Source: Cytophagaceae bacterium
GTDB lineage: Bacteria; Bacteroidota; Bacteroidia; Cytophagales; Cytophagaceae
Reading direction: 5' to 3'
DNA length: 44,927 bases
NCBI GenBank assembly: GCA_025454925.1
Contig: JALONM010000027.1
Location: 1 to 44,927, forward strand
This document shows positions 1-44,927 of the stretch, in pieces. Each line of letters opens with the position of its first letter. Position 1 is the stretch's first letter. The position numbers and the translations under genes are program-made. The notes under the pieces were generated by a model. It was not told the origin of the DNA, searched no databases, and worked only from the letters and a program-made list of their open reading frames with translations.

Positions 1-1
1 T

Positions 2-115
2 AGAAAATCATGGGCTTAGAAAAGAATTTCTTTTATTCGATTCCTTCTGAAGCCCTTGATTTTAGTAGTCGTTTTTCAATAGAAGAATTTCTATGGAGAA
101 ATTAGGGTTTAATGA
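2..115 (+). repeat. Dispersed degenerate repeat, copy 1
   Basis: This segment matches copy 2 at 18227-18335. The first 16 bases after position 1 (agaaaatcatgggctt) are identical in both. A later 68-base stretch (45-112) agrees with 18268-18335 at 57 positions by my count. It lies beside tRNA-Thr and carries no intact gene; the forward frame through it has stops near 109 and 131. The copy probably begins left of the window. The function is unknown; a decayed mobile element or a REP-like intergenic unit would both fit. Confidence 0.6.
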
Positions 116-240
116 AGTTTATACTTGCCTGACTTGTAAAAGCAAAGATGAACTCGATAGCACGTTCATTGGAAGGTAATGGCTGTGTTGAAAATCTACT
201 GAATCCCCAGGCGGGTATTCTTTCTGAAGTTATAAAATAA

Positions 241-265
241 AAAAAGCCACAATTTGTGGCTTTTT
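241..265 (-). terminator. Intrinsic terminator downstream of tRNA-Thr
   Basis: The arms GCCACA (246-251) and TGTGGC (255-260) form a hairpin with a three-base loop, flanked by A and T runs on both sides. The structure works in either direction. On the minus strand it ends the tRNA-Thr transcript 15 bases after the tRNA; on the plus strand it could end whatever lies left of the window. Confidence 0.75.
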
Positions 266-274
266 TTATTTTTG

Positions 275-347
<73 letters not shown>

Positions 348-441
348 TTCTTTTAAATTGTGGTGCAAATATAAAAGTTATTTCTCAATATTTCCAAATT
401 CTGTTTCAACTAAATGTAAATTTTTAATTGAAAAAATAAAT

Positions 442-819
442 CTACTGAGTAGCTTCTGCTTTGTACACGATGTAAGGCGTATCTCCACGCCAAGGCAGGG
501 TAACAAATTTTTCTTTATAAAATAACTGCACACGTTTGCCGTTGCCAACAAATGATTCCAGCTTTTTCATTAATTCCGGATCCGATTTATCTACCGAAAA
601 CGCCCACGTGTTCGTGGCTCCCGAGGCGGCGGCCTGTTCGCCAATAAACATCGACATATACAGTTCTCCTTCGTTCGTTTTAAAAAGGATTCCCTTATTG
701 CTAAGCTTCGACAAGGTTCCGGCCCTCGACCCGTCGCTTTTATCTGCATTCCAATACAACCACAAGCCTGCAAATATCAGAATGATGACTCCTAAAATGA
801 TAAACTTTGCTTTTTTCAT
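442..819 (-). CDS. Small membrane-anchored conserved protein of Bacteroidota
   Basis: 125 residues. An N-terminal membrane segment (about residues 5-23) is followed by a soluble extracytoplasmic domain of about 95 residues with the pattern GTL-KLS-KG--FKT-EGEL near residues 34-53. From memory, homologues in Bacteroidota are often labelled 6-phosphogluconate dehydrogenase in databases; nothing in this sequence supports that activity, because there is no nucleotide-binding fold and the protein is far too short. A near-consensus promoter box (TTACTTTG) ends about 5 bases before the ATG. The function is unknown. Confidence 0.8.
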   Translation of the reverse strand: MKKAKFIILGVIILIFAGLWLYWNADKSDGSRAGTLSKLSNKGILFKTNEGELYMSMFIGEQAAASGATNTWAFSVDKSDPELMKKLESFVGNGKRVQLFYKEKFVTLPWRGDTPYIVYKAEATQ

Positions 820-824
820 ACGAT

Positions 825-856
825 CAAAGTAAGCAAATTTTATTTGGATGCACCAA
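825..856 (-). promoter_or_regulatory. Candidate Bacteroidota-type promoter for the 125-residue protein
   Basis: On the minus strand TTG (856-854) is followed after 21 bases by TTACTTTG (832-825), one mismatch from the TAnnTTTG -7 box. It lies inside the 3' end of the neighbouring DUF4197 gene and would give an almost leaderless mRNA. Confidence 0.3.
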
Positions 857-1568
857 ATACTTTCTGAAGAATACTTGTAGTGCGAGCCAATGGATCTTTA
901 CGGATTTTTAATTCCTCGTCTGCTACCATCATAAATAATCCTTTCAAGGCTTTATGTGTAGTAAATCCAACCAGGTCGGTATTCACTTTCTTAGTCATTG
1001 GTATTTTATTGTAAGCCGTGGTCAAATCTTTCCATTTGGCGGTTACAGCGCGTGCTTGCAGCGCTTTGTTGATATGAGGAGAAAAAGCTGAAAACAAATT
1101 GGAGTAGGTTGTTTTGCGCAAATAGCCCGTGGCAGCTGTATCAGGGCCAGTAAGGATGTTTTTAGCATCTTTAAAAGTCATATTGGTAACGGCACTTTTA
1201 AAAATGGGAGCCGCTTCTTTAGCGGCATCTTCTGCAGCCCGGTTAAGCAACATTTCAAATTCATCTACTTGCTTGCCAAGTCCTGCATTCCGCAATGTTG
1301 TGGCCACACGAACGGCATCTTCCGGAAAAGGTATTTTCACTTTAGGATTTTTAAAATATCCATCCTGCTTGTTTAAGGCTTGCGAGGCAATTCCTGAGCC
1401 TTGTGTTAACGCTTCTTTAAGGCCTTGTATGATTTCACTCTCCGATAAACTACTTACCGAACTGGTAGTGCCAACTTTTTTGGCTGCATCCTTAATCTTG
1501 TTCAGATTAATCTGTGCTTGCAAGGAATACAATAGTACCAGAGTGGTTCCAAATAATATCTTTTTCAT
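840..1568 (-). CDS. DUF4197 family exported protein
   Basis: 242 residues from the chosen ATG at 1568, which has AGAGGA seven bases upstream; an ATG two codons earlier and a longer open frame to 1688 also exist, but those extra residues are not signal-like. The N-terminus is a signal peptide (MKKILFGTT..., hydrophobic to about residue 18). The mature part is helical and alanine/lysine rich, with the segments KVKIPFPEDA, FKDAKNIL and TAATGYLR that I associate with DUF4197. The protein is expected to be periplasmic or extracellular. The function of the family is unknown. Confidence 0.82.
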   Translation of the reverse strand: MKKILFGTTLVLLYSLQAQINLNKIKDAAKKVGTTSSVSSLSESEIIQGLKEALTQGSGIASQALNKQDGYFKNPKVKIPFPEDAVRVATTLRNAGLGKQVDEFEMLLNRAAEDAAKEAAPIFKSAVTNMTFKDAKNILTGPDTAATGYLRKTTYSNLFSAFSPHINKALQARAVTAKWKDLTTAYNKIPMTKKVNTDLVGFTTHKALKGLFMMVADEELKIRKDPLARTTSILQKVFGASK

Positions 1569-1621
1569 ATACATTTCCTCTAATTCTTGAAAACCTGTTT
1601 TGGGAATAGGTAAAACGAAAA

Positions 1622-2146
1622 CTATGCCGGATTTTCGGTAAAGGTATCTTTGGTTCTTAGTATGGCCGACAATACCACCGAAATACATAGCATTACAATA
1701 ATGGAGTATACGATTGCACCCATAATTGCGTTGGGTACAGAATATCCTTCATCCAATAATTTTAATTCCTGGTTGATTTTATCTGAGCTGGCTTTGTCTG
1801 CTTTCATAGCTGTTTCTATGACTGGCCTCACCAGTTCTTTAAAATCCGGACGAATAATTTGAAAATAAACAAAGGCCAGTACAGCGATAAGCACAACAGA
1901 AAGAAGGCTCAGCACTATGCCAGATAAAAACATTTGTCCGAAATTAGCTTCTCCTTTATAAAACTCATGGCGGTATGTTTTCATTCCGTAAAACAATAAC
2001 ACCATCCAACACGCAAAGCTCAATACCGTAACAATGGATTTGCCTGTTCCGTTTGAACTTAATACAAATTCGTTGGTAAGCATGTTTAAGCCACCGATGA
2101 TTCCTCCAATTAGTCCGGCAAAAATCAAAGCAGTTTTATTGATCAT
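1622..2146 (-). CDS. DUF4199 family integral membrane protein
   Basis: 174 residues with four hydrophobic segments (about 8-28, 38-55, 72-98 and 140-163) and a charged loop between the third and fourth. The N-terminal GLIGGIIGGLNML and the YxxxxxxGxxxFGQMF motif before the third segment fit the DUF4199 family, which is common in Bacteroidota and has no established function. It is followed by the DUF4197 gene on the same strand. Confidence 0.8.
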   Translation of the reverse strand: MINKTALIFAGLIGGIIGGLNMLTNEFVLSSNGTGKSIVTVLSFACWMVLLFYGMKTYRHEFYKGEANFGQMFLSGIVLSLLSVVLIAVLAFVYFQIIRPDFKELVRPVIETAMKADKASSDKINQELKLLDEGYSVPNAIMGAIVYSIIVMLCISVVLSAILRTKDTFTENPA

Positions 2147-2250
2147 GAAAATTAATGTTATGAGTCGTTTGATGTTTTCCGGGTATGGTTTGCTGTCAAT
2201 AAAAAAGCATAACTTCCGGAGTTAGCGCGAAGATAAACAAGCGTTTTGAA

Positions 2251-3084
2251 TCAATCAATGAGATCGGTCTCCTTCCCGCAATGCGGGCAAATGCGGGCTT
2301 TCTTTTGTTTTCGCTCTTCATGCTTTTGCGTTTTTTTCTGCTTTTGAATCATCCGGGTAAATCCGGATGAGATAAGACCCGCAGGAAGTGCAAACATGGC
2401 AATACCCAAAATAGCAACGATGGCTCCGAAAAATTTACCGAGTGGAGTTATAGGATACATATCTCCGTATCCAACGGTTGTAAGCGTAGCAATACCCCAC
2501 CACATGGTTGCCGGAATACTGGAAAAGGTGTCGGGTTGAACTTTATTCTCGATCAGATACATGATGGACGAAGAAAGAATAAGCAATAACAAAATGGTAA
2601 AGAAAATAATTACCAATTCTTCTTTTTTATCTTTTATTACATAAATCAATGTATCGATGGCATGTGAATAGCGGCGAAGTTTAAAAATACGAAGTAAGCG
2701 CGCGTACCGCATAAGCGACACAAATCGTAAATCAATAACGGTAAATATGGTTAGGAAAAAAGGCATGATGGCGATCAGATCGATGATGGCCATGCCCGAA
2801 GTCATATAGGCTACCCGCCCCCAGGTACCATTGGCATATTTAGGATTAAGGGTACATACCCACACCCTCAGTAAATATTCGACACAAAAAATGATGACGG
2901 AAAAAATTTCAAAAATATCAAACCAGTGTCCGTATTCATCGTTGATGGATTTCACGGTGTGTAAAATCACCGTTATAACATTGGCAAAAATGAGGAATAT
3001 CAGAAAGGAATTGATGCGCTTTGCCCAAGGGTTCTGGTATCCTTCTTTTTCAAGTGTATAATATATAGATTCCTTGAGGGTCAA
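2251..3084 (-). CDS. Ion transporter family K+ channel (voltage-gated type)
   Basis: About 277 residues with six membrane segments. An S4-like stretch (RFVSLMRYARLLRIFKLRR) carries regularly spaced arginines. The pore loop contains the K+ selectivity filter TTVGYGD. A cytosolic lysine-rich tail ends in CPHCGKE, a single CxxC knuckle. The role is K+ flux across the inner membrane, gated by voltage or another signal. No ATG is available before the first membrane segment; the likely start is TTG at 3084, 9 bases after the metZ-like stop and in the same frame as it. The gene is probably translated from the upstream metZ-like mRNA. Confidence 0.88.
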   Translation of the reverse strand: MTLKESIYYTLEKEGYQNPWAKRINSFLIFLIFANVITVILHTVKSINDEYGHWFDIFEIFSVIIFCVEYLLRVWVCTLNPKYANGTWGRVAYMTSGMAIIDLIAIMPFFLTIFTVIDLRFVSLMRYARLLRIFKLRRYSHAIDTLIYVIKDKKEELVIIFFTILLLLILSSSIMYLIENKVQPDTFSSIPATMWWGIATLTTVGYGDMYPITPLGKFFGAIVAILGIAMFALPAGLISSGFTRMIQKQKKTQKHEERKQKKARICPHCGKETDLID

Positions 3085-3093
3085 CGCGATTTT

Positions 3094-4272
3094 CTATTTT
3101 GATTTTTGAAGTGCATTTTCAATTTCCGACACAATGTCTTCAATATGTTCCAAACCAACAGAAACGCGAATCAAGCCGGGTAATATTCCCACTGAAAGGC
3201 GATCTTCTTCGCTAAGCTTAGAGTGGGTGGTAGAAGCCGGATGGGTAGCGATAGTTCTGCAATCGCCCAGATTGGCGGTATGAGAAGCCATTTCCAAAGC
3301 ATTTAAAAACTTTCGTCCTCGTTCCACGCCGCCTTTTACTAAAAATGTCACAATGGCTCCCCCCTGTTTCATTTGTTTTTTAGCCAATGCATAATTCGGA
3401 TGTGATTCCAGGAATGGGTATTTTACCAATTCCACTTCTGGATTTTTTTGCAGCCTTTTGGCCAATTCCATGGCATTGCTGCAATGGCGGTCCATGCGAA
3501 CGGCAAGCGTTTCTAAACTTTTAGACAACATCCAGGCATTAAAAGGAGACATGGCAGGTCCGGAATGACGGGCAAAAAAGCGAACTTCTTTAATCAGCTC
3601 TTTGCTACCTACAATCATCCCGCCCAAGGTACGCCCCTGACCATCCATAAATTTGGTAGCGGAATGTGTTACTATGTGGGCTCCCCATTTCAATGGATTC
3701 TGCAGGTAAGGTGTGGCAAAACAATTGTCAACGTTTAAAAGTACACCATGGCGATTTGCCAACGCTCCCAACCATTCCAGATCTATCAGATCAAGAGCCG
3801 GGTTAGAAGGCGTTTCCACCATGATCATTTTGGTATTCTTACGAATGAGGGATTCCCAGGTTTCAGGTTTAGCTACATCTGCCAAGGAATATTCAATGCC
3901 CCAACGAGGTAAAATATTCGTAACAACCTGCAAGGTGGAACCAAACACAGATTTGGAAACAAGAATATGGTCTCCTGACCGAAGGAAAGAAGCCAAGGAA
4001 GTAAATACGGCAGACATGCCCGTGGCCACTGCAAATCCGTCTTCGGCGCCTTCCATCCAGGCTATTTTATCAATGAGTTCATTGGTATTCGGATTGGAAA
4101 ACCGAGTATATATATTTCCTCCTACCTCATCCGCAAACAAAGCCCTGGCGTGCTCTGCATCGTCAAACACAAAACTGGAAGTCATGAAGATGGGAGCCGT
4201 ATGTTCATGATACTGCGTATGCTCCATCTGCCGGCGAATGGCTTCCGTTTCAAAATAATTCTTCTTTTCCAT
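3094..4272 (-). CDS. metZ: O-succinylhomoserine sulfhydrylase-like PLP enzyme (Cys/Met metabolism)
   Basis: 392 residues, full length for the Cys/Met-metabolism PLP family. Visible are the PLP phosphate-binding region ATGMSAVF, the VETPSNP segment, the DNCFATPYLQNP segment, and the Schiff-base lysine in SATKFMDGQ. MetZ forms homocysteine from O-succinylhomoserine and sulfide in the cytosol. Cystathionine gamma-synthase or methionine gamma-lyase are close relatives and cannot be excluded by eye; the SATKFMDGQGR form favours MetZ. It lies between an OsmC gene upstream and a K+ channel downstream, all on one strand. Confidence 0.82.
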   Translation of the reverse strand: MEKKNYFETEAIRRQMEHTQYHEHTAPIFMTSSFVFDDAEHARALFADEVGGNIYTRFSNPNTNELIDKIAWMEGAEDGFAVATGMSAVFTSLASFLRSGDHILVSKSVFGSTLQVVTNILPRWGIEYSLADVAKPETWESLIRKNTKMIMVETPSNPALDLIDLEWLGALANRHGVLLNVDNCFATPYLQNPLKWGAHIVTHSATKFMDGQGRTLGGMIVGSKELIKEVRFFARHSGPAMSPFNAWMLSKSLETLAVRMDRHCSNAMELAKRLQKNPEVELVKYPFLESHPNYALAKKQMKQGGAIVTFLVKGGVERGRKFLNALEMASHTANLGDCRTIATHPASTTHSKLSEEDRLSVGILPGLIRVSVGLEHIEDIVSEIENALQKSK

Positions 4273-4305
4273 GGTATTCTATTTAATTCCCCCTCTTCCG
4301 GGCCA

Positions 4306-4722
4306 CTATTCCTCGATTGTAAAATCGTAGCTAATCTTAGCGCTTTTCTCCAATGTTTTGGCGGCTGAGCAATACTTATCCAAGGACAAATCAATGGCTC
4401 GTTTGGCTTTATCCGGATCTACCTGACCTTTAAATTTAAACGTCAGATGGATGTCGGTAAATAAAGAAGGCGTAACGTCTTTTTCTCTTTCTGCTTTGAT
4501 GGAGATGTTGAACTCTCTGGGTTCGATGCGTTGCTTGCGCAAAATTGAAAGCACATCTATTCCACTGCAACCACCCAGGCCCATGATCAATAATTCCATC
4601 GGACGGGCTCCTTTTCCTTGTCCGCCAATGGCGGGGGATGCATCGATATCTACCGTATTTCCACTTTCGTTGGAGGCCACAAAATGGTAGGCGTTATTCT
4701 TTAAATCTACTTGTATTTCCAT
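4306..4722 (-). CDS. OsmC family redox protein
   Basis: 138 residues, normal for OsmC/Ohr proteins. The two conserved reactive cysteines are present in GLGGCSGIDVL (about residue 52) and DKYCSAAKTL (about residue 118). Family members reduce organic hydroperoxides or act as related thiol-dependent proteins in the cytosol. The GGCSG motif is more typical of the OsmC/YhfA subgroup than of Ohr. It is 34 bases upstream of the metZ-like gene on the same strand, so a shared transcript is likely, perhaps linking thiol chemistry with sulfur assimilation. Confidence 0.87.
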   Translation of the reverse strand: MEIQVDLKNNAYHFVASNESGNTVDIDASPAIGGQGKGARPMELLIMGLGGCSGIDVLSILRKQRIEPREFNISIKAEREKDVTPSLFTDIHLTFKFKGQVDPDKAKRAIDLSLDKYCSAAKTLEKSAKISYDFTIEE

Positions 4723-4772
4723 GTTGTAAAGGTAGAATATATTTTTTACTCCTGAAAAAGTCTTACCCGGAA

Positions 4773-7016
4773 CTAATCCCTGGGAGGCTCATTGGCATCT
4801 TGTTCGGGTAATTCCAGTGTGTCGGAAACCAGACTATCGGCATTCATCATTCCATCTGGTTTTTTAAACAAGAATTGCTTGTCTTCAATAGTCGGATCGT
4901 TCAATACCTTTTTCAAGTACCCACCTACCACGGGCAGTGCCAGTCGTGCTCCCTGCCCAAATTCCATGGTTCGGAACCGGATGCTTCGATCTTCTCCTCC
5001 TACCCAGGCCCCGCTGACCAACATGGGTGAGATCCCAATGAACCAACCATCCGCGTTGTTTTGGGTGGTTCCGGTTTTTCCTCCATACTCTCCGGGCAAT
5101 TGAAATTTGGTTCGCAATGCGGTAGAGGTTCCGCCGCCTTCTTCCACAGAACCTTTCAACAATTCCACCATATAATAAGCGGTTTGCTCATCGATGATAG
5201 GGTATTCTTGTTCTTTGAATTCTTCCAACAAATTACCGTACCGGTCTTCAATCCGAAGAACACTCATGGGTTCAGCGCGGAATCCTCCGTTTACAAAAAC
5301 AGAATACGCATTCACCAACTCCAGCACTGTAACATCACTGGTGCCCAGGCAAAGTGTAGGCACAGGATCTAATGGACTGGTAATTCCCATGCGTTGAGCA
5401 AAAGAAACCAAGGAATCGATAGGGCGATTTTTTTCAACTAGTTGCTTCAGCAAAAATGCACTCACTGAGTTGACGGATTTTGCCAGGGCTTGTCTCAGCG
5501 TAAGCAATTCATTTGAATAATTCCCATTACTGTTTTTAGGTGTCCAAACTTTACCGTCGGATAATACTACTGAATATTGAATATCGGCCACGTTGTAATC
5601 GGGTGTATAGCCCAGTTCCTTCATGGCATAGGAATAGAGCAACGGTTTAAATGTACTACCAGGTTGACGGGCTCCTTGCTTTACGTGATCATATCGGAAA
5701 TATTTAAAATCGATATCCCCTACCCAGGCTTTGATATGACCATTATACGGATTCATCGACACAAAACCAGTATGCAAAAAGTGCATCATGTATTTTATCG
5801 AATCAACCGGACTCATCATGGTGTCACGTTCCCCGTTCCAGGAGAAAACCCTCATCGGTACCGGTGTATTCATTATTTTCATTGCTTCTTCCTCATCGCC
5901 ATATTCCTCAATGAGTTCCTGATAGTGCGATGAACGTCGAATATACTTTTCTATAAATCCTGAAATTTCATTATGGTCTTCATCGGTCCAAGGCGCCCGC
6001 CCTTTCCAGTGTTTGAAGAACGCTGACTGCAAGTAGGACATGTGTTGACGCATCGCCTCTTCTGCAGCGCGTTGCATGCGGGAATCAATTGATACATAAA
6101 TTTTGAGTCCGTCTTCGTATAATTTCTTTCCATGTTCCCGACACCACTTCTTTAAAAACGGTTTGATATTGGCCCTGAAATGAGCCGCCAATCCTGAGCT
6201 TTCGTCATCGTTCGTATATTGCAACACCAAAGGTTTGGCACAAAGAGTATCGTGTGTAGCTTTATCGAGATACTGGTATTTCAGCATCTGCCCAAGCACT
6301 GTATTTCTCCGGTTCTTTGCTTTCTCTTTGTTGCGCCTGGGATCGTATACTGAAGGGCCTTTGAGCAAACCAATCAGCATGGCCGCCTCTTCCAGTTTTA
6401 ACTGGTCAAGAGGTTTATTGAAATACCTCTTTGCCGCACTTTTTATTCCATAGGAACGATGGCCGAAATCCACGGTGTTTAAATACATCAACAAAATTTC
6501 ATTTTTCGTATAGGCCCGTTCTATGCGGATTGCGACCCACCATTCTTTGATTTTATGAACGAACACATGATCGATTGGACCTTTGTATTCTTCGTCTTGC
6601 CTGAGTTGAAATAAATTTTTAGCCAATTGTTGCGTAAGCGTGCTGGATCCTCTTTTCTGCCCCATCAGCAAAGAAGGAACGATGGCAAAAATTCCTTTGG
6701 CATCGACACCGGAATGATCATAAAAACGGCTGTCCTCTGTGGCAATCAAAGCATCGATCACATGCTTGGGAAGCTGATCGTAACTTACTGGTGTACGATT
6801 AAAATGGTGGTAATATTTCCCCAGCAATATCCCATCTGTACTATACACTTCAGAAGCCAGTTCACTCTTGGGATTTTCCAGTACCTCAAATCCAGGTGTC
6901 TCTCCAAACAAGCCAAACCAATTAAAGCCAATGGCAAGAATTACCAGCAATAGGAAAAGGAAGGATAGGATTGCGGTATACCAACCAATTTTAATCCATC
7001 GACGAGGTGTCCACAT
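4773..7016 (-). CDS. Class A penicillin-binding protein (glycosyltransferase / transpeptidase)
   Basis: 747 residues. There is a membrane anchor at about 15-36. The glycosyltransferase (GT51) domain spans about 60-245, with catalytic Glu94 in ATEDSRFYDH, the STLTQQLAKNL motif, and the KIKEWWVAIRIE and EILLMYLN segments. The transpeptidase domain follows, with Ser454-x-x-Lys457 in GSTFK, SVN at 514-516 and KTG at 647-649. It polymerises and cross-links peptidoglycan at the periplasmic face. The order of motifs matches PBP1a/MrcA proteins. The gene stands alone, with a 300-base gap upstream. Confidence 0.95.
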   Translation of the reverse strand: MWTPRRWIKIGWYTAILSFLFLLLVILAIGFNWFGLFGETPGFEVLENPKSELASEVYSTDGILLGKYYHHFNRTPVSYDQLPKHVIDALIATEDSRFYDHSGVDAKGIFAIVPSLLMGQKRGSSTLTQQLAKNLFQLRQDEEYKGPIDHVFVHKIKEWWVAIRIERAYTKNEILLMYLNTVDFGHRSYGIKSAAKRYFNKPLDQLKLEEAAMLIGLLKGPSVYDPRRNKEKAKNRRNTVLGQMLKYQYLDKATHDTLCAKPLVLQYTNDDESSGLAAHFRANIKPFLKKWCREHGKKLYEDGLKIYVSIDSRMQRAAEEAMRQHMSYLQSAFFKHWKGRAPWTDEDHNEISGFIEKYIRRSSHYQELIEEYGDEEEAMKIMNTPVPMRVFSWNGERDTMMSPVDSIKYMMHFLHTGFVSMNPYNGHIKAWVGDIDFKYFRYDHVKQGARQPGSTFKPLLYSYAMKELGYTPDYNVADIQYSVVLSDGKVWTPKNSNGNYSNELLTLRQALAKSVNSVSAFLLKQLVEKNRPIDSLVSFAQRMGITSPLDPVPTLCLGTSDVTVLELVNAYSVFVNGGFRAEPMSVLRIEDRYGNLLEEFKEQEYPIIDEQTAYYMVELLKGSVEEGGGTSTALRTKFQLPGEYGGKTGTTQNNADGWFIGISPMLVSGAWVGGEDRSIRFRTMEFGQGARLALPVVGGYLKKVLNDPTIEDKQFLFKKPDGMMNADSLVSDTLELPEQDANEPPRD

Positions 7017-7316
7017 ACAAGCATAAAAATATGCGACAAGATACAGTTAAATCCTGCTTTTTTCAACCCAAATTTCTGATCTGATGGATTTTATCGTGTG
7101 AACCGGACAAGGTCACGGGTAAGAGGATGGAACTTTTTAGAATTTAAAACGAATCAATGCACTGAATTTTAATCCCGGCATTTCTTCATGTGTTCGCTTA
7201 GCAAAAGAGATTCAATAAATGGAACTATATTTGTCATAATGGTTGTTAGCAACCAAAGCGAAAATCCAGTAGTAGTTGGAGCCGCTCGGTTGATTGTATT
7301 AAAGATTTTGAAGTAT
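7017..7316. other. Divergent intergenic region
   Basis: This 300-base gap separates the penicillin-binding protein gene from the TlpA-like gene. A consensus -7 box TATATTTG lies at 7226-7233 on the plus strand, but no TTG is found at the expected spacing upstream. An open frame on the plus strand runs back to 7188 in phase with the TlpA gene; it is not signal-like. No other feature was seen. Confidence 0.4.
7226..7233 (+). promoter_or_regulatory. Candidate -7 box for the TlpA-like gene
   Basis: TATATTTG matches the Bacteroidota -7 consensus TAnnTTTG exactly and lies about 84 bases before the ATG at 7317. The -33 element is unclear (only TTA near 7198). Its position supports the downstream ATG rather than an upstream start. 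Confidence 0.4.
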
Positions 7317-7811
7317 ATGAAAAAAATTTGGCTTGTTTGGTTGTTCCTGTGGTTCGGAATTACCTCTCTTCCGGCACAACAGGATACCTTGATGCCCGCC
7401 CACCCATTTAAACTAGCCACCCTAAACGGTGACACCATTTCACTGGCTGCGTTGAAAGGAAAAGTAGTATACATTGATTTCTGGGCGTCTTGGTGCGGGC
7501 CCTGCATCGCAGAGATGAAGTACAGCAAAAAACTCCATGATAAACTAAAAGAGCATTCAGATATTGTATTTCTTTATATTTCCTGGGATGAAAACAGTGC
7601 AGCCTGGAAGCAGGCAATAGAAAAACATAAAATAGAAGGAGTACACGCCAATTCTCCTAATGGCACTCTGGGCGATGTTCGCAAGTACCAGGTTAAAACG
7701 ATTCCTCGCTATGTTATCCTCGACAAGCAAGGCAATATCGTTTACTGGAATGCCCCAAGGCCTAGTCAAAACATCACCGAAAGTATTTTATTGGATTTGA
7801 AAAAGCAGTAA
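7317..7811 (+). CDS. TlpA/ResA-like thioredoxin-fold protein, exported
   Basis: 164 residues from the ATG at 7317, chosen because it begins a classic signal peptide (MKKIWLVWLFLWFG, cleavage near LPAQQ). The thioredoxin fold contains the redox motif WASWCGPC at about residues 57-64, followed by the cis-proline segment VKTIPRYVI. Such proteins reduce or deliver thiols in the periplasm, for example in cytochrome c maturation or repair of oxidised proteins. The open frame extends 43 codons upstream, but the extension holds the promoter box and does not look like protein. The gene converges with the GH16 gene 23 bases downstream. Confidence 0.9.
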   Translation: MKKIWLVWLFLWFGITSLPAQQDTLMPAHPFKLATLNGDTISLAALKGKVVYIDFWASWCGPCIAEMKYSKKLHDKLKEHSDIVFLYISWDENSAAWKQAIEKHKIEGVHANSPNGTLGDVRKYQVKTIPRYVILDKQGNIVYWNAPRPSQNITESILLDLKKQ

Positions 7812-7834
7812 TCAACCTGAGTTGATTACTGTCC

Positions 7835-8686
7835 TTATTTCGAAAATACTTTTACAAAATCTACATACATAGTTCCTGGCTGTATGGTGCTGCTTACCAA
7901 GCCAGGGAAATAGTCCCCTCCTACCGCTATATTCAAAGTGATGCGTTGGGACTTGTTGTACATATTAGAAACATAGCCTCCTGTTTTTTCATCTACCAAG
8001 CGACCGTCCAAGTAAAACGACAATTTATTTTGAGTCCATATTCCTTCGTACACATGGTAGCAGTCTGTTAAACTTGCGTCGGTATTGATTTTGGTTTCTG
8101 CACCACTCACCAGGTTTACGTTGGCTTGTGTTCCGAAAAAATAATTGGTAGCATATTGAAATGAATTGGAACCGCGAGCTTCGAGAATATCGATTTCTCC
8201 ATTGGTAGGCCAGTTGTTGCCATAAGTCCAAAAGGCTGGCCACATGCCCGTTCCGGATGGAAGCTTAATTCGTGCCACAAAGCGCAAGGAAGGAGAAACA
8301 CTCGAGGCGCTGAAAAAAGTATCGGATTCAATTCTTCCTGAAGTAAACTGAAACGTTTTAGAGGTATTATTGCCAGGATCTGTTGCGCCGGTAACCGTTT
8401 CCTTCTTTGCTCTTATAACCAATGAACCATCTTCCAGACTAAGATTAGGGGAACGGTAATGCTGCAATTCATTATTATAAGCGCCACTGTTCCATACACT
8501 CCACTTATCCAGATTGCCTGAAAAATCTTCTTCAAAAACCTTTACCCAACCTTCGTTGGTTAATGCGGCATCTGAAAATGAATAGTTGCAATCGCCTACA
8601 GGGACAGGTTTGGGCGACTCAATTTTTTTGAAACAAGCGCTAAACACCATCAGGGCTATACTCCATAAAACAGCTCTTTTTCTCAT
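7835..8686 (-). CDS. GH16 family glycoside hydrolase lipoprotein (beta-glucanase-like)
   Basis: 283 residues from ATG 8686; a TTG four codons upstream is also open. The N-terminus is a lipoprotein signal with the lipobox FSAC, and a short proline/lysine linker follows. The GH16 catalytic motif EIDILE is present (nucleophile Glu164, acid/base Glu169 in ATG numbering), as are WSVWNSG, LPSGTGMWPAFW and the C-terminal MYVDFVKVF strand. Members hydrolyse beta-1,3(4)-glucans, laminarin, agar or related polymers; the substrate cannot be read from the sequence. It should sit on the cell surface or in the periplasm. It is divergent from the secreted phosphoesterase, with 68 bases between them. Confidence 0.92.
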   Translation of the reverse strand: MRKRAVLWSIALMVFSACFKKIESPKPVPVGDCNYSFSDAALTNEGWVKVFEEDFSGNLDKWSVWNSGAYNNELQHYRSPNLSLEDGSLVIRAKKETVTGATDPGNNTSKTFQFTSGRIESDTFFSASSVSPSLRFVARIKLPSGTGMWPAFWTYGNNWPTNGEIDILEARGSNSFQYATNYFFGTQANVNLVSGAETKINTDASLTDCYHVYEGIWTQNKLSFYLDGRLVDEKTGGYVSNMYNKSQRITLNIAVGGDYFPGLVSSTIQPGTMYVDFVKVFSK

Positions 8687-8754
8687 ATTTTTATTCAAGG
8701 GTAATAAACTAACAATGATAATATATAAATTTACCTAAATAAATTGCTAAGACA

Positions 8755-11388
8755 ATGCCCCCCAAACACTTATTTTGTCTAGCTTTAGTACTATTTTTTA
8801 TATCTGCTAAAGCCGATATTGTCATTGACGATTTTAATGACAATACCCTCACTTCCTGGTACAATTCATCCAGTTATCAACTTTCCGAATCCAATGGAGA
8901 GTTGTCTGTAGGATCCAACAAAACTGCTTTCCGGGTCTTTCAAAAGGGATTTTCTCGCCTGGATATGAGCAAGCATTGTGTGATTCAAATGCGAATAAAA
9001 GTCAAACATCCAATTGCACCAGTTGTACGGATTGACCTGGAAGATGCCAATGGTTTTATCGGAAATACCTTTTCTACCCAGGTAATTACCTTGCCCGACA
9101 GCCAGTATGCCACCTATACTTTTAATTTCCGCGGTCGGTTTAGCCAATCGTACAACACGGCAGGCCAATTTGAAAAAAGGATACTCGATTCTACGAAAAT
9201 TGTTCGTCTGACTTTTCATTTCAATGCGCCGGGCACTTACACAGGTACTGTTTTTTTTGATGATATCATTTTGCTAGGAGCCCAACCCCGTGATATGGTC
9301 CCCTTGAAATCTGAATGGAATTATTTTTCAGGCCTCCGGTTACCAGCCCACTGGACCTCCCTTTCTTACGATGATTCGGGCTGGCTTCGCGACACTGCCG
9401 CCTGGGGCATGGGCGATGCCCGGGTCCATTCAAGCATTCAAACAGGACCGGATGCCCAGCAAAAATTCATTCAACATTGTTTCCGTAAAAAATTCCAGGT
9501 CGTCGATAAATCTCAGATAAAATCTTTGGTACTGGAATGTTTGCACGACGATGGCGTGATACTTTATTTAAATGGAACAGAAGTGTGGAGGCATGGTGTG
9601 CCGGCGCAAGAAGATTCCTTTACCTTGGCTTCACAAGAATTAACAGAATCGGAGGAGCGCTGGCATCGCATCCTCTTGGACACGGGTATGCTTTTACCCG
9701 GAGAAAATGTTTTATCTGCACAGGTACATTTATCCTCTCCTTCAGACGCCGATGCATTGATTGACTTGCGCTTGTTTACACTTCCTTTTTCCCGGGGAAT
9801 TATTCGTGGCCCATACCTGCAAGCGACCGGCACGCAGCAGAGTAAAATTCGCTGGCGAACGCTGGAGGAAAGTGGCTCGCACGTGCGCTATGGCCTCCGA
9901 CCCGATGCCTTGATTTGGCAGGTGGATAGTGCCCGTTCACAAACCGAACATCAGGTGGTGTTAAGCAACCTTCAGGCCAGTACCACCTATTATTACGCCA
10001 TCCTTAGCGACGTGGGCGATACGCTGGCAGGCGCTGATTCCACTCATTTTGTCCGCACCCATCCAGTTACCGGAAGTGTAGTGCCAATTCGCGCCTGGGT
10101 AACAGGGGATGCAGGAAAAGAAAATAACGAACAACGCTCTATGCGCGATAGTTATTACCAGGCTAGTAAAAATAAAAACACAGATTTTTGGTTGTTGCTG
10201 GGAGATAATGCCTACAATGAAGGCACGGATGAGGAGTATCAATATGCGATGTTTCAGGATATGTTTGAAAAACAAATGACCAATACTACCATTTTTCCAG
10301 CGCCTGGTAATCATGACCTGCGCACGTATGTCAATAATTTGGAACAGGCTCCTTACTACCAAATATTTTCAACTCCAACCGAAGGTGAAAGCGGTGGTTT
10401 CGCTTCTCATTCCAAAGCATATTATTCCTTTGATTACGGTAATGCTCATTTTATTTCACTTGATTCCTATGGCACTCCCAGGGATTCAACAGAAGCGATG
10501 GCGGCCTGGCTGAAAAACGATTTGGCTCAAACACAAGCGCGATGGAAAATCGCGTTTTGGCATCATCCACCCTTCACGAAAGGATCACACGATTCTGATA
10601 ACATACTGAATAGTAACGATAATACAAGCAATGGGAAGAGTCGCTTGTTTGAAATGCGTGAACAATTATTACCCATCCTTGAAAAAGCGGGTATTGATTT
10701 GGTGCTGTGCGGCCATAGTCATGTTTACGAGCGTTCCTATCTTATTCACGGACATTACGGAGTTTCTTCTACCTTTAACGATGCTCCTCATATTGTTAAC
10801 GGAGTTACCAGCGGTAGAAAAAGTTTGGGTGAAGCGTATAGAAAAAATCCGGAAGATCCGGAATATCCAAACCTGGGGACTGTTTACGCGGTTGTGGGAT
10901 GCTCCGGTTTGAAATCACAATCTGTGTTGGGCTGGCCTCTTTGGCAAATCATGCATTTCTCCAGCGCCCAATCCGTAGGTTCGATGGTTCTGGAAATTCA
11001 TGCAGACACACTCACAGGAAAATTTTTAACTAGCAACGGTTTATATCCTGATGAATTCAGCATAGTAAAAGATGCACAGCAACCCATCAGCCTGGTGACC
11101 AGCAGGCAATATGGAAAATCGGAAACCAAAGAATACTTGCATCTGTATCCGAATCCGGCACAAGATAAAATTTCTTTGGATTATCGCATCCCCAGCGCCG
11201 GCACCTTGGAAGTAGTAATCCTGGATGCCCAAGGAAGAGAAGTGAAAAAATTATTAAAAGAGACACTTGTTCCAGGCACCTACCATCAGGATTTTTTACG
11301 CGGAAGTCTGCGTTCCGGAACCTACCACCTCGTGTTAAAGTTAGATGGAAAAACCCTGGCCGAACAAGGAATTTTATTCATAGATTAA
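8755..11388 (+). CDS. Secreted multidomain metallophosphoesterase (purple acid phosphatase-like) with T9SS sorting domain
   Basis: 877 residues. A signal peptide (cleavage near SAKA, residue 20) is followed by a beta-sandwich module (about 22-175), a galactose-binding-like module (about 185-345), a fibronectin-III-like domain as in plant-type purple acid phosphatases (about 350-440), and a calcineurin-like metallophosphatase core. Metal-binding motifs are GDAG (about 450), GDNAY (483), GNHD (518), HHPP (603) and GHSHVYER (653). From about 795 a type IX secretion C-terminal domain begins with LYPNPA and ends at the stop. The protein should hydrolyse phosphate esters outside the cell, exported by the system to which PorP/SprF proteins belong. 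The two N-terminal modules may bind polymer, which fits the neighbouring GH16 enzyme. Confidence 0.93.
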   Translation: MPPKHLFCLALVLFFISAKADIVIDDFNDNTLTSWYNSSSYQLSESNGELSVGSNKTAFRVFQKGFSRLDMSKHCVIQMRIKVKHPIAPVVRIDLEDANGFIGNTFSTQVITLPDSQYATYTFNFRGRFSQSYNTAGQFEKRILDSTKIVRLTFHFNAPGTYTGTVFFDDIILLGAQPRDMVPLKSEWNYFSGLRLPAHWTSLSYDDSGWLRDTAAWGMGDARVHSSIQTGPDAQQKFIQHCFRKKFQVVDKSQIKSLVLECLHDDGVILYLNGTEVWRHGVPAQEDSFTLASQELTESEERWHRILLDTGMLLPGENVLSAQVHLSSPSDADALIDLRLFTLPFSRGIIRGPYLQATGTQQSKIRWRTLEESGSHVRYGLRPDALIWQVDSARSQTEHQVVLSNLQASTTYYYAILSDVGDTLAGADSTHFVRTHPVTGSVVPIRAWVTGDAGKENNEQRSMRDSYYQASKNKNTDFWLLLGDNAYNEGTDEEYQYAMFQDMFEKQMTNTTIFPAPGNHDLRTYVNNLEQAPYYQIFSTPTEGESGGFASHSKAYYSFDYGNAHFISLDSYGTPRDSTEAMAAWLKNDLAQTQARWKIAFWHHPPFTKGSHDSDNILNSNDNTSNGKSRLFEMREQLLPILEKAGIDLVLCGHSHVYERSYLIHGHYGVSSTFNDAPHIVNGVTSGRKSLGEAYRKNPEDPEYPNLGTVYAVVGCSGLKSQSVLGWPLWQIMHFSSAQSVGSMVLEIHADTLTGKFLTSNGLYPDEFSIVKDAQQPISLVTSRQYGKSETKEYLHLYPNPAQDKISLDYRIPSAGTLEVVILDAQGREVKKLLKETLVPGTYHQDFLRGSLRSGTYHLVLKLDGKTLAEQGILFID

Positions 11389-11428
11389 CGCTTCCTTGCT
11401 TTCCAGGTTTCATTTACAAAATACATGG

Positions 11429-11465
11429 ATGCCGCTGAGTTCAAGAGAATTTGGCGGCATTTTTG
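11429..11465 (+). terminator. Intrinsic terminator after the phosphoesterase gene
   Basis: ATGCCGC (11429-11435) pairs with GCGGCAT (11454-11460) around an 18-base loop, followed directly by TTTTG. It lies 41 bases after the phosphoesterase stop codon. The open frame of the next gene begins with a TTG inside this hairpin, which argues for the later ATG at 11520 as its true start. Confidence 0.65.
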
Positions 11466-11519
11466 TATAAAAGAAAAAACATCAGATTTTCATTTGCTCA
11501 TTTTTACCACCCCTTCAAC

Positions 11520-12260
11520 ATGCCACGAATCCCGATCTTAAGCAAGCTCTTAAGAAACAGCAATCACGATCAACAACGTATTTCCAAACCTATACTACTC
11601 CTATTGGTATTGTCATGCGTGTGGAGTGCATGTGCGCGCCGCCAGGCCTTGTTCTTGGAACACAAAGCGAACATACAAATAGGCTTATATCAGTACTACG
11701 ACGTCAATAGAAAATCAGGTTGGGGCAGCACCGATACCTACGTACATCTTTACAGCGATAGTTTGCTGAGTGCGAGGTTTAACAATGCCTTGGGTTATTA
11801 TTTACAACAAAAGGGTTTTCAAGTTTTCGATTGGTACGAATGGAAAAACGATTCCACCATTTTGGTGCTTCGAAATTCGCTCTTTCATATTAAACAACGA
11901 CAGCATAAGGTTCAAGTGGAGGGAGCTCCTGACGGATTTGAAGCACATGCTATTGTTCAATCAATTTCTGTAAAAACGGAATTTGCGTTGGAGAATCCTA
12001 AAGGCAAAAGAGAGCGTTCTGATATTACGTATAAAAATTCAGTAGAAGAGGAATTGGAAGAGGGCAAAGAATTTGAAACCTACCGGTCATTGCTGGGTAT
12101 GCTCAATAAGAGTGGTGATGATAAATGCCGGTACCTGGGAAGCCCTATCCCTTTGCAAGAAGAAGTATTACTGGTCTTGGTAGAAGAAAATGCCCAACGT
12201 GTGGCTGAAAAAGTATACCAAAAGATTAAACGAAATTTTGATATCCAGCAACTAAAGTAA
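11520..12260 (+). CDS. Putative lipoprotein of unknown function
   Basis: 246 residues from ATG 11520. The N-terminal region is basic, followed by a hydrophobic stretch (LLLLVLSCVWSAC) ending in a lipobox-like cysteine, so an outer-membrane or periplasmic lipoprotein is likely, although the n-region of about 25 residues is long. The mature part starts with ARRQALFLEHKANIQIGLYQYYD, suggesting beta strands, and ends with a charged helix. I do not recognise the family. It ends 47 bases before a bidirectional terminator shared with the response regulator gene. Confidence 0.75.
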   Translation: MPRIPILSKLLRNSNHDQQRISKPILLLLVLSCVWSACARRQALFLEHKANIQIGLYQYYDVNRKSGWGSTDTYVHLYSDSLLSARFNNALGYYLQQKGFQVFDWYEWKNDSTILVLRNSLFHIKQRQHKVQVEGAPDGFEAHAIVQSISVKTEFALENPKGKRERSDITYKNSVEEELEEGKEFETYRSLLGMLNKSGDDKCRYLGSPIPLQEEVLLVLVEENAQRVAEKVYQKIKRNFDIQQLK

Positions 12261-12303
12261 TAATCCGATTTGATAAGCACCCAATAGTGATAAAAGGTGA
12301 GGC

Positions 12304-12336
12304 AAAAAAAAAAGACAGTATACACTGTCTTTTTTT
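12304..12336. terminator. Bidirectional intrinsic terminator
   Basis: GACAGT (12314-12319) pairs with ACTGTC (12324-12329) around the loop ATAC. Ten A bases lie before the hairpin and seven T bases after it, extending the stem. It lies between two converging genes and can serve the lipoprotein gene on the plus strand and the response regulator gene on the minus strand. Confidence 0.85.
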
Positions 12337-12353
12337 GGGGTTGTATCTTGCTT

Positions 12354-12998
12354 TTATACCAAACCTTCCTGCACAGCAATGCGTATAAGGCCTGCGGTAT
12401 TTTTTACATTAAGTTTTTCCAAAATACGCTGACGGTGAGTGTCCACAGTGCGCTTGCTTAGATTTAACTCCTGGGCAATTTCTTCGTTCGTTTTTTCACT
12501 GGCAATCATCCGGATGATTTCAATTTCGCGTTCGCTCAATTCGTGGGTATTCCGTTGACGTGTTTGCGGCTGGTTGTTGACATAATGAATCAATTTTACG
12601 GCCACATCATTGCTGTAATAATTTTTTCCGTTACGTACTGTTTCAATAGCGGTAACCAGTTCATCCGGTCCAATATTCTTTAGAACGAATCCTTTAGCAC
12701 CTGCCTGAATAATGTTTTGAATGTAAGTATACTCGTCGTAGTTTGACAGTGCAAGAATTTTTGTTTCTGGAGCTTTTGCAATGATGCGCTTGGTAGCTTC
12801 CAATCCATCGATGTTTGGTAATTGATAATCCATAATCACCACATCGTATTCACCGGATAAAGCCTGATCTACACCATCAAGACCATTATCTGCTTCGTCT
12901 ACTAAAAAATTATATTTCTTCGTCTGCGATTCCAACATGTACCGTATTCCATCGCGTACCATTTTGTGGTCATCCACAATTAGGATTTTGCAATTCAT
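12354..12998 (-). CDS. NarL/FixJ-type response regulator
   Basis: 214 residues from ATG 12998. The receiver domain (1-125) has the acidic pair at DD 9-10, phosphoacceptor Asp57 in VVIMDYQLP, and the lysine in FVLKNIG. The C-terminal LuxR-type helix-turn-helix (about 148-214) has ELSEREIEIIRMIA and the recognition helix SKRTVDTHRQRI. It binds DNA as a dimer after phosphorylation. The frame stays open to an ATG at 13058, but that codon lies inside a consensus -7 box, so 12998 is preferred. It follows the sensor kinase gene by about 140 bases and is its obvious partner. Confidence 0.93.
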   Translation of the reverse strand: MNCKILIVDDHKMVRDGIRYMLESQTKKYNFLVDEADNGLDGVDQALSGEYDVVIMDYQLPNIDGLEATKRIIAKAPETKILALSNYDEYTYIQNIIQAGAKGFVLKNIGPDELVTAIETVRNGKNYYSNDVAVKLIHYVNNQPQTRQRNTHELSEREIEIIRMIASEKTNEEIAQELNLSKRTVDTHRQRILEKLNVKNTAGLIRIAVQEGLV

Positions 12999-13051
12999 AA
13001 TTTTATTTAAACCCAAGAAAAAAGATTCTGTTGCAGGGAGTTGAATGGTAT

Positions 13052-13059
13052 CAAACATA
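13052..13059 (-). promoter_or_regulatory. Candidate -7 box for the response regulator gene
   Basis: The minus strand reads TATGTTTG, an exact match to TAnnTTTG, about 54 bases before ATG 12998. No good TTG is found at the -33 position. If active, the regulator can be transcribed apart from the kinase gene. Confidence 0.35.
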
Positions 13060-13136
13060 ACAAACAGGTTTTAAAGGTAATGAAACTTGTGACCACTTTC
13101 AAAAGAACTCAACCAGCTAAAAATTGACTTTACCGG

Positions 13137-14651
13137 CTAATTAAAGAACGGGATGTCGAATTCGTATACGGTACCGACTCCGACCTCGGAATTATAACGG
13201 AATTCACCATCATAAGGTTGGAGTCTGGTCTTAATATTTGTAAGTCCCATACCTCCGGATTTGGCCTTATCGATTTCAAATCCAATTCCATCGTCTTGAA
13301 GTCTAAAGGTAAGAATTCTTCCTTTTTTATTATAATAACCTTCTACTAAAATATTTTGGGCTTTACCATGCTTTAAGGAGTTATTAATAAACTCCTGTAT
13401 AATCCGATAGATGGTTATTTCAAGATTTTTTTCTAAAGAAGGAAGATGCTCATCTATTCGGAGGTCAAATTTGAGCATTTTATCGAATTCAACTTTTTTG
13501 CAAAGCTCCACCACGGCAAAATAAAGACCTCTATTTTCGAGCGTTCTGGGCATTAGGTTGAAACAAATATTCCGCAATTCAGAAATTACAGCATTCAATC
13601 CATCATTCGATTTGCCAAGTACCTGAAGTATTTGTGCCGGATCTGGATTGGTTTGTTGACGTATGGTATTGATGTAGAATGTAATAGCAGAAAGTTGTTG
13701 CCCCAAGGAATCATGAAGGTCTTTGGCAAAACGCTGACGTTCTTTTTCCTGAGTATCAACGATGGTTTTCAACAGCAATTTTTCCGTTTCTTTCTCTTTG
13801 GTGATGTTTCGGATAATTCCTTGAATTCCACCTCCCGGAATAATATTGGCGCTGATGGTTGTTTCTAAAATTCTTTCTTCATGATCCATCATACGGATGG
13901 AAAGGTTTTGGAAACTCCTGTTTGACTTAAGCAACTCGAAGAAAATGCGCTTATCTTCTACAGAAATAAAAAAATCAGAAATAGAAACTTCAGAAATTTC
14001 ATCTTCGCGCAAACCAAACAAAGCCATTCCGGCAGCATTGATTTCAACTAACTGTCCATTCGACTTAGCAAGAAAAATGGTATCTCCGGAATCGTCAAAT
14101 ATTCGTTTGTATTTTTCCTGAGAAGCTAAAATCTCCGATTCATACTCTTTGATTTTCGTGAGATCCCTGGCGTTGAGCAGGAATTGTTGCTGCTCCTCCT
14201 TTTCAGGGTATAGATTGGTTACGGAAATCAGAACAGGGATTTTTTTCCCCTGAAATCCGAACATAATTTTTTCCGCTTCGTAGAAACCGTTGAGCTTAAC
14301 AAAATGGATAATGTCGGATATAGTTTTTTGTTTTATTTCCAGCCATTGTGAAATGTCTGAATTAAGTATCTGATGCTGTTCAAGACCTGTTTTTTGAAGG
14401 ACCGACTGATTATGATTTTGAATGATTCCGTTTTCATCCAAAACAAATAGCATATCGGTCACTGCGTTGAAGATATTGTTGAAGAAGTTTTTAGAAATCG
14501 TTACTGATTTCAATTCTTCACCAAGCATACCGATACCAGAGATGATGGTATCTATATCATCAAGATTATCGGACACTTCAATTTCAAAGTCGAAATTACC
14601 ACGGGAGTAATTGACTAGAAGGTCGTTTAATTTTTCGAAACGTTCTTCCAA
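13137..14651 (-). CDS. Soluble PAS-domain sensor histidine kinase (HisKA_3 type)
   Basis: 504 residues from TTG 14651, one base after the stop of the STAS-like gene; another in-frame TTG lies at 14684. No membrane segment is visible, so the sensor should be cytosolic. The N-terminal 55 residues look HAMP-like. Two PAS-type domains follow (about 55-170 and 175-285), then HisKA_3 with the phosphorylated histidine in KDLHDSLGQQ (about residue 313), and an HATPase domain with the N box FINNSLKHG and the G box DDGIGFE. It autophosphorylates and should pass the phosphoryl group to the NarL-type regulator encoded next. Confidence 0.92.
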   Translation of the reverse strand: MEERFEKLNDLLVNYSRGNFDFEIEVSDNLDDIDTIISGIGMLGEELKSVTISKNFFNNIFNAVTDMLFVLDENGIIQNHNQSVLQKTGLEQHQILNSDISQWLEIKQKTISDIIHFVKLNGFYEAEKIMFGFQGKKIPVLISVTNLYPEKEEQQQFLLNARDLTKIKEYESEILASQEKYKRIFDDSGDTIFLAKSNGQLVEINAAGMALFGLREDEISEVSISDFFISVEDKRIFFELLKSNRSFQNLSIRMMDHEERILETTISANIIPGGGIQGIIRNITKEKETEKLLLKTIVDTQEKERQRFAKDLHDSLGQQLSAITFYINTIRQQTNPDPAQILQVLGKSNDGLNAVISELRNICFNLMPRTLENRGLYFAVVELCKKVEFDKMLKFDLRIDEHLPSLEKNLEITIYRIIQEFINNSLKHGKAQNILVEGYYNKKGRILTFRLQDDGIGFEIDKAKSGGMGLTNIKTRLQPYDGEFRYNSEVGVGTVYEFDIPFFN

Positions 14652-14652
14652 G

Positions 14653-15036
14653 TTATTCTGCTTTAAACTGTTGCAGCCATTCAATGGCGGCTTGTTCAGA
14701 CGAAAATGCTTTGTTGGGAATTTTGGGTGAAGTGAGTTTTAAAAAAAAATTAATCAACCCAGCAGAAAAATTTGAGTCCATGATAAGAGCACCGGCTAAA
14801 ACACCTTCTAATGCCTCTGGTTGCGAAAAATATTCTCTGGCCTCTTTTGAAACATATTTAATGCCTTTTGCATATCCCATGCCTGGATAAGATTTTCCAT
14901 GAGTTATACGTTTTCTATCCTCTACTATCTGTTTAGCTGTTTCTAAATCAATATTCTTGGGTTTGAAGGTGGTAATCAATACTCCATCTACCAATTTAAA
15001 AAAAGCATGTCTTGTTTCAACTTCTAAATCAATCAT
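14653..15036 (-). CDS. STAS/SpoIIAA-like small protein
   Basis: 127 residues without signal or membrane segment. The alternation of strands and helices (FKLVDGVLITTF, then a helix ETAKQIVEDRKRIT, then strands and a final helix SSEQAAIEWLQQF) and the weak N-terminal similarity suggest the STAS/SpoIIAA-like fold found in many small Bacteroidota proteins. It is the first gene of the kinase-regulator cassette and its stop is one base from the likely kinase start, so the two are translationally coupled. It may tune the kinase by protein contact; this is inference. The divergent start lies 63 bases from the fusion enzyme gene. Confidence 0.7.
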   Translation of the reverse strand: MIDLEVETRHAFFKLVDGVLITTFKPKNIDLETAKQIVEDRKRITHGKSYPGMGYAKGIKYVSKEAREYFSQPEALEGVLAGALIMDSNFSAGLINFFLKLTSPKIPNKAFSSEQAAIEWLQQFKAE

Positions 15037-15046
15037 ATATGGATAA

Positions 15047-15061
15047 AAATACTAAGTATTT
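15047..15061. promoter_or_regulatory. Palindromic candidate operator between the kinase cassette and the fusion enzyme
   Basis: AAATACT and AGTATTT form a perfect inverted repeat around a single A in the middle of the 63-base divergent gap. A twofold site of this size suits a dimeric NarL-type regulator. It could control both directions. AT-rich sequence makes chance palindromes more likely, so this is only a candidate. Confidence 0.4.
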
Positions 15062-15099
15062 AAACGTAAAAAATTTCTTAAAAGAAGGATTTTAATACG

Positions 15100-17592
15100 T
15101 TGAAACTTGACCAAAAGTTATTTTCATTTGATAAGGACCAAAATTTAAATTTTATGCAAAAGCAAATTTCAATCTATGACACAATTGATCAGATAATAAC
15201 TTCTGGAGTAAAAAATGAAATTCTTCATTTAAGTACCGAAGATTCGAATTTAATTGAAAACATAATTACTTTAAACGGAAAATCAATAATTAATTTTGGA
15301 TCATGCAGTTATCTTGGGCTTGAATTTGAAAATCAGCTCATTGAGTCTTCAATCGATGCTATAAAACGATATGGCACACAATTCTCATCATCAAGAGCAT
15401 ATGTATCATTAGGTTTATACGATGAATTAGAAAGCTTGTTTGAAAGAATATTTGGCTATCCAAGCGTTGTAACTCCAACCACTACTTTAGGGCATTTGTC
15501 TGCACTGCCAGTCCTTATCGGATCAAAAGACGCCATTTTAATTGATCATCAAGTACACACCTCTGTTCAAACGGCAGCTAATACTGTAAAAGCAAAAGGA
15601 GTTTTTTGCGAACTTATTAGACATAATCGAGTGGACTTGATCGAGGAAAAAATAATTGAATTAAAACAAAAACATAATCAAATCTGGTATTTGGCAGACG
15701 GAGTTTATTCGATGTATGGGGATTTTGCACCACTTAAGGAGTTAGAATCACTTATGAACAAATATCCTGAATTCAGAGTTTACATTGATGATGCGCACGG
15801 AATGTCCTGGAAAGGAAAAAATGGTAAGGGATACGTTTTAAGCGAAATTGATTTGCACCCACAAATGGTTTTGGCAACTTCTTTAGCCAAAGGTTTTGCC
15901 ACTGGAGGAGCTGTACTTGTTTTTCCATCTAAAGAAATGGCACGAAAAGTACGAACCTGTGGCTCAACGTTAATTACTTCGGGTCCGATGCAACCCGCAA
16001 CATTGGGGGCTGCGATTGCAAGCGCCAAGCTTCACTTAAGCCCTGAATTTGAAGATTATCAGCAAGAGTTAGAAGATAATATTAGGTATTGTCATCTTAT
16101 GCTTAAAAAATATGAATTACCAGATGTCTCAGAAGAGAAAAGTCCAATCTTCTTTGTTGGCGTTAGCTTACCTAAAATAGCAAATACCATTTTAAGGCGG
16201 ATGTTAAAAAGGGGATACTTATTAAATTTAGGTACATTCCCTGCTGTTCCCATTAAAAATACTGGAATTCGGTTCACCATTACTCGTTTGCATACATTTG
16301 AGCAAATTGAATCAATGATTTCGAGTTTGAAACAAGAGTTTACAAAAGCCCTCCAAGAAGAGGATTTCAGTATTGAAAAAATATATTCTGCATTCAAAAT
16401 TAAATCGGATTTACAAGAACAACTAAAATCGGAAAAAAACTTCTCCGACCTAACTCTAAGACACGCAAAATCTATTCGTGAAATAAATAAAGAAGAATGG
16501 GATACAGTTCACGGTCAACAAGGCTCATTTGATTTTAACGGTCTAGCGTTTCTTGAAGATATTTTTAAAAACCAAGAAAGTCTTCCTGAAAACAATTGGG
16601 ACTTTGATTACATAACAATTCTAGATAAATCCAATCAAGTTGTATTGTCTACATTTTTTACAACAACAATTTCCAAAGAAGATATGTTAAGCCCTGCTTC
16701 TGTTTCATTAGAAATTGAAAAACAAAGAATATTAGATCCCTATTTTATGACATCTAAAGTATTAATGATGGGATGCATGATATCTGAAGGAAATCATTTA
16801 TTCCTTGACAAAAACAATAAGAATTGGCAACAGGCTGTTGAAATGATGTTTGATGTAATAAGTAAATGGCAAACAGAGAGAGGAATTCAAAATACTATTT
16901 TACGTGACTTTGCAAAAGGAGATGAAGCGTTTGATAATACTTTTCTGCAAAATGCTTTCATAAGAATTCCAATGCCAAACTTTCATGATATAAAAAACTT
17001 TGAATGGAATGGAATTGAAAATTATCTGTCAAAAAAATCAAAAAACACTAAAGATTATTGGAAAAGATATATACTTAGAAATGAATCAAAATTTGAAGCA
17101 GATTGGTCTAAACGCAATTCAAAACAAAATTTGAAAAAATATTATGAAATGTATCAGGCCGTTAAAAATAAAAATTTAGAAATAAACACATTTGATCTTC
17201 CCTTTGAATTCTTCGAAAAGCTCATAGAAAACCCAAATTGGGATATTTTGGAACTATACTATAAAAATGAAACCAATAATACACTTGAATTAGCTGCTGT
17301 TTCGTTTAATTATTTGGGCGAATGTTATTGTCCGATGATTATTGGTATTAATTACGCCTATAAAGATTTAATGCCTTATAGGCAAGCTGCTTATAAAGTA
17401 CTTCAACGAGCCGGAACCCTAGATAAAAAAACCATTAAGTTTGGTTTCGGAGCAAGCATAGAAAAAAAATATTGGGGTGCAGAGTCCATTGAAACATATG
17501 CATATTTCCAATCCAAAGACAATTTTGCGATCGAATATTTAATGAACTACAGTTCAAATAGTTATAAAATAGAAAATAAAAAAATATCCTAA
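15100..17592 (+). CDS. Bifunctional alpha-oxoamine-synthase-type PLP enzyme fused to a GNAT/FemAB-like acyltransferase
   Basis: 830 residues from TTG 15100, which has AAGGA about 11 bases upstream; ATG 15154 is the alternative. Residues about 20-415 form a fold-type-I PLP enzyme of the alpha-oxoamine synthase group (KBL, BioF, serine palmitoyltransferase, CqsA). The signs are FGSCSYLGLE, SSRAYVSLGLYDELE, the PLP-stacking region DHQVHTSV, DDAHGMSWKG (Asp230/231) and the Schiff-base Lys264 in SLAKGFATGGA. Residues about 430-830 look like one or two GNAT halves of the FemAB/DUF482 kind (EWDTVHGQQGSFDFNGLAFLE; YRQAAYKVLQRAG). The first domain should condense an acyl thioester with an amino acid; the second should transfer an acyl group to an amine. 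Substrates are unknown. It is divergent from a kinase/regulator cassette and is much more AT-rich than its surroundings. Confidence 0.85.
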   Translation: MKLDQKLFSFDKDQNLNFMQKQISIYDTIDQIITSGVKNEILHLSTEDSNLIENIITLNGKSIINFGSCSYLGLEFENQLIESSIDAIKRYGTQFSSSRAYVSLGLYDELESLFERIFGYPSVVTPTTTLGHLSALPVLIGSKDAILIDHQVHTSVQTAANTVKAKGVFCELIRHNRVDLIEEKIIELKQKHNQIWYLADGVYSMYGDFAPLKELESLMNKYPEFRVYIDDAHGMSWKGKNGKGYVLSEIDLHPQMVLATSLAKGFATGGAVLVFPSKEMARKVRTCGSTLITSGPMQPATLGAAIASAKLHLSPEFEDYQQELEDNIRYCHLMLKKYELPDVSEEKSPIFFVGVSLPKIANTILRRMLKRGYLLNLGTFPAVPIKNTGIRFTITRLHTFEQIESMISSLKQEFTKALQEEDFSIEKIYSAFKIKSDLQEQLKSEKNFSDLTLRHAKSIREINKEEWDTVHGQQGSFDFNGLAFLEDIFKNQESLPENNWDFDYITILDKSNQVVLSTFFTTTISKEDMLSPASVSLEIEKQRILDPYFMTSKVLMMGCMISEGNHLFLDKNNKNWQQAVEMMFDVISKWQTERGIQNTILRDFAKGDEAFDNTFLQNAFIRIPMPNFHDIKNFEWNGIENYLSKKSKNTKDYWKRYILRNESKFEADWSKRNSKQNLKKYYEMYQAVKNKNLEINTFDLPFEFFEKLIENPNWDILELYYKNETNNTLELAAVSFNYLGECYCPMIIGINYAYKDLMPYRQAAYKVLQRAGTLDKKTIKFGFGASIEKKYWGAESIETYAYFQSKDNFAIEYLMNYSSNSYKIENKKIS

Positions 17593-17606
17593 AAGGATTG
17601 TTTTTT
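17586..17606 (+). terminator. Weak terminator overlapping the fusion enzyme stop codon
   Basis: ATCCT (17586-17590) pairs with AGGAT (17594-17598), followed by TGTTTTTT. The five-base stem is short, so termination may be partial and leave the following inverted repeats in the transcript. Confidence 0.4.
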
Positions 17607-17626
17607 CACTCTTATAGTTTGTAATT

Positions 17627-17662
17627 GCATGTATGTGGCACTTGGTCCGGCCATGTACATGC
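17627..17662 (+). other. Stable hairpin downstream of the fusion enzyme
   Basis: Bases 17627-17638 pair with 17651-17662 over 12 positions, two of them G-U pairs that hold only in the plus-strand RNA, around a 12-base loop. No T run follows, so it is not a standard terminator. A second inverted repeat follows it. It could be part of a 3' UTR, a small RNA or a leader of the 89-residue gene. Confidence 0.5.
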
Positions 17663-17677
17663 GTTACTCTTGGACTA

Positions 17678-17723
17678 ACAATTCTTATCATACTCACGTA
17701 TATTTTTTTATTATAAGAATTGT
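17678..17723. repeat. Perfect 11-base inverted repeat upstream of the 89-residue gene
   Basis: ACAATTCTTAT (17678-17688) is exactly complementary to ATAAGAATTGT (17713-17723), with 24 bases between that include a T run. It lies 29 bases before ATG 17752. Its role is unknown: an operator pair, an RNA structure or a decayed element end would fit. Confidence 0.55.
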
Positions 17724-17751
17724 ATAGTGTTTAAATAAAATTATTCAAGGG

Positions 17752-18021
17752 ATGAAGCTTAGTATTCAAGAGTTTATTCAATTCCATTTAGGAGGAAGGT
17801 GGAAACTTCTAATTTCAAAAGGAGTTTTCTTGTTGAGGAAGGATTTAGGGAGCGACTGGATAGACTTATACTGCATATTCGGTTTTTATGTAGAAGTTTT
17901 CTTTGAGAAAAGTTCTGCCAAACCTTTTCGTGTAGAACCTCTTCATTCTTCCCGAATGTTAGAATTTTATCTCCAAGACATTTCATTGAGTTCCATCGAA
18001 ACACAACTTCAAATTAAATAG
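17752..18021 (+). CDS. Small conserved Bacteroidota protein, function unknown
   Basis: 89 residues, no signal peptide or clear membrane segment. The pattern DLYCIFGFYVEVFFE, followed by a short gap and LHSSRMLEFYLQDISL, recalls a family of about 90-residue Bacteroidota proteins that occur in several copies per genome; this is from memory and no search was made. The start ATG has a weak AAGGG upstream. It follows the inverted repeats behind the fusion enzyme and precedes a repeat copy. Confidence 0.6.
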   Translation: MKLSIQEFIQFHLGGRWKLLISKGVFLLRKDLGSDWIDLYCIFGFYVEVFFEKSSAKPFRVEPLHSSRMLEFYLQDISLSSIETQLQIK

Positions 18022-18150
18022 TACGATTCGATCGAATAGTTCCGTCTTGTTCTTCTTATTCACTTATTAAACGAGCCCAAAGGGTTAGTAGCATCTTATT
18101 GCATAAAAACTAAACGCAGAAATGTTTTTTTGCTTAGGACTGTTTTAAAT

Positions 18151-18335
18151 GGCTTTTCTCCATTGAAGCGAAGCACAGTATTGAGAAAGCTCATAGATCT
18201 ACGATGCATGACTGGTAATCCCGACTCAGAAAATCATGGGCTTCAAGATTTTCATTTGCACAAAGCATTCTGAAGTCCTTAATTTTAATTGTCGTTGTTC
18301 AATAGATAAATTTATATTGAAAAATTTGGGTTTAA
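18151..18335 (+). repeat. Dispersed degenerate repeat, copy 2 (most complete)
   Basis: This copy links the others. Its right half (18227-18335) matches copy 1 at 2-112. Its middle (18189-18243) matches the reverse complement of copy 4 (42739-42799) at about three quarters of positions. Its segment from 18180 (attgagaaagctcat) is identical over 15 bases to copy 3 at 41098. The left part shares tttctcc and gaagcgaa with copy 4. No open reading frame persists through it. Confidence 0.65.
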
Positions 18336-18370
18336 CACAATCCTATCAACTACAATAGGTAGAAATACAA

Positions 18371-18394
18371 AAAATCCCGCCAAGGCGGGATTTT
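18371..18394 (-). terminator. Intrinsic terminator of the exbB-exbD-exbD-tonB operon
   Basis: AAAATCCCGCC (18371-18381) and GGCGGGATTTT (18384-18394) form an 11-base perfect stem with a two-base loop, with a T-rich end on the minus strand. It lies 30 bases after the tonB stop codon. Confidence 0.88.
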
Positions 18395-18423
18395 GCATTA
18401 CATTCATATTCTAGTTCAACAGC

Positions 18424-19227
18424 TTATTCATCCTCCGGCAGCACATATCGGATCGGAATAATAATCGCATTACGCACTGCCTTGCCTTGATAGCGAGCAG
18501 GCTTCCATTTAGGCATAATACCTACTACCCTAGTAGCTTCGGCATTACATTCCTCAACCACCATTCCTTTTTTAATTTTGATCCCTGAAATTGAGCCATC
18601 TTTTTCCACTACAAACGAAACGTATACAGTCCCCTCTGCGCCCATTTTAATGGCTTTATTGGGATAACGAAGGTGTTTGCTCAGGAAGGAAATAAGGGCA
18701 TCCTCCCCTCCCACAAATTCCGGATCTTCATCTACAATTTCCAGGATGTCGTTATTTTCTTCACCCAAAGGATCTTTGCCATTTCCATCGGCCGGTGGCA
18801 ATTCTCCTTCCACGCCGTCTTGAGTATCATTCCCAGGATTGATATTTTTCATATCCTCTTGTTTAGGAGGTAATTCTTCTTTAACTACGTCCTTATCCTT
18901 AACAATCTTAGGTGGTACATACTTAATCATTTTCACCTTCGGAGGATCTACTTTCAGTGGTGGTGGCTCCGGCTTTTTAGTATCCAGGGCTACATCTACG
19001 ATCTGTTCTATTTTCTTTTTCCTTTTAGGAACCTTTACCTCTTCTGCTGGCTTTTTTATGTACCAAGAGAGTAAGAACGACCCTACAACGTATACCACCA
19101 AAAGTAGCCCGGCCAAAATAAGCAGGCGAAGCCAATATGTTTCTCTTAACTCGTAGGCACCAAAACTTTTGTTTTTGTTCTCAAAAACAAAATCATCGTA
19201 TTCAAACTTTTCGTAACTCGTTTCCAT
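18424..19227 (-). CDS. tonB: Energy transducer TonB
   Basis: 267 residues. A cytosolic N-terminus with FVFENKNKSFGAYELR, typical of Bacteroidota TonB, precedes one membrane segment (about 33-53). A proline/lysine-rich periplasmic spacer with repeated KPEPPP- and PPK-type stretches follows (about 60-130). The TonB C-terminal domain (about 175-265) has the features LRYPNKAIKMGAEGTVYVSF and MPKWKPARYQGKAV. It transmits proton-motive force to outer membrane receptors. It is the last gene of its operon, nine bases after the second exbD, with a strong terminator behind it. Confidence 0.95.
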   Translation of the reverse strand: METSYEKFEYDDFVFENKNKSFGAYELRETYWLRLLILAGLLLVVYVVGSFLLSWYIKKPAEEVKVPKRKKKIEQIVDVALDTKKPEPPPLKVDPPKVKMIKYVPPKIVKDKDVVKEELPPKQEDMKNINPGNDTQDGVEGELPPADGNGKDPLGEENNDILEIVDEDPEFVGGEDALISFLSKHLRYPNKAIKMGAEGTVYVSFVVEKDGSISGIKIKKGMVVEECNAEATRVVGIMPKWKPARYQGKAVRNAIIIPIRYVLPEDE

Positions 19228-19236
19228 GGCTCGTTC

Positions 19237-19764
19237 TTATGGATTTTGAGGAATAAGACCTTCTTTTTGCCAAACCAATTGCATCTCCTGAGGAGTAATG
19301 TCGAGAATAGCAAACCTGGATTCTGTTAGATTTAATTCATCTACCATATCTACCATATTTTTATAACTCGATTTGGGCATTGGCTTTACCACGATGGTAA
19401 ACTTTCCCGGATGTAATTTATTACCCTCATTAAACAAAGCCCTTGCGCCTTTTGCCCCATAGTTAGTAACAAAAAGCTCCGGTTTTTCTATGCTGGTGTA
19501 ATAATAAAGTTTATTTTTTTCTCCTATTATCAAAGTCATGGATTCCGACTCTTTTAATTTAGGAGGATCCTGCTTGTTGTTTTTATCAGGCATGTTTAGT
19601 TGCATTGCCTGAGGCTTACTCAGGGTGGTAGCCAGCATAAAGAACGTAATCAGCAAAAAAGCTAAATCCACCATCGGTGTCATGTCGACCTTAGTAGAGG
19701 CTTTTTTACTGCGGACTTTACCGCCTTTTTTTCCACCGCCCTGACTTGAATCTATTTCTGCCAT
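19237..19764 (-). CDS. exbD: ExbD-type biopolymer transport protein (second copy)
   Basis: 175 residues. The N-terminus is rich in lysine and glycine, followed by VDMTPMVDLAFLLITFFML, the single membrane helix with the conserved proton-carrying aspartate. The periplasmic domain follows. It forms the proton channel with the ExbB/TolQ-like protein and works with TonB. It lies 11 bases after the first exbD gene. Confidence 0.93.
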   Translation of the reverse strand: MAEIDSSQGGGKKGGKVRSKKASTKVDMTPMVDLAFLLITFFMLATTLSKPQAMQLNMPDKNNKQDPPKLKESESMTLIIGEKNKLYYYTSIEKPELFVTNYGAKGARALFNEGNKLHPGKFTIVVKPMPKSSYKNMVDMVDELNLTESRFAILDITPQEMQLVWQKEGLIPQNP

Positions 19765-19775
19765 GGTAGTATCGA

Positions 19776-20366
19776 TTATTGTTCAAGACTGGTAATCAGA
19801 CTGAACTTATTATACCTTAATTCCTGCAGGCTACGAATCACTTTATTATAATGCTCGTAATCTGTTTTTTGATCTGCTTTGATTCCAAATTTATAATTCG
19901 GATTGGTCGATTTCGCATACGTTATCCAATACTGAAGCTCGTTGTTGGCAGAGTCAGCCGGAATTCCTTCCTGCAGAAAATCACCACGCTCTTCAGGACT
20001 CAAAGACGCATATTCTTTTAAATCTTCCACAGGCATTCCTATGGTTTCTTCAGAAGCAAGTGCATCTAAGTCATCCGCGCTCAATCCGATTTTTTTGGAT
20101 TCATTCAATTGCTTTAGCACTTCTTTTCTGTTCGCAAACTCCGACAATCCGAAAAATATTCTTCCGTCAGGAGCCAAAGTAATTCGAATCAGACCTTGCT
20201 CCGGAACTTTTTCGGCAGGCTGTGAAGAAGGTATTTCTACTTGCACCGGTTCTGCTGCCTTCATTTTGGCAGTGAGAATGAAAAAGGTGAGAAGTAAAAA
20301 CGCCATATCGCACATGGCTGTCATGTCCAGCGAAATACTTTTTTTATTGATGCCTTTCTTAGCCAT
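19776..20366 (-). CDS. exbD: ExbD-type biopolymer transport protein (first copy, with an insertion)
   Basis: 196 residues from ATG 20366; a TTG three codons upstream is less likely. The membrane helix SLDMTAMCDMAFLLLTFFIL carries the conserved aspartate. The periplasmic part is about 50 residues longer than usual for ExbD, with a charged insertion (about 85-150) between IFFGLSEFANRKEVL and the final KFGIKADQKTDYEHY segment. It probably forms a mixed complex with the second copy. Confidence 0.92.
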   Translation of the reverse strand: MAKKGINKKSISLDMTAMCDMAFLLLTFFILTAKMKAAEPVQVEIPSSQPAEKVPEQGLIRITLAPDGRIFFGLSEFANRKEVLKQLNESKKIGLSADDLDALASEETIGMPVEDLKEYASLSPEERGDFLQEGIPADSANNELQYWITYAKSTNPNYKFGIKADQKTDYEHYNKVIRSLQELRYNKFSLITSLEQ

Positions 20367-20387
20367 ATTCCACAAATTCAGATAAAA

Positions 20388-21197
20388 TTATTTCGCACTG
20401 GCTTGCATGCTGTGCTGTATGCTAAGCGCTACTTCGTCGATGCTATAGGTAAGCTCATCAATTTTACTGGTAAAGAAGTTGTATGCAACGATCGCCACAG
20501 CGGAAGTACCGATACCCAAAGCGGTATTGATAAGTGCTTCCGAAATACCCATCGCTAAAGCCGAAGGATCCGGTGATCCGTGTGCTGCCAGGGCACCAAA
20601 CGCTTTGATCATACCAATTACGGTTCCTAACAAACCTACCAATGTAGATACTGAAGCCATGGTAGCAAGAATGGTTAGGTTTTTCTCCATCATGGGAAGT
20701 TCCAAGGCGGTAGCTTCTTCTGTTTCTTTTTTCAACAATTCCAATTTGTGATCTTTACTTAAACCACCATCGTTGATAATTGCTTTGTAGCGATTCAACA
20801 CCTCATAACAAACATTTCCTACTGAACCGCGCTGCTTGGCTGCATGAGTAATGGCATCGTCGATGTTATTACCAGAAAGGGACACTTTCATATTGCGAAT
20901 AAAAGATACTAATGAACCACTCCCATAAGCCTTGGTGATGGCGATAGCACGTTCTACAGAAAAAATCAATACGATTACGGCAAACGACATTAGAAATGGC
21001 ACGATTACTCCACCTAAAAACATAGTACCCATCACATCGCCCGGCTCATTAATTTCATAATTGCCTTTGTCGGTAACATGTACATGTGATTTAAATACCG
21101 TCCAGAATACCAGGTTGCAAACAACGATGGCTGCAACAATGGCCAGCACGGTGAATAAAGAATTAAACTTGCTTGAAGATGATTTCTGAAGATCCAT
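20388..21197 (-). CDS. exbB: MotA/TolQ/ExbB proton channel family protein
   Basis: 269 residues. The first membrane segment lies at about 12-33, the second at about 58-82, and the conserved pair of helices at about 165-240, with LATMASVSTLVGLLGTVIGMI and the ALINTALGIGTSAV motif. It is the proton channel that powers TonB. It is the first gene of the operon; a 517-base intergenic region with the promoter lies upstream. Confidence 0.94.
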   Translation of the reverse strand: MDLQKSSSSKFNSLFTVLAIVAAIVVCNLVFWTVFKSHVHVTDKGNYEINEPGDVMGTMFLGGVIVPFLMSFAVIVLIFSVERAIAITKAYGSGSLVSFIRNMKVSLSGNNIDDAITHAAKQRGSVGNVCYEVLNRYKAIINDGGLSKDHKLELLKKETEEATALELPMMEKNLTILATMASVSTLVGLLGTVIGMIKAFGALAAHGSPDPSALAMGISEALINTALGIGTSAVAIVAYNFFTSKIDELTYSIDEVALSIQHSMQASAK

Positions 21198-21714
21198 GAC
21201 TCTTTATATTATTTGGTTAAAAATTCATTGCAACAAAGTAACGTATACTATTTGAGTTTTATGTTATGACAATGTTAAGATTTTTCGGAAAAAGTACAAA
21301 GTTTATTCACAATCTTACTTAAAGAAAATCTAGCATTGTATTGTACTTAGACAAGTCCCCCCTTAATGACCCCTACGACGGAGGCGAAATAATTTAAATA
21401 AAAAATATAAATACCTTATAATCAAATATTTAAAATTTAAAATTTAAATTAAATTACTTAATCAACAAGCCAAAAAACATTCTTAGGAAGCCTATTTAGC
21501 TCCATTGTATAATAAAAATACCAATGTTAGAACAAGACCTGATTTTCTTGAGACCAATCCTATGACTAAAGACAAATACCTGACTATAATATAATTAACA
21601 CTAATTAGAATGATTACAAACTAGATGAAACTTGCATTTTTCCCGATGAAACGAAAAAATCCTGTTTTGGGATGAATACCACAAAACAGGATTAATACAA
21701 TTTATAGAGAATGC
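21198..21714. other. AT-rich intergenic region between exbB and hisD
   Basis: This 517-base region should hold the exbB promoter at its left and the hisGD terminator at its right. No open frame of note was found. A short AT-rich direct repeat (unit TAAAATT) lies at about 21430-21451. I could not find a convincing TTG/TAnnTTTG pair for exbB. Confidence 0.5.
21652..21693 (-). terminator. Intrinsic terminator of hisG-hisD
   Basis: AATCCTGTTTTG (21658-21669) pairs perfectly with CAAAACAGGATT (21682-21693) around a 12-base loop. On the minus strand it is followed by TTTTTCG. It lies 21 bases after the hisD stop. Confidence 0.85.
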
Positions 21715-23019
21715 TTACAAAGATTTCATACGTATGCTTACCGCATTTTTATGTGCATGCAGCTCCTCGGCTTCCGCCATGGTTTCAATCGTGGTCCCAA
21801 TAGAGCGCAAGCCTTCCGGCGTAATGGTTTGGAAGGTTATTTTCTTGCAGAATGAATCCAGCGATACACCGGAATACGCGCGGGCATAGCCATTGGTAGG
21901 CAAGGTGTGGTTGGTTCCGGAGGCATAATCTCCCGCAGATTCAGGAGTATAATGCCCCATAAACACGGATCCTGCATTGGCAACCATAGCCGCCGCTTTC
22001 TCCAGTTCTTTTACCTGCAATATCAGATGCTCAGGGGCATACGCATTTAAAAAAGACATTGCCTTGCTTAACTCAGACATTACCACTATGCGACTATTGC
22101 CCAAGGCCTTGGCAGCAGTTTCTTTCCGAGGCAAATCGTTGAGTTGTTTTTCAATTTCCAATTCAATAGATGGAAGCAAGGCATCGCTTAACAAAACCAA
22201 CATTACTTGTGAATCGGGACCATGCTCGGCTTGCGATAATAAATCGGCTGCAATAAAAGCGGGATTGGCCGATTCGTCGGCTAGCACAGCCACTTCCGAT
22301 GGGCCTGCTGGCATGTCGATAGCAATCCCCTGGGCTTGCACCCATTGTTTGGCAGCTGTTACATATTGATTGCCGGGTCCATATATTTTGTATACCGGAG
22401 CGCAGCCTTCAAGGCCAAAGGCCAATGCTGCAATAGCCTGAGCCCCTCCTGCCTTAAGTATTTTTTTGATGCCCAAGCTTTTTGCCGTATACAAAATGGC
22501 GGGGTGAATTTCTCCTTGCTTGTTGGGAGGAGTGGCTAATACCATGTGCTCGCAACCGGCTATGTTGGCTGGAACTCCCAACATGAGCAAGGTAGAAAAC
22601 AATGGTGCAGATCCGCCGGGAATGTATAATCCAACTCTGTCTATAGGAACACTGCGACGCCAGCACCATACCCCAGGCATGGTTTCCGTTTTTTTTACCT
22701 CCTCACGCTGGGTGAGATGAAATTTTTCAATATTGATTCGAGCTTGTGCAATCGCCCTTTTTAAAGCTTCCGGAACCAAGGATTCGGATGCATCCAACTC
22801 TTTTTCGGAAACCCATACATCGTTAAGTTTTACACCATCAAACTGTTCCGTAAATCGCTTCAAGGCGACGATCCCTTCTTCCTTTATGGCTTTCATGACC
22901 GGTGCTACCTTTTCCAGAATAGAGGTGTAATCCTGCACCGGACGAGTAAGCAACTCAGGCCACAATTCCGGAGCGGGATTTCTATATACTTGCATGGACA
23001 ATTCTTCTTCGGTACTCAT
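21715..23019 (-). CDS. hisD: Histidinol dehydrogenase
   Basis: 434 residues, the usual length. Visible are the GLYIPGGSAPLFSTLLMLGVPA segment, YGPGNQYVTAAKQ, MPAGPSEVAVLAD, the zinc-site segment QAEHGPDSQ and the AYAPEHLIL segment with the catalytic Glu-His pair. It oxidises histidinol to histidine in two NAD-dependent steps. An in-frame ATG eight codons later is an alternative start. It follows hisG by 32 bases and ends at a strong terminator, so only two his genes are present here. Confidence 0.96.
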   Translation of the reverse strand: MSTEEELSMQVYRNPAPELWPELLTRPVQDYTSILEKVAPVMKAIKEEGIVALKRFTEQFDGVKLNDVWVSEKELDASESLVPEALKRAIAQARINIEKFHLTQREEVKKTETMPGVWCWRRSVPIDRVGLYIPGGSAPLFSTLLMLGVPANIAGCEHMVLATPPNKQGEIHPAILYTAKSLGIKKILKAGGAQAIAALAFGLEGCAPVYKIYGPGNQYVTAAKQWVQAQGIAIDMPAGPSEVAVLADESANPAFIAADLLSQAEHGPDSQVMLVLLSDALLPSIELEIEKQLNDLPRKETAAKALGNSRIVVMSELSKAMSFLNAYAPEHLILQVKELEKAAAMVANAGSVFMGHYTPESAGDYASGTNHTLPTNGYARAYSGVSLDSFCKKITFQTITPEGLRSIGTTIETMAEAEELHAHKNAVSIRMKSL

Positions 23020-23051
23020 CGTATTGTATTTCTCTCAGCACTCGACTTATA

Positions 23052-23912
23052 TTAGCGAATAATTTTTTCGATTGGAATAACCAAAATGCCTTCCGCTCCT
23101 GCTTCGCGTAATTTTCCAATCACATCCCAAAACTGATCTTCTTTCACAACCGAATGCAAGGAACTCCAACCTTCTTCCGCCAAAGGCATTACGGTAGGAC
23201 TCTTTACTCCTGGCAACAAGGAGGTTATTTTCTCGAGCGATTCATTGGGTGCATTCAGCAATATGTACTTGGTGTTCTTGGCATTTTTAACCGATTGAAT
23301 CCGGAACAACATTTCATCCAGGATTTTTTTCTTTCCTTCGGAAAGCAATGGATTGGCAATCATGATCGCTTCAGAACGGAATACGACATCTGCCTCTTTG
23401 AGGCCATTACTTATCAAAGTGCTACCCGAGCTAACAATATCGCATACCGCATCTGCCAATCCGATACTGGGTGCAATCTCCACCGATCCGCTGATTTCAT
23501 GGATATACGCCTTGATTTTATGTTCAAACAAAAAATCAGACAAAATGTTGGGATAAGAAGTTGCAATTTTCATCCCATTCAACGTTTGAGGTCCCTGGTA
23601 ATCGAGGCCTTTAGGAATTCCGATGGATAGTCTGCAACGAGAAAAACCCAATCGATCGACAGTATCTACGTTTTTGCGTTGTTCCACGGCTACGTTTTCT
23701 CCAATGATGCCAATGTCGGCAACTCCATCGGCTACATAACCCGGAATATCGTCGTCGCGCAGGTAGAGAATTTCGATGGGGAAATTATAAGCTTGAGATT
23801 TCAAGGTGGCCCCGGAGGAACTGAAGTCGATGCTGCATTCTTTGATAAGTCTGATCGAATCTTCACTGAGGCGACCCGATTTTTGGATAGCCAGTCGTAC
23901 TACTTCACTCAT
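23052..23912 (-). CDS. hisG: ATP phosphoribosyltransferase (long form)
   Basis: 286 residues from ATG 23912. The catalytic part has LAIQKSGRLSEDS, DIGIIGENVAVEQ and the PRPP-binding loop DIVSSGSTLISNGL. The final 75 residues form the regulatory ACT-like domain of long-form HisG proteins (PTVMPLAEEGWSSLHSVV; GAEGILVIPIEKII). It catalyses the first step of histidine synthesis and is normally inhibited by histidine. A perfect promoter pair ends 18 bases before the ATG, which excludes the TTG further upstream. Confidence 0.95.
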   Translation of the reverse strand: MSEVVRLAIQKSGRLSEDSIRLIKECSIDFSSSGATLKSQAYNFPIEILYLRDDDIPGYVADGVADIGIIGENVAVEQRKNVDTVDRLGFSRCRLSIGIPKGLDYQGPQTLNGMKIATSYPNILSDFLFEHKIKAYIHEISGSVEIAPSIGLADAVCDIVSSGSTLISNGLKEADVVFRSEAIMIANPLLSEGKKKILDEMLFRIQSVKNAKNTKYILLNAPNESLEKITSLLPGVKSPTVMPLAEEGWSSLHSVVKEDQFWDVIGKLREAGAEGILVIPIEKIIR

Positions 23913-23930
23913 GTAATTGGTATTTAAGGC

Positions 23931-23961
23931 CAAAAATACATAAGTCTCTGGCTATTGCCAA
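23931..23961 (-). promoter_or_regulatory. Consensus Bacteroidota promoter for hisG-hisD
   Basis: On the minus strand TTG (23961-23959) is followed after exactly 20 bases by TATTTTTG (23938-23931), a full match to TTG-N19-21-TAnnTTTG. The transcript would start about 12-15 bases before the hisG ATG. Confidence 0.6.
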
Positions 23962-24145
23962 GTTTCATTTCTATTTAGAAAAAGAAAAATCAATCCTCTG
24001 GTTCCTCGGCTTCCGGTAAAAAAGCACCGTCCGAAAATTAATCCAACAGCCCTAACCTCCTTGCTTTTGCTTAGAAGCCTGTACTGTTTATTACTTAAGT
24101 TTATCCACAAACTAAAATTAAATCTATTAAAATTGATGCTACTCA

Positions 24146-24176
24146 TTGTCCCATAACGAATTGGGTGGTACATTTA
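24146..24176 (+). promoter_or_regulatory. Candidate promoter for the CASTOR/POLLUX-type channel
   Basis: TTG (24146-24148), a 20-base spacer and TACATTTA (24169-24176, one mismatch from TAnnTTTG) precede the ATG at 24200 by 23 bases. Confidence 0.45.
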
Positions 24177-24199
24177 CTTCAATGTAAACAGATGTACTT

Positions 24200-26104
24200 A
24201 TGAGCAAAATCACTCTAAAGGATAAATTCAGTTACGCTTTTGACAATATTATTGGAAAAGGAACTCCAGTCCTTATCATAGGACTAGGATTTGTTTTCTT
24301 TTTTACAGCATTTTTAACTGCCATTGTTGTGTTTATAGGTCAGATTTCCGAAGGCACTGTGACCGAACCGATGGATTTTAAAGAATCTTATTGGCAAAGT
24401 CTGATGCACGTCATTGACCAGGGAACGGTAACCGGCGAATCGGGCTGGACCTACCGGATTATCATGTTTCCCGTATCCTTGATTGGAATTTTATTGGTAT
24501 CTACCCTTGTATCGATTCTTAATGCTGGTTTTCAAACCAAAATTGATGAATTGAAAAAAGGTAAATCAATCGTCATTGAAGAAAACCATACAGTTATATT
24601 AGGATGGTCTACCAAAATTTTTCCCATCATCAATGAATTGGTACTTGCGAATTTAAACCAGAAAAAAGCCTGTATTGTGATTCTGGCGGACCGTGATAAA
24701 ACAGAAATGGAAGATGAACTGAAAGTAAAAGTTCCATTTAAAGGAACCACTAAAATCATCTGCCGAAGTGGAAACCCGAAAGATATCGACGATATAAAAA
24801 TTGCGAATCTCAACGAAGCCAAATCCATCATTATTCTAGCTCCGGAAGAAGAAAAGTCGGATACGTATGTGATCAAATCAATCATGGCCATCGTTAACAA
24901 TCCTAATCGTAAAAAGTCGGCCTACAACATTATCGCTGAGATTGACAATGAGGTGAACGTTGAAATTGCCAAAATCGTAGGAAAAAACGAACTCACCATT
25001 TTAGCGGGTAACGAAGTTATTTCCAAAATTACCGTACAAAGCAGCCGGCAAGCCGGACTCAGCATAGTATACTCCCAATTGCTTGGGTACGATGACATGG
25101 AGATTTATATTTTGCCGGTAGAAAACGCCCTTGGCAAAACCTTTAACGACATGCTTTTTGCCTTTGAAGATATTTGCGCTATCGGTATCCGGAAAAGCAA
25201 TGGAACGGTAGAATTGAATCCTCCATTGGATACTCAAATGGAAAAGGGCGACCAATTAGTGGTCATTGCAGAAGATGATATTGAATTAAAATATGAAGCC
25301 AAAGAAATTTCTTTCGATCCCCTTCCTTACAACCCGAACGCAAGTCATTCGGGCTATGAAACTCATAAAACGTTAATTCTTGGTTGGAATTCGAATACAA
25401 AAATTGTCATTAAAGAACTCGACAATTATGTTCGCATGGGTTCTGAATTGTATGTGATGGCGGAATGTGACGAGAGCACTGAAGAAAAAATAAAACAACT
25501 AGGCGCTGATCTGAAAAATCAAAAATTCAAGTTCACCCGGGCGGATATTAACGACCGGAATGAATTGAATAAAATAGATTTCAAAAATTACGATCACGTG
25601 ATCATTGTCAGCTATTCAGACGATTATTCAATTCAAGAAGCGGATGCCATCACGTTGATTACATTGATGCACGTTCGTGATATATTGAAAAAAATCAACC
25701 ACCGCACCAGTCTGGTTACAGAAATGTTGGATTGGAAAAACAGAGCCCTAGCCGATTTAAACAAAGCCGACGATTTCATTATCAGTGACCGAATCATTAG
25801 TCTTATTTTGGCTCAGATCTCCGAAAACAAAGAACTGGCCATTGTGTTTGAAGATTTATTTGATGCGGAAGGAAATGAAATCTACATAAAGAGCTACAAA
25901 GAATACATGGCTCCATCCACCAGAACCAATTTCTATTCCGTACTGCACGCTGCCAGTCAACGAAAAGAAGTTGCCTTTGGATACATCAAAAGCAAATTTG
26001 CCGACGATCCAGCTAATGGCTACGGCGTGGTGCTGAACCCAATTAAATCGGAATTAATATCGTTTGAAGACGACGACAAAATCATTGTCATATCTGAATC
26101 CTAA
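24200..26104 (+). CDS. CASTOR/POLLUX-related ion channel with RCK/TrkA-N domains
   Basis: 634 residues. Two membrane segments (about 22-48 and 90-112) flank a pore region with DQGTVTGESGW. Two nucleotide-binding-like domains follow, one beginning at HTVILGWSTKIFPIINEL (about 130) and one at KTLILGWNSNTKIVIKEL (about 390). This layout is that of the CASTOR/POLLUX/SYM8 family of ion channels, known from plant symbiosis and present in many bacteria. The bacterial substrate is uncertain; K+ or Ca2+ passage controlled by ligand binding to the RCK domains is the inference. The gene is single, with its own promoter and terminator. Confidence 0.88.
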   Translation: MSKITLKDKFSYAFDNIIGKGTPVLIIGLGFVFFFTAFLTAIVVFIGQISEGTVTEPMDFKESYWQSLMHVIDQGTVTGESGWTYRIIMFPVSLIGILLVSTLVSILNAGFQTKIDELKKGKSIVIEENHTVILGWSTKIFPIINELVLANLNQKKACIVILADRDKTEMEDELKVKVPFKGTTKIICRSGNPKDIDDIKIANLNEAKSIIILAPEEEKSDTYVIKSIMAIVNNPNRKKSAYNIIAEIDNEVNVEIAKIVGKNELTILAGNEVISKITVQSSRQAGLSIVYSQLLGYDDMEIYILPVENALGKTFNDMLFAFEDICAIGIRKSNGTVELNPPLDTQMEKGDQLVVIAEDDIELKYEAKEISFDPLPYNPNASHSGYETHKTLILGWNSNTKIVIKELDNYVRMGSELYVMAECDESTEEKIKQLGADLKNQKFKFTRADINDRNELNKIDFKNYDHVIIVSYSDDYSIQEADAITLITLMHVRDILKKINHRTSLVTEMLDWKNRALADLNKADDFIISDRIISLILAQISENKELAIVFEDLFDAEGNEIYIKSYKEYMAPSTRTNFYSVLHAASQRKEVAFGYIKSKFADDPANGYGVVLNPIKSELISFEDDDKIIVISES

Positions 26105-26137
26105 GGCATCTGAATGCCGCTGGTATTACTAAAAAAG

Positions 26138-26165
26138 AACCTTGCTAATTGGCAAGGTTTTTTTT
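26138..26165. terminator. Bidirectional terminator between the channel and the protease genes
   Basis: AACCTTGC (26138-26145) pairs with GCAAGGTT (26152-26159) around a six-base loop, with an A run before and a T run after. The T run includes the first base of the protease stop codon on the other strand, so it mainly serves the plus-strand channel gene. Confidence 0.75.
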
Positions 26166-27741
26166 ATTCTGTTAGCACCAGTTTGGTTTGAAAGACGGGA
26201 TCTACGCCACTGATTTCCATAAAATACCAACCAGGCACTATGGTATCCGGCAGCTTCCAAATCGTTTCCTGAATCTTTTGTGATTGCTGCCAGATCAATC
26301 GTCCCCTGGCATCCCGGATTTTTATATTCACCGTTTGTTCTAAATAACGTTTTGGAAGCCACACCTCTATTTCCGATATTTTACCGGGATGAGAGATCAG
26401 CAAAATCGATTCAAAATTCCCCATCAGAATTTTTAAGCGTTGGTAGTTGGGAATTCCGTATCCTATTAAATTATCGGGACTTTGAGAATTTGAAGCGGAT
26501 TGCTTAATCCAATTCATTAATTGCACAGCGGGGATTTGCTTGTCCAGAGACCATACCGCCGCTGCCAGGCCACTCACCAAAGGACAACTATAGGAAGTTC
26601 CGTTATTTGGATATACGCCGTTAAAATCTGCCACATATGTGCCTTGACCTTGTGCTGTCACATCCGGCTTAATTCTTCCATCGGCAGAAGGCCCCTTGGA
26701 ACTAAATCCTACATAATTGCCTAGTGCATTCACGGCTCCTACGGCCAGCACCGAATCTCCGTCGGCAGGAGCAATAATGTGATACCAGGATGTAAGGCCT
26801 TCGTTACCTGCACTGTTTACTACCAACATTCCCTTCGATACAGCTTTGTCGGCTGCCTGGGTTATGAGACTCGTATTCCCATCCATATCCGAGTACTGGT
26901 AATTAAACGAAGGGGTGTCGAACGAATAATACCCTACTGAAGAACTGATGATATCCACGCCAGCACTATCCGAATATTCTGCCGCCCGGGCCCAGTTCAG
27001 CTCTTCCAAGGGGGATTCGGAACTCACATCTTCGGTAACTAATAAATGATAAGAAGCCTCATAAGCCGGGCCTATCATGAGTCCTGGTTGATAAGCGGCT
27101 GCCACGGCGAAACATTGGGTACCATGCTCATGATCGTTGTACACATTACTTTCCTGATGCACAAAATCCCAGGTACTTAGAATTCTGTTTTCCTGAAAGT
27201 GACTGGCAAACACATCCATTTCATTAGCCTTGGAAAATCCTCCATCAAAAAATGCCATGACCACTTGTTGTCCTTTTCCACCGTCGGTGTGCAAGTCAGG
27301 AATGCCCAACATTTGGTTTTGACGAGAGGCATATCCGTATTGTATGGCTTGTACATGCTGCGATGACTCCAGCCCTCCTTTGCGGGCCTTCATGAGGGCA
27401 GCAGATCGCACAAACGAAAATTGTTGTAATTGTTGCCACTGACTTGAATCCGCTTTTACAACAACAGCATTCATCCATTTGAGCGGATATACAACCGTTG
27501 CCCCCACGGCCTTGCAGGAATCGATATAAGATGGGTTAACGGGCAAATCTTCTTCTGTAACCGAAATATGCTGCCTGCTCCGGCGATCAAGCGAGGCCTG
27601 AGATAAAAACTGTGTAGGCTGAGAAACGGAAAATGGAGAATTGCTTTTATTGGTAAACCGGACTAAAAATACATAGGGTTGAGAAGCTACAGGATAACAG
27701 AGTAACCAACACAACCCTATCCAAAGTAATCTACTTGCCAT
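26164..27741 (-). CDS. Secreted subtilisin-family (S8) serine protease with C-terminal sorting domain
   Basis: 525 residues from ATG 27741. A signal peptide ends near VASQ. A propeptide-like region to about 145 contains SLDRRSRQHI, typical of Bacteroidota S8 proteases. The catalytic triad is Asp166 (AFFDGGF), His206 (DHEHGTQ) and Ser383 (NGTSYSCPL), with the oxyanion Asn313 in NSAGNEG. The last 80 residues look like a type IX secretion C-terminal domain (VNIKIRDARGRLIWQ; VPGWYFMEI), although the usual YPNP start is missing. The protein should be exported to the cell surface. Its start overlaps the end of the upstream lipoprotein gene by 11 bases. Confidence 0.92.
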   Translation of the reverse strand: MASRLLWIGLCWLLCYPVASQPYVFLVRFTNKSNSPFSVSQPTQFLSQASLDRRSRQHISVTEEDLPVNPSYIDSCKAVGATVVYPLKWMNAVVVKADSSQWQQLQQFSFVRSAALMKARKGGLESSQHVQAIQYGYASRQNQMLGIPDLHTDGGKGQQVVMAFFDGGFSKANEMDVFASHFQENRILSTWDFVHQESNVYNDHEHGTQCFAVAAAYQPGLMIGPAYEASYHLLVTEDVSSESPLEELNWARAAEYSDSAGVDIISSSVGYYSFDTPSFNYQYSDMDGNTSLITQAADKAVSKGMLVVNSAGNEGLTSWYHIIAPADGDSVLAVGAVNALGNYVGFSSKGPSADGRIKPDVTAQGQGTYVADFNGVYPNNGTSYSCPLVSGLAAAVWSLDKQIPAVQLMNWIKQSASNSQSPDNLIGYGIPNYQRLKILMGNFESILLISHPGKISEIEVWLPKRYLEQTVNIKIRDARGRLIWQQSQKIQETIWKLPDTIVPGWYFMEISGVDPVFQTKLVLTE

Positions 27742-28429
27742 ATTCAATCAAGTACTGCTTGTAATACTCTCCAACATTGATGATTCGTTTACCGATGTTA
27801 CCGGAACTTTGATCGTATTTGTACATAGCCTTTTCTTTATGCACCAAACCAATGTCTTTCGCAAAGACCTCCCAGCGTTTGTCCTTTTGAATGATATCGT
27901 CTTCGTCGGCATGCATTACGGTAACGGTAGAAGCAAATGAGTTAGAAACACTCTTGAAGGACCTCCGGACATTCTGATAACGATATATTTCTTCGCCTTT
28001 CGTATTCATGGAGTTTCCATTCCACGATTTATCAACTTCAATGGGAAAACTAAGTTTAACAAATCGTTCATTATCCTCGGAGCGCACCAATTGATTTCCC
28101 CTTAAAAATACAGTCCAAACCGAATCGGGCTGATCGTCCCAGGCTTCGGTTTCGTTGGATCGGTAGTATCGATAAACTTGGTAGCGTGTTTCGTCATTGA
28201 CGGTAAGAGGTTCCGTCAATACCTCTTTGAGTTGGTAGGATGAATCTTTTCCTTGAGGTGTTCCCTGGTACTTTGTAACATCCACCTGGTATATATACCA
28301 GCTTCCTTGTTGCAAAGGATAAAATTGATAATCGTCGTTCACTACTTCTTCTTTCTTTTTTTTACAGGAAAAAAGAAGTATTGGAATTAAAATCATCCAA
28401 AAATACCTCATAGAGAAAACTTTAGTCAT
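27731..28429 (-). CDS. Putative lipoprotein of unknown function
   Basis: 232 residues, or 226 from the ATG at 28411, which gives the more typical signal. The signal peptide ends in the lipobox LFSCKKKKEE. The mature part is beta-rich, starting with YQFYPLQQGSWYIYQVDVT, a pattern I know from uncharacterised Bacteroidota surface lipoproteins. It overlaps the protease gene start by 11 bases, so the two are probably cotranscribed and may act together at the envelope. The family function is unknown. Confidence 0.82.
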   Translation of the reverse strand: MTKVFSMRYFWMILIPILLFSCKKKKEEVVNDDYQFYPLQQGSWYIYQVDVTKYQGTPQGKDSSYQLKEVLTEPLTVNDETRYQVYRYYRSNETEAWDDQPDSVWTVFLRGNQLVRSEDNERFVKLSFPIEVDKSWNGNSMNTKGEEIYRYQNVRRSFKSVSNSFASTVTVMHADEDDIIQKDKRWEVFAKDIGLVHKEKAMYKYDQSSGNIGKRIINVGEYYKQYLIEYGK

Positions 28430-28550
28430 ACATACGGTTTAAAAGGATTTAGTCACCTTTCTCCAAGGTTTTGAACCATCCGGATGGAAGGATCGGGATC
28501 ATGCTGAGAAAGGAACGAAATCAGGAACAGAATATTTTGACATCCAGGTA

Positions 28551-29654
28551 TTATTGTTTAAAACTGGACTCTATCCATCCTCCGCCAATGACGTCTTCCC
28601 CTTCATAAAAAACCGCTGCTTGTCCGGGAGCGATCGAACTCACTCCTTCGGTAAAAAGAACTTTCATACGGTCTTCCACCTGGGTAATGCTGGCTTCTGT
28701 TCCCGGGTCTTTATATCGCACTTTGGTAATGGTCGGAAGTGTTATGTTTTGCAGGTTTTCATATTTCTGTAGGTTGAGTTTGCTTACCCACATTCCGTTT
28801 CGGTTGAGCTCGTCCAATTTCCCAAGCACTACCCGGTTTTTATCCTTTTGAATTTCCACCACAAACACGGGATAGCCCAAGGCAATGCCCAGTCCTTTGC
28901 GTTGACCCACCGTATAAAACGGATATCCCTCATGCGTGCCTACAACGGTGCCATCTTCAAGCACAAACTCTCCACCCGCTACCATTTCCGATAAACCTGG
29001 CACACGGCGCTTGAGAAAACCCCGATAATCGTTATCGGGCACAAAACAAATTTCATAGGATTCGGATTTGGTTACCAAATCATGAAAGCCTTGTTCCGAT
29101 GCAAATTCCCGAATATACGACTTGCGCAACCCACCCAGAGGTAAAAGAGTTCGGGCTAAACTTTCCTGCGAAATACCCCAAAGCACATAGGATTGATCTT
29201 TTAACTCATCAATTCCTTTGGAAATAACATAGCGCTGTTTCTCTTCTCTGATTTTAGCATAATGCCCCGTAGCAATAAACTCACAATCCAGCTTATCGGC
29301 CCTTCTCAACAGAGCGTCCCATTTGATGTGGGTATTGCACAATACACATGGATTGGGCGTTCTGCCAGCCAAGTATTCGTCAGTAAAATGATTGATTACA
29401 AAATCGCCAAATTCTTCGCGTATGTCCAAGATGTAATGGGGAAACCCAAGACTTACAGCTATGTTTCTGGCATCGTTGATGGAATCCAAACTACAACAAC
29501 CTGTTTCCTTTTTGCTACCTCCTGAAGATGCATAATCCCAGGTTTTCATGGTCATGCCAATTACTTCGTAGCCCTCGTCGTGCAGCATTACTGCCGCTAC
29601 CGAACTATCAATACCACCGCTCATGGCCACCAGTACACGTCCATGTTTGCTCAT
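28551..29654 (-). CDS. mnmA: tRNA-specific 2-thiouridylase
   Basis: 367 residues from ATG 29654, which is preceded at 18 bases by a perfect -7 box; the open frame extends 18 codons further. The PP-loop SGGIDSSV lies at about residues 11-18. The catalytic cysteines are in NPCVLCN (about 95-101) and ESYEICFVPD (about 193). C-terminal barrel domains follow. The enzyme installs the 2-thio group on wobble uridine 34 of tRNAs for Glu, Gln and Lys. Confidence 0.96.
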   Translation of the reverse strand: MSKHGRVLVAMSGGIDSSVAAVMLHDEGYEVIGMTMKTWDYASSGGSKKETGCCSLDSINDARNIAVSLGFPHYILDIREEFGDFVINHFTDEYLAGRTPNPCVLCNTHIKWDALLRRADKLDCEFIATGHYAKIREEKQRYVISKGIDELKDQSYVLWGISQESLARTLLPLGGLRKSYIREFASEQGFHDLVTKSESYEICFVPDNDYRGFLKRRVPGLSEMVAGGEFVLEDGTVVGTHEGYPFYTVGQRKGLGIALGYPVFVVEIQKDKNRVVLGKLDELNRNGMWVSKLNLQKYENLQNITLPTITKVRYKDPGTEASITQVEDRMKVLFTEGVSSIAPGQAAVFYEGEDVIGGGWIESSFKQ

Positions 29655-29983
29655 ATAATCTGCGCTAAAACCATCTTCAAAGATACGGAATAATATTGTT
29701 TCCATCATGATGGAATACTATTTCATACAAACCCATTCCTGTTAAAAAAGTTCCAAGCAAAAACTGGATTGAAGGAAGCGGCAATCCATGCGCGGTCGAA
29801 AGATAAAAGTTGGATTGGAAGTAATGGGTTAGAAAAAATTGAAACTTGCTCATCCCTTGGTCAACTCGTATAATCATGCAGAATTCATACACATTTTCCA
29901 AACCCCATTCTCCTTCTAAGCCTTGCCGCCACCTTCGGAAACCTGCTGAAATCTGTTCATAGCACACTCCAATACAGTTCCAT
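29655..29983. other. Intergenic region upstream of mnmA
   Basis: This 329-base gap holds the mnmA promoter. A 96-codon open frame on the minus strand (29677-29967) has no recognisable start signal, no domain and a composition unlike its neighbours, and is not called. Confidence 0.45.
29678..29685 (-). promoter_or_regulatory. Candidate -7 box for mnmA
   Basis: The minus strand reads TATCTTTG, an exact match to TAnnTTTG, 24 bases before the ATG at 29654. At the -33 spacing only ATG, not TTG, is present. Confidence 0.45.
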
Positions 29984-30361
29984 TTAACGTATCCGCCAAG
30001 GTGGATTCAATCGGTTGGTACCGGCTGTATACAAAACCAGGTGATTTTTATCCGGATCCAGGAGATGCGCTTCTCTCCAAAGCCAGGGCTTATCCTGGGG
30101 CATTTCTTCAAATATGTATCCTTTATTCAACAGGGTTTGCACCAAAGCATCCAAGGTTTCCGTTTCAAAATACACATGTATGCCTTGGCCAATTGTGTGT
30201 TGGTCTGCTTGTTGAATTGAAAAAGTAGAAGTTCCTTGCGGACACTGAAATCTCGCATAGTGAGGCGGCGCATAAACGATTAAGACCAGACCCAAATCCT
30301 GGTAAAATCGAATGGATTTTTCAAGATCGAGACAAGGTACAGTCACTTGATTCAAATTCAT
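29984..30361 (-). CDS. VOC (glyoxalase/bleomycin resistance) family protein
   Basis: 125 residues, one VOC unit of two beta-alpha-beta-beta-beta modules. The first has VPCLDLEKSIRFYQDLGL; the second has GIHVYFETETLDALVQTLLNKGY and ends LLDPDKNHLVLYTAG. A metal-coordinating Glu/His set is suggested by EAHLLDPDKNHLVLY. Family members bind metals and act as isomerases, dioxygenases or small-molecule-binding proteins. The substrate is not readable. It lies between mnmA and an orphan permease on the same strand, with gaps on both sides. Confidence 0.88.
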   Translation of the reverse strand: MNLNQVTVPCLDLEKSIRFYQDLGLVLIVYAPPHYARFQCPQGTSTFSIQQADQHTIGQGIHVYFETETLDALVQTLLNKGYIFEEMPQDKPWLWREAHLLDPDKNHLVLYTAGTNRLNPPWRIR

Positions 30362-30469
30362 AGCCTATAAAAATCAACAATATTCAATACGAGATACTGA
30401 AAAACCCCTCCTTTTTTTTATACATTCTAAAAATGTATCATTGTTTTTCTCACCTATAAACACCTGCAT

Positions 30470-31429
30470 TTACTGTGCTTGCAAGTGTTTTTTGCTCAGC
30501 AGAAATAAAAACAAAGGAATACCTACAAAACTGGTAATGATTCCGACGGGAAATGTATAGAAAAAAACAAACTGTGCCAAGGTATCGCAAAGACATAGAA
30601 AAACGCCACCACTCAAGGCCAGTGCTGTTAAAAATTGCTTATGAACATACGGTATAAGTTGTTTGAGAACATGGGGAATAATTAATCCAACAAAGCCAAT
30701 AGGGCCCGCCAAACTAACCACCGAGGAAACCAATACCGCCAGGATCAGCAGCAGTTGCCAACGAAGTTTACGCACAGGTACCTGGAGATTCCGAGCTCGC
30801 TCCCAACCCAGGGCCAGCAAGAGCAATTGAGGATAGGAATATTGCAGATACAGCCAGGCAAGCACAGCCATTCCTAGCACCCAGCAAGCCGACCATAGGC
30901 GCGCCTGATCGAGGGATCCGAAATTCCAAATAAGATAGGATTTAACCGCATGATCTCCCTCCAGCCACAGCAATAAGCCAGAAGAAATGGCCACACAAAA
31001 AGAAGAGATGGATAAGCCGGCAATCAACAATCGGAACAAGGAAATCTGATTTGCCCGAGCCGACAGTGATAAGGCGGAAAGAGAGGCCCCCATGGATCCG
31101 CCAAACGAAGCCAGTAAGTACCCCACATAATGTGCTCCTCCGAAAAGCTGAAACAAAAGATGCCCAAGCGAGGCGCCACCACTGGTGCCCAGCAGGTAAG
31201 GATCTGCCATTGGATTCTGCACCAACCATTGCATGGCAAATCCTGCCAAAGCCAAGGCCATGCCTGCGGCAAAGGCCATTAAAAAGCGCGGCAGTCTTAA
31301 TTCCCACCAAATGACAGCATCCGAAGGACTCAGGCTTATCTGCCACCGGCCTTCGTGCATGCTATACTGCAAGCCTATTAGGATCAGTAATACAAAGATT
31401 TGCAAGAATAAAAACCTACCGATGGACAT
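30470..31429 (-). CDS. FecCD/BtuC-type ABC transporter permease
   Basis: 319 residues from ATG 31429, with about nine or ten membrane segments. The motifs ELRLPRFLMAFAAGMALALAG, NPMADPYLLGTSGGASLG and GPIGFVGLIIPHVLK are those of the FecCD permeases for iron-siderophores, haem and vitamin B12. The binding protein and the ATPase genes are not next to it: lysS and the VOC gene flank it. They may be elsewhere in the genome. A -7 box and a hairpin with a T run lie immediately upstream. Confidence 0.92.
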   Translation of the reverse strand: MSIGRFLFLQIFVLLILIGLQYSMHEGRWQISLSPSDAVIWWELRLPRFLMAFAAGMALALAGFAMQWLVQNPMADPYLLGTSGGASLGHLLFQLFGGAHYVGYLLASFGGSMGASLSALSLSARANQISLFRLLIAGLSISSFCVAISSGLLLWLEGDHAVKSYLIWNFGSLDQARLWSACWVLGMAVLAWLYLQYSYPQLLLLALGWERARNLQVPVRKLRWQLLLILAVLVSSVVSLAGPIGFVGLIIPHVLKQLIPYVHKQFLTALALSGGVFLCLCDTLAQFVFFYTFPVGIITSFVGIPLFLFLLSKKHLQAQ

Positions 31430-31447
31430 GCGTTGCGTTAGAAGAAC

Positions 31448-31455
31448 CAAAAGTA
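31448..31455 (-). promoter_or_regulatory. Candidate -7 box for the FecCD-type permease
   Basis: The minus strand reads TACTTTTG, an exact match to TAnnTTTG, 19 bases before the permease ATG. No TTG is found at -33. It overlaps the downstream flank of a terminator-like hairpin. Confidence 0.4.
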
Positions 31456-31456
31456 T

Positions 31457-31492
31457 AAAAAAAAAGAGACACAGCCTCGAACGAGAGCCGTG
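31457..31492 (-). terminator. Terminator-like hairpin just upstream of the permease
   Basis: On the minus strand CACGGC (31492-31487) and CTCG (31485-31482) pair with CGAG (31479-31476) and GCTGTG (31475-31470), leaving a single bulged base and a two-base loop. TCTC and nine T bases follow. The T run ends 28 bases before the permease ATG. It either ends an unseen minus-strand transcript or works as an attenuator. Confidence 0.6.
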
Positions 31493-31969
31493 CCTCAGGA
31501 AACAGGGAATCTTGAAATTCGTTGCTGTGTGAGATTTACAAGCCTCTATACATGAGATCTTGTAAAAGTAACCAGTAATTGAAAAAAAAGAATAAAAAAA
31601 TGCCTTTTTTAAACATTAAAAGCCCAAATCATTCTAAATCAATGGGCTAATCCTGGTGTTAGCATTTTTTTTCGGATCTGTTGACAGAAGCTTTCCACAA
31701 AGACTTACAACTTTTCCTGAATAGGAGTATATTTGAAGCCCATTTGGAATTGGCTATGCACGGCAATACAAATGGAGGAATGAAACTATTTTTTATCCCA
31801 GTCCAAGATATTCGCGTTTTATAAACCGGGTAGAAAATGTTGCAACATTCAAATGATAGAATGAAGGAATGATAGATTAACGGAAGAAATTATTTCTTCC
31901 ACCTATAAAAAAAAATTAAACAAGAGGTTTGGCCTCAGTATGCACGTTATAAAAGGAAATTTGTAGTAT

Positions 31970-33697
31970 ATGCAATTGTTAAGCGAACAGGAATTACAAC
32001 GAAGAAAGTACCGCGAAGAATTAATGAAAGTGGGTATCAACCCCTATCCATCCGAATTGTTTGAAGTGAATGTTACCGCGAAGGAAATTCTTCAGAACTA
32101 CGAAAAAAGAAAGCTTGACTATAAAAATATATCCATCGCCGGACGCCTGATGAGCACGCGCATCATGGGCAGCGCTTCTTTTGGCGAGTTGCAGGATAGC
32201 ACCGGAAGAATTCAGTTTTATGTGCGTCGCGACGACATTTGTCCCGATGAAAACAAAGATTTGTACAACACGGTTTTTAAAAAACTGTTGGACATTGGCG
32301 ATATCATTGGCTTAACAGGTTTTGTATTTACCACCCAAACAGGTGAAATTTCCATCCACGTTACAGGCTTCAAGCTATTGAGCAAATCCCTGAAACCTTT
32401 ACCTATTGTTAAAACGACCGAAGATGCGGATGGAAACGTAACTACTTACGATGCTTTTTCCGATCCGGAGCAGCGCTACCGCCAGCGCTATGTGGATTTG
32501 GTGGTAAATCCGGAGGTTCGAAATACGTTCCTTCAGCGTACTAAGATGATTAGTACTATGCGCGATTATCTTTCCAACAAGGGGTATTTGGAAGTGGAAA
32601 CTCCCATCCTGCAGCCTGTTTACGGAGGAGCCAGCGCACGCCCCTTCAAAACGCATCACAACACGCTGGACATGCCTTTGTACCTGCGCATCGCCAACGA
32701 ATTATACTTGAAGCGTTTGATTGTGGGTGGATTCGATGGTGTATTTGAATTTGCCAAAGATTTCCGCAACGAAGGAATGTCACGCTTTCACAATCCGGAG
32801 TTTACACTCATGGAATTGTATGTTGCCTACAAAGATTATTATTGGATGATGGACCTTTTCGAAGAAATGCTCGAAACGGTATCCATTGCTTTACACGGTC
32901 GTGCAGAAGTTCAAGTTGGAGAACACCTGATCAATTTCCAACGTCCCTGGAAACGCTTTACCATGGCCGAATCCATCAAGCATTATACAGGCAAGGACAT
33001 CGATGGCAAAAACGAACAGGAGTTGCGCAGCCTGGCAGCCGAACTAGGTGTTCATGTTGATGATACCATGGGTAAAGGGAAACTCATCGACGAAATTTTT
33101 GGTGCACATGTAGAGCCTAAACTTATACAACCTACTTTTATTATTGATTATCCGGTGGAAATGTCGCCCTTGGCGAAAAAGCACCGCAGCAAAGAAGGTT
33201 TGGTAGAACGCTTTGAAGTGATTTGTAATGGTAAAGAAATTTGCAACGCCTTCTCTGAGTTGAACGATCCGATCGATCAACGGCAACGTTTTGAAGAGCA
33301 ATTAGAACTAGGCCGCCGCGGAGATCCTGAGTCGATGGTATTGGATGAAGACTTTCTGCGTTCGCTGGAATATGGCATGCCGCCGACAGCCGGCATCGGA
33401 ATTGGTATTGATCGTCTGGCCATGATCATGACAAACGCCCCTTCCATTCAGGATGTTTTGTTTTTCCCTCAGATGCGTCCGGAGAAAAAAGCGGCCAACG
33501 ATGCCGAAGCTTTCAAAACTTTGGGCATCGCGGAACACTGGATTCCCTTGCTTGCCAAAATGGGGGTGAATACCGTGGAACAATTAAAAGGATCTAATCC
33601 CAATAAATTGTTCAACGACTTATGCGGCATGCGTAAGAAAATGAAACTGGAGGTTGCCAATCCGACGATCGATGAGGTTAAGTCCTGGATTGCCTGA
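31970..33697 (+). CDS. lysS: Lysyl-tRNA synthetase (class II)
   Basis: 575 residues. An OB-fold anticodon-binding domain (about 50-160, [20 protein letters not shown]) precedes the class II core. Motif 1 is [21 protein letters not shown], motif 2 is [19 protein letters not shown] and motif 3 is [11 protein letters not shown]. The final 65 residues extend beyond the standard enzyme with a helical segment ([19 protein letters not shown]), as in other Bacteroidota. It charges tRNA-Lys with lysine. A hairpin 23 bases after the stop may end the transcript. Confidence 0.97.
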
Positions 33698-33719
33698 GAT
33701 CAATAAACTATCCATCACA

Positions 33720-33756
33720 AACGAAGCCTTGCTCCATCTTGGGGCAAGGCTTCGTT
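33720..33756 (+). terminator. Hairpin downstream of lysS
   Basis: AACGAAGCCTTGC (33720-33732) pairs with GCAAGGCTTCGTT (33744-33756) around an 11-base loop. The stem of 13 pairs is strong, but no T run follows, so termination is likely but not certain. Confidence 0.55.
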
Positions 33757-33905
33757 CATATATCACCCCCTCTACTCCAAACGAAGTTCTACACCTTTGT
33801 TTTCTATTCGGGCTTATGGGCTCTGAAAGCAGGTGATCTTTCTCCTCTAGCTATTCATTCCTAGAAAAATCCTGATAATAAGTTCAGAGGCTGGTAAATA
33901 ACAAA

Positions 33906-33930
33906 AAAAGTCCCGACAAGCGGGACTTTT
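33906..33930 (-). terminator. Intrinsic terminator after secG
   Basis: AAAAGTCCCG (33906-33915) pairs with CGGGACTTTT (33921-33930) around the loop ACAAG, with a T run on the minus strand. It lies 27 bases after the secG stop and ends the sigma-54 activator / lptE / TPR / secG operon. Confidence 0.85.
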
Positions 33931-33956
33931 GAATTTCTATTCTCGGGTGAGTGTAA

Positions 33957-34289
33957 TTAATACTTTGTAGTATCTGGACTTGCAGATTGCGTAGTATCCG
34001 GAGCTGTAACGCTTGACTTTGGCAAATCCTCATCTTCTACTTCGCCTTCTTCTTCCGCAACAGACTTACTTACCATGCTGGTAGAAAAACTTAAAACAAA
34101 GATAGCAACTGCCAATCCCCATGTAGCGTTTTCCAACAAGTCACCTGTCTTTTTTACACCTAAAAACTGGTTAGCAGAAGAAGCTCCCATACCGGCAGCG
34201 ATTCCACCCCCTTTAGGATTCTGGATCATAACGATCAATATCAAGAGAACGGCCACTAAAATAAGTACGCCTAAAATTATTCCTATCAT
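33957..34289 (-). CDS. secG: Preprotein translocase subunit SecG
   Basis: 110 residues with two membrane helices (about 2-22 and 54-74). The conserved loop IQNPKGGGIAAGMGASSANQFLGV is followed by KKTGDLLENATW. The acidic, threonine-rich tail is typical of Bacteroidota SecG. It supports SecYEG-dependent export. It starts one base after the stop of the TPR gene and is the last gene of its operon. Confidence 0.95.
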   Translation of the reverse strand: MIGIILGVLILVAVLLILIVMIQNPKGGGIAAGMGASSANQFLGVKKTGDLLENATWGLAVAIFVLSFSTSMVSKSVAEEEGEVEDEDLPKSSVTAPDTTQSASPDTTKY

Positions 34290-34290
34290 T

Positions 34291-35586
34291 CTAAATACTT
34301 TTTAACTTTTCAATCTGGGATTCAAAGTAAGGCTTTTTTTCTGGAAATTTCAAACACAATTCCGTATATATCTCTATCGCTTTATCGCGTTTGCCTTGTA
34401 ATACCAGAATTTTGGCAAAATTTTCCGATACCGGACCTTTTTGTAAGGTGGTACTCCTGGTCGAAAGGTCCTCTGTTTCCGGCGGTAAATCCCGGGCATT
34501 TAACTTTGGCATCACCGGTTCCTCGGTGCTGAGTCTATTTATGATTTCCTCTTCCTTCTTTTTATTCTTCCGGAATATTTGTCGTTGCAAATTCAAATGA
34601 TCCAAGTATTGTATCATAAGACTGGCCTCTTGATCATCTACCGCAAGATATTCATCGGATCGAGAAATACGGATACTATTGGTTGGATAATACTGGTCTA
34701 ACGAACCTGTATATTTCCAATCGTGTATGTGCAGGGAAGCGGTCCAGTTCGTTTCTGAGTGCAACACCGGGATTGATTCCGAAGGAATAGTATCGGGCAT
34801 GACAGGCTCTGTCGAAAGGATTTCCTGCTCAGGTATTTCAATCTTTTCTTCTTTTAATTCAGGAATTTCGGTGCTTTGCTCCTGTGTATGTATTTCTATT
34901 TCCTGTTGGATTGGAACATCCCTTTCCTCCGCATTGCTTAGCTCTTCTTTCCTGATCTCTGCCTGAGTCTCTGGCTCTCCCCACGTGTCTGGTTCTTTAG
35001 CGAGCAAAGGTTCTGGGGAATCAAGAGTTTTTTCCTTTTCCAACGCATTGCGCTTTGCATCGCGGAGCTTCAACAAGCTTTGTCTTAATTCTTCCAGCAA
35101 CTGATCGTTGGAAGTAGTTTGCAGCTGGGGTTCCTTGGAATCGTGCGTCAAGGCTTCTGGAATTGCAGTAAGTTCCTTTTGCTCGATTTCTTTTTCTTGA
35201 GACAACTGTTTTTTATCGCGTTGCTGTTCTTGCCACTGCTGGATTTCCTGTTTTACTTCTGTCTCCGATTTAATAGGCTCCAGCACTGCTTCCTGCTTGG
35301 CTTCTTCAGGAATAAATTCGAGCGTTTTTTTTATGAGTAAAGGATTACTCTCATTTTCCGATTCAATAAGAGCTTTCAAATGTTGCCTGTCGGCTGCATA
35401 CAAAGCTGCCTTTTTTACTTTCAAACCTGCCAGCATATGGCCATTAGAGGCATAATAGCGGGCAATCAACAAATGGGCGCTTTGACAATAGGGATATTGT
35501 TGTACAAACGTTTCCAGGTCCCTCAGCTGATCTTCGGTGATCGGTGAGGGTTGCTGCAATAATTGTAAAAACGTTTGTTTATTCAT
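34291..35586 (-). CDS. TPR-containing protein with acidic, glutamine-rich middle
   Basis: 431 residues with no signal. The N-terminal 75 residues form helices (FLQLLQQPSPITEDQLRDLETFVQQYPYCQSAHLLIARYY) characteristic of a family conserved in Bacteroidota next to secG. The middle (about 110-270) is low-complexity and rich in Glu and Gln. The C-terminal 40 residues contain a TPR-like unit (AKILVLQGKRDKAIEIYTELCLKFP). The role is unknown; the constant place beside lptE and secG suggests envelope biogenesis. Confidence 0.8.
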   Translation of the reverse strand: MNKQTFLQLLQQPSPITEDQLRDLETFVQQYPYCQSAHLLIARYYASNGHMLAGLKVKKAALYAADRQHLKALIESENESNPLLIKKTLEFIPEEAKQEAVLEPIKSETEVKQEIQQWQEQQRDKKQLSQEKEIEQKELTAIPEALTHDSKEPQLQTTSNDQLLEELRQSLLKLRDAKRNALEKEKTLDSPEPLLAKEPDTWGEPETQAEIRKEELSNAEERDVPIQQEIEIHTQEQSTEIPELKEEKIEIPEQEILSTEPVMPDTIPSESIPVLHSETNWTASLHIHDWKYTGSLDQYYPTNSIRISRSDEYLAVDDQEASLMIQYLDHLNLQRQIFRKNKKKEEEIINRLSTEEPVMPKLNARDLPPETEDLSTRSTTLQKGPVSENFAKILVLQGKRDKAIEIYTELCLKFPEKKPYFESQIEKLKSI

Positions 35587-35587
35587 T

Positions 35588-36103
35588 CTACCAATCCAAC
35601 GATGAGGTTTTGATAAATATATTCCGTACGATCTGATCCAGTATGATTTCCACCAATTGACCCTCTACCTGCGTAAGGGATTGACTTTGCGAGAAGTCAC
35701 TGAAAAAAGAAAAGTTTTCGGTAAACTGATGTTTGTCGTTTTTCGCACTCACAAAAACAACATTCACCGTTATTGTAAGACGGTTTCCACCAGCCGTTTC
35801 ATTTTGTTGCAAGGCAACCGGAGTAACCGTAAATGAGGTGATTTTTCCACTCAGTTGCCAGTCGCCTTCTCCATTTACCTGCTTTAGTTTAGTATTGTTG
35901 AGGTAATATGTTTTTAACTTTTCAGTAAAATTTTGTCCCAGGGTTGCCGGCCCCTGCCCTGTTTCATTGACAAAACTTTGGATGTACAAGGTTTTTACAT
36001 CATCCGGAATGCTGCCTCCGGTGGCGCTGTAATTAACCGAGCAACCCGAATAGAGTAAGGTAAGTATTCCTACCAAGACCAGGTGCCAACTATTCCAAGC
36101 CAT
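35588..36103 (-). CDS. lptE: LptE-like LPS-assembly lipoprotein
   Basis: 171 residues with the lipobox YSGCSVNYS after a hydrophobic segment. The n-region has no lysine or arginine, which is unusual. The motif IPDDVKTLYIQSFVNETG and the following TEKLKTYYLNNTKLKQVNGEGDWQLSGKI strand pattern match the Bacteroidota LptE family (LptE-like). In the outer membrane it helps LptD insert lipopolysaccharide. Its start overlaps the end of the sigma-54 activator gene by 14 bases, so it is translationally coupled. Confidence 0.88.
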   Translation of the reverse strand: MAWNSWHLVLVGILTLLYSGCSVNYSATGGSIPDDVKTLYIQSFVNETGQGPATLGQNFTEKLKTYYLNNTKLKQVNGEGDWQLSGKITSFTVTPVALQQNETAGGNRLTITVNVVFVSAKNDKHQFTENFSFFSDFSQSQSLTQVEGQLVEIILDQIVRNIFIKTSSLDW

Positions 36104-37355
36104 ATTCTTTTATTTTTCGATACAGTGTGCGTTCAGAAATTCCAAGATCCTGTGCCGCATACTTTCGTTTGTTGTTATTTTTCCGGAGCGCTTTCACAAT
36201 CATTTCTTTTTCCTTTTCATTGAGTGAAAGACTCTCCTGTTCTTCTTCAATTTCAATATCGTGCACTACCTGGTCTTTATCCTCCAGAATAATGGTAGGT
36301 GCCGAATTCTTTTCCTGAACGGTACTGGGTAAATATACCGATTCTTCCTCTTTATCCAGATCAAGGTTGCTGAATAATTCCTTGTGCTTGTTCAATACCT
36401 GATGGCCATAGTTTTCGTTCTGCAGCACCTCATGCACCAACTTTTTCAATTCATTCATATCCTTTTTCATGTCAAAAAGGATCTTGTATAGAATTTCTCG
36501 TTCAGAAATGTCTTCGTTATTTCCTTTATCTTTTAAGACCGCTGGCAGGTTCGACATTTTTGAATCGGGTAAATAATGCGCCAGCGCATCTTTGCTCAAC
36601 ACCCGTTCTTGTTCGAGCACGGAAATTTGTTCTGCCAGGTTTTTCAACTGACGGATATTGCCTGGGAAACGAAACCTCAGCAACAAGTCTCGGGCCTCAT
36701 CGCTAAGCCTTATGGGCTGTACTTTATACCGATCTGCAAAATCTGCTGCGAATTTCCGGAATAATAAATCTATATCATTCCCCCGCTCGCGCAAGGGTGG
36801 CACATAAATAGGCACCGTGTTTAAGCGGTAATATAAATCTTCTCTGAATTTGCCACGCTGCACAGCTTCGTATAAATTGACATTGGTAGCAGCAATCACA
36901 CGCACATCGGTTTTTTGGACTTTGGACGAACCAACCCGGATAAACTCCTTGTTCTCCAAAACACGAAGCAATCGGGCTTGGGTTCCCAGAGGCATCTCCC
37001 CTATTTCATCCAAAAAAATAGTCCCTCCATCGGTTTCCTCGAAATATCCTTTCCTGGATTCATGCGCTCCGGTAAACGATCCTTTTTCATGACCGAATAA
37101 TTCCGAATCTATGGTACCTTCCGGAATGGCACCGCAGTTAATTGCGATAAACTTACCATGCTTTCTGGCGCTGAGAGAATGAATAATTTTGGAAAATGAT
37201 TCTTTCCCACTCCCACTTTCTCCGGTAATCAAAACGGTCATGTCCGTCGCTGCAACCTGCATTGCCACCTGTATGGCGTGATTCAGAGCAGGCGCATTGC
37301 CAATGATACCAAACCGTTGTTTAATACTTTGTATTTCCTGATTCAAATTTGACAT
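36090..37355 (-). CDS. Sigma-54 dependent transcriptional activator without receiver domain
   Basis: 421 residues. The AAA+ domain starts almost at the N-terminus, with the Walker A motif GESGSGKE (45-52), the sigma-54 contact loop as GSFTGA (92-97) instead of GAFTGA, and the Walker B motif GGTIFLDEIGE (110-120). A helical linker rich in charged residues follows (about 265-375). A Fis-type helix-turn-helix (about 385-421, KRKYAAQDLGISERTLYRKI) ends the protein. There is no N-terminal sensor domain, so control should come from another protein or from expression. It leads the operon of lptE, the TPR gene and secG. Confidence 0.92.
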   Translation of the reverse strand: MSNLNQEIQSIKQRFGIIGNAPALNHAIQVAMQVAATDMTVLITGESGSGKESFSKIIHSLSARKHGKFIAINCGAIPEGTIDSELFGHEKGSFTGAHESRKGYFEETDGGTIFLDEIGEMPLGTQARLLRVLENKEFIRVGSSKVQKTDVRVIAATNVNLYEAVQRGKFREDLYYRLNTVPIYVPPLRERGNDIDLLFRKFAADFADRYKVQPIRLSDEARDLLLRFRFPGNIRQLKNLAEQISVLEQERVLSKDALAHYLPDSKMSNLPAVLKDKGNNEDISEREILYKILFDMKKDMNELKKLVHEVLQNENYGHQVLNKHKELFSNLDLDKEEESVYLPSTVQEKNSAPTIILEDKDQVVHDIEIEEEQESLSLNEKEKEMIVKALRKNNNKRKYAAQDLGISERTLYRKIKEYGLE

Positions 37356-37763
37356 AGTGCCTTGTTGGCTGAAGACCTGTGGTCTCCAGTGTACTCTTTA
37401 GTTGCTGCAAGCCTTGTTGTAACGTGGCTTGTTTTTCTTCTTCCTTTTTTTTCAGAACTGCACCACCAAAGGATGGGGCATTAAAACTGAACTATAAAGG
37501 ACGGTAAATGCATCGTAGCATTCCAATCGAAATTCCGCTCCACCGGGATATTGGCTGAAACGGTAACTTACCAACTTTCATTCCAACATATTGGTTCAAA
37601 ACAATCGACAAAAGGCGCAAAAAGCCGTTTGAATTTCTTGAGTTTCAACCTCACGGCGATCGACCGGAACCTTATTGACCTACGTCCGATAACAACGCGT
37701 ATGCTTTTCAAACATTTTAAAAGAAGTAAAACTCAAGCTACTTCAAAAAACCATCAAGCCTAT
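37356..37763. other. Intergenic region with an orphan open frame
   Basis: This 408-base gap should hold the promoter of the activator operon, but none was identified. On the minus strand a stop-to-stop frame at 37321-37491 (56 sense codons, no ATG) reads like real protein, with the stretches FNAPSFGGAVLKKKEEEKQ and LQQGLQQLKSTLETTGLQ, and overlaps the activator start by 35 bases. It may be the 3' end of a decayed gene. Nothing else was seen. Confidence 0.35.
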
Positions 37764-38297
37764 TTATTGCGGTGTTGCACTTACTTCAAATACCATATTG
37801 ACATTGTTGCTCACTTGTGTCAATACCGTCTCATCTGCCTGGTATCGTATCTTCAGACTAAATTTATCTTTCTTAATAAAACTCATCAGATTCGTACCTT
37901 CAGCATCCAAAACCAGCGTGCGACCCGGATTCACCGGCACATTCAATTTACTGGCGATTTTCGTTTCAGATAAACCTTCTGCATTGATGTATAGTTCTAC
38001 CAATTTCAGAAAGTCATAATCAGCCGTATCGGGCAAAGTAACCTGAAGTTCACAGGATTTCAGGGTGATACTCTTCACCAGGTTGGTGGCTGTTTTTTTC
38101 GACTTGAACGTTGCCTCCGAATTGGTTGGCACATCAGGGGTCGTTAACTGCAGCGCGGTATTGGTGGCAATGGCCCCTGGAATGTTGAAGGAGGTACTGT
38201 AGTTCATATCAAAAGTCAACAGATCTTTGATTTTTTTACAACCGGCCAGTACCAGCAATGCTGCAAGACTTACAAAAGCTACGTGTGATAATTTCAT
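37764..38297 (-). CDS. Putative lipoprotein of unknown function
   Basis: 177 residues with a signal peptide and the lipobox LAGCKKI. The mature domain is beta-rich and threonine/lysine-rich (YSTSFNIPGAIATNTALQL; SCELQVTLPDTADYDFL). The shape recalls small surface lipoproteins of Bacteroidota with no assigned role. It lies 42 bases after miaB and probably shares its transcript. Confidence 0.8.
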   Translation of the reverse strand: MKLSHVAFVSLAALLVLAGCKKIKDLLTFDMNYSTSFNIPGAIATNTALQLTTPDVPTNSEATFKSKKTATNLVKSITLKSCELQVTLPDTADYDFLKLVELYINAEGLSETKIASKLNVPVNPGRTLVLDAEGTNLMSFIKKDKFSLKIRYQADETVLTQVSNNVNMVFEVSATPQ

Positions 38298-38339
38298 AGG
38301 TAATGTTGTTTAACGTTTATGTATTACCTGCCCTGCCTG

Positions 38340-39773
38340 TTATTCAGAAACCGGAACACCAAATAAACTGCCTTGGGTGCATCCAGTGATGCGGAGCTGC
38401 ACATAATCCCCTATCTTCCTGTTTTCACGAGGGAAAATAACGGTGGTATTATTTGAAGTCCTTCCTTTAAAATCTTCTTCTGATTTTTTAGAAGTACCAT
38501 CTATGAGCACCTCATATACTTTTCCGATCATCAGATTATTGAGTTCCAGCGAATGACTGTTTTGCAGAGCAATAATCTCTTCCAGTCTACGATTTTTCAC
38601 CTCGGAAGGTACATCATCGGCGTATTTTTTTGCTGCGGGAGTATTCGGACGTTCGCTGTATTCAAACATATACGCATAATGGTACTTTACCTCTTTCATA
38701 AGAGCTACGGTTTGCGCATGTTCCTCTTCCGTCTCAGAGCAAAAACCTGTAATGATGTCCGTAGAAATGCCACAATCATCGCCCAGGATGCGGCGTATGG
38801 CAGCGATTCGCCCCAGGTACCACTCGCGGGTATAGCCGCGGCTCATGAGCTCCAGAATGCGATTGTTGCCGCTTTGGGCCGGCAGGTGTATATACTTGCA
38901 AATATTGTGATAGCGTGCCATGGTGTGCAGCACTTCATCGGTCATATCCTTAGGATGAGAAGTGGTAAACCGTACGCGCAACAAAGGATTAATGAGCGCT
39001 ACGCGTTCTAGTAACTGGGCAAAGTTCACGGTTTCGGTTCCGTCTTCAGAAGACCATTTGTAGGAATCTACGTTTTGCCCCAACAAGGTTACTTCCCGGT
39101 ACCCCTGTTCAAACAAGGTTTTGGCTTCATTCAGAATGGAAGCTACATCACGGCTCCGTTCGCGACCACGAGTATACGGAACAACACAAAAAGAGCACAT
39201 ATTGTCGCACCCGCGCATGATGCTGATGTAAGCACTGATGCCGTTTCCACCCAATCGAACCGGGTTAATATCGGCGTAGGTTTCCTCTCGCGAAAGAAAA
39301 ACGTTCACCGCTTTTTCACCTTCATCAACTTCCGAAATCAAAGACGGCAAATCGCGATAAGCATCGGGCCCCACTACCATGTCCACCAATTTTTCTTCTT
39401 CCAATAATTTGGCTTTCAAGCGCTCGGCCATGCACCCCAATATCCCCACCATCATGGAGGGCTTATTGCGCTTGATGTGCGCGAATTGTGCCAATTTGTT
39501 CCGAACTTTTTGTTCGGCATTCTCACGAATCGAACAGGTATTCAAAAAGATCACATCTGCCGAATAAGGATCCGAAGTTGTATCGAAACCATTGTCGAAC
39601 ATGATGGAACTTACGATTTCACTGTCGGAAAAATTCATCTGGCAACCGTACGTTTCCAGATATAACTTGCGTTTTTTCCCGGTATTCTGATCCGCACTGA
39701 TTCTGGGCACTTCACACTGCTCTTTCTCTTCCGCAGTTTTCAGAATTTCTAACGATTCGAATCGTTGTTTCAT
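38340..39773 (-). CDS. miaB: tRNA-2-methylthio-N6-dimethylallyladenosine synthase
   Basis: 477 residues. The N-terminal MTTase domain has [17 protein letters not shown] with the first cluster cysteine; others are in [10 protein letters not shown] and GCMAERLK. The radical SAM motif CDNMCSFC (CX3CX2C) follows, and a TRAM domain ends the protein (about 410-475). It methylthiolates i6A37 of tRNAs reading UNN codons. The 35-residue N-terminal extension is a feature of the family in Bacteroidota. A consensus -7 box lies 65 bases upstream. Confidence 0.96.
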
Positions 39774-39837
39774 GAGACTTCTTATCTTCTTATTCTACTA
39801 TTGCCTTTCTATGCAGAAACCTTAGTATTCTGCCCTG

Positions 39838-39845
39838 CAAAGGTA
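39838..39845 (-). promoter_or_regulatory. Candidate -7 box for miaB
   Basis: The minus strand reads TACCTTTG, an exact match to TAnnTTTG, 65 bases before the miaB ATG. No TTG is found at -33. Confidence 0.4.
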
Positions 39846-39970
39846 ATTAGAAAATATGACATTATGTCACTTTAACCTCGATTCCAGATCAAAGGCAAAC
39901 CTTAAGCTATTATTCACTCAAGCAAAGTAATGAGCAAACCTAGATGCGTATCCATTTTTTCAGTACTATG

Positions 39971-39999
39971 TTGCATTTAGTTGCAAAACTATATATTTT
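39971..39999 (+). promoter_or_regulatory. Candidate promoter for the radical SAM gene
   Basis: TTG (39971-39973), 18 bases and TATATTTT (39992-39999, last base off consensus) precede ATG 40027 by 27 bases. Confidence 0.35.
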
Positions 40000-40026
40000 A
40001 GCAAAATACTAAATTATATAGCTTTT

Positions 40027-41070
40027 ATGAATATAAAAGGACGAGGAGCACAATCCAATAGTTTAAATCCATTTGAAAAACATGCGCTCAGTTTTGCTAT
40101 TCTGGAAGGGATTGACGCGCCCTATTTTGAACGTCCAAACACCAGCATACGCATTGAAACACCCAAAAAAATTATCAATAAGGTAGAAAGCACAGACCTC
40201 GGATTTGAATATTCCATGAACCCTTACCAAGGATGTGAACATGGATGTATTTATTGTTATGCCCGAAATACGCATACTTATTGGGGCTATAGTGCTGGCC
40301 TTGATTTTGAAACTAAAATTCTGGTAAAACGAAATGCCGGTGCATTGTTGGAAAAAGAACTGATGCATAAAAACTATCAGGTGGCTCCCATCATGTTGAG
40401 TGGGAATACGGATTGCTACCAACCCATCGAAAAAAAATTCCAACTTACCCGCAAATTATTAGAGGTAGCATGGAAATACCAGCAACCGCTTAGCATCATT
40501 ACTAAAAACGCTTTGGTAGAGCGCGATGCAGATATCTTACAACAACTGGCTTCCAAAAACCTGGTACATGTAAGTATTTCCATTACCACCCTGAACGAGG
40601 CATTGCGGTTAAAACTGGAGCCCCGCACGGCGCGCGGTGAACGCAGGTTGGAAACGGTGAAAACTCTTAGCACGGCTGGCATTCCGGTGCATGTAATGGT
40701 GGCTCCAGTCATTCCAGGGCTCAATGACCACGAAATCCCTGAGATTCTGCGGTGCTCTGCCGAAGCTGGAGCTTTAAGCGCAGCATACACAATGGTAAGG
40801 CTTAATGGTGCCGTAGCCGAGCTTTTTACGGAATGGATAGAACAGGCATTTCCCGATTTAAAAAATAAAGTATTGAACCAAATTTCCGAGGCTCATGGAG
40901 GACAGTTGAATGATAGCCGGCCAGGTTTGCGCATGAGTGGCGAAGGAGCCATGGCCGATTCTATCCAACAGTTATTTGCTGTAAATAAGGAGAAGTATTT
41001 TAAAAACAGAAAACTGCCTCCTCTAAACACCAACCTTTTCACCAAGCCGGGGCAACTTTCCCTTTTTTAA
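40027..41070 (+). CDS. PA0069/Rv2578c-type radical SAM protein
   Basis: 347 residues, soluble. The radical SAM cluster motif is C70-EHG-C74-IY-C77 in NPYQGCEHGCIYCYAR. The GNTDCYQPIEKKFQLTRKLLE segment and the later MVAPVIPGLNDHEIPEIL are hallmarks of the PA0069 family, which resembles spore photoproduct lyase (SplB). The biochemical role of the family is not settled; DNA repair has been suggested on similarity. It stands alone, divergent from miaB. Confidence 0.92.
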   Translation: MNIKGRGAQSNSLNPFEKHALSFAILEGIDAPYFERPNTSIRIETPKKIINKVESTDLGFEYSMNPYQGCEHGCIYCYARNTHTYWGYSAGLDFETKILVKRNAGALLEKELMHKNYQVAPIMLSGNTDCYQPIEKKFQLTRKLLEVAWKYQQPLSIITKNALVERDADILQQLASKNLVHVSISITTLNEALRLKLEPRTARGERRLETVKTLSTAGIPVHVMVAPVIPGLNDHEIPEILRCSAEAGALSAAYTMVRLNGAVAELFTEWIEQAFPDLKNKVLNQISEAHGGQLNDSRPGLRMSGEGAMADSIQQLFAVNKEKYFKNRKLPPLNTNLFTKPGQLSLF

Positions 41071-41082
41071 ACCGGCTTTTCT

Positions 41083-41135
41083 AAATACTTCGCTTCTATT
41101 GAGAAAGCTCATGAATCGTAGGTCCATGGCCAGCT
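41083..41135 (+). repeat. Dispersed degenerate repeat, copy 3 (partial)
   Basis: The 15 bases attgagaaagctcat (41098-41112) are identical to 18180-18194, and the flanking ggcttttct and the gaatcgtaggtccatggccag stretch match copy 2 loosely. It lies in the 200-base gap between two converging genes. The rest of the gap holds a CCGGGT/ACCCGG hairpin (41261-41283) that reaches into the end of the porP/sprF-like gene. Confidence 0.5.
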
Positions 41136-41270
41136 TTTGTATGCTGGATGCGATGGAGCCTCCCTTTACTAAGGACGCCAACGCTGCTAAAGAATCAAAC
41201 AGAAAAAACCTTACGGATCCAGAAAAAAAAATGGTGAGAGTTCACTCAGCAGAAGCAGATCCGGGTAATG

Positions 41271-42311
41271 CTAATTCACCCGGTCCGGGTTAATCATGCG
41301 GGTGAGCACAGGCACGCGCTTTTTCTCTATTCGGAAAAAAACTTCCCAGCCAGAGCTGCTACCGAATACATCTTTATTCGCACCCAATACCATATCGTAA
41401 TTAAAACCCAAGGTCCAGAAATCATTCTTCAATCCTAACATATAGGATACAAAGCCATTGTTCTGATACCAGCATCCAATCATAATCTGATCGGGTTGCA
41501 GGAAGAAATCGGTACGATTCATCAGGTAACGAAAATCGGCACCGGTTTGAAAATATACCCGGTCGCCCTGAATGGAGGAAATAATTCCGGGAGATAAATA
41601 AAAATACGGAGGCAAGGATTTATTGAGTAACAAAAAACTGCGATGGCTGAATTTGGTTGGACTCTTTACGCCGGAGAAAAACGACTGGTCTGCCCTATTC
41701 AAATGATAAACAGCATAACCGGCAGTAAAATCGGTTCCAGGAACGCGTATATCATGACGATGGCCTTTGTAGGAATAAACGATTCCGGAAGATAATTCCG
41801 GAATTACTTTCCGGGTATCAATGCCACCGGAAATTGGATCGACCGGGAAAGTCTTATCGTAACCATTGAATCGTTCAAACTGACTGCCCCAGCGCAACGA
41901 ACTAGGATCAATGCGACGCTGCGTGATTCCTAGTTGCAAACCGAATTGCAAGCTGTTGTCTACATTGTTTCGAATTAAATTATAGGCGCCTGAAAGATTC
42001 GCATTGATTAAATTATACCCCGCATCATCAAAACGCTCCTGTATGACGCTTATGCCCATACCGCCAAAGGGTATTTCTGATTGTTCGTCGGAATAGAACG
42101 GCTTAATCATGGAAGCATAGCTGAGCGTATAAGGCAAGCCCAAAGCTTTCCATTGAATTTTATGATTGAAATTAAAACTTGTTGAAGTTTCTGAACCGGC
42201 AAAGGCTGGATTCAAATACAAATTGGTATTGCTCATCCTGGAATAAACTCCTTCCTGGGCAAACACCGTCGAAACAGGCAGCAAAAAAATGAATACTATT
42301 ATTCTAAACAT
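41271..42311 (-). CDS. PorP/SprF family type IX secretion outer membrane protein
   Basis: 346 residues. A signal peptide (cleavage near VFAQEG) is followed by a beta-barrel sequence beginning SRMSNTNLYLNPAFAGS, the signature of PorP/SprF proteins. Repeated amphipathic strands and a final aromatic strand region (WEVFFRIEKKRVP) support an outer membrane barrel. SprF-like proteins accompany secreted adhesins in gliding and type IX secretion. Several paralogues per genome are usual; no SprB-like or gliding gene is next to this one. Confidence 0.9.
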   Translation of the reverse strand: MFRIIVFIFLLPVSTVFAQEGVYSRMSNTNLYLNPAFAGSETSTSFNFNHKIQWKALGLPYTLSYASMIKPFYSDEQSEIPFGGMGISVIQERFDDAGYNLINANLSGAYNLIRNNVDNSLQFGLQLGITQRRIDPSSLRWGSQFERFNGYDKTFPVDPISGGIDTRKVIPELSSGIVYSYKGHRHDIRVPGTDFTAGYAVYHLNRADQSFFSGVKSPTKFSHRSFLLLNKSLPPYFYLSPGIISSIQGDRVYFQTGADFRYLMNRTDFFLQPDQIMIGCWYQNNGFVSYMLGLKNDFWTLGFNYDMVLGANKDVFGSSSGWEVFFRIEKKRVPVLTRMINPDRVN

Positions 42312-42602
42312 GAAAAATTGAACGCCTCTCTCGTTATACGTCTAGCAATAATACAATGTTTCAATCAAAAAATGAATTTCAAAAGGCGAAATTTGACCGG
42401 GATTTTACCTGGTGGTTCCGGCGTGGTATCGTCCGATTGATTCCATTCCACTTCTTACCAAGGTAGACCATTATTTTTCACTAGGAACCTACCCCTGTTT
42501 TACTTTGTAACCCGAACATTTACGATGGGTGAACCTTGGTTATGCCGCTAAATTTCTAACTACTTCATTGCCTTTATTGAGTATTCAAGACTCTTTTATT
42601 TT

Positions 42603-42702
42603 GGGGCGTGTCCCTTTTGGTGGCGCCTTCGGCGCCACCAGGGCCGGGCTATCGCTGCAAGCCCACGCCTTGGCGTGGGGCTTTACACTCTATCCCTCAC
42701 GC
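42603..42702 (+). repeat. Folded GC-rich intergenic element
   Basis: The element begins GGGGCGTG and ends CCCTCACGC; GCGTG (42606-42610) pairs with CACGC (42698-42702). Inside, TGGTGGCGCC/GGCGCCACCA (42618-42627, 42631-42640) form a perfect ten-base hairpin with loop TTC. A second stem pairs 42659-42669 with 42672-42683 with one bulged G. The conserved-looking GGGCCGGGCTATCGCTGCAA lies between the two. From memory, very similar elements occur many times in Bacteroidota genomes. It is much more GC-rich than its surroundings. Confidence 0.7.
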
Positions 42703-42738
42703 AAAACCAGCCACGTATATTCAGAAGAATTTTTTTTC

Positions 42739-42813
42739 GAAACCATGATTTTCTACCTCAGGATTACCGGCCTTACATCGCAGATCCATGAGCGTTTCGC
42801 TTCTAAGGAGAAA
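42739..42813 (-). repeat. Dispersed degenerate repeat, copy 4 (inverted)
   Basis: The reverse complement matches copy 2: the gctcat start, gatct-cgatg, ggtaatcc and agaaaatcatgg blocks occur in the same order and spacing, about 42 of 55 positions by my count. The outer part shares tttctcc and gaagcgaa. Unlike copies 2 and 3 it lies between divergent genes. Confidence 0.6.
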
Positions 42814-42896
42814 CACCGGTTCAAAATTTTCAATATTTTTTTCGAAGCTGTATGGAATTTCATAAAAGCACTCATCCAATAAGAAAAAAACTTCTT

Positions 42897-44540
42897 ATGA
42901 AAACTCGTTGGATTCTATTAGCAGCAGCGCTCCTGGTGGTGGCTACCTCCTGCTCCCAGACTGCCTCAGAAAGCAAGCAAGATACAAGTACAAAAGTATA
43001 CCAGGCTCCTGCCTTGGGATATGAATATCAACTGGAACGAAAAGCCCTGAGCAGCCCCTCTTATTCCGGCGATGCCGTAAAGGAAGAAGAAATAGCCTAT
43101 CCACCGCACAACACAGAATCCTATGCTTATACTCCTGAAAATACGTTTCAACATGTCAAAGACCATCCCCTTTCCACCTTTTCGATAGACGTGGACAATG
43201 CCAGCTATACCAATACCCGACGCTATCTGGAAGGGGGAAGCCTGCCCCCCGCCGACGCTGTGCGAATAGAAGAATTTATCAATTATTTCCAGTACGATTA
43301 TCCTCAAACATCCGGTCCCGTTCCCTTTGCCATTCACACGGAATTGGCTGGCTGCCCCTGGAATGCAGAACATCATCTGATGATGGTGACCTTAAAAGGT
43401 AAAAGCATTCCTTTTGAATCCATGGCACCCTTGAATGTAACCTTTTTATTAGACGTGTCGGGGTCTATGAGCGATGAAAACAAATTACCGCTGTTAAAAA
43501 AATCGCTGGGCTTGCTGGTTGAAAAATTAAGACCCAAAGATAAAATTTCCATTGTGGTATATGCAGGTGCAGCCGGCGTAGTATTAGAACCTAGCAACAA
43601 CAAAGAAGAAATCCTTTCTGCCTTGAACCGATTGGAAGCAGGAGGCTCAACAGCAGGCGGACAAGGCATACAGTTGGCCTATGAAATCAATAAAAAACAC
43701 TTTATCGAAAATGGTAACAACCGGATCATCCTCGCCACGGATGGTGATTTTAACATAGGGGCTTCTTCCGATGGAGAAATGACTCGATTAATAGAATCCA
43801 AACGCGACCAGGGCATTTACATCACCGTGCTAGGATTTGGAATGGGCAATTACAAAGATTCCAAAATGGAAACTATCGCCGACCATGGAAATGGCAATTA
43901 CTTTTACATCGATACATATGAAGAAGCCCGCAAAGTGCTCTATACTCAATTGGATGGAACCTTGTACAGCATCGCCAACGACGTTAAGCTGCAATTAGAG
44001 TTTAACCCGGCCAAAGTAGCCTCCTATCGTTTAATTGGATATGAAAACAGGATGTTGAAAAGCGAGGATTTTAATAACGACAAAAAAGATGCGGGCGAAC
44101 TTGGCGCAGGCCATACAGTTACTGCTTTGTACGAACTGGTGCCAGCAGGAAAAAATCAATCCTCCACCGCAGTAGATCCATTGAAATACCAAAAGCAAGT
44201 ACCTGTTTCAAATAGCCAAGAATGGCTGACGGTAAAATTCAGATATAAAGTACCCAAGGATACCGTAAGCAAATTGCTGGTAAAAACAGAAACCGGAACC
44301 CCCAAACCGTTTATGCAAGCCAGCGAAAACATGCGTTTTGCGTCTTCAATAGCAGGCTTTGGAATGCTTTTGAGAGGTTCGGAATTTTTGGGCAACTATC
44401 GTTACCCGGAATTGATTCAATTGGCACAATCGTGCAGAGGTAAAGACGAAGATGGATACAGGGCAGAGTTGGTGCAATTGATGAAAACCGCTGAGCAACT
44501 TCAATCGGCTTCCCTCCAAAGAAATGAAATACGCTATTGA
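42897..44540 (+). CDS. von Willebrand factor A domain lipoprotein (YfbK-like)
   Basis: 547 residues from ATG 42897, chosen because it begins a lipoprotein signal ending in the lipobox VATSCSQT. A conserved N-terminal vWA-associated region (about 80-155, STFSIDVDNASYTNTRRYL and VRIEEFINYFQYDYP) precedes the vWA domain (about 175-350). The metal-binding site is complete: DVSGSMS, a threonine in GGSTAGG, and an aspartate in ATDGDFN. The C-terminal DUF3520-like region follows. It should sit in the periplasm or on the outer membrane and bind proteins. The job of YfbK proteins is unknown. Confidence 0.92.
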   Translation: MKTRWILLAAALLVVATSCSQTASESKQDTSTKVYQAPALGYEYQLERKALSSPSYSGDAVKEEEIAYPPHNTESYAYTPENTFQHVKDHPLSTFSIDVDNASYTNTRRYLEGGSLPPADAVRIEEFINYFQYDYPQTSGPVPFAIHTELAGCPWNAEHHLMMVTLKGKSIPFESMAPLNVTFLLDVSGSMSDENKLPLLKKSLGLLVEKLRPKDKISIVVYAGAAGVVLEPSNNKEEILSALNRLEAGGSTAGGQGIQLAYEINKKHFIENGNNRIILATDGDFNIGASSDGEMTRLIESKRDQGIYITVLGFGMGNYKDSKMETIADHGNGNYFYIDTYEEARKVLYTQLDGTLYSIANDVKLQLEFNPAKVASYRLIGYENRMLKSEDFNNDKKDAGELGAGHTVTALYELVPAGKNQSSTAVDPLKYQKQVPVSNSQEWLTVKFRYKVPKDTVSKLLVKTETGTPKPFMQASENMRFASSIAGFGMLLRGSEFLGNYRYPELIQLAQSCRGKDEDGYRAELVQLMKTAEQLQSASLQRNEIRY

Positions 44541-44580
44541 TACACTTCAACCGACTTTTCAACTAGGATTAATTTCCTTT

Positions 44581-44630
44581 TTAACCGCCATTAGACAGTA
44601 GTAAATATACTACTGTCTAATGGCGGTTAA
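44581..44630. repeat. Perfect 23-base inverted repeat
   Basis: Bases 44581-44603 are exactly complementary to 44608-44630, with a four-base AATA loop. The right arm ends TGGCGGTTAA. It begins 41 bases after the vWA gene stop. No T run follows on either strand, so it is not a typical intrinsic terminator, although it would block transcription as RNA. A hairpin this long and perfect is rare in the window. Confidence 0.8.
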
Positions 44631-44836
44631 GAAAAGCCAGTTGAAATTGTTCCCACTCACGAGAGCCACAGAAAAGAAATACATCGAGCGCTCTCCAAAC
44701 TTCTTACATAGTGATATTATTTATAATGAGCAAATAGATCATGAATTTCCATCATGAAATGAGTGTTCACGAGCGTTTATGGTAAAATGAATTTTAAAAA
44801 AGGAATTTCTTGCAGAGTCTAGAGTCTAGAAATTTT

Positions 44837-44927
44837 ATGAATTCACCCACGTTACTAAAAACAAGGTTACAAAACAAACAATACCAAGATATGAAATTAA
44901 TAATAGACGATCAAGGCTTAGACCAAG
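44837..44927 (+). CDS. Partial gene running off the window end
   Basis: An open frame from ATG 44837 reads at least 30 codons, MNSPTLLKTRLQNKQYQD and onward through a second in-frame ATG at 44891 (MKLIIDDQGLDQ). A TCTAGA-G-TCTAGA repeat lies just upstream. Too little is present to name a family. Either ATG may be the start. Confidence 0.4.
   Translation, partial: MNSPTLLKTRLQNKQYQDMKLIIDDQGLDQ

Follow-up and report, generated by a model that had tools for sequence, protein, structure and literature searches.

A gene that fuses an alpha-oxoamine-synthase-type PLP enzyme to a double GNAT domain is linked far above chance to a gene of the family DUF7793, which is its closest partner. Of 40 such fusions in a sample of the class, 36 have DUF7793 within 1.5 kb, versus none of 41 control loci. 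In the window (the whole 44,927-nucleotide stretch of Cytophagaceae bacterium DNA analysed here), both genes stand beside a PAS histidine kinase gene and a response regulator gene, and this layout is real and conserved. The enzyme probably makes an unusual lipid-like molecule, and the arrangement suggests that cells monitor or tightly control its product. Cassettes of an enzyme and a sensor based on oxoamine synthases are known from alpha-hydroxyketone systems; the enzyme architecture here is a different one, and in most loci it goes together with a PAS sensor or kinase and a protein of STAS fold. DUF7793 gains a first testable role, a candidate operator is proposed, and the question is raised of which lipid-like product these bacteria might monitor from inside the cell.

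The locus and its proteins

The following features make up the locus:

12354–13058, minus strand: response regulator, NarL/LuxR-type (REC and GerE HTH; PF00072 1.7e-27, PF00196 1.9e-19); likely start near 12998
13137–14684, minus strand: histidine kinase, PAS-PAS-HisKA_3-HATPase (Pfam); its ORF overlaps DUF7793 by 32 nt
14653–15036, minus strand: DUF7793 protein (PF25056, 2.9e-32) with predicted STAS/SpoIIAA-like fold
15037–15153, no strand: intergenic region between the divergent genes, assuming ATG 15154 as the fusion start
15056–15067, plus strand: candidate operator GTATTTAAACGT (consensus GTATTTATACG), from weight matrix and held-out test
15100–17592, plus strand: fusion enzyme (PF00155; C-terminal FemX/FemA/NMT fold)
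15283–16323, plus strand: oxoamine-synthase domain of the fusion, aa 62–408 (PF00155)
16393–17589, plus strand: double-GNAT domain of the fusion, about aa 432–830 (predicted fold)

The ORF listing places the regulator, kinase and STAS-like genes on the minus strand and the fusion on the plus strand, just where the preliminary description had put them. Pfam bore out the cassette described there, a STAS-like protein, a PAS kinase and a NarL-type regulator, as PF25056 (DUF7793), PAS-PAS-HisKA_3-HATPase and REC-GerE proteins. The kinase carries the H-box KDLHDSLGQQL and is indeed membrane-free by a crude hydropathy scan, in which the maximum 19-residue mean was 0.96 and no transmembrane stretch appeared. 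The reported divergence of 63 bp holds as the gap to a TTG start. However, homologues of the fusion mostly begin 6–9 residues ahead of window residue Thr25, and the start is thus more likely ATG 15154, which gives a gap of 117 bp.

The fusion of an oxoamine-synthase-type PLP enzyme with a GNAT/FemAB-like domain was likewise recovered. Its N-terminal half is PF00155 and falls in the alpha-oxoamine-synthase superfamily, with H153, D230, H233 and K264 each at least 95% conserved across 90 full-length rows, in which some contigs appear twice; we take these residues to match the catalytic Lys, the pyridine-ring Asp and the DxxH-type motif. The best NCBIfam match is PRK07505 at 253 bits, under its cut-off of 342, and the fusion also scores below the models for the Bacteroidota serine palmitoyltransferase equivalog (NF047600; 145.8 bits, cut-off 640) and for the alpha-hydroxyketone (AHK) synthases CqsA/LqsA (PRK07179; 60.9 bits, cut-off 428). 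The closest solved structures are serine palmitoyltransferases and oxononanoate synthases. Among the matches listed, plasmid relatives extend over the synthase half only. An even sample of the class, with at most four candidates scored per genome, gave strong fusion matches in 34 of its 395 genomes, and the fusion's own genome holds two further oxoamine-synthase-type genes; therefore, the fusion is regarded as accessory.

The C-terminal half was modelled as a double GNAT (pLDDT 92.7), and the tandem fold extends over most of the domain, with matches to the aminoacyl transferases FemX (6snr; Z 21.5, rmsd 4.9, 304 residues) and FemA (1lrz; Z 20.8) and to N-myristoyltransferase (NMT; Z about 16–17). 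The double-GNAT fold is common to these proteins, but identity to them is 5–12% in the matches listed, and the window domain is fused to a PLP enzyme. PF13480 was found in 46/57 and PF04339 in 27/57 C-terminal relatives (E <= 0.1), while the C-terminal profile found no significant match among PDB sequences.

The DUF7793 model (pLDDT 95.0) has a predicted STAS/SpoIIAA fold, with Z 12.1 to the STAS protein 4xs5 and 11.9 to the SpoIIAA-like protein 2q3l, and PF11964 gave a weak match (E <= 0.1) in 26/57 members. Phospho-switch anti-anti-sigma factors (SpoIIAA/RsbV) have a conserved phosphorylatable Ser/Thr ahead of helix alpha2; within residues 57–64 of DUF7793, at most 29 of the 57 members have Ser or Thr at any one position (the SpoIIAA Ser was not mapped structurally). 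DUF7793 differs from the SpoIIAA-like and STAS proteins 2q3l and 4xs5 in forming its own Pfam family and in its linkage both with an enzyme and with a PAS sensor or kinase. It also occurs remote from fusions, and at 20 such loci a kinase or PAS protein lay within 1.5 kb in only four; the few neighbours searched at these loci had mixed functions. One DUF7793 gene of the own genome, apart from the fusion, adjoins a CdaA-type gene, and some loci hold up to four DUF7793 copies. The term DUF7793 was absent from the literature searched, and none of the titles and abstract beginnings of the matches listed described the fusion together with DUF7793 and a kinase.

Conservation of the neighbourhood

The class sample comprised 395 evenly drawn genomes; outside the own genome it yielded 40 loci with strong fusion matches, among which L224 is split in two frames; with no more than four candidates scored per genome, some fusions may have been missed. 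The neighbourhood search proposed earlier was positive. The controls, in which no DUF7793 was seen, were 21 other oxoamine synthases and 20 stand-alone GNAT relatives, and two (L198, L210) of the four class loci that had no DUF7793 nearby are cut by contig ends. By profile matching, an oxoamine synthase stood beside none of the stand-alone GNAT relatives (20 of the many listed). A PAS, kinase or HATPase-type protein was present within 4 kb of 37/40 class fusions: 28/40 had a kinase-type protein of more than 330 aa, and nine had a PAS protein without one. A protein of 170–290 aa matching the cassette-regulator profile lay within 4 kb at 18/40 loci, and the exact window order (fusion, then divergent DUF7793, kinase and regulator) was seen at 13/40.

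A further named set held 80 loci ranked by likeness to the window protein, with contigs partly common with the class sample; for these reasons, rates are taken from the class sample. The DUF7793 cluster and the kinase/PAS cluster each occurred in 57/80 of the named loci. Beyond fusion, kinase/PAS, DUF7793 and response regulator, none of the gene clusters reached more than nine of the 80 loci, and thus no lipid gene recurs as a neighbour. The genes are divergent in most loci and co-directional in L199, L209, L218, L220, L054, L058 and L092, and the linkage survives this rearrangement. Sequence distances among fusions were correlated with those of DUF7793 (r = 0.66, 74 loci) and of the kinase core (r = 0.53, 46 loci), both uncorrected for species descent, after near-identical fusions had been collapsed at 85% identity. 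A one-off linkage is ruled out by recurrence across the named-set and class loci and in the own-genome paralogue.

Wide occurrence of the fusion without a kinase cassette, which the preliminary description held would tell against a signalling role, was not seen for most of the family, given the 37 linked class loci. Fusions without the cassette do occur in a side clade of 17, which have no DUF7793 and a kinase near only one, and as the second copy of the own genome. This paralogue, whose contig measures 10.8 kb, is accompanied by two divergent DUF7793 genes and a weak PAS-like neighbour but by no kinase. In an 84-row tree, with hand-assigned labels for the window and for four relatives, DUF7793 was absent within 2.5 kb in 24 rows, of which one lies at a contig edge. 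The enzyme can thus exist without the module. Members of the side clade come from Aureispira, Tenacibaculum, Kordia, a cyanobacterium, gammaproteobacteria and others.

A candidate operator in the divergent promoter

Most tested common promoters of cassettes containing the response regulator carry a palindrome-like site resembling GTATTTATACG. In 13 cassette loci, the Gibbs sampler recovered a motif scoring 190.2 (null 163.5 +/- 5.0), and 12/13 held-out cassette loci reached p <= 0.05; in 45 loci without the cassette regulator no common motif was found (435.3, null 423.7 +/- 13.1). When coding ends were included, the sampler returned the same site in the regulator group (206.2 versus 162.5–173.2 in 6 nulls) and start codons in the other group, and the repeat used trimmed regions. 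For these tests, fusions were collapsed at 80% identity, and L191 (gap too short) and regions shorter than 40 bp once trimmed were left out; L203 was outside the rows kept. A weight matrix built from 12 other loci ranked the site at 15056–15067 first in the whole window, with a score of 14.87 (the second, at 36817, scored 14.29), and 0/400 nulls reached it in the held-out test. In silico, these results support control of the divergent promoter by the adjacent regulator.

The site was not found at seven of 13 further loci (L054, L057, L058, L066, L087, L201, L203), and L203 lacks it although the exact cassette is present. Counting 7-mers in the intergenic regions gave no excess over shuffles (top 9; null mean 8.15, maximum 11), and the motif surfaced only with the Gibbs sampler. 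Genome-wide, the pattern had six matches including the window, at mixed positions and with no coherent gene set, versus two for a control pattern read backwards.

Proposed mechanism and competing explanations

We read the fusion as a bifunctional N-acyl-aminoketone (ceramide-like) synthase within an intracellular product- or flux-sensing module. It is quite possible, if short of probable, that this is a conserved regulatory-metabolic module in which DUF7793 relays the synthase product or an acyl precursor to the PAS kinase, with feedback through the regulator. By condensing an acyl thioester and an amino acid, the synthase domain would form an alpha-aminoketone, whose new amine would be acylated or aminoacylated by the GNAT domain to give a hydrophobic, ceramide- or N-acyl-aminoketone-like product. 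Within the cell, DUF7793 may then bind this product or the acyl precursor, or pass it on to the PAS kinase; DUF7793 is likened to SpoIIAA-like/CRAL-TRIO proteins, which are thought to carry nonpolar ligands. SpoIIAA-like 2q3l and 2ook are proposed carriers, and 2q3l has a deep nonpolar cavity, according to the available part of PMC2954212. The regulator could act on the divergent promoter, so that synthase and sensor would be adjusted together. A bolder proposal, which we consider rather doubtful, is a hitherto undescribed intracellular lipid-signal system of Bacteroidota that has spread to other phyla, with an N-acyl or N-aminoacyl alpha-aminoketone, made by one bifunctional enzyme, as signal, DUF7793 as cytosolic STAS/CRAL-TRIO-like receptor, a soluble PAS kinase and LuxR regulator in feedback on the common promoter, and paralogues within one genome as parallel channels.

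Regulated lipid synthesis, the main alternative named in the preliminary description, stays a live reading. The fusion may make a structural sphingolipid or capnine-like membrane lipid while the PAS kinase switches the fusion on in response to redox, oxygen or a different cytosolic cue and the product goes unsensed; we rate this as somewhat unlikely but serious. Redox or small ligands are common inputs of PAS domains, and the closest solved structures agree with such an enzyme. Furthermore, a side-clade gene in a Xenococcaceae cyanobacterium (L061) has an AMP-binding enzyme and an ACP nearby, and a short-chain dehydrogenase lies near the fusion at two Aureispira loci and one Tenacibaculum locus. 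However, no lipid gene recurs beside the fusion in the 80 named loci, and the fusion is accessory. In Caulobacter, CC_1154 is the proposed N-acyltransferase CerS, a bacterial ceramide synthase (PMC11324152, available part); the available part of PMC11211663 names no N-acyltransferase. Serine palmitoyltransferase or cysteate fatty acyltransferase together with CerS would follow the same two-step logic of condensation then N-acylation, a comparison of reactions that leaves the CC_1154 sequence aside. Unlike that pair, the two window domains are fused in one chain, the serine palmitoyltransferase equivalog score is under its cut-off, and no reductase or ACP recurs beside the module loci of the named set.

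That DUF7793 acts on the enzyme directly, as a docking, acyl-carrier or allosteric subunit, with kinase and regulator setting expression only, appears plainly unlikely. DUF7793 is a steadier neighbour (36/40 within 1.5 kb) than a kinase-type protein of more than 330 aa (28/40) or a cassette-type regulator (18/40) within 4 kb, its distances follow those of the fusion, and the STAS domain of YchM has been solved bound to ACP (3ny7, entry title). Nevertheless, its occurrence away from fusions, once by the CdaA-type gene, indicates that it is not solely an enzyme subunit, and the loci with up to four copies also speak against this role.

True AHK-type quorum sensing, with homologues of CqsA/CqsS or LqsA/LqsS/LqsR, is extremely improbable. 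The comparison drawn earlier stands as an analogy: these systems also place a PLP oxoamine-synthase-type enzyme beside a histidine kinase and a regulator (PMC3376566, available part). It fails as family membership, which is excluded by enzyme score, kinase type and regulator type. The window enzyme scores far under the family model, is fused to a double GNAT and has a STAS-fold partner; its kinase has no evident transmembrane stretch, whereas CqsS and LqsS are described, in the source text available, as transmembrane kinases binding the product; and its regulator has a LuxR HTH, whereas the output part of LqsR is without a known domain in the available part of PMC3376566. The same part of this review describes AHK systems as apparently restricted to aquatic gammaproteobacteria and also lists lqsA/lqsS-like clusters in other environmental bacteria.

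Gene content and start codon

The preliminary description had placed four genes in the window, and open reading frames and family searches agree with it in position and domain type:

12354-13058, minus strand: LuxR-type response regulator
13137-14684, minus strand: kinase
14653-15036, minus strand: DUF7793 gene
15100-17592, plus strand: fusion of an oxoamine-synthase-type PLP domain and a C-terminal double GNAT

The genome containing the window measures 4.52 Mb; Sporocytophaga is among the related genomes in its family. The N-terminal half of the fusion is an oxoamine-synthase-type PLP enzyme (PF00155, 5.7e-22), and synthase residues are conserved in the family alignment. The best NCBIfam model was PRK07505 (253 bits; cut-off 342), and equivalog models scored far under their cut-offs on the window fusion. 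The C-terminal half is a tandem GNAT: alone it gave only a weak Pfam match, but PF13480 was found in 46 and PF04339 in 27 of 57 relatives (E <= 0.1). Its predicted model (pLDDT 92.7) has an acyltransferase-type fold and aligned with FemX (VIA-align Z 21.5), FemA (20.8) and N-myristoyltransferases (about 16-17), with concordant Foldseek results. The STAS-like gene encodes a DUF7793 protein (PF25056, 2.9e-32), whose predicted model (pLDDT 95.0) aligned with the STAS structure 4xs5 (Z 12.1, rmsd 2.8, 111 residues) and SpoIIAA-like 2q3l (Z 11.9). A transmembrane stretch is not evident in the window kinase.

Fusion and cassette are divergent as first described. The spacing of 63 bases is revised, since most homologues begin 6-9 residues ahead of the conserved position of window Thr25, which points to a start at ATG 15154 rather than TTG 15100 and hence to a gap of 117 bp. 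Elsewhere in the window (18424-21197, minus strand), a run of open reading frames, judged by eye, resembles TonB, two ExbD-type proteins and ExbB.

Linkage of the fusion to DUF7793, kinase and regulator

Across 395 genomes sampled evenly from the class, the window's own among them, a profile search found strong fusion matches in 34 (up to four candidates scored per genome); the 40 loci with such matches outside the own genome were read. The conserved neighbourhood that the preliminary description had proposed to look for was found: DUF7793 lies within 1.5 kb of the fusion in 36/40 loci and a kinase, PAS or HATPase-type protein within 4 kb in 37/40, while DUF7793 was absent near other oxoamine synthases (0/21 control loci, flanks up to 1.5 kb) and near stand-alone GNAT relatives (0/20, flanks up to about 5 kb). 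The four class loci without DUF7793 comprise two truncated by contig ends (L198 and L210) and two adjoining kinase-type genes (L201 and L221). Within 4 kb, a kinase-core protein of more than 330 aa was present in 28/40 loci and a match to the cassette-regulator profile in 18/40; the exact window order, counted by reading the loci, occurred in 13/40. A strongly hydrophobic stretch is absent from most neighbouring kinases and present in some at L218 and L221.

A second set of 80 loci, ranked by likeness to the window protein and hence biased, contained a DUF7793 cluster in 57 and a kinase/PAS cluster in 57. The cassettes of the nearest kin (L049, L050 and L051) are identical in layout to that of the window, and a co-directional run of fusion, DUF7793, kinase and regulator occurs at L054 (a gammaproteobacterial member), L058 and L092. 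A quick tree groups the window with L049, L050, L051 and L054 (SH-aLRT 99). Fusion distances correlated with those of DUF7793 (r 0.66, 74 loci) and of the kinase core (r 0.53, 46 loci), neither equalled in 2000 permutations, in statistics that ignore species descent. Two convergent fusions at L074 (Imperialibacter) enclose two kinase-type genes, with DUF7793 on each outer side. The fusion is broken into two reading frames at L043 and L046 (one Sporocytophaga genome) and at L224 (another class genome).

Among 84 fusions placed in a tree, DUF7793 lies within 2.5 kb of 60 and is missing from that range in 24, of which one adjoins a contig edge. Seventeen of the 24 form one clade, in which a kinase is nearby in one row. 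Kinase-type neighbours without DUF7793 also occur at L077 and at both fusions of one UBA8530 cyanobacterial genome (L053 and L060).

A candidate operator in the divergent promoter

Gibbs sampling of 13 non-redundant divergent regions, all from loci with the complete DUF7793-kinase-regulator cassette, recovered a palindrome-like site (consensus GTATTTATACG) scoring 190.2, against 163.5 +/- 5.0 in 12 Markov nulls (maximum 170.1). In a leave-one-out test, 12/13 regions beat their own nulls at p <= 0.05 (window, 0/400 nulls; L217, 0.05; L051, 0.22). Scoring with a weight matrix built on the other 12 loci, whose sites came from sampling with the window included (the leave-one-out test being the stricter), put the top score of the entire window, 14.87 (next 14.29 at 36817), inside the divergent gap:

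15056-15067: candidate operator-like site

No shared motif emerged from 45 regions without the cassette regulator (435.3 vs 423.7 +/- 13.1, four nulls), and this matrix placed a site at p <= 0.05 in 3/45 of them, two of which (L190 and L192) do carry a regulator and kinase-type genes at other positions of the locus. Among 13 further loci, the scan found the site at six (L067, L199, L092, L190, L192 and L198; L067 and L199 look like one contig) and not at L054, L057, L058, L066, L087, L201 and L203. L203 has the exact cassette yet no site, so the site is not universal. The recurrent site gives in silico support to the idea that the adjacent regulator acts on the divergent promoter.

Proposed function and other settings of the genes

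The observation of genes, domains and linkage is confirmed and extended. The earlier interpretation is supported in part, as a conserved and probably autoregulated module; the product and signalling role fall outside that support. No description of the module was found among the papers listed by the literature searches, and the term DUF7793 appears in no paper of the collection searched. As described in PMC3376566, the CqsA/CqsS and LqsA/LqsS/LqsR systems likewise place a synthase beside a kinase and regulator, whereas enzyme family score, membrane kinase and regulator type all differ from the window module. In the proposed mechanism, the fusion would make an N-acyl or N-aminoacyl alpha-aminoketone in two steps, and the DUF7793 protein would bind a nonpolar ligand and relay to the kinase. 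The notion of DUF7793 as a carrier draws on SpoIIAA-like structures, for which a carrier function for hydrophobic compounds has been proposed and one of which has a deep nonpolar cavity (PMC2954212), and on PF11964, matched weakly by 26/57 DUF7793 proteins.

Sphingolipid and sulfonolipid pathways use the chemistry that the N-terminal half of the fusion is expected to perform. The fusion might be a structural lipid enzyme controlled by an ordinary two-component system, though this is somewhat doubtful. In the clade without DUF7793, the genes upstream of the fusion in a Xenococcaceae cyanobacterium (L061, 5973-12475) encode an AMP-binding enzyme (by our reading, fatty-acyl-AMP-ligase-like), an acyl carrier protein and a protein of 348 aa that matches no Pfam or NCBIfam family. 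A short-chain dehydrogenase is near the fusion at three loci, two from Aureispira and one from Tenacibaculum; these neighbours hint at acyl-lipid-type chemistry. That DUF7793 is instead a direct partner of the enzyme seems unlikely. The second fusion of the own genome (39% identical to the window fusion by search, 38% by alignment) has two DUF7793 genes divergent from it and, downstream, a gene that matches PAS weakly, with no kinase on its 10.8-kb contig.

DUF7793 genes also occur in other contexts in related genomes (20 loci fetched). The fourth in the own genome adjoins a CdaA-type di-adenylate cyclase gene (L184, contig C124, 3-1439; PF02457, PF19293). In a relative of the same family (L047, 8074-10786), an oxoamine-synthase domain alone (428 aa) is still divergent from DUF7793, so one lineage can dispense with the GNAT half; this gene is convergent with a 213-aa gene bearing just a weak PAS-type match. 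On a Rhizobium leguminosarum plasmid (L246, 5074-7125), a single-domain synthase relative lies immediately downstream of an annotated response regulator.
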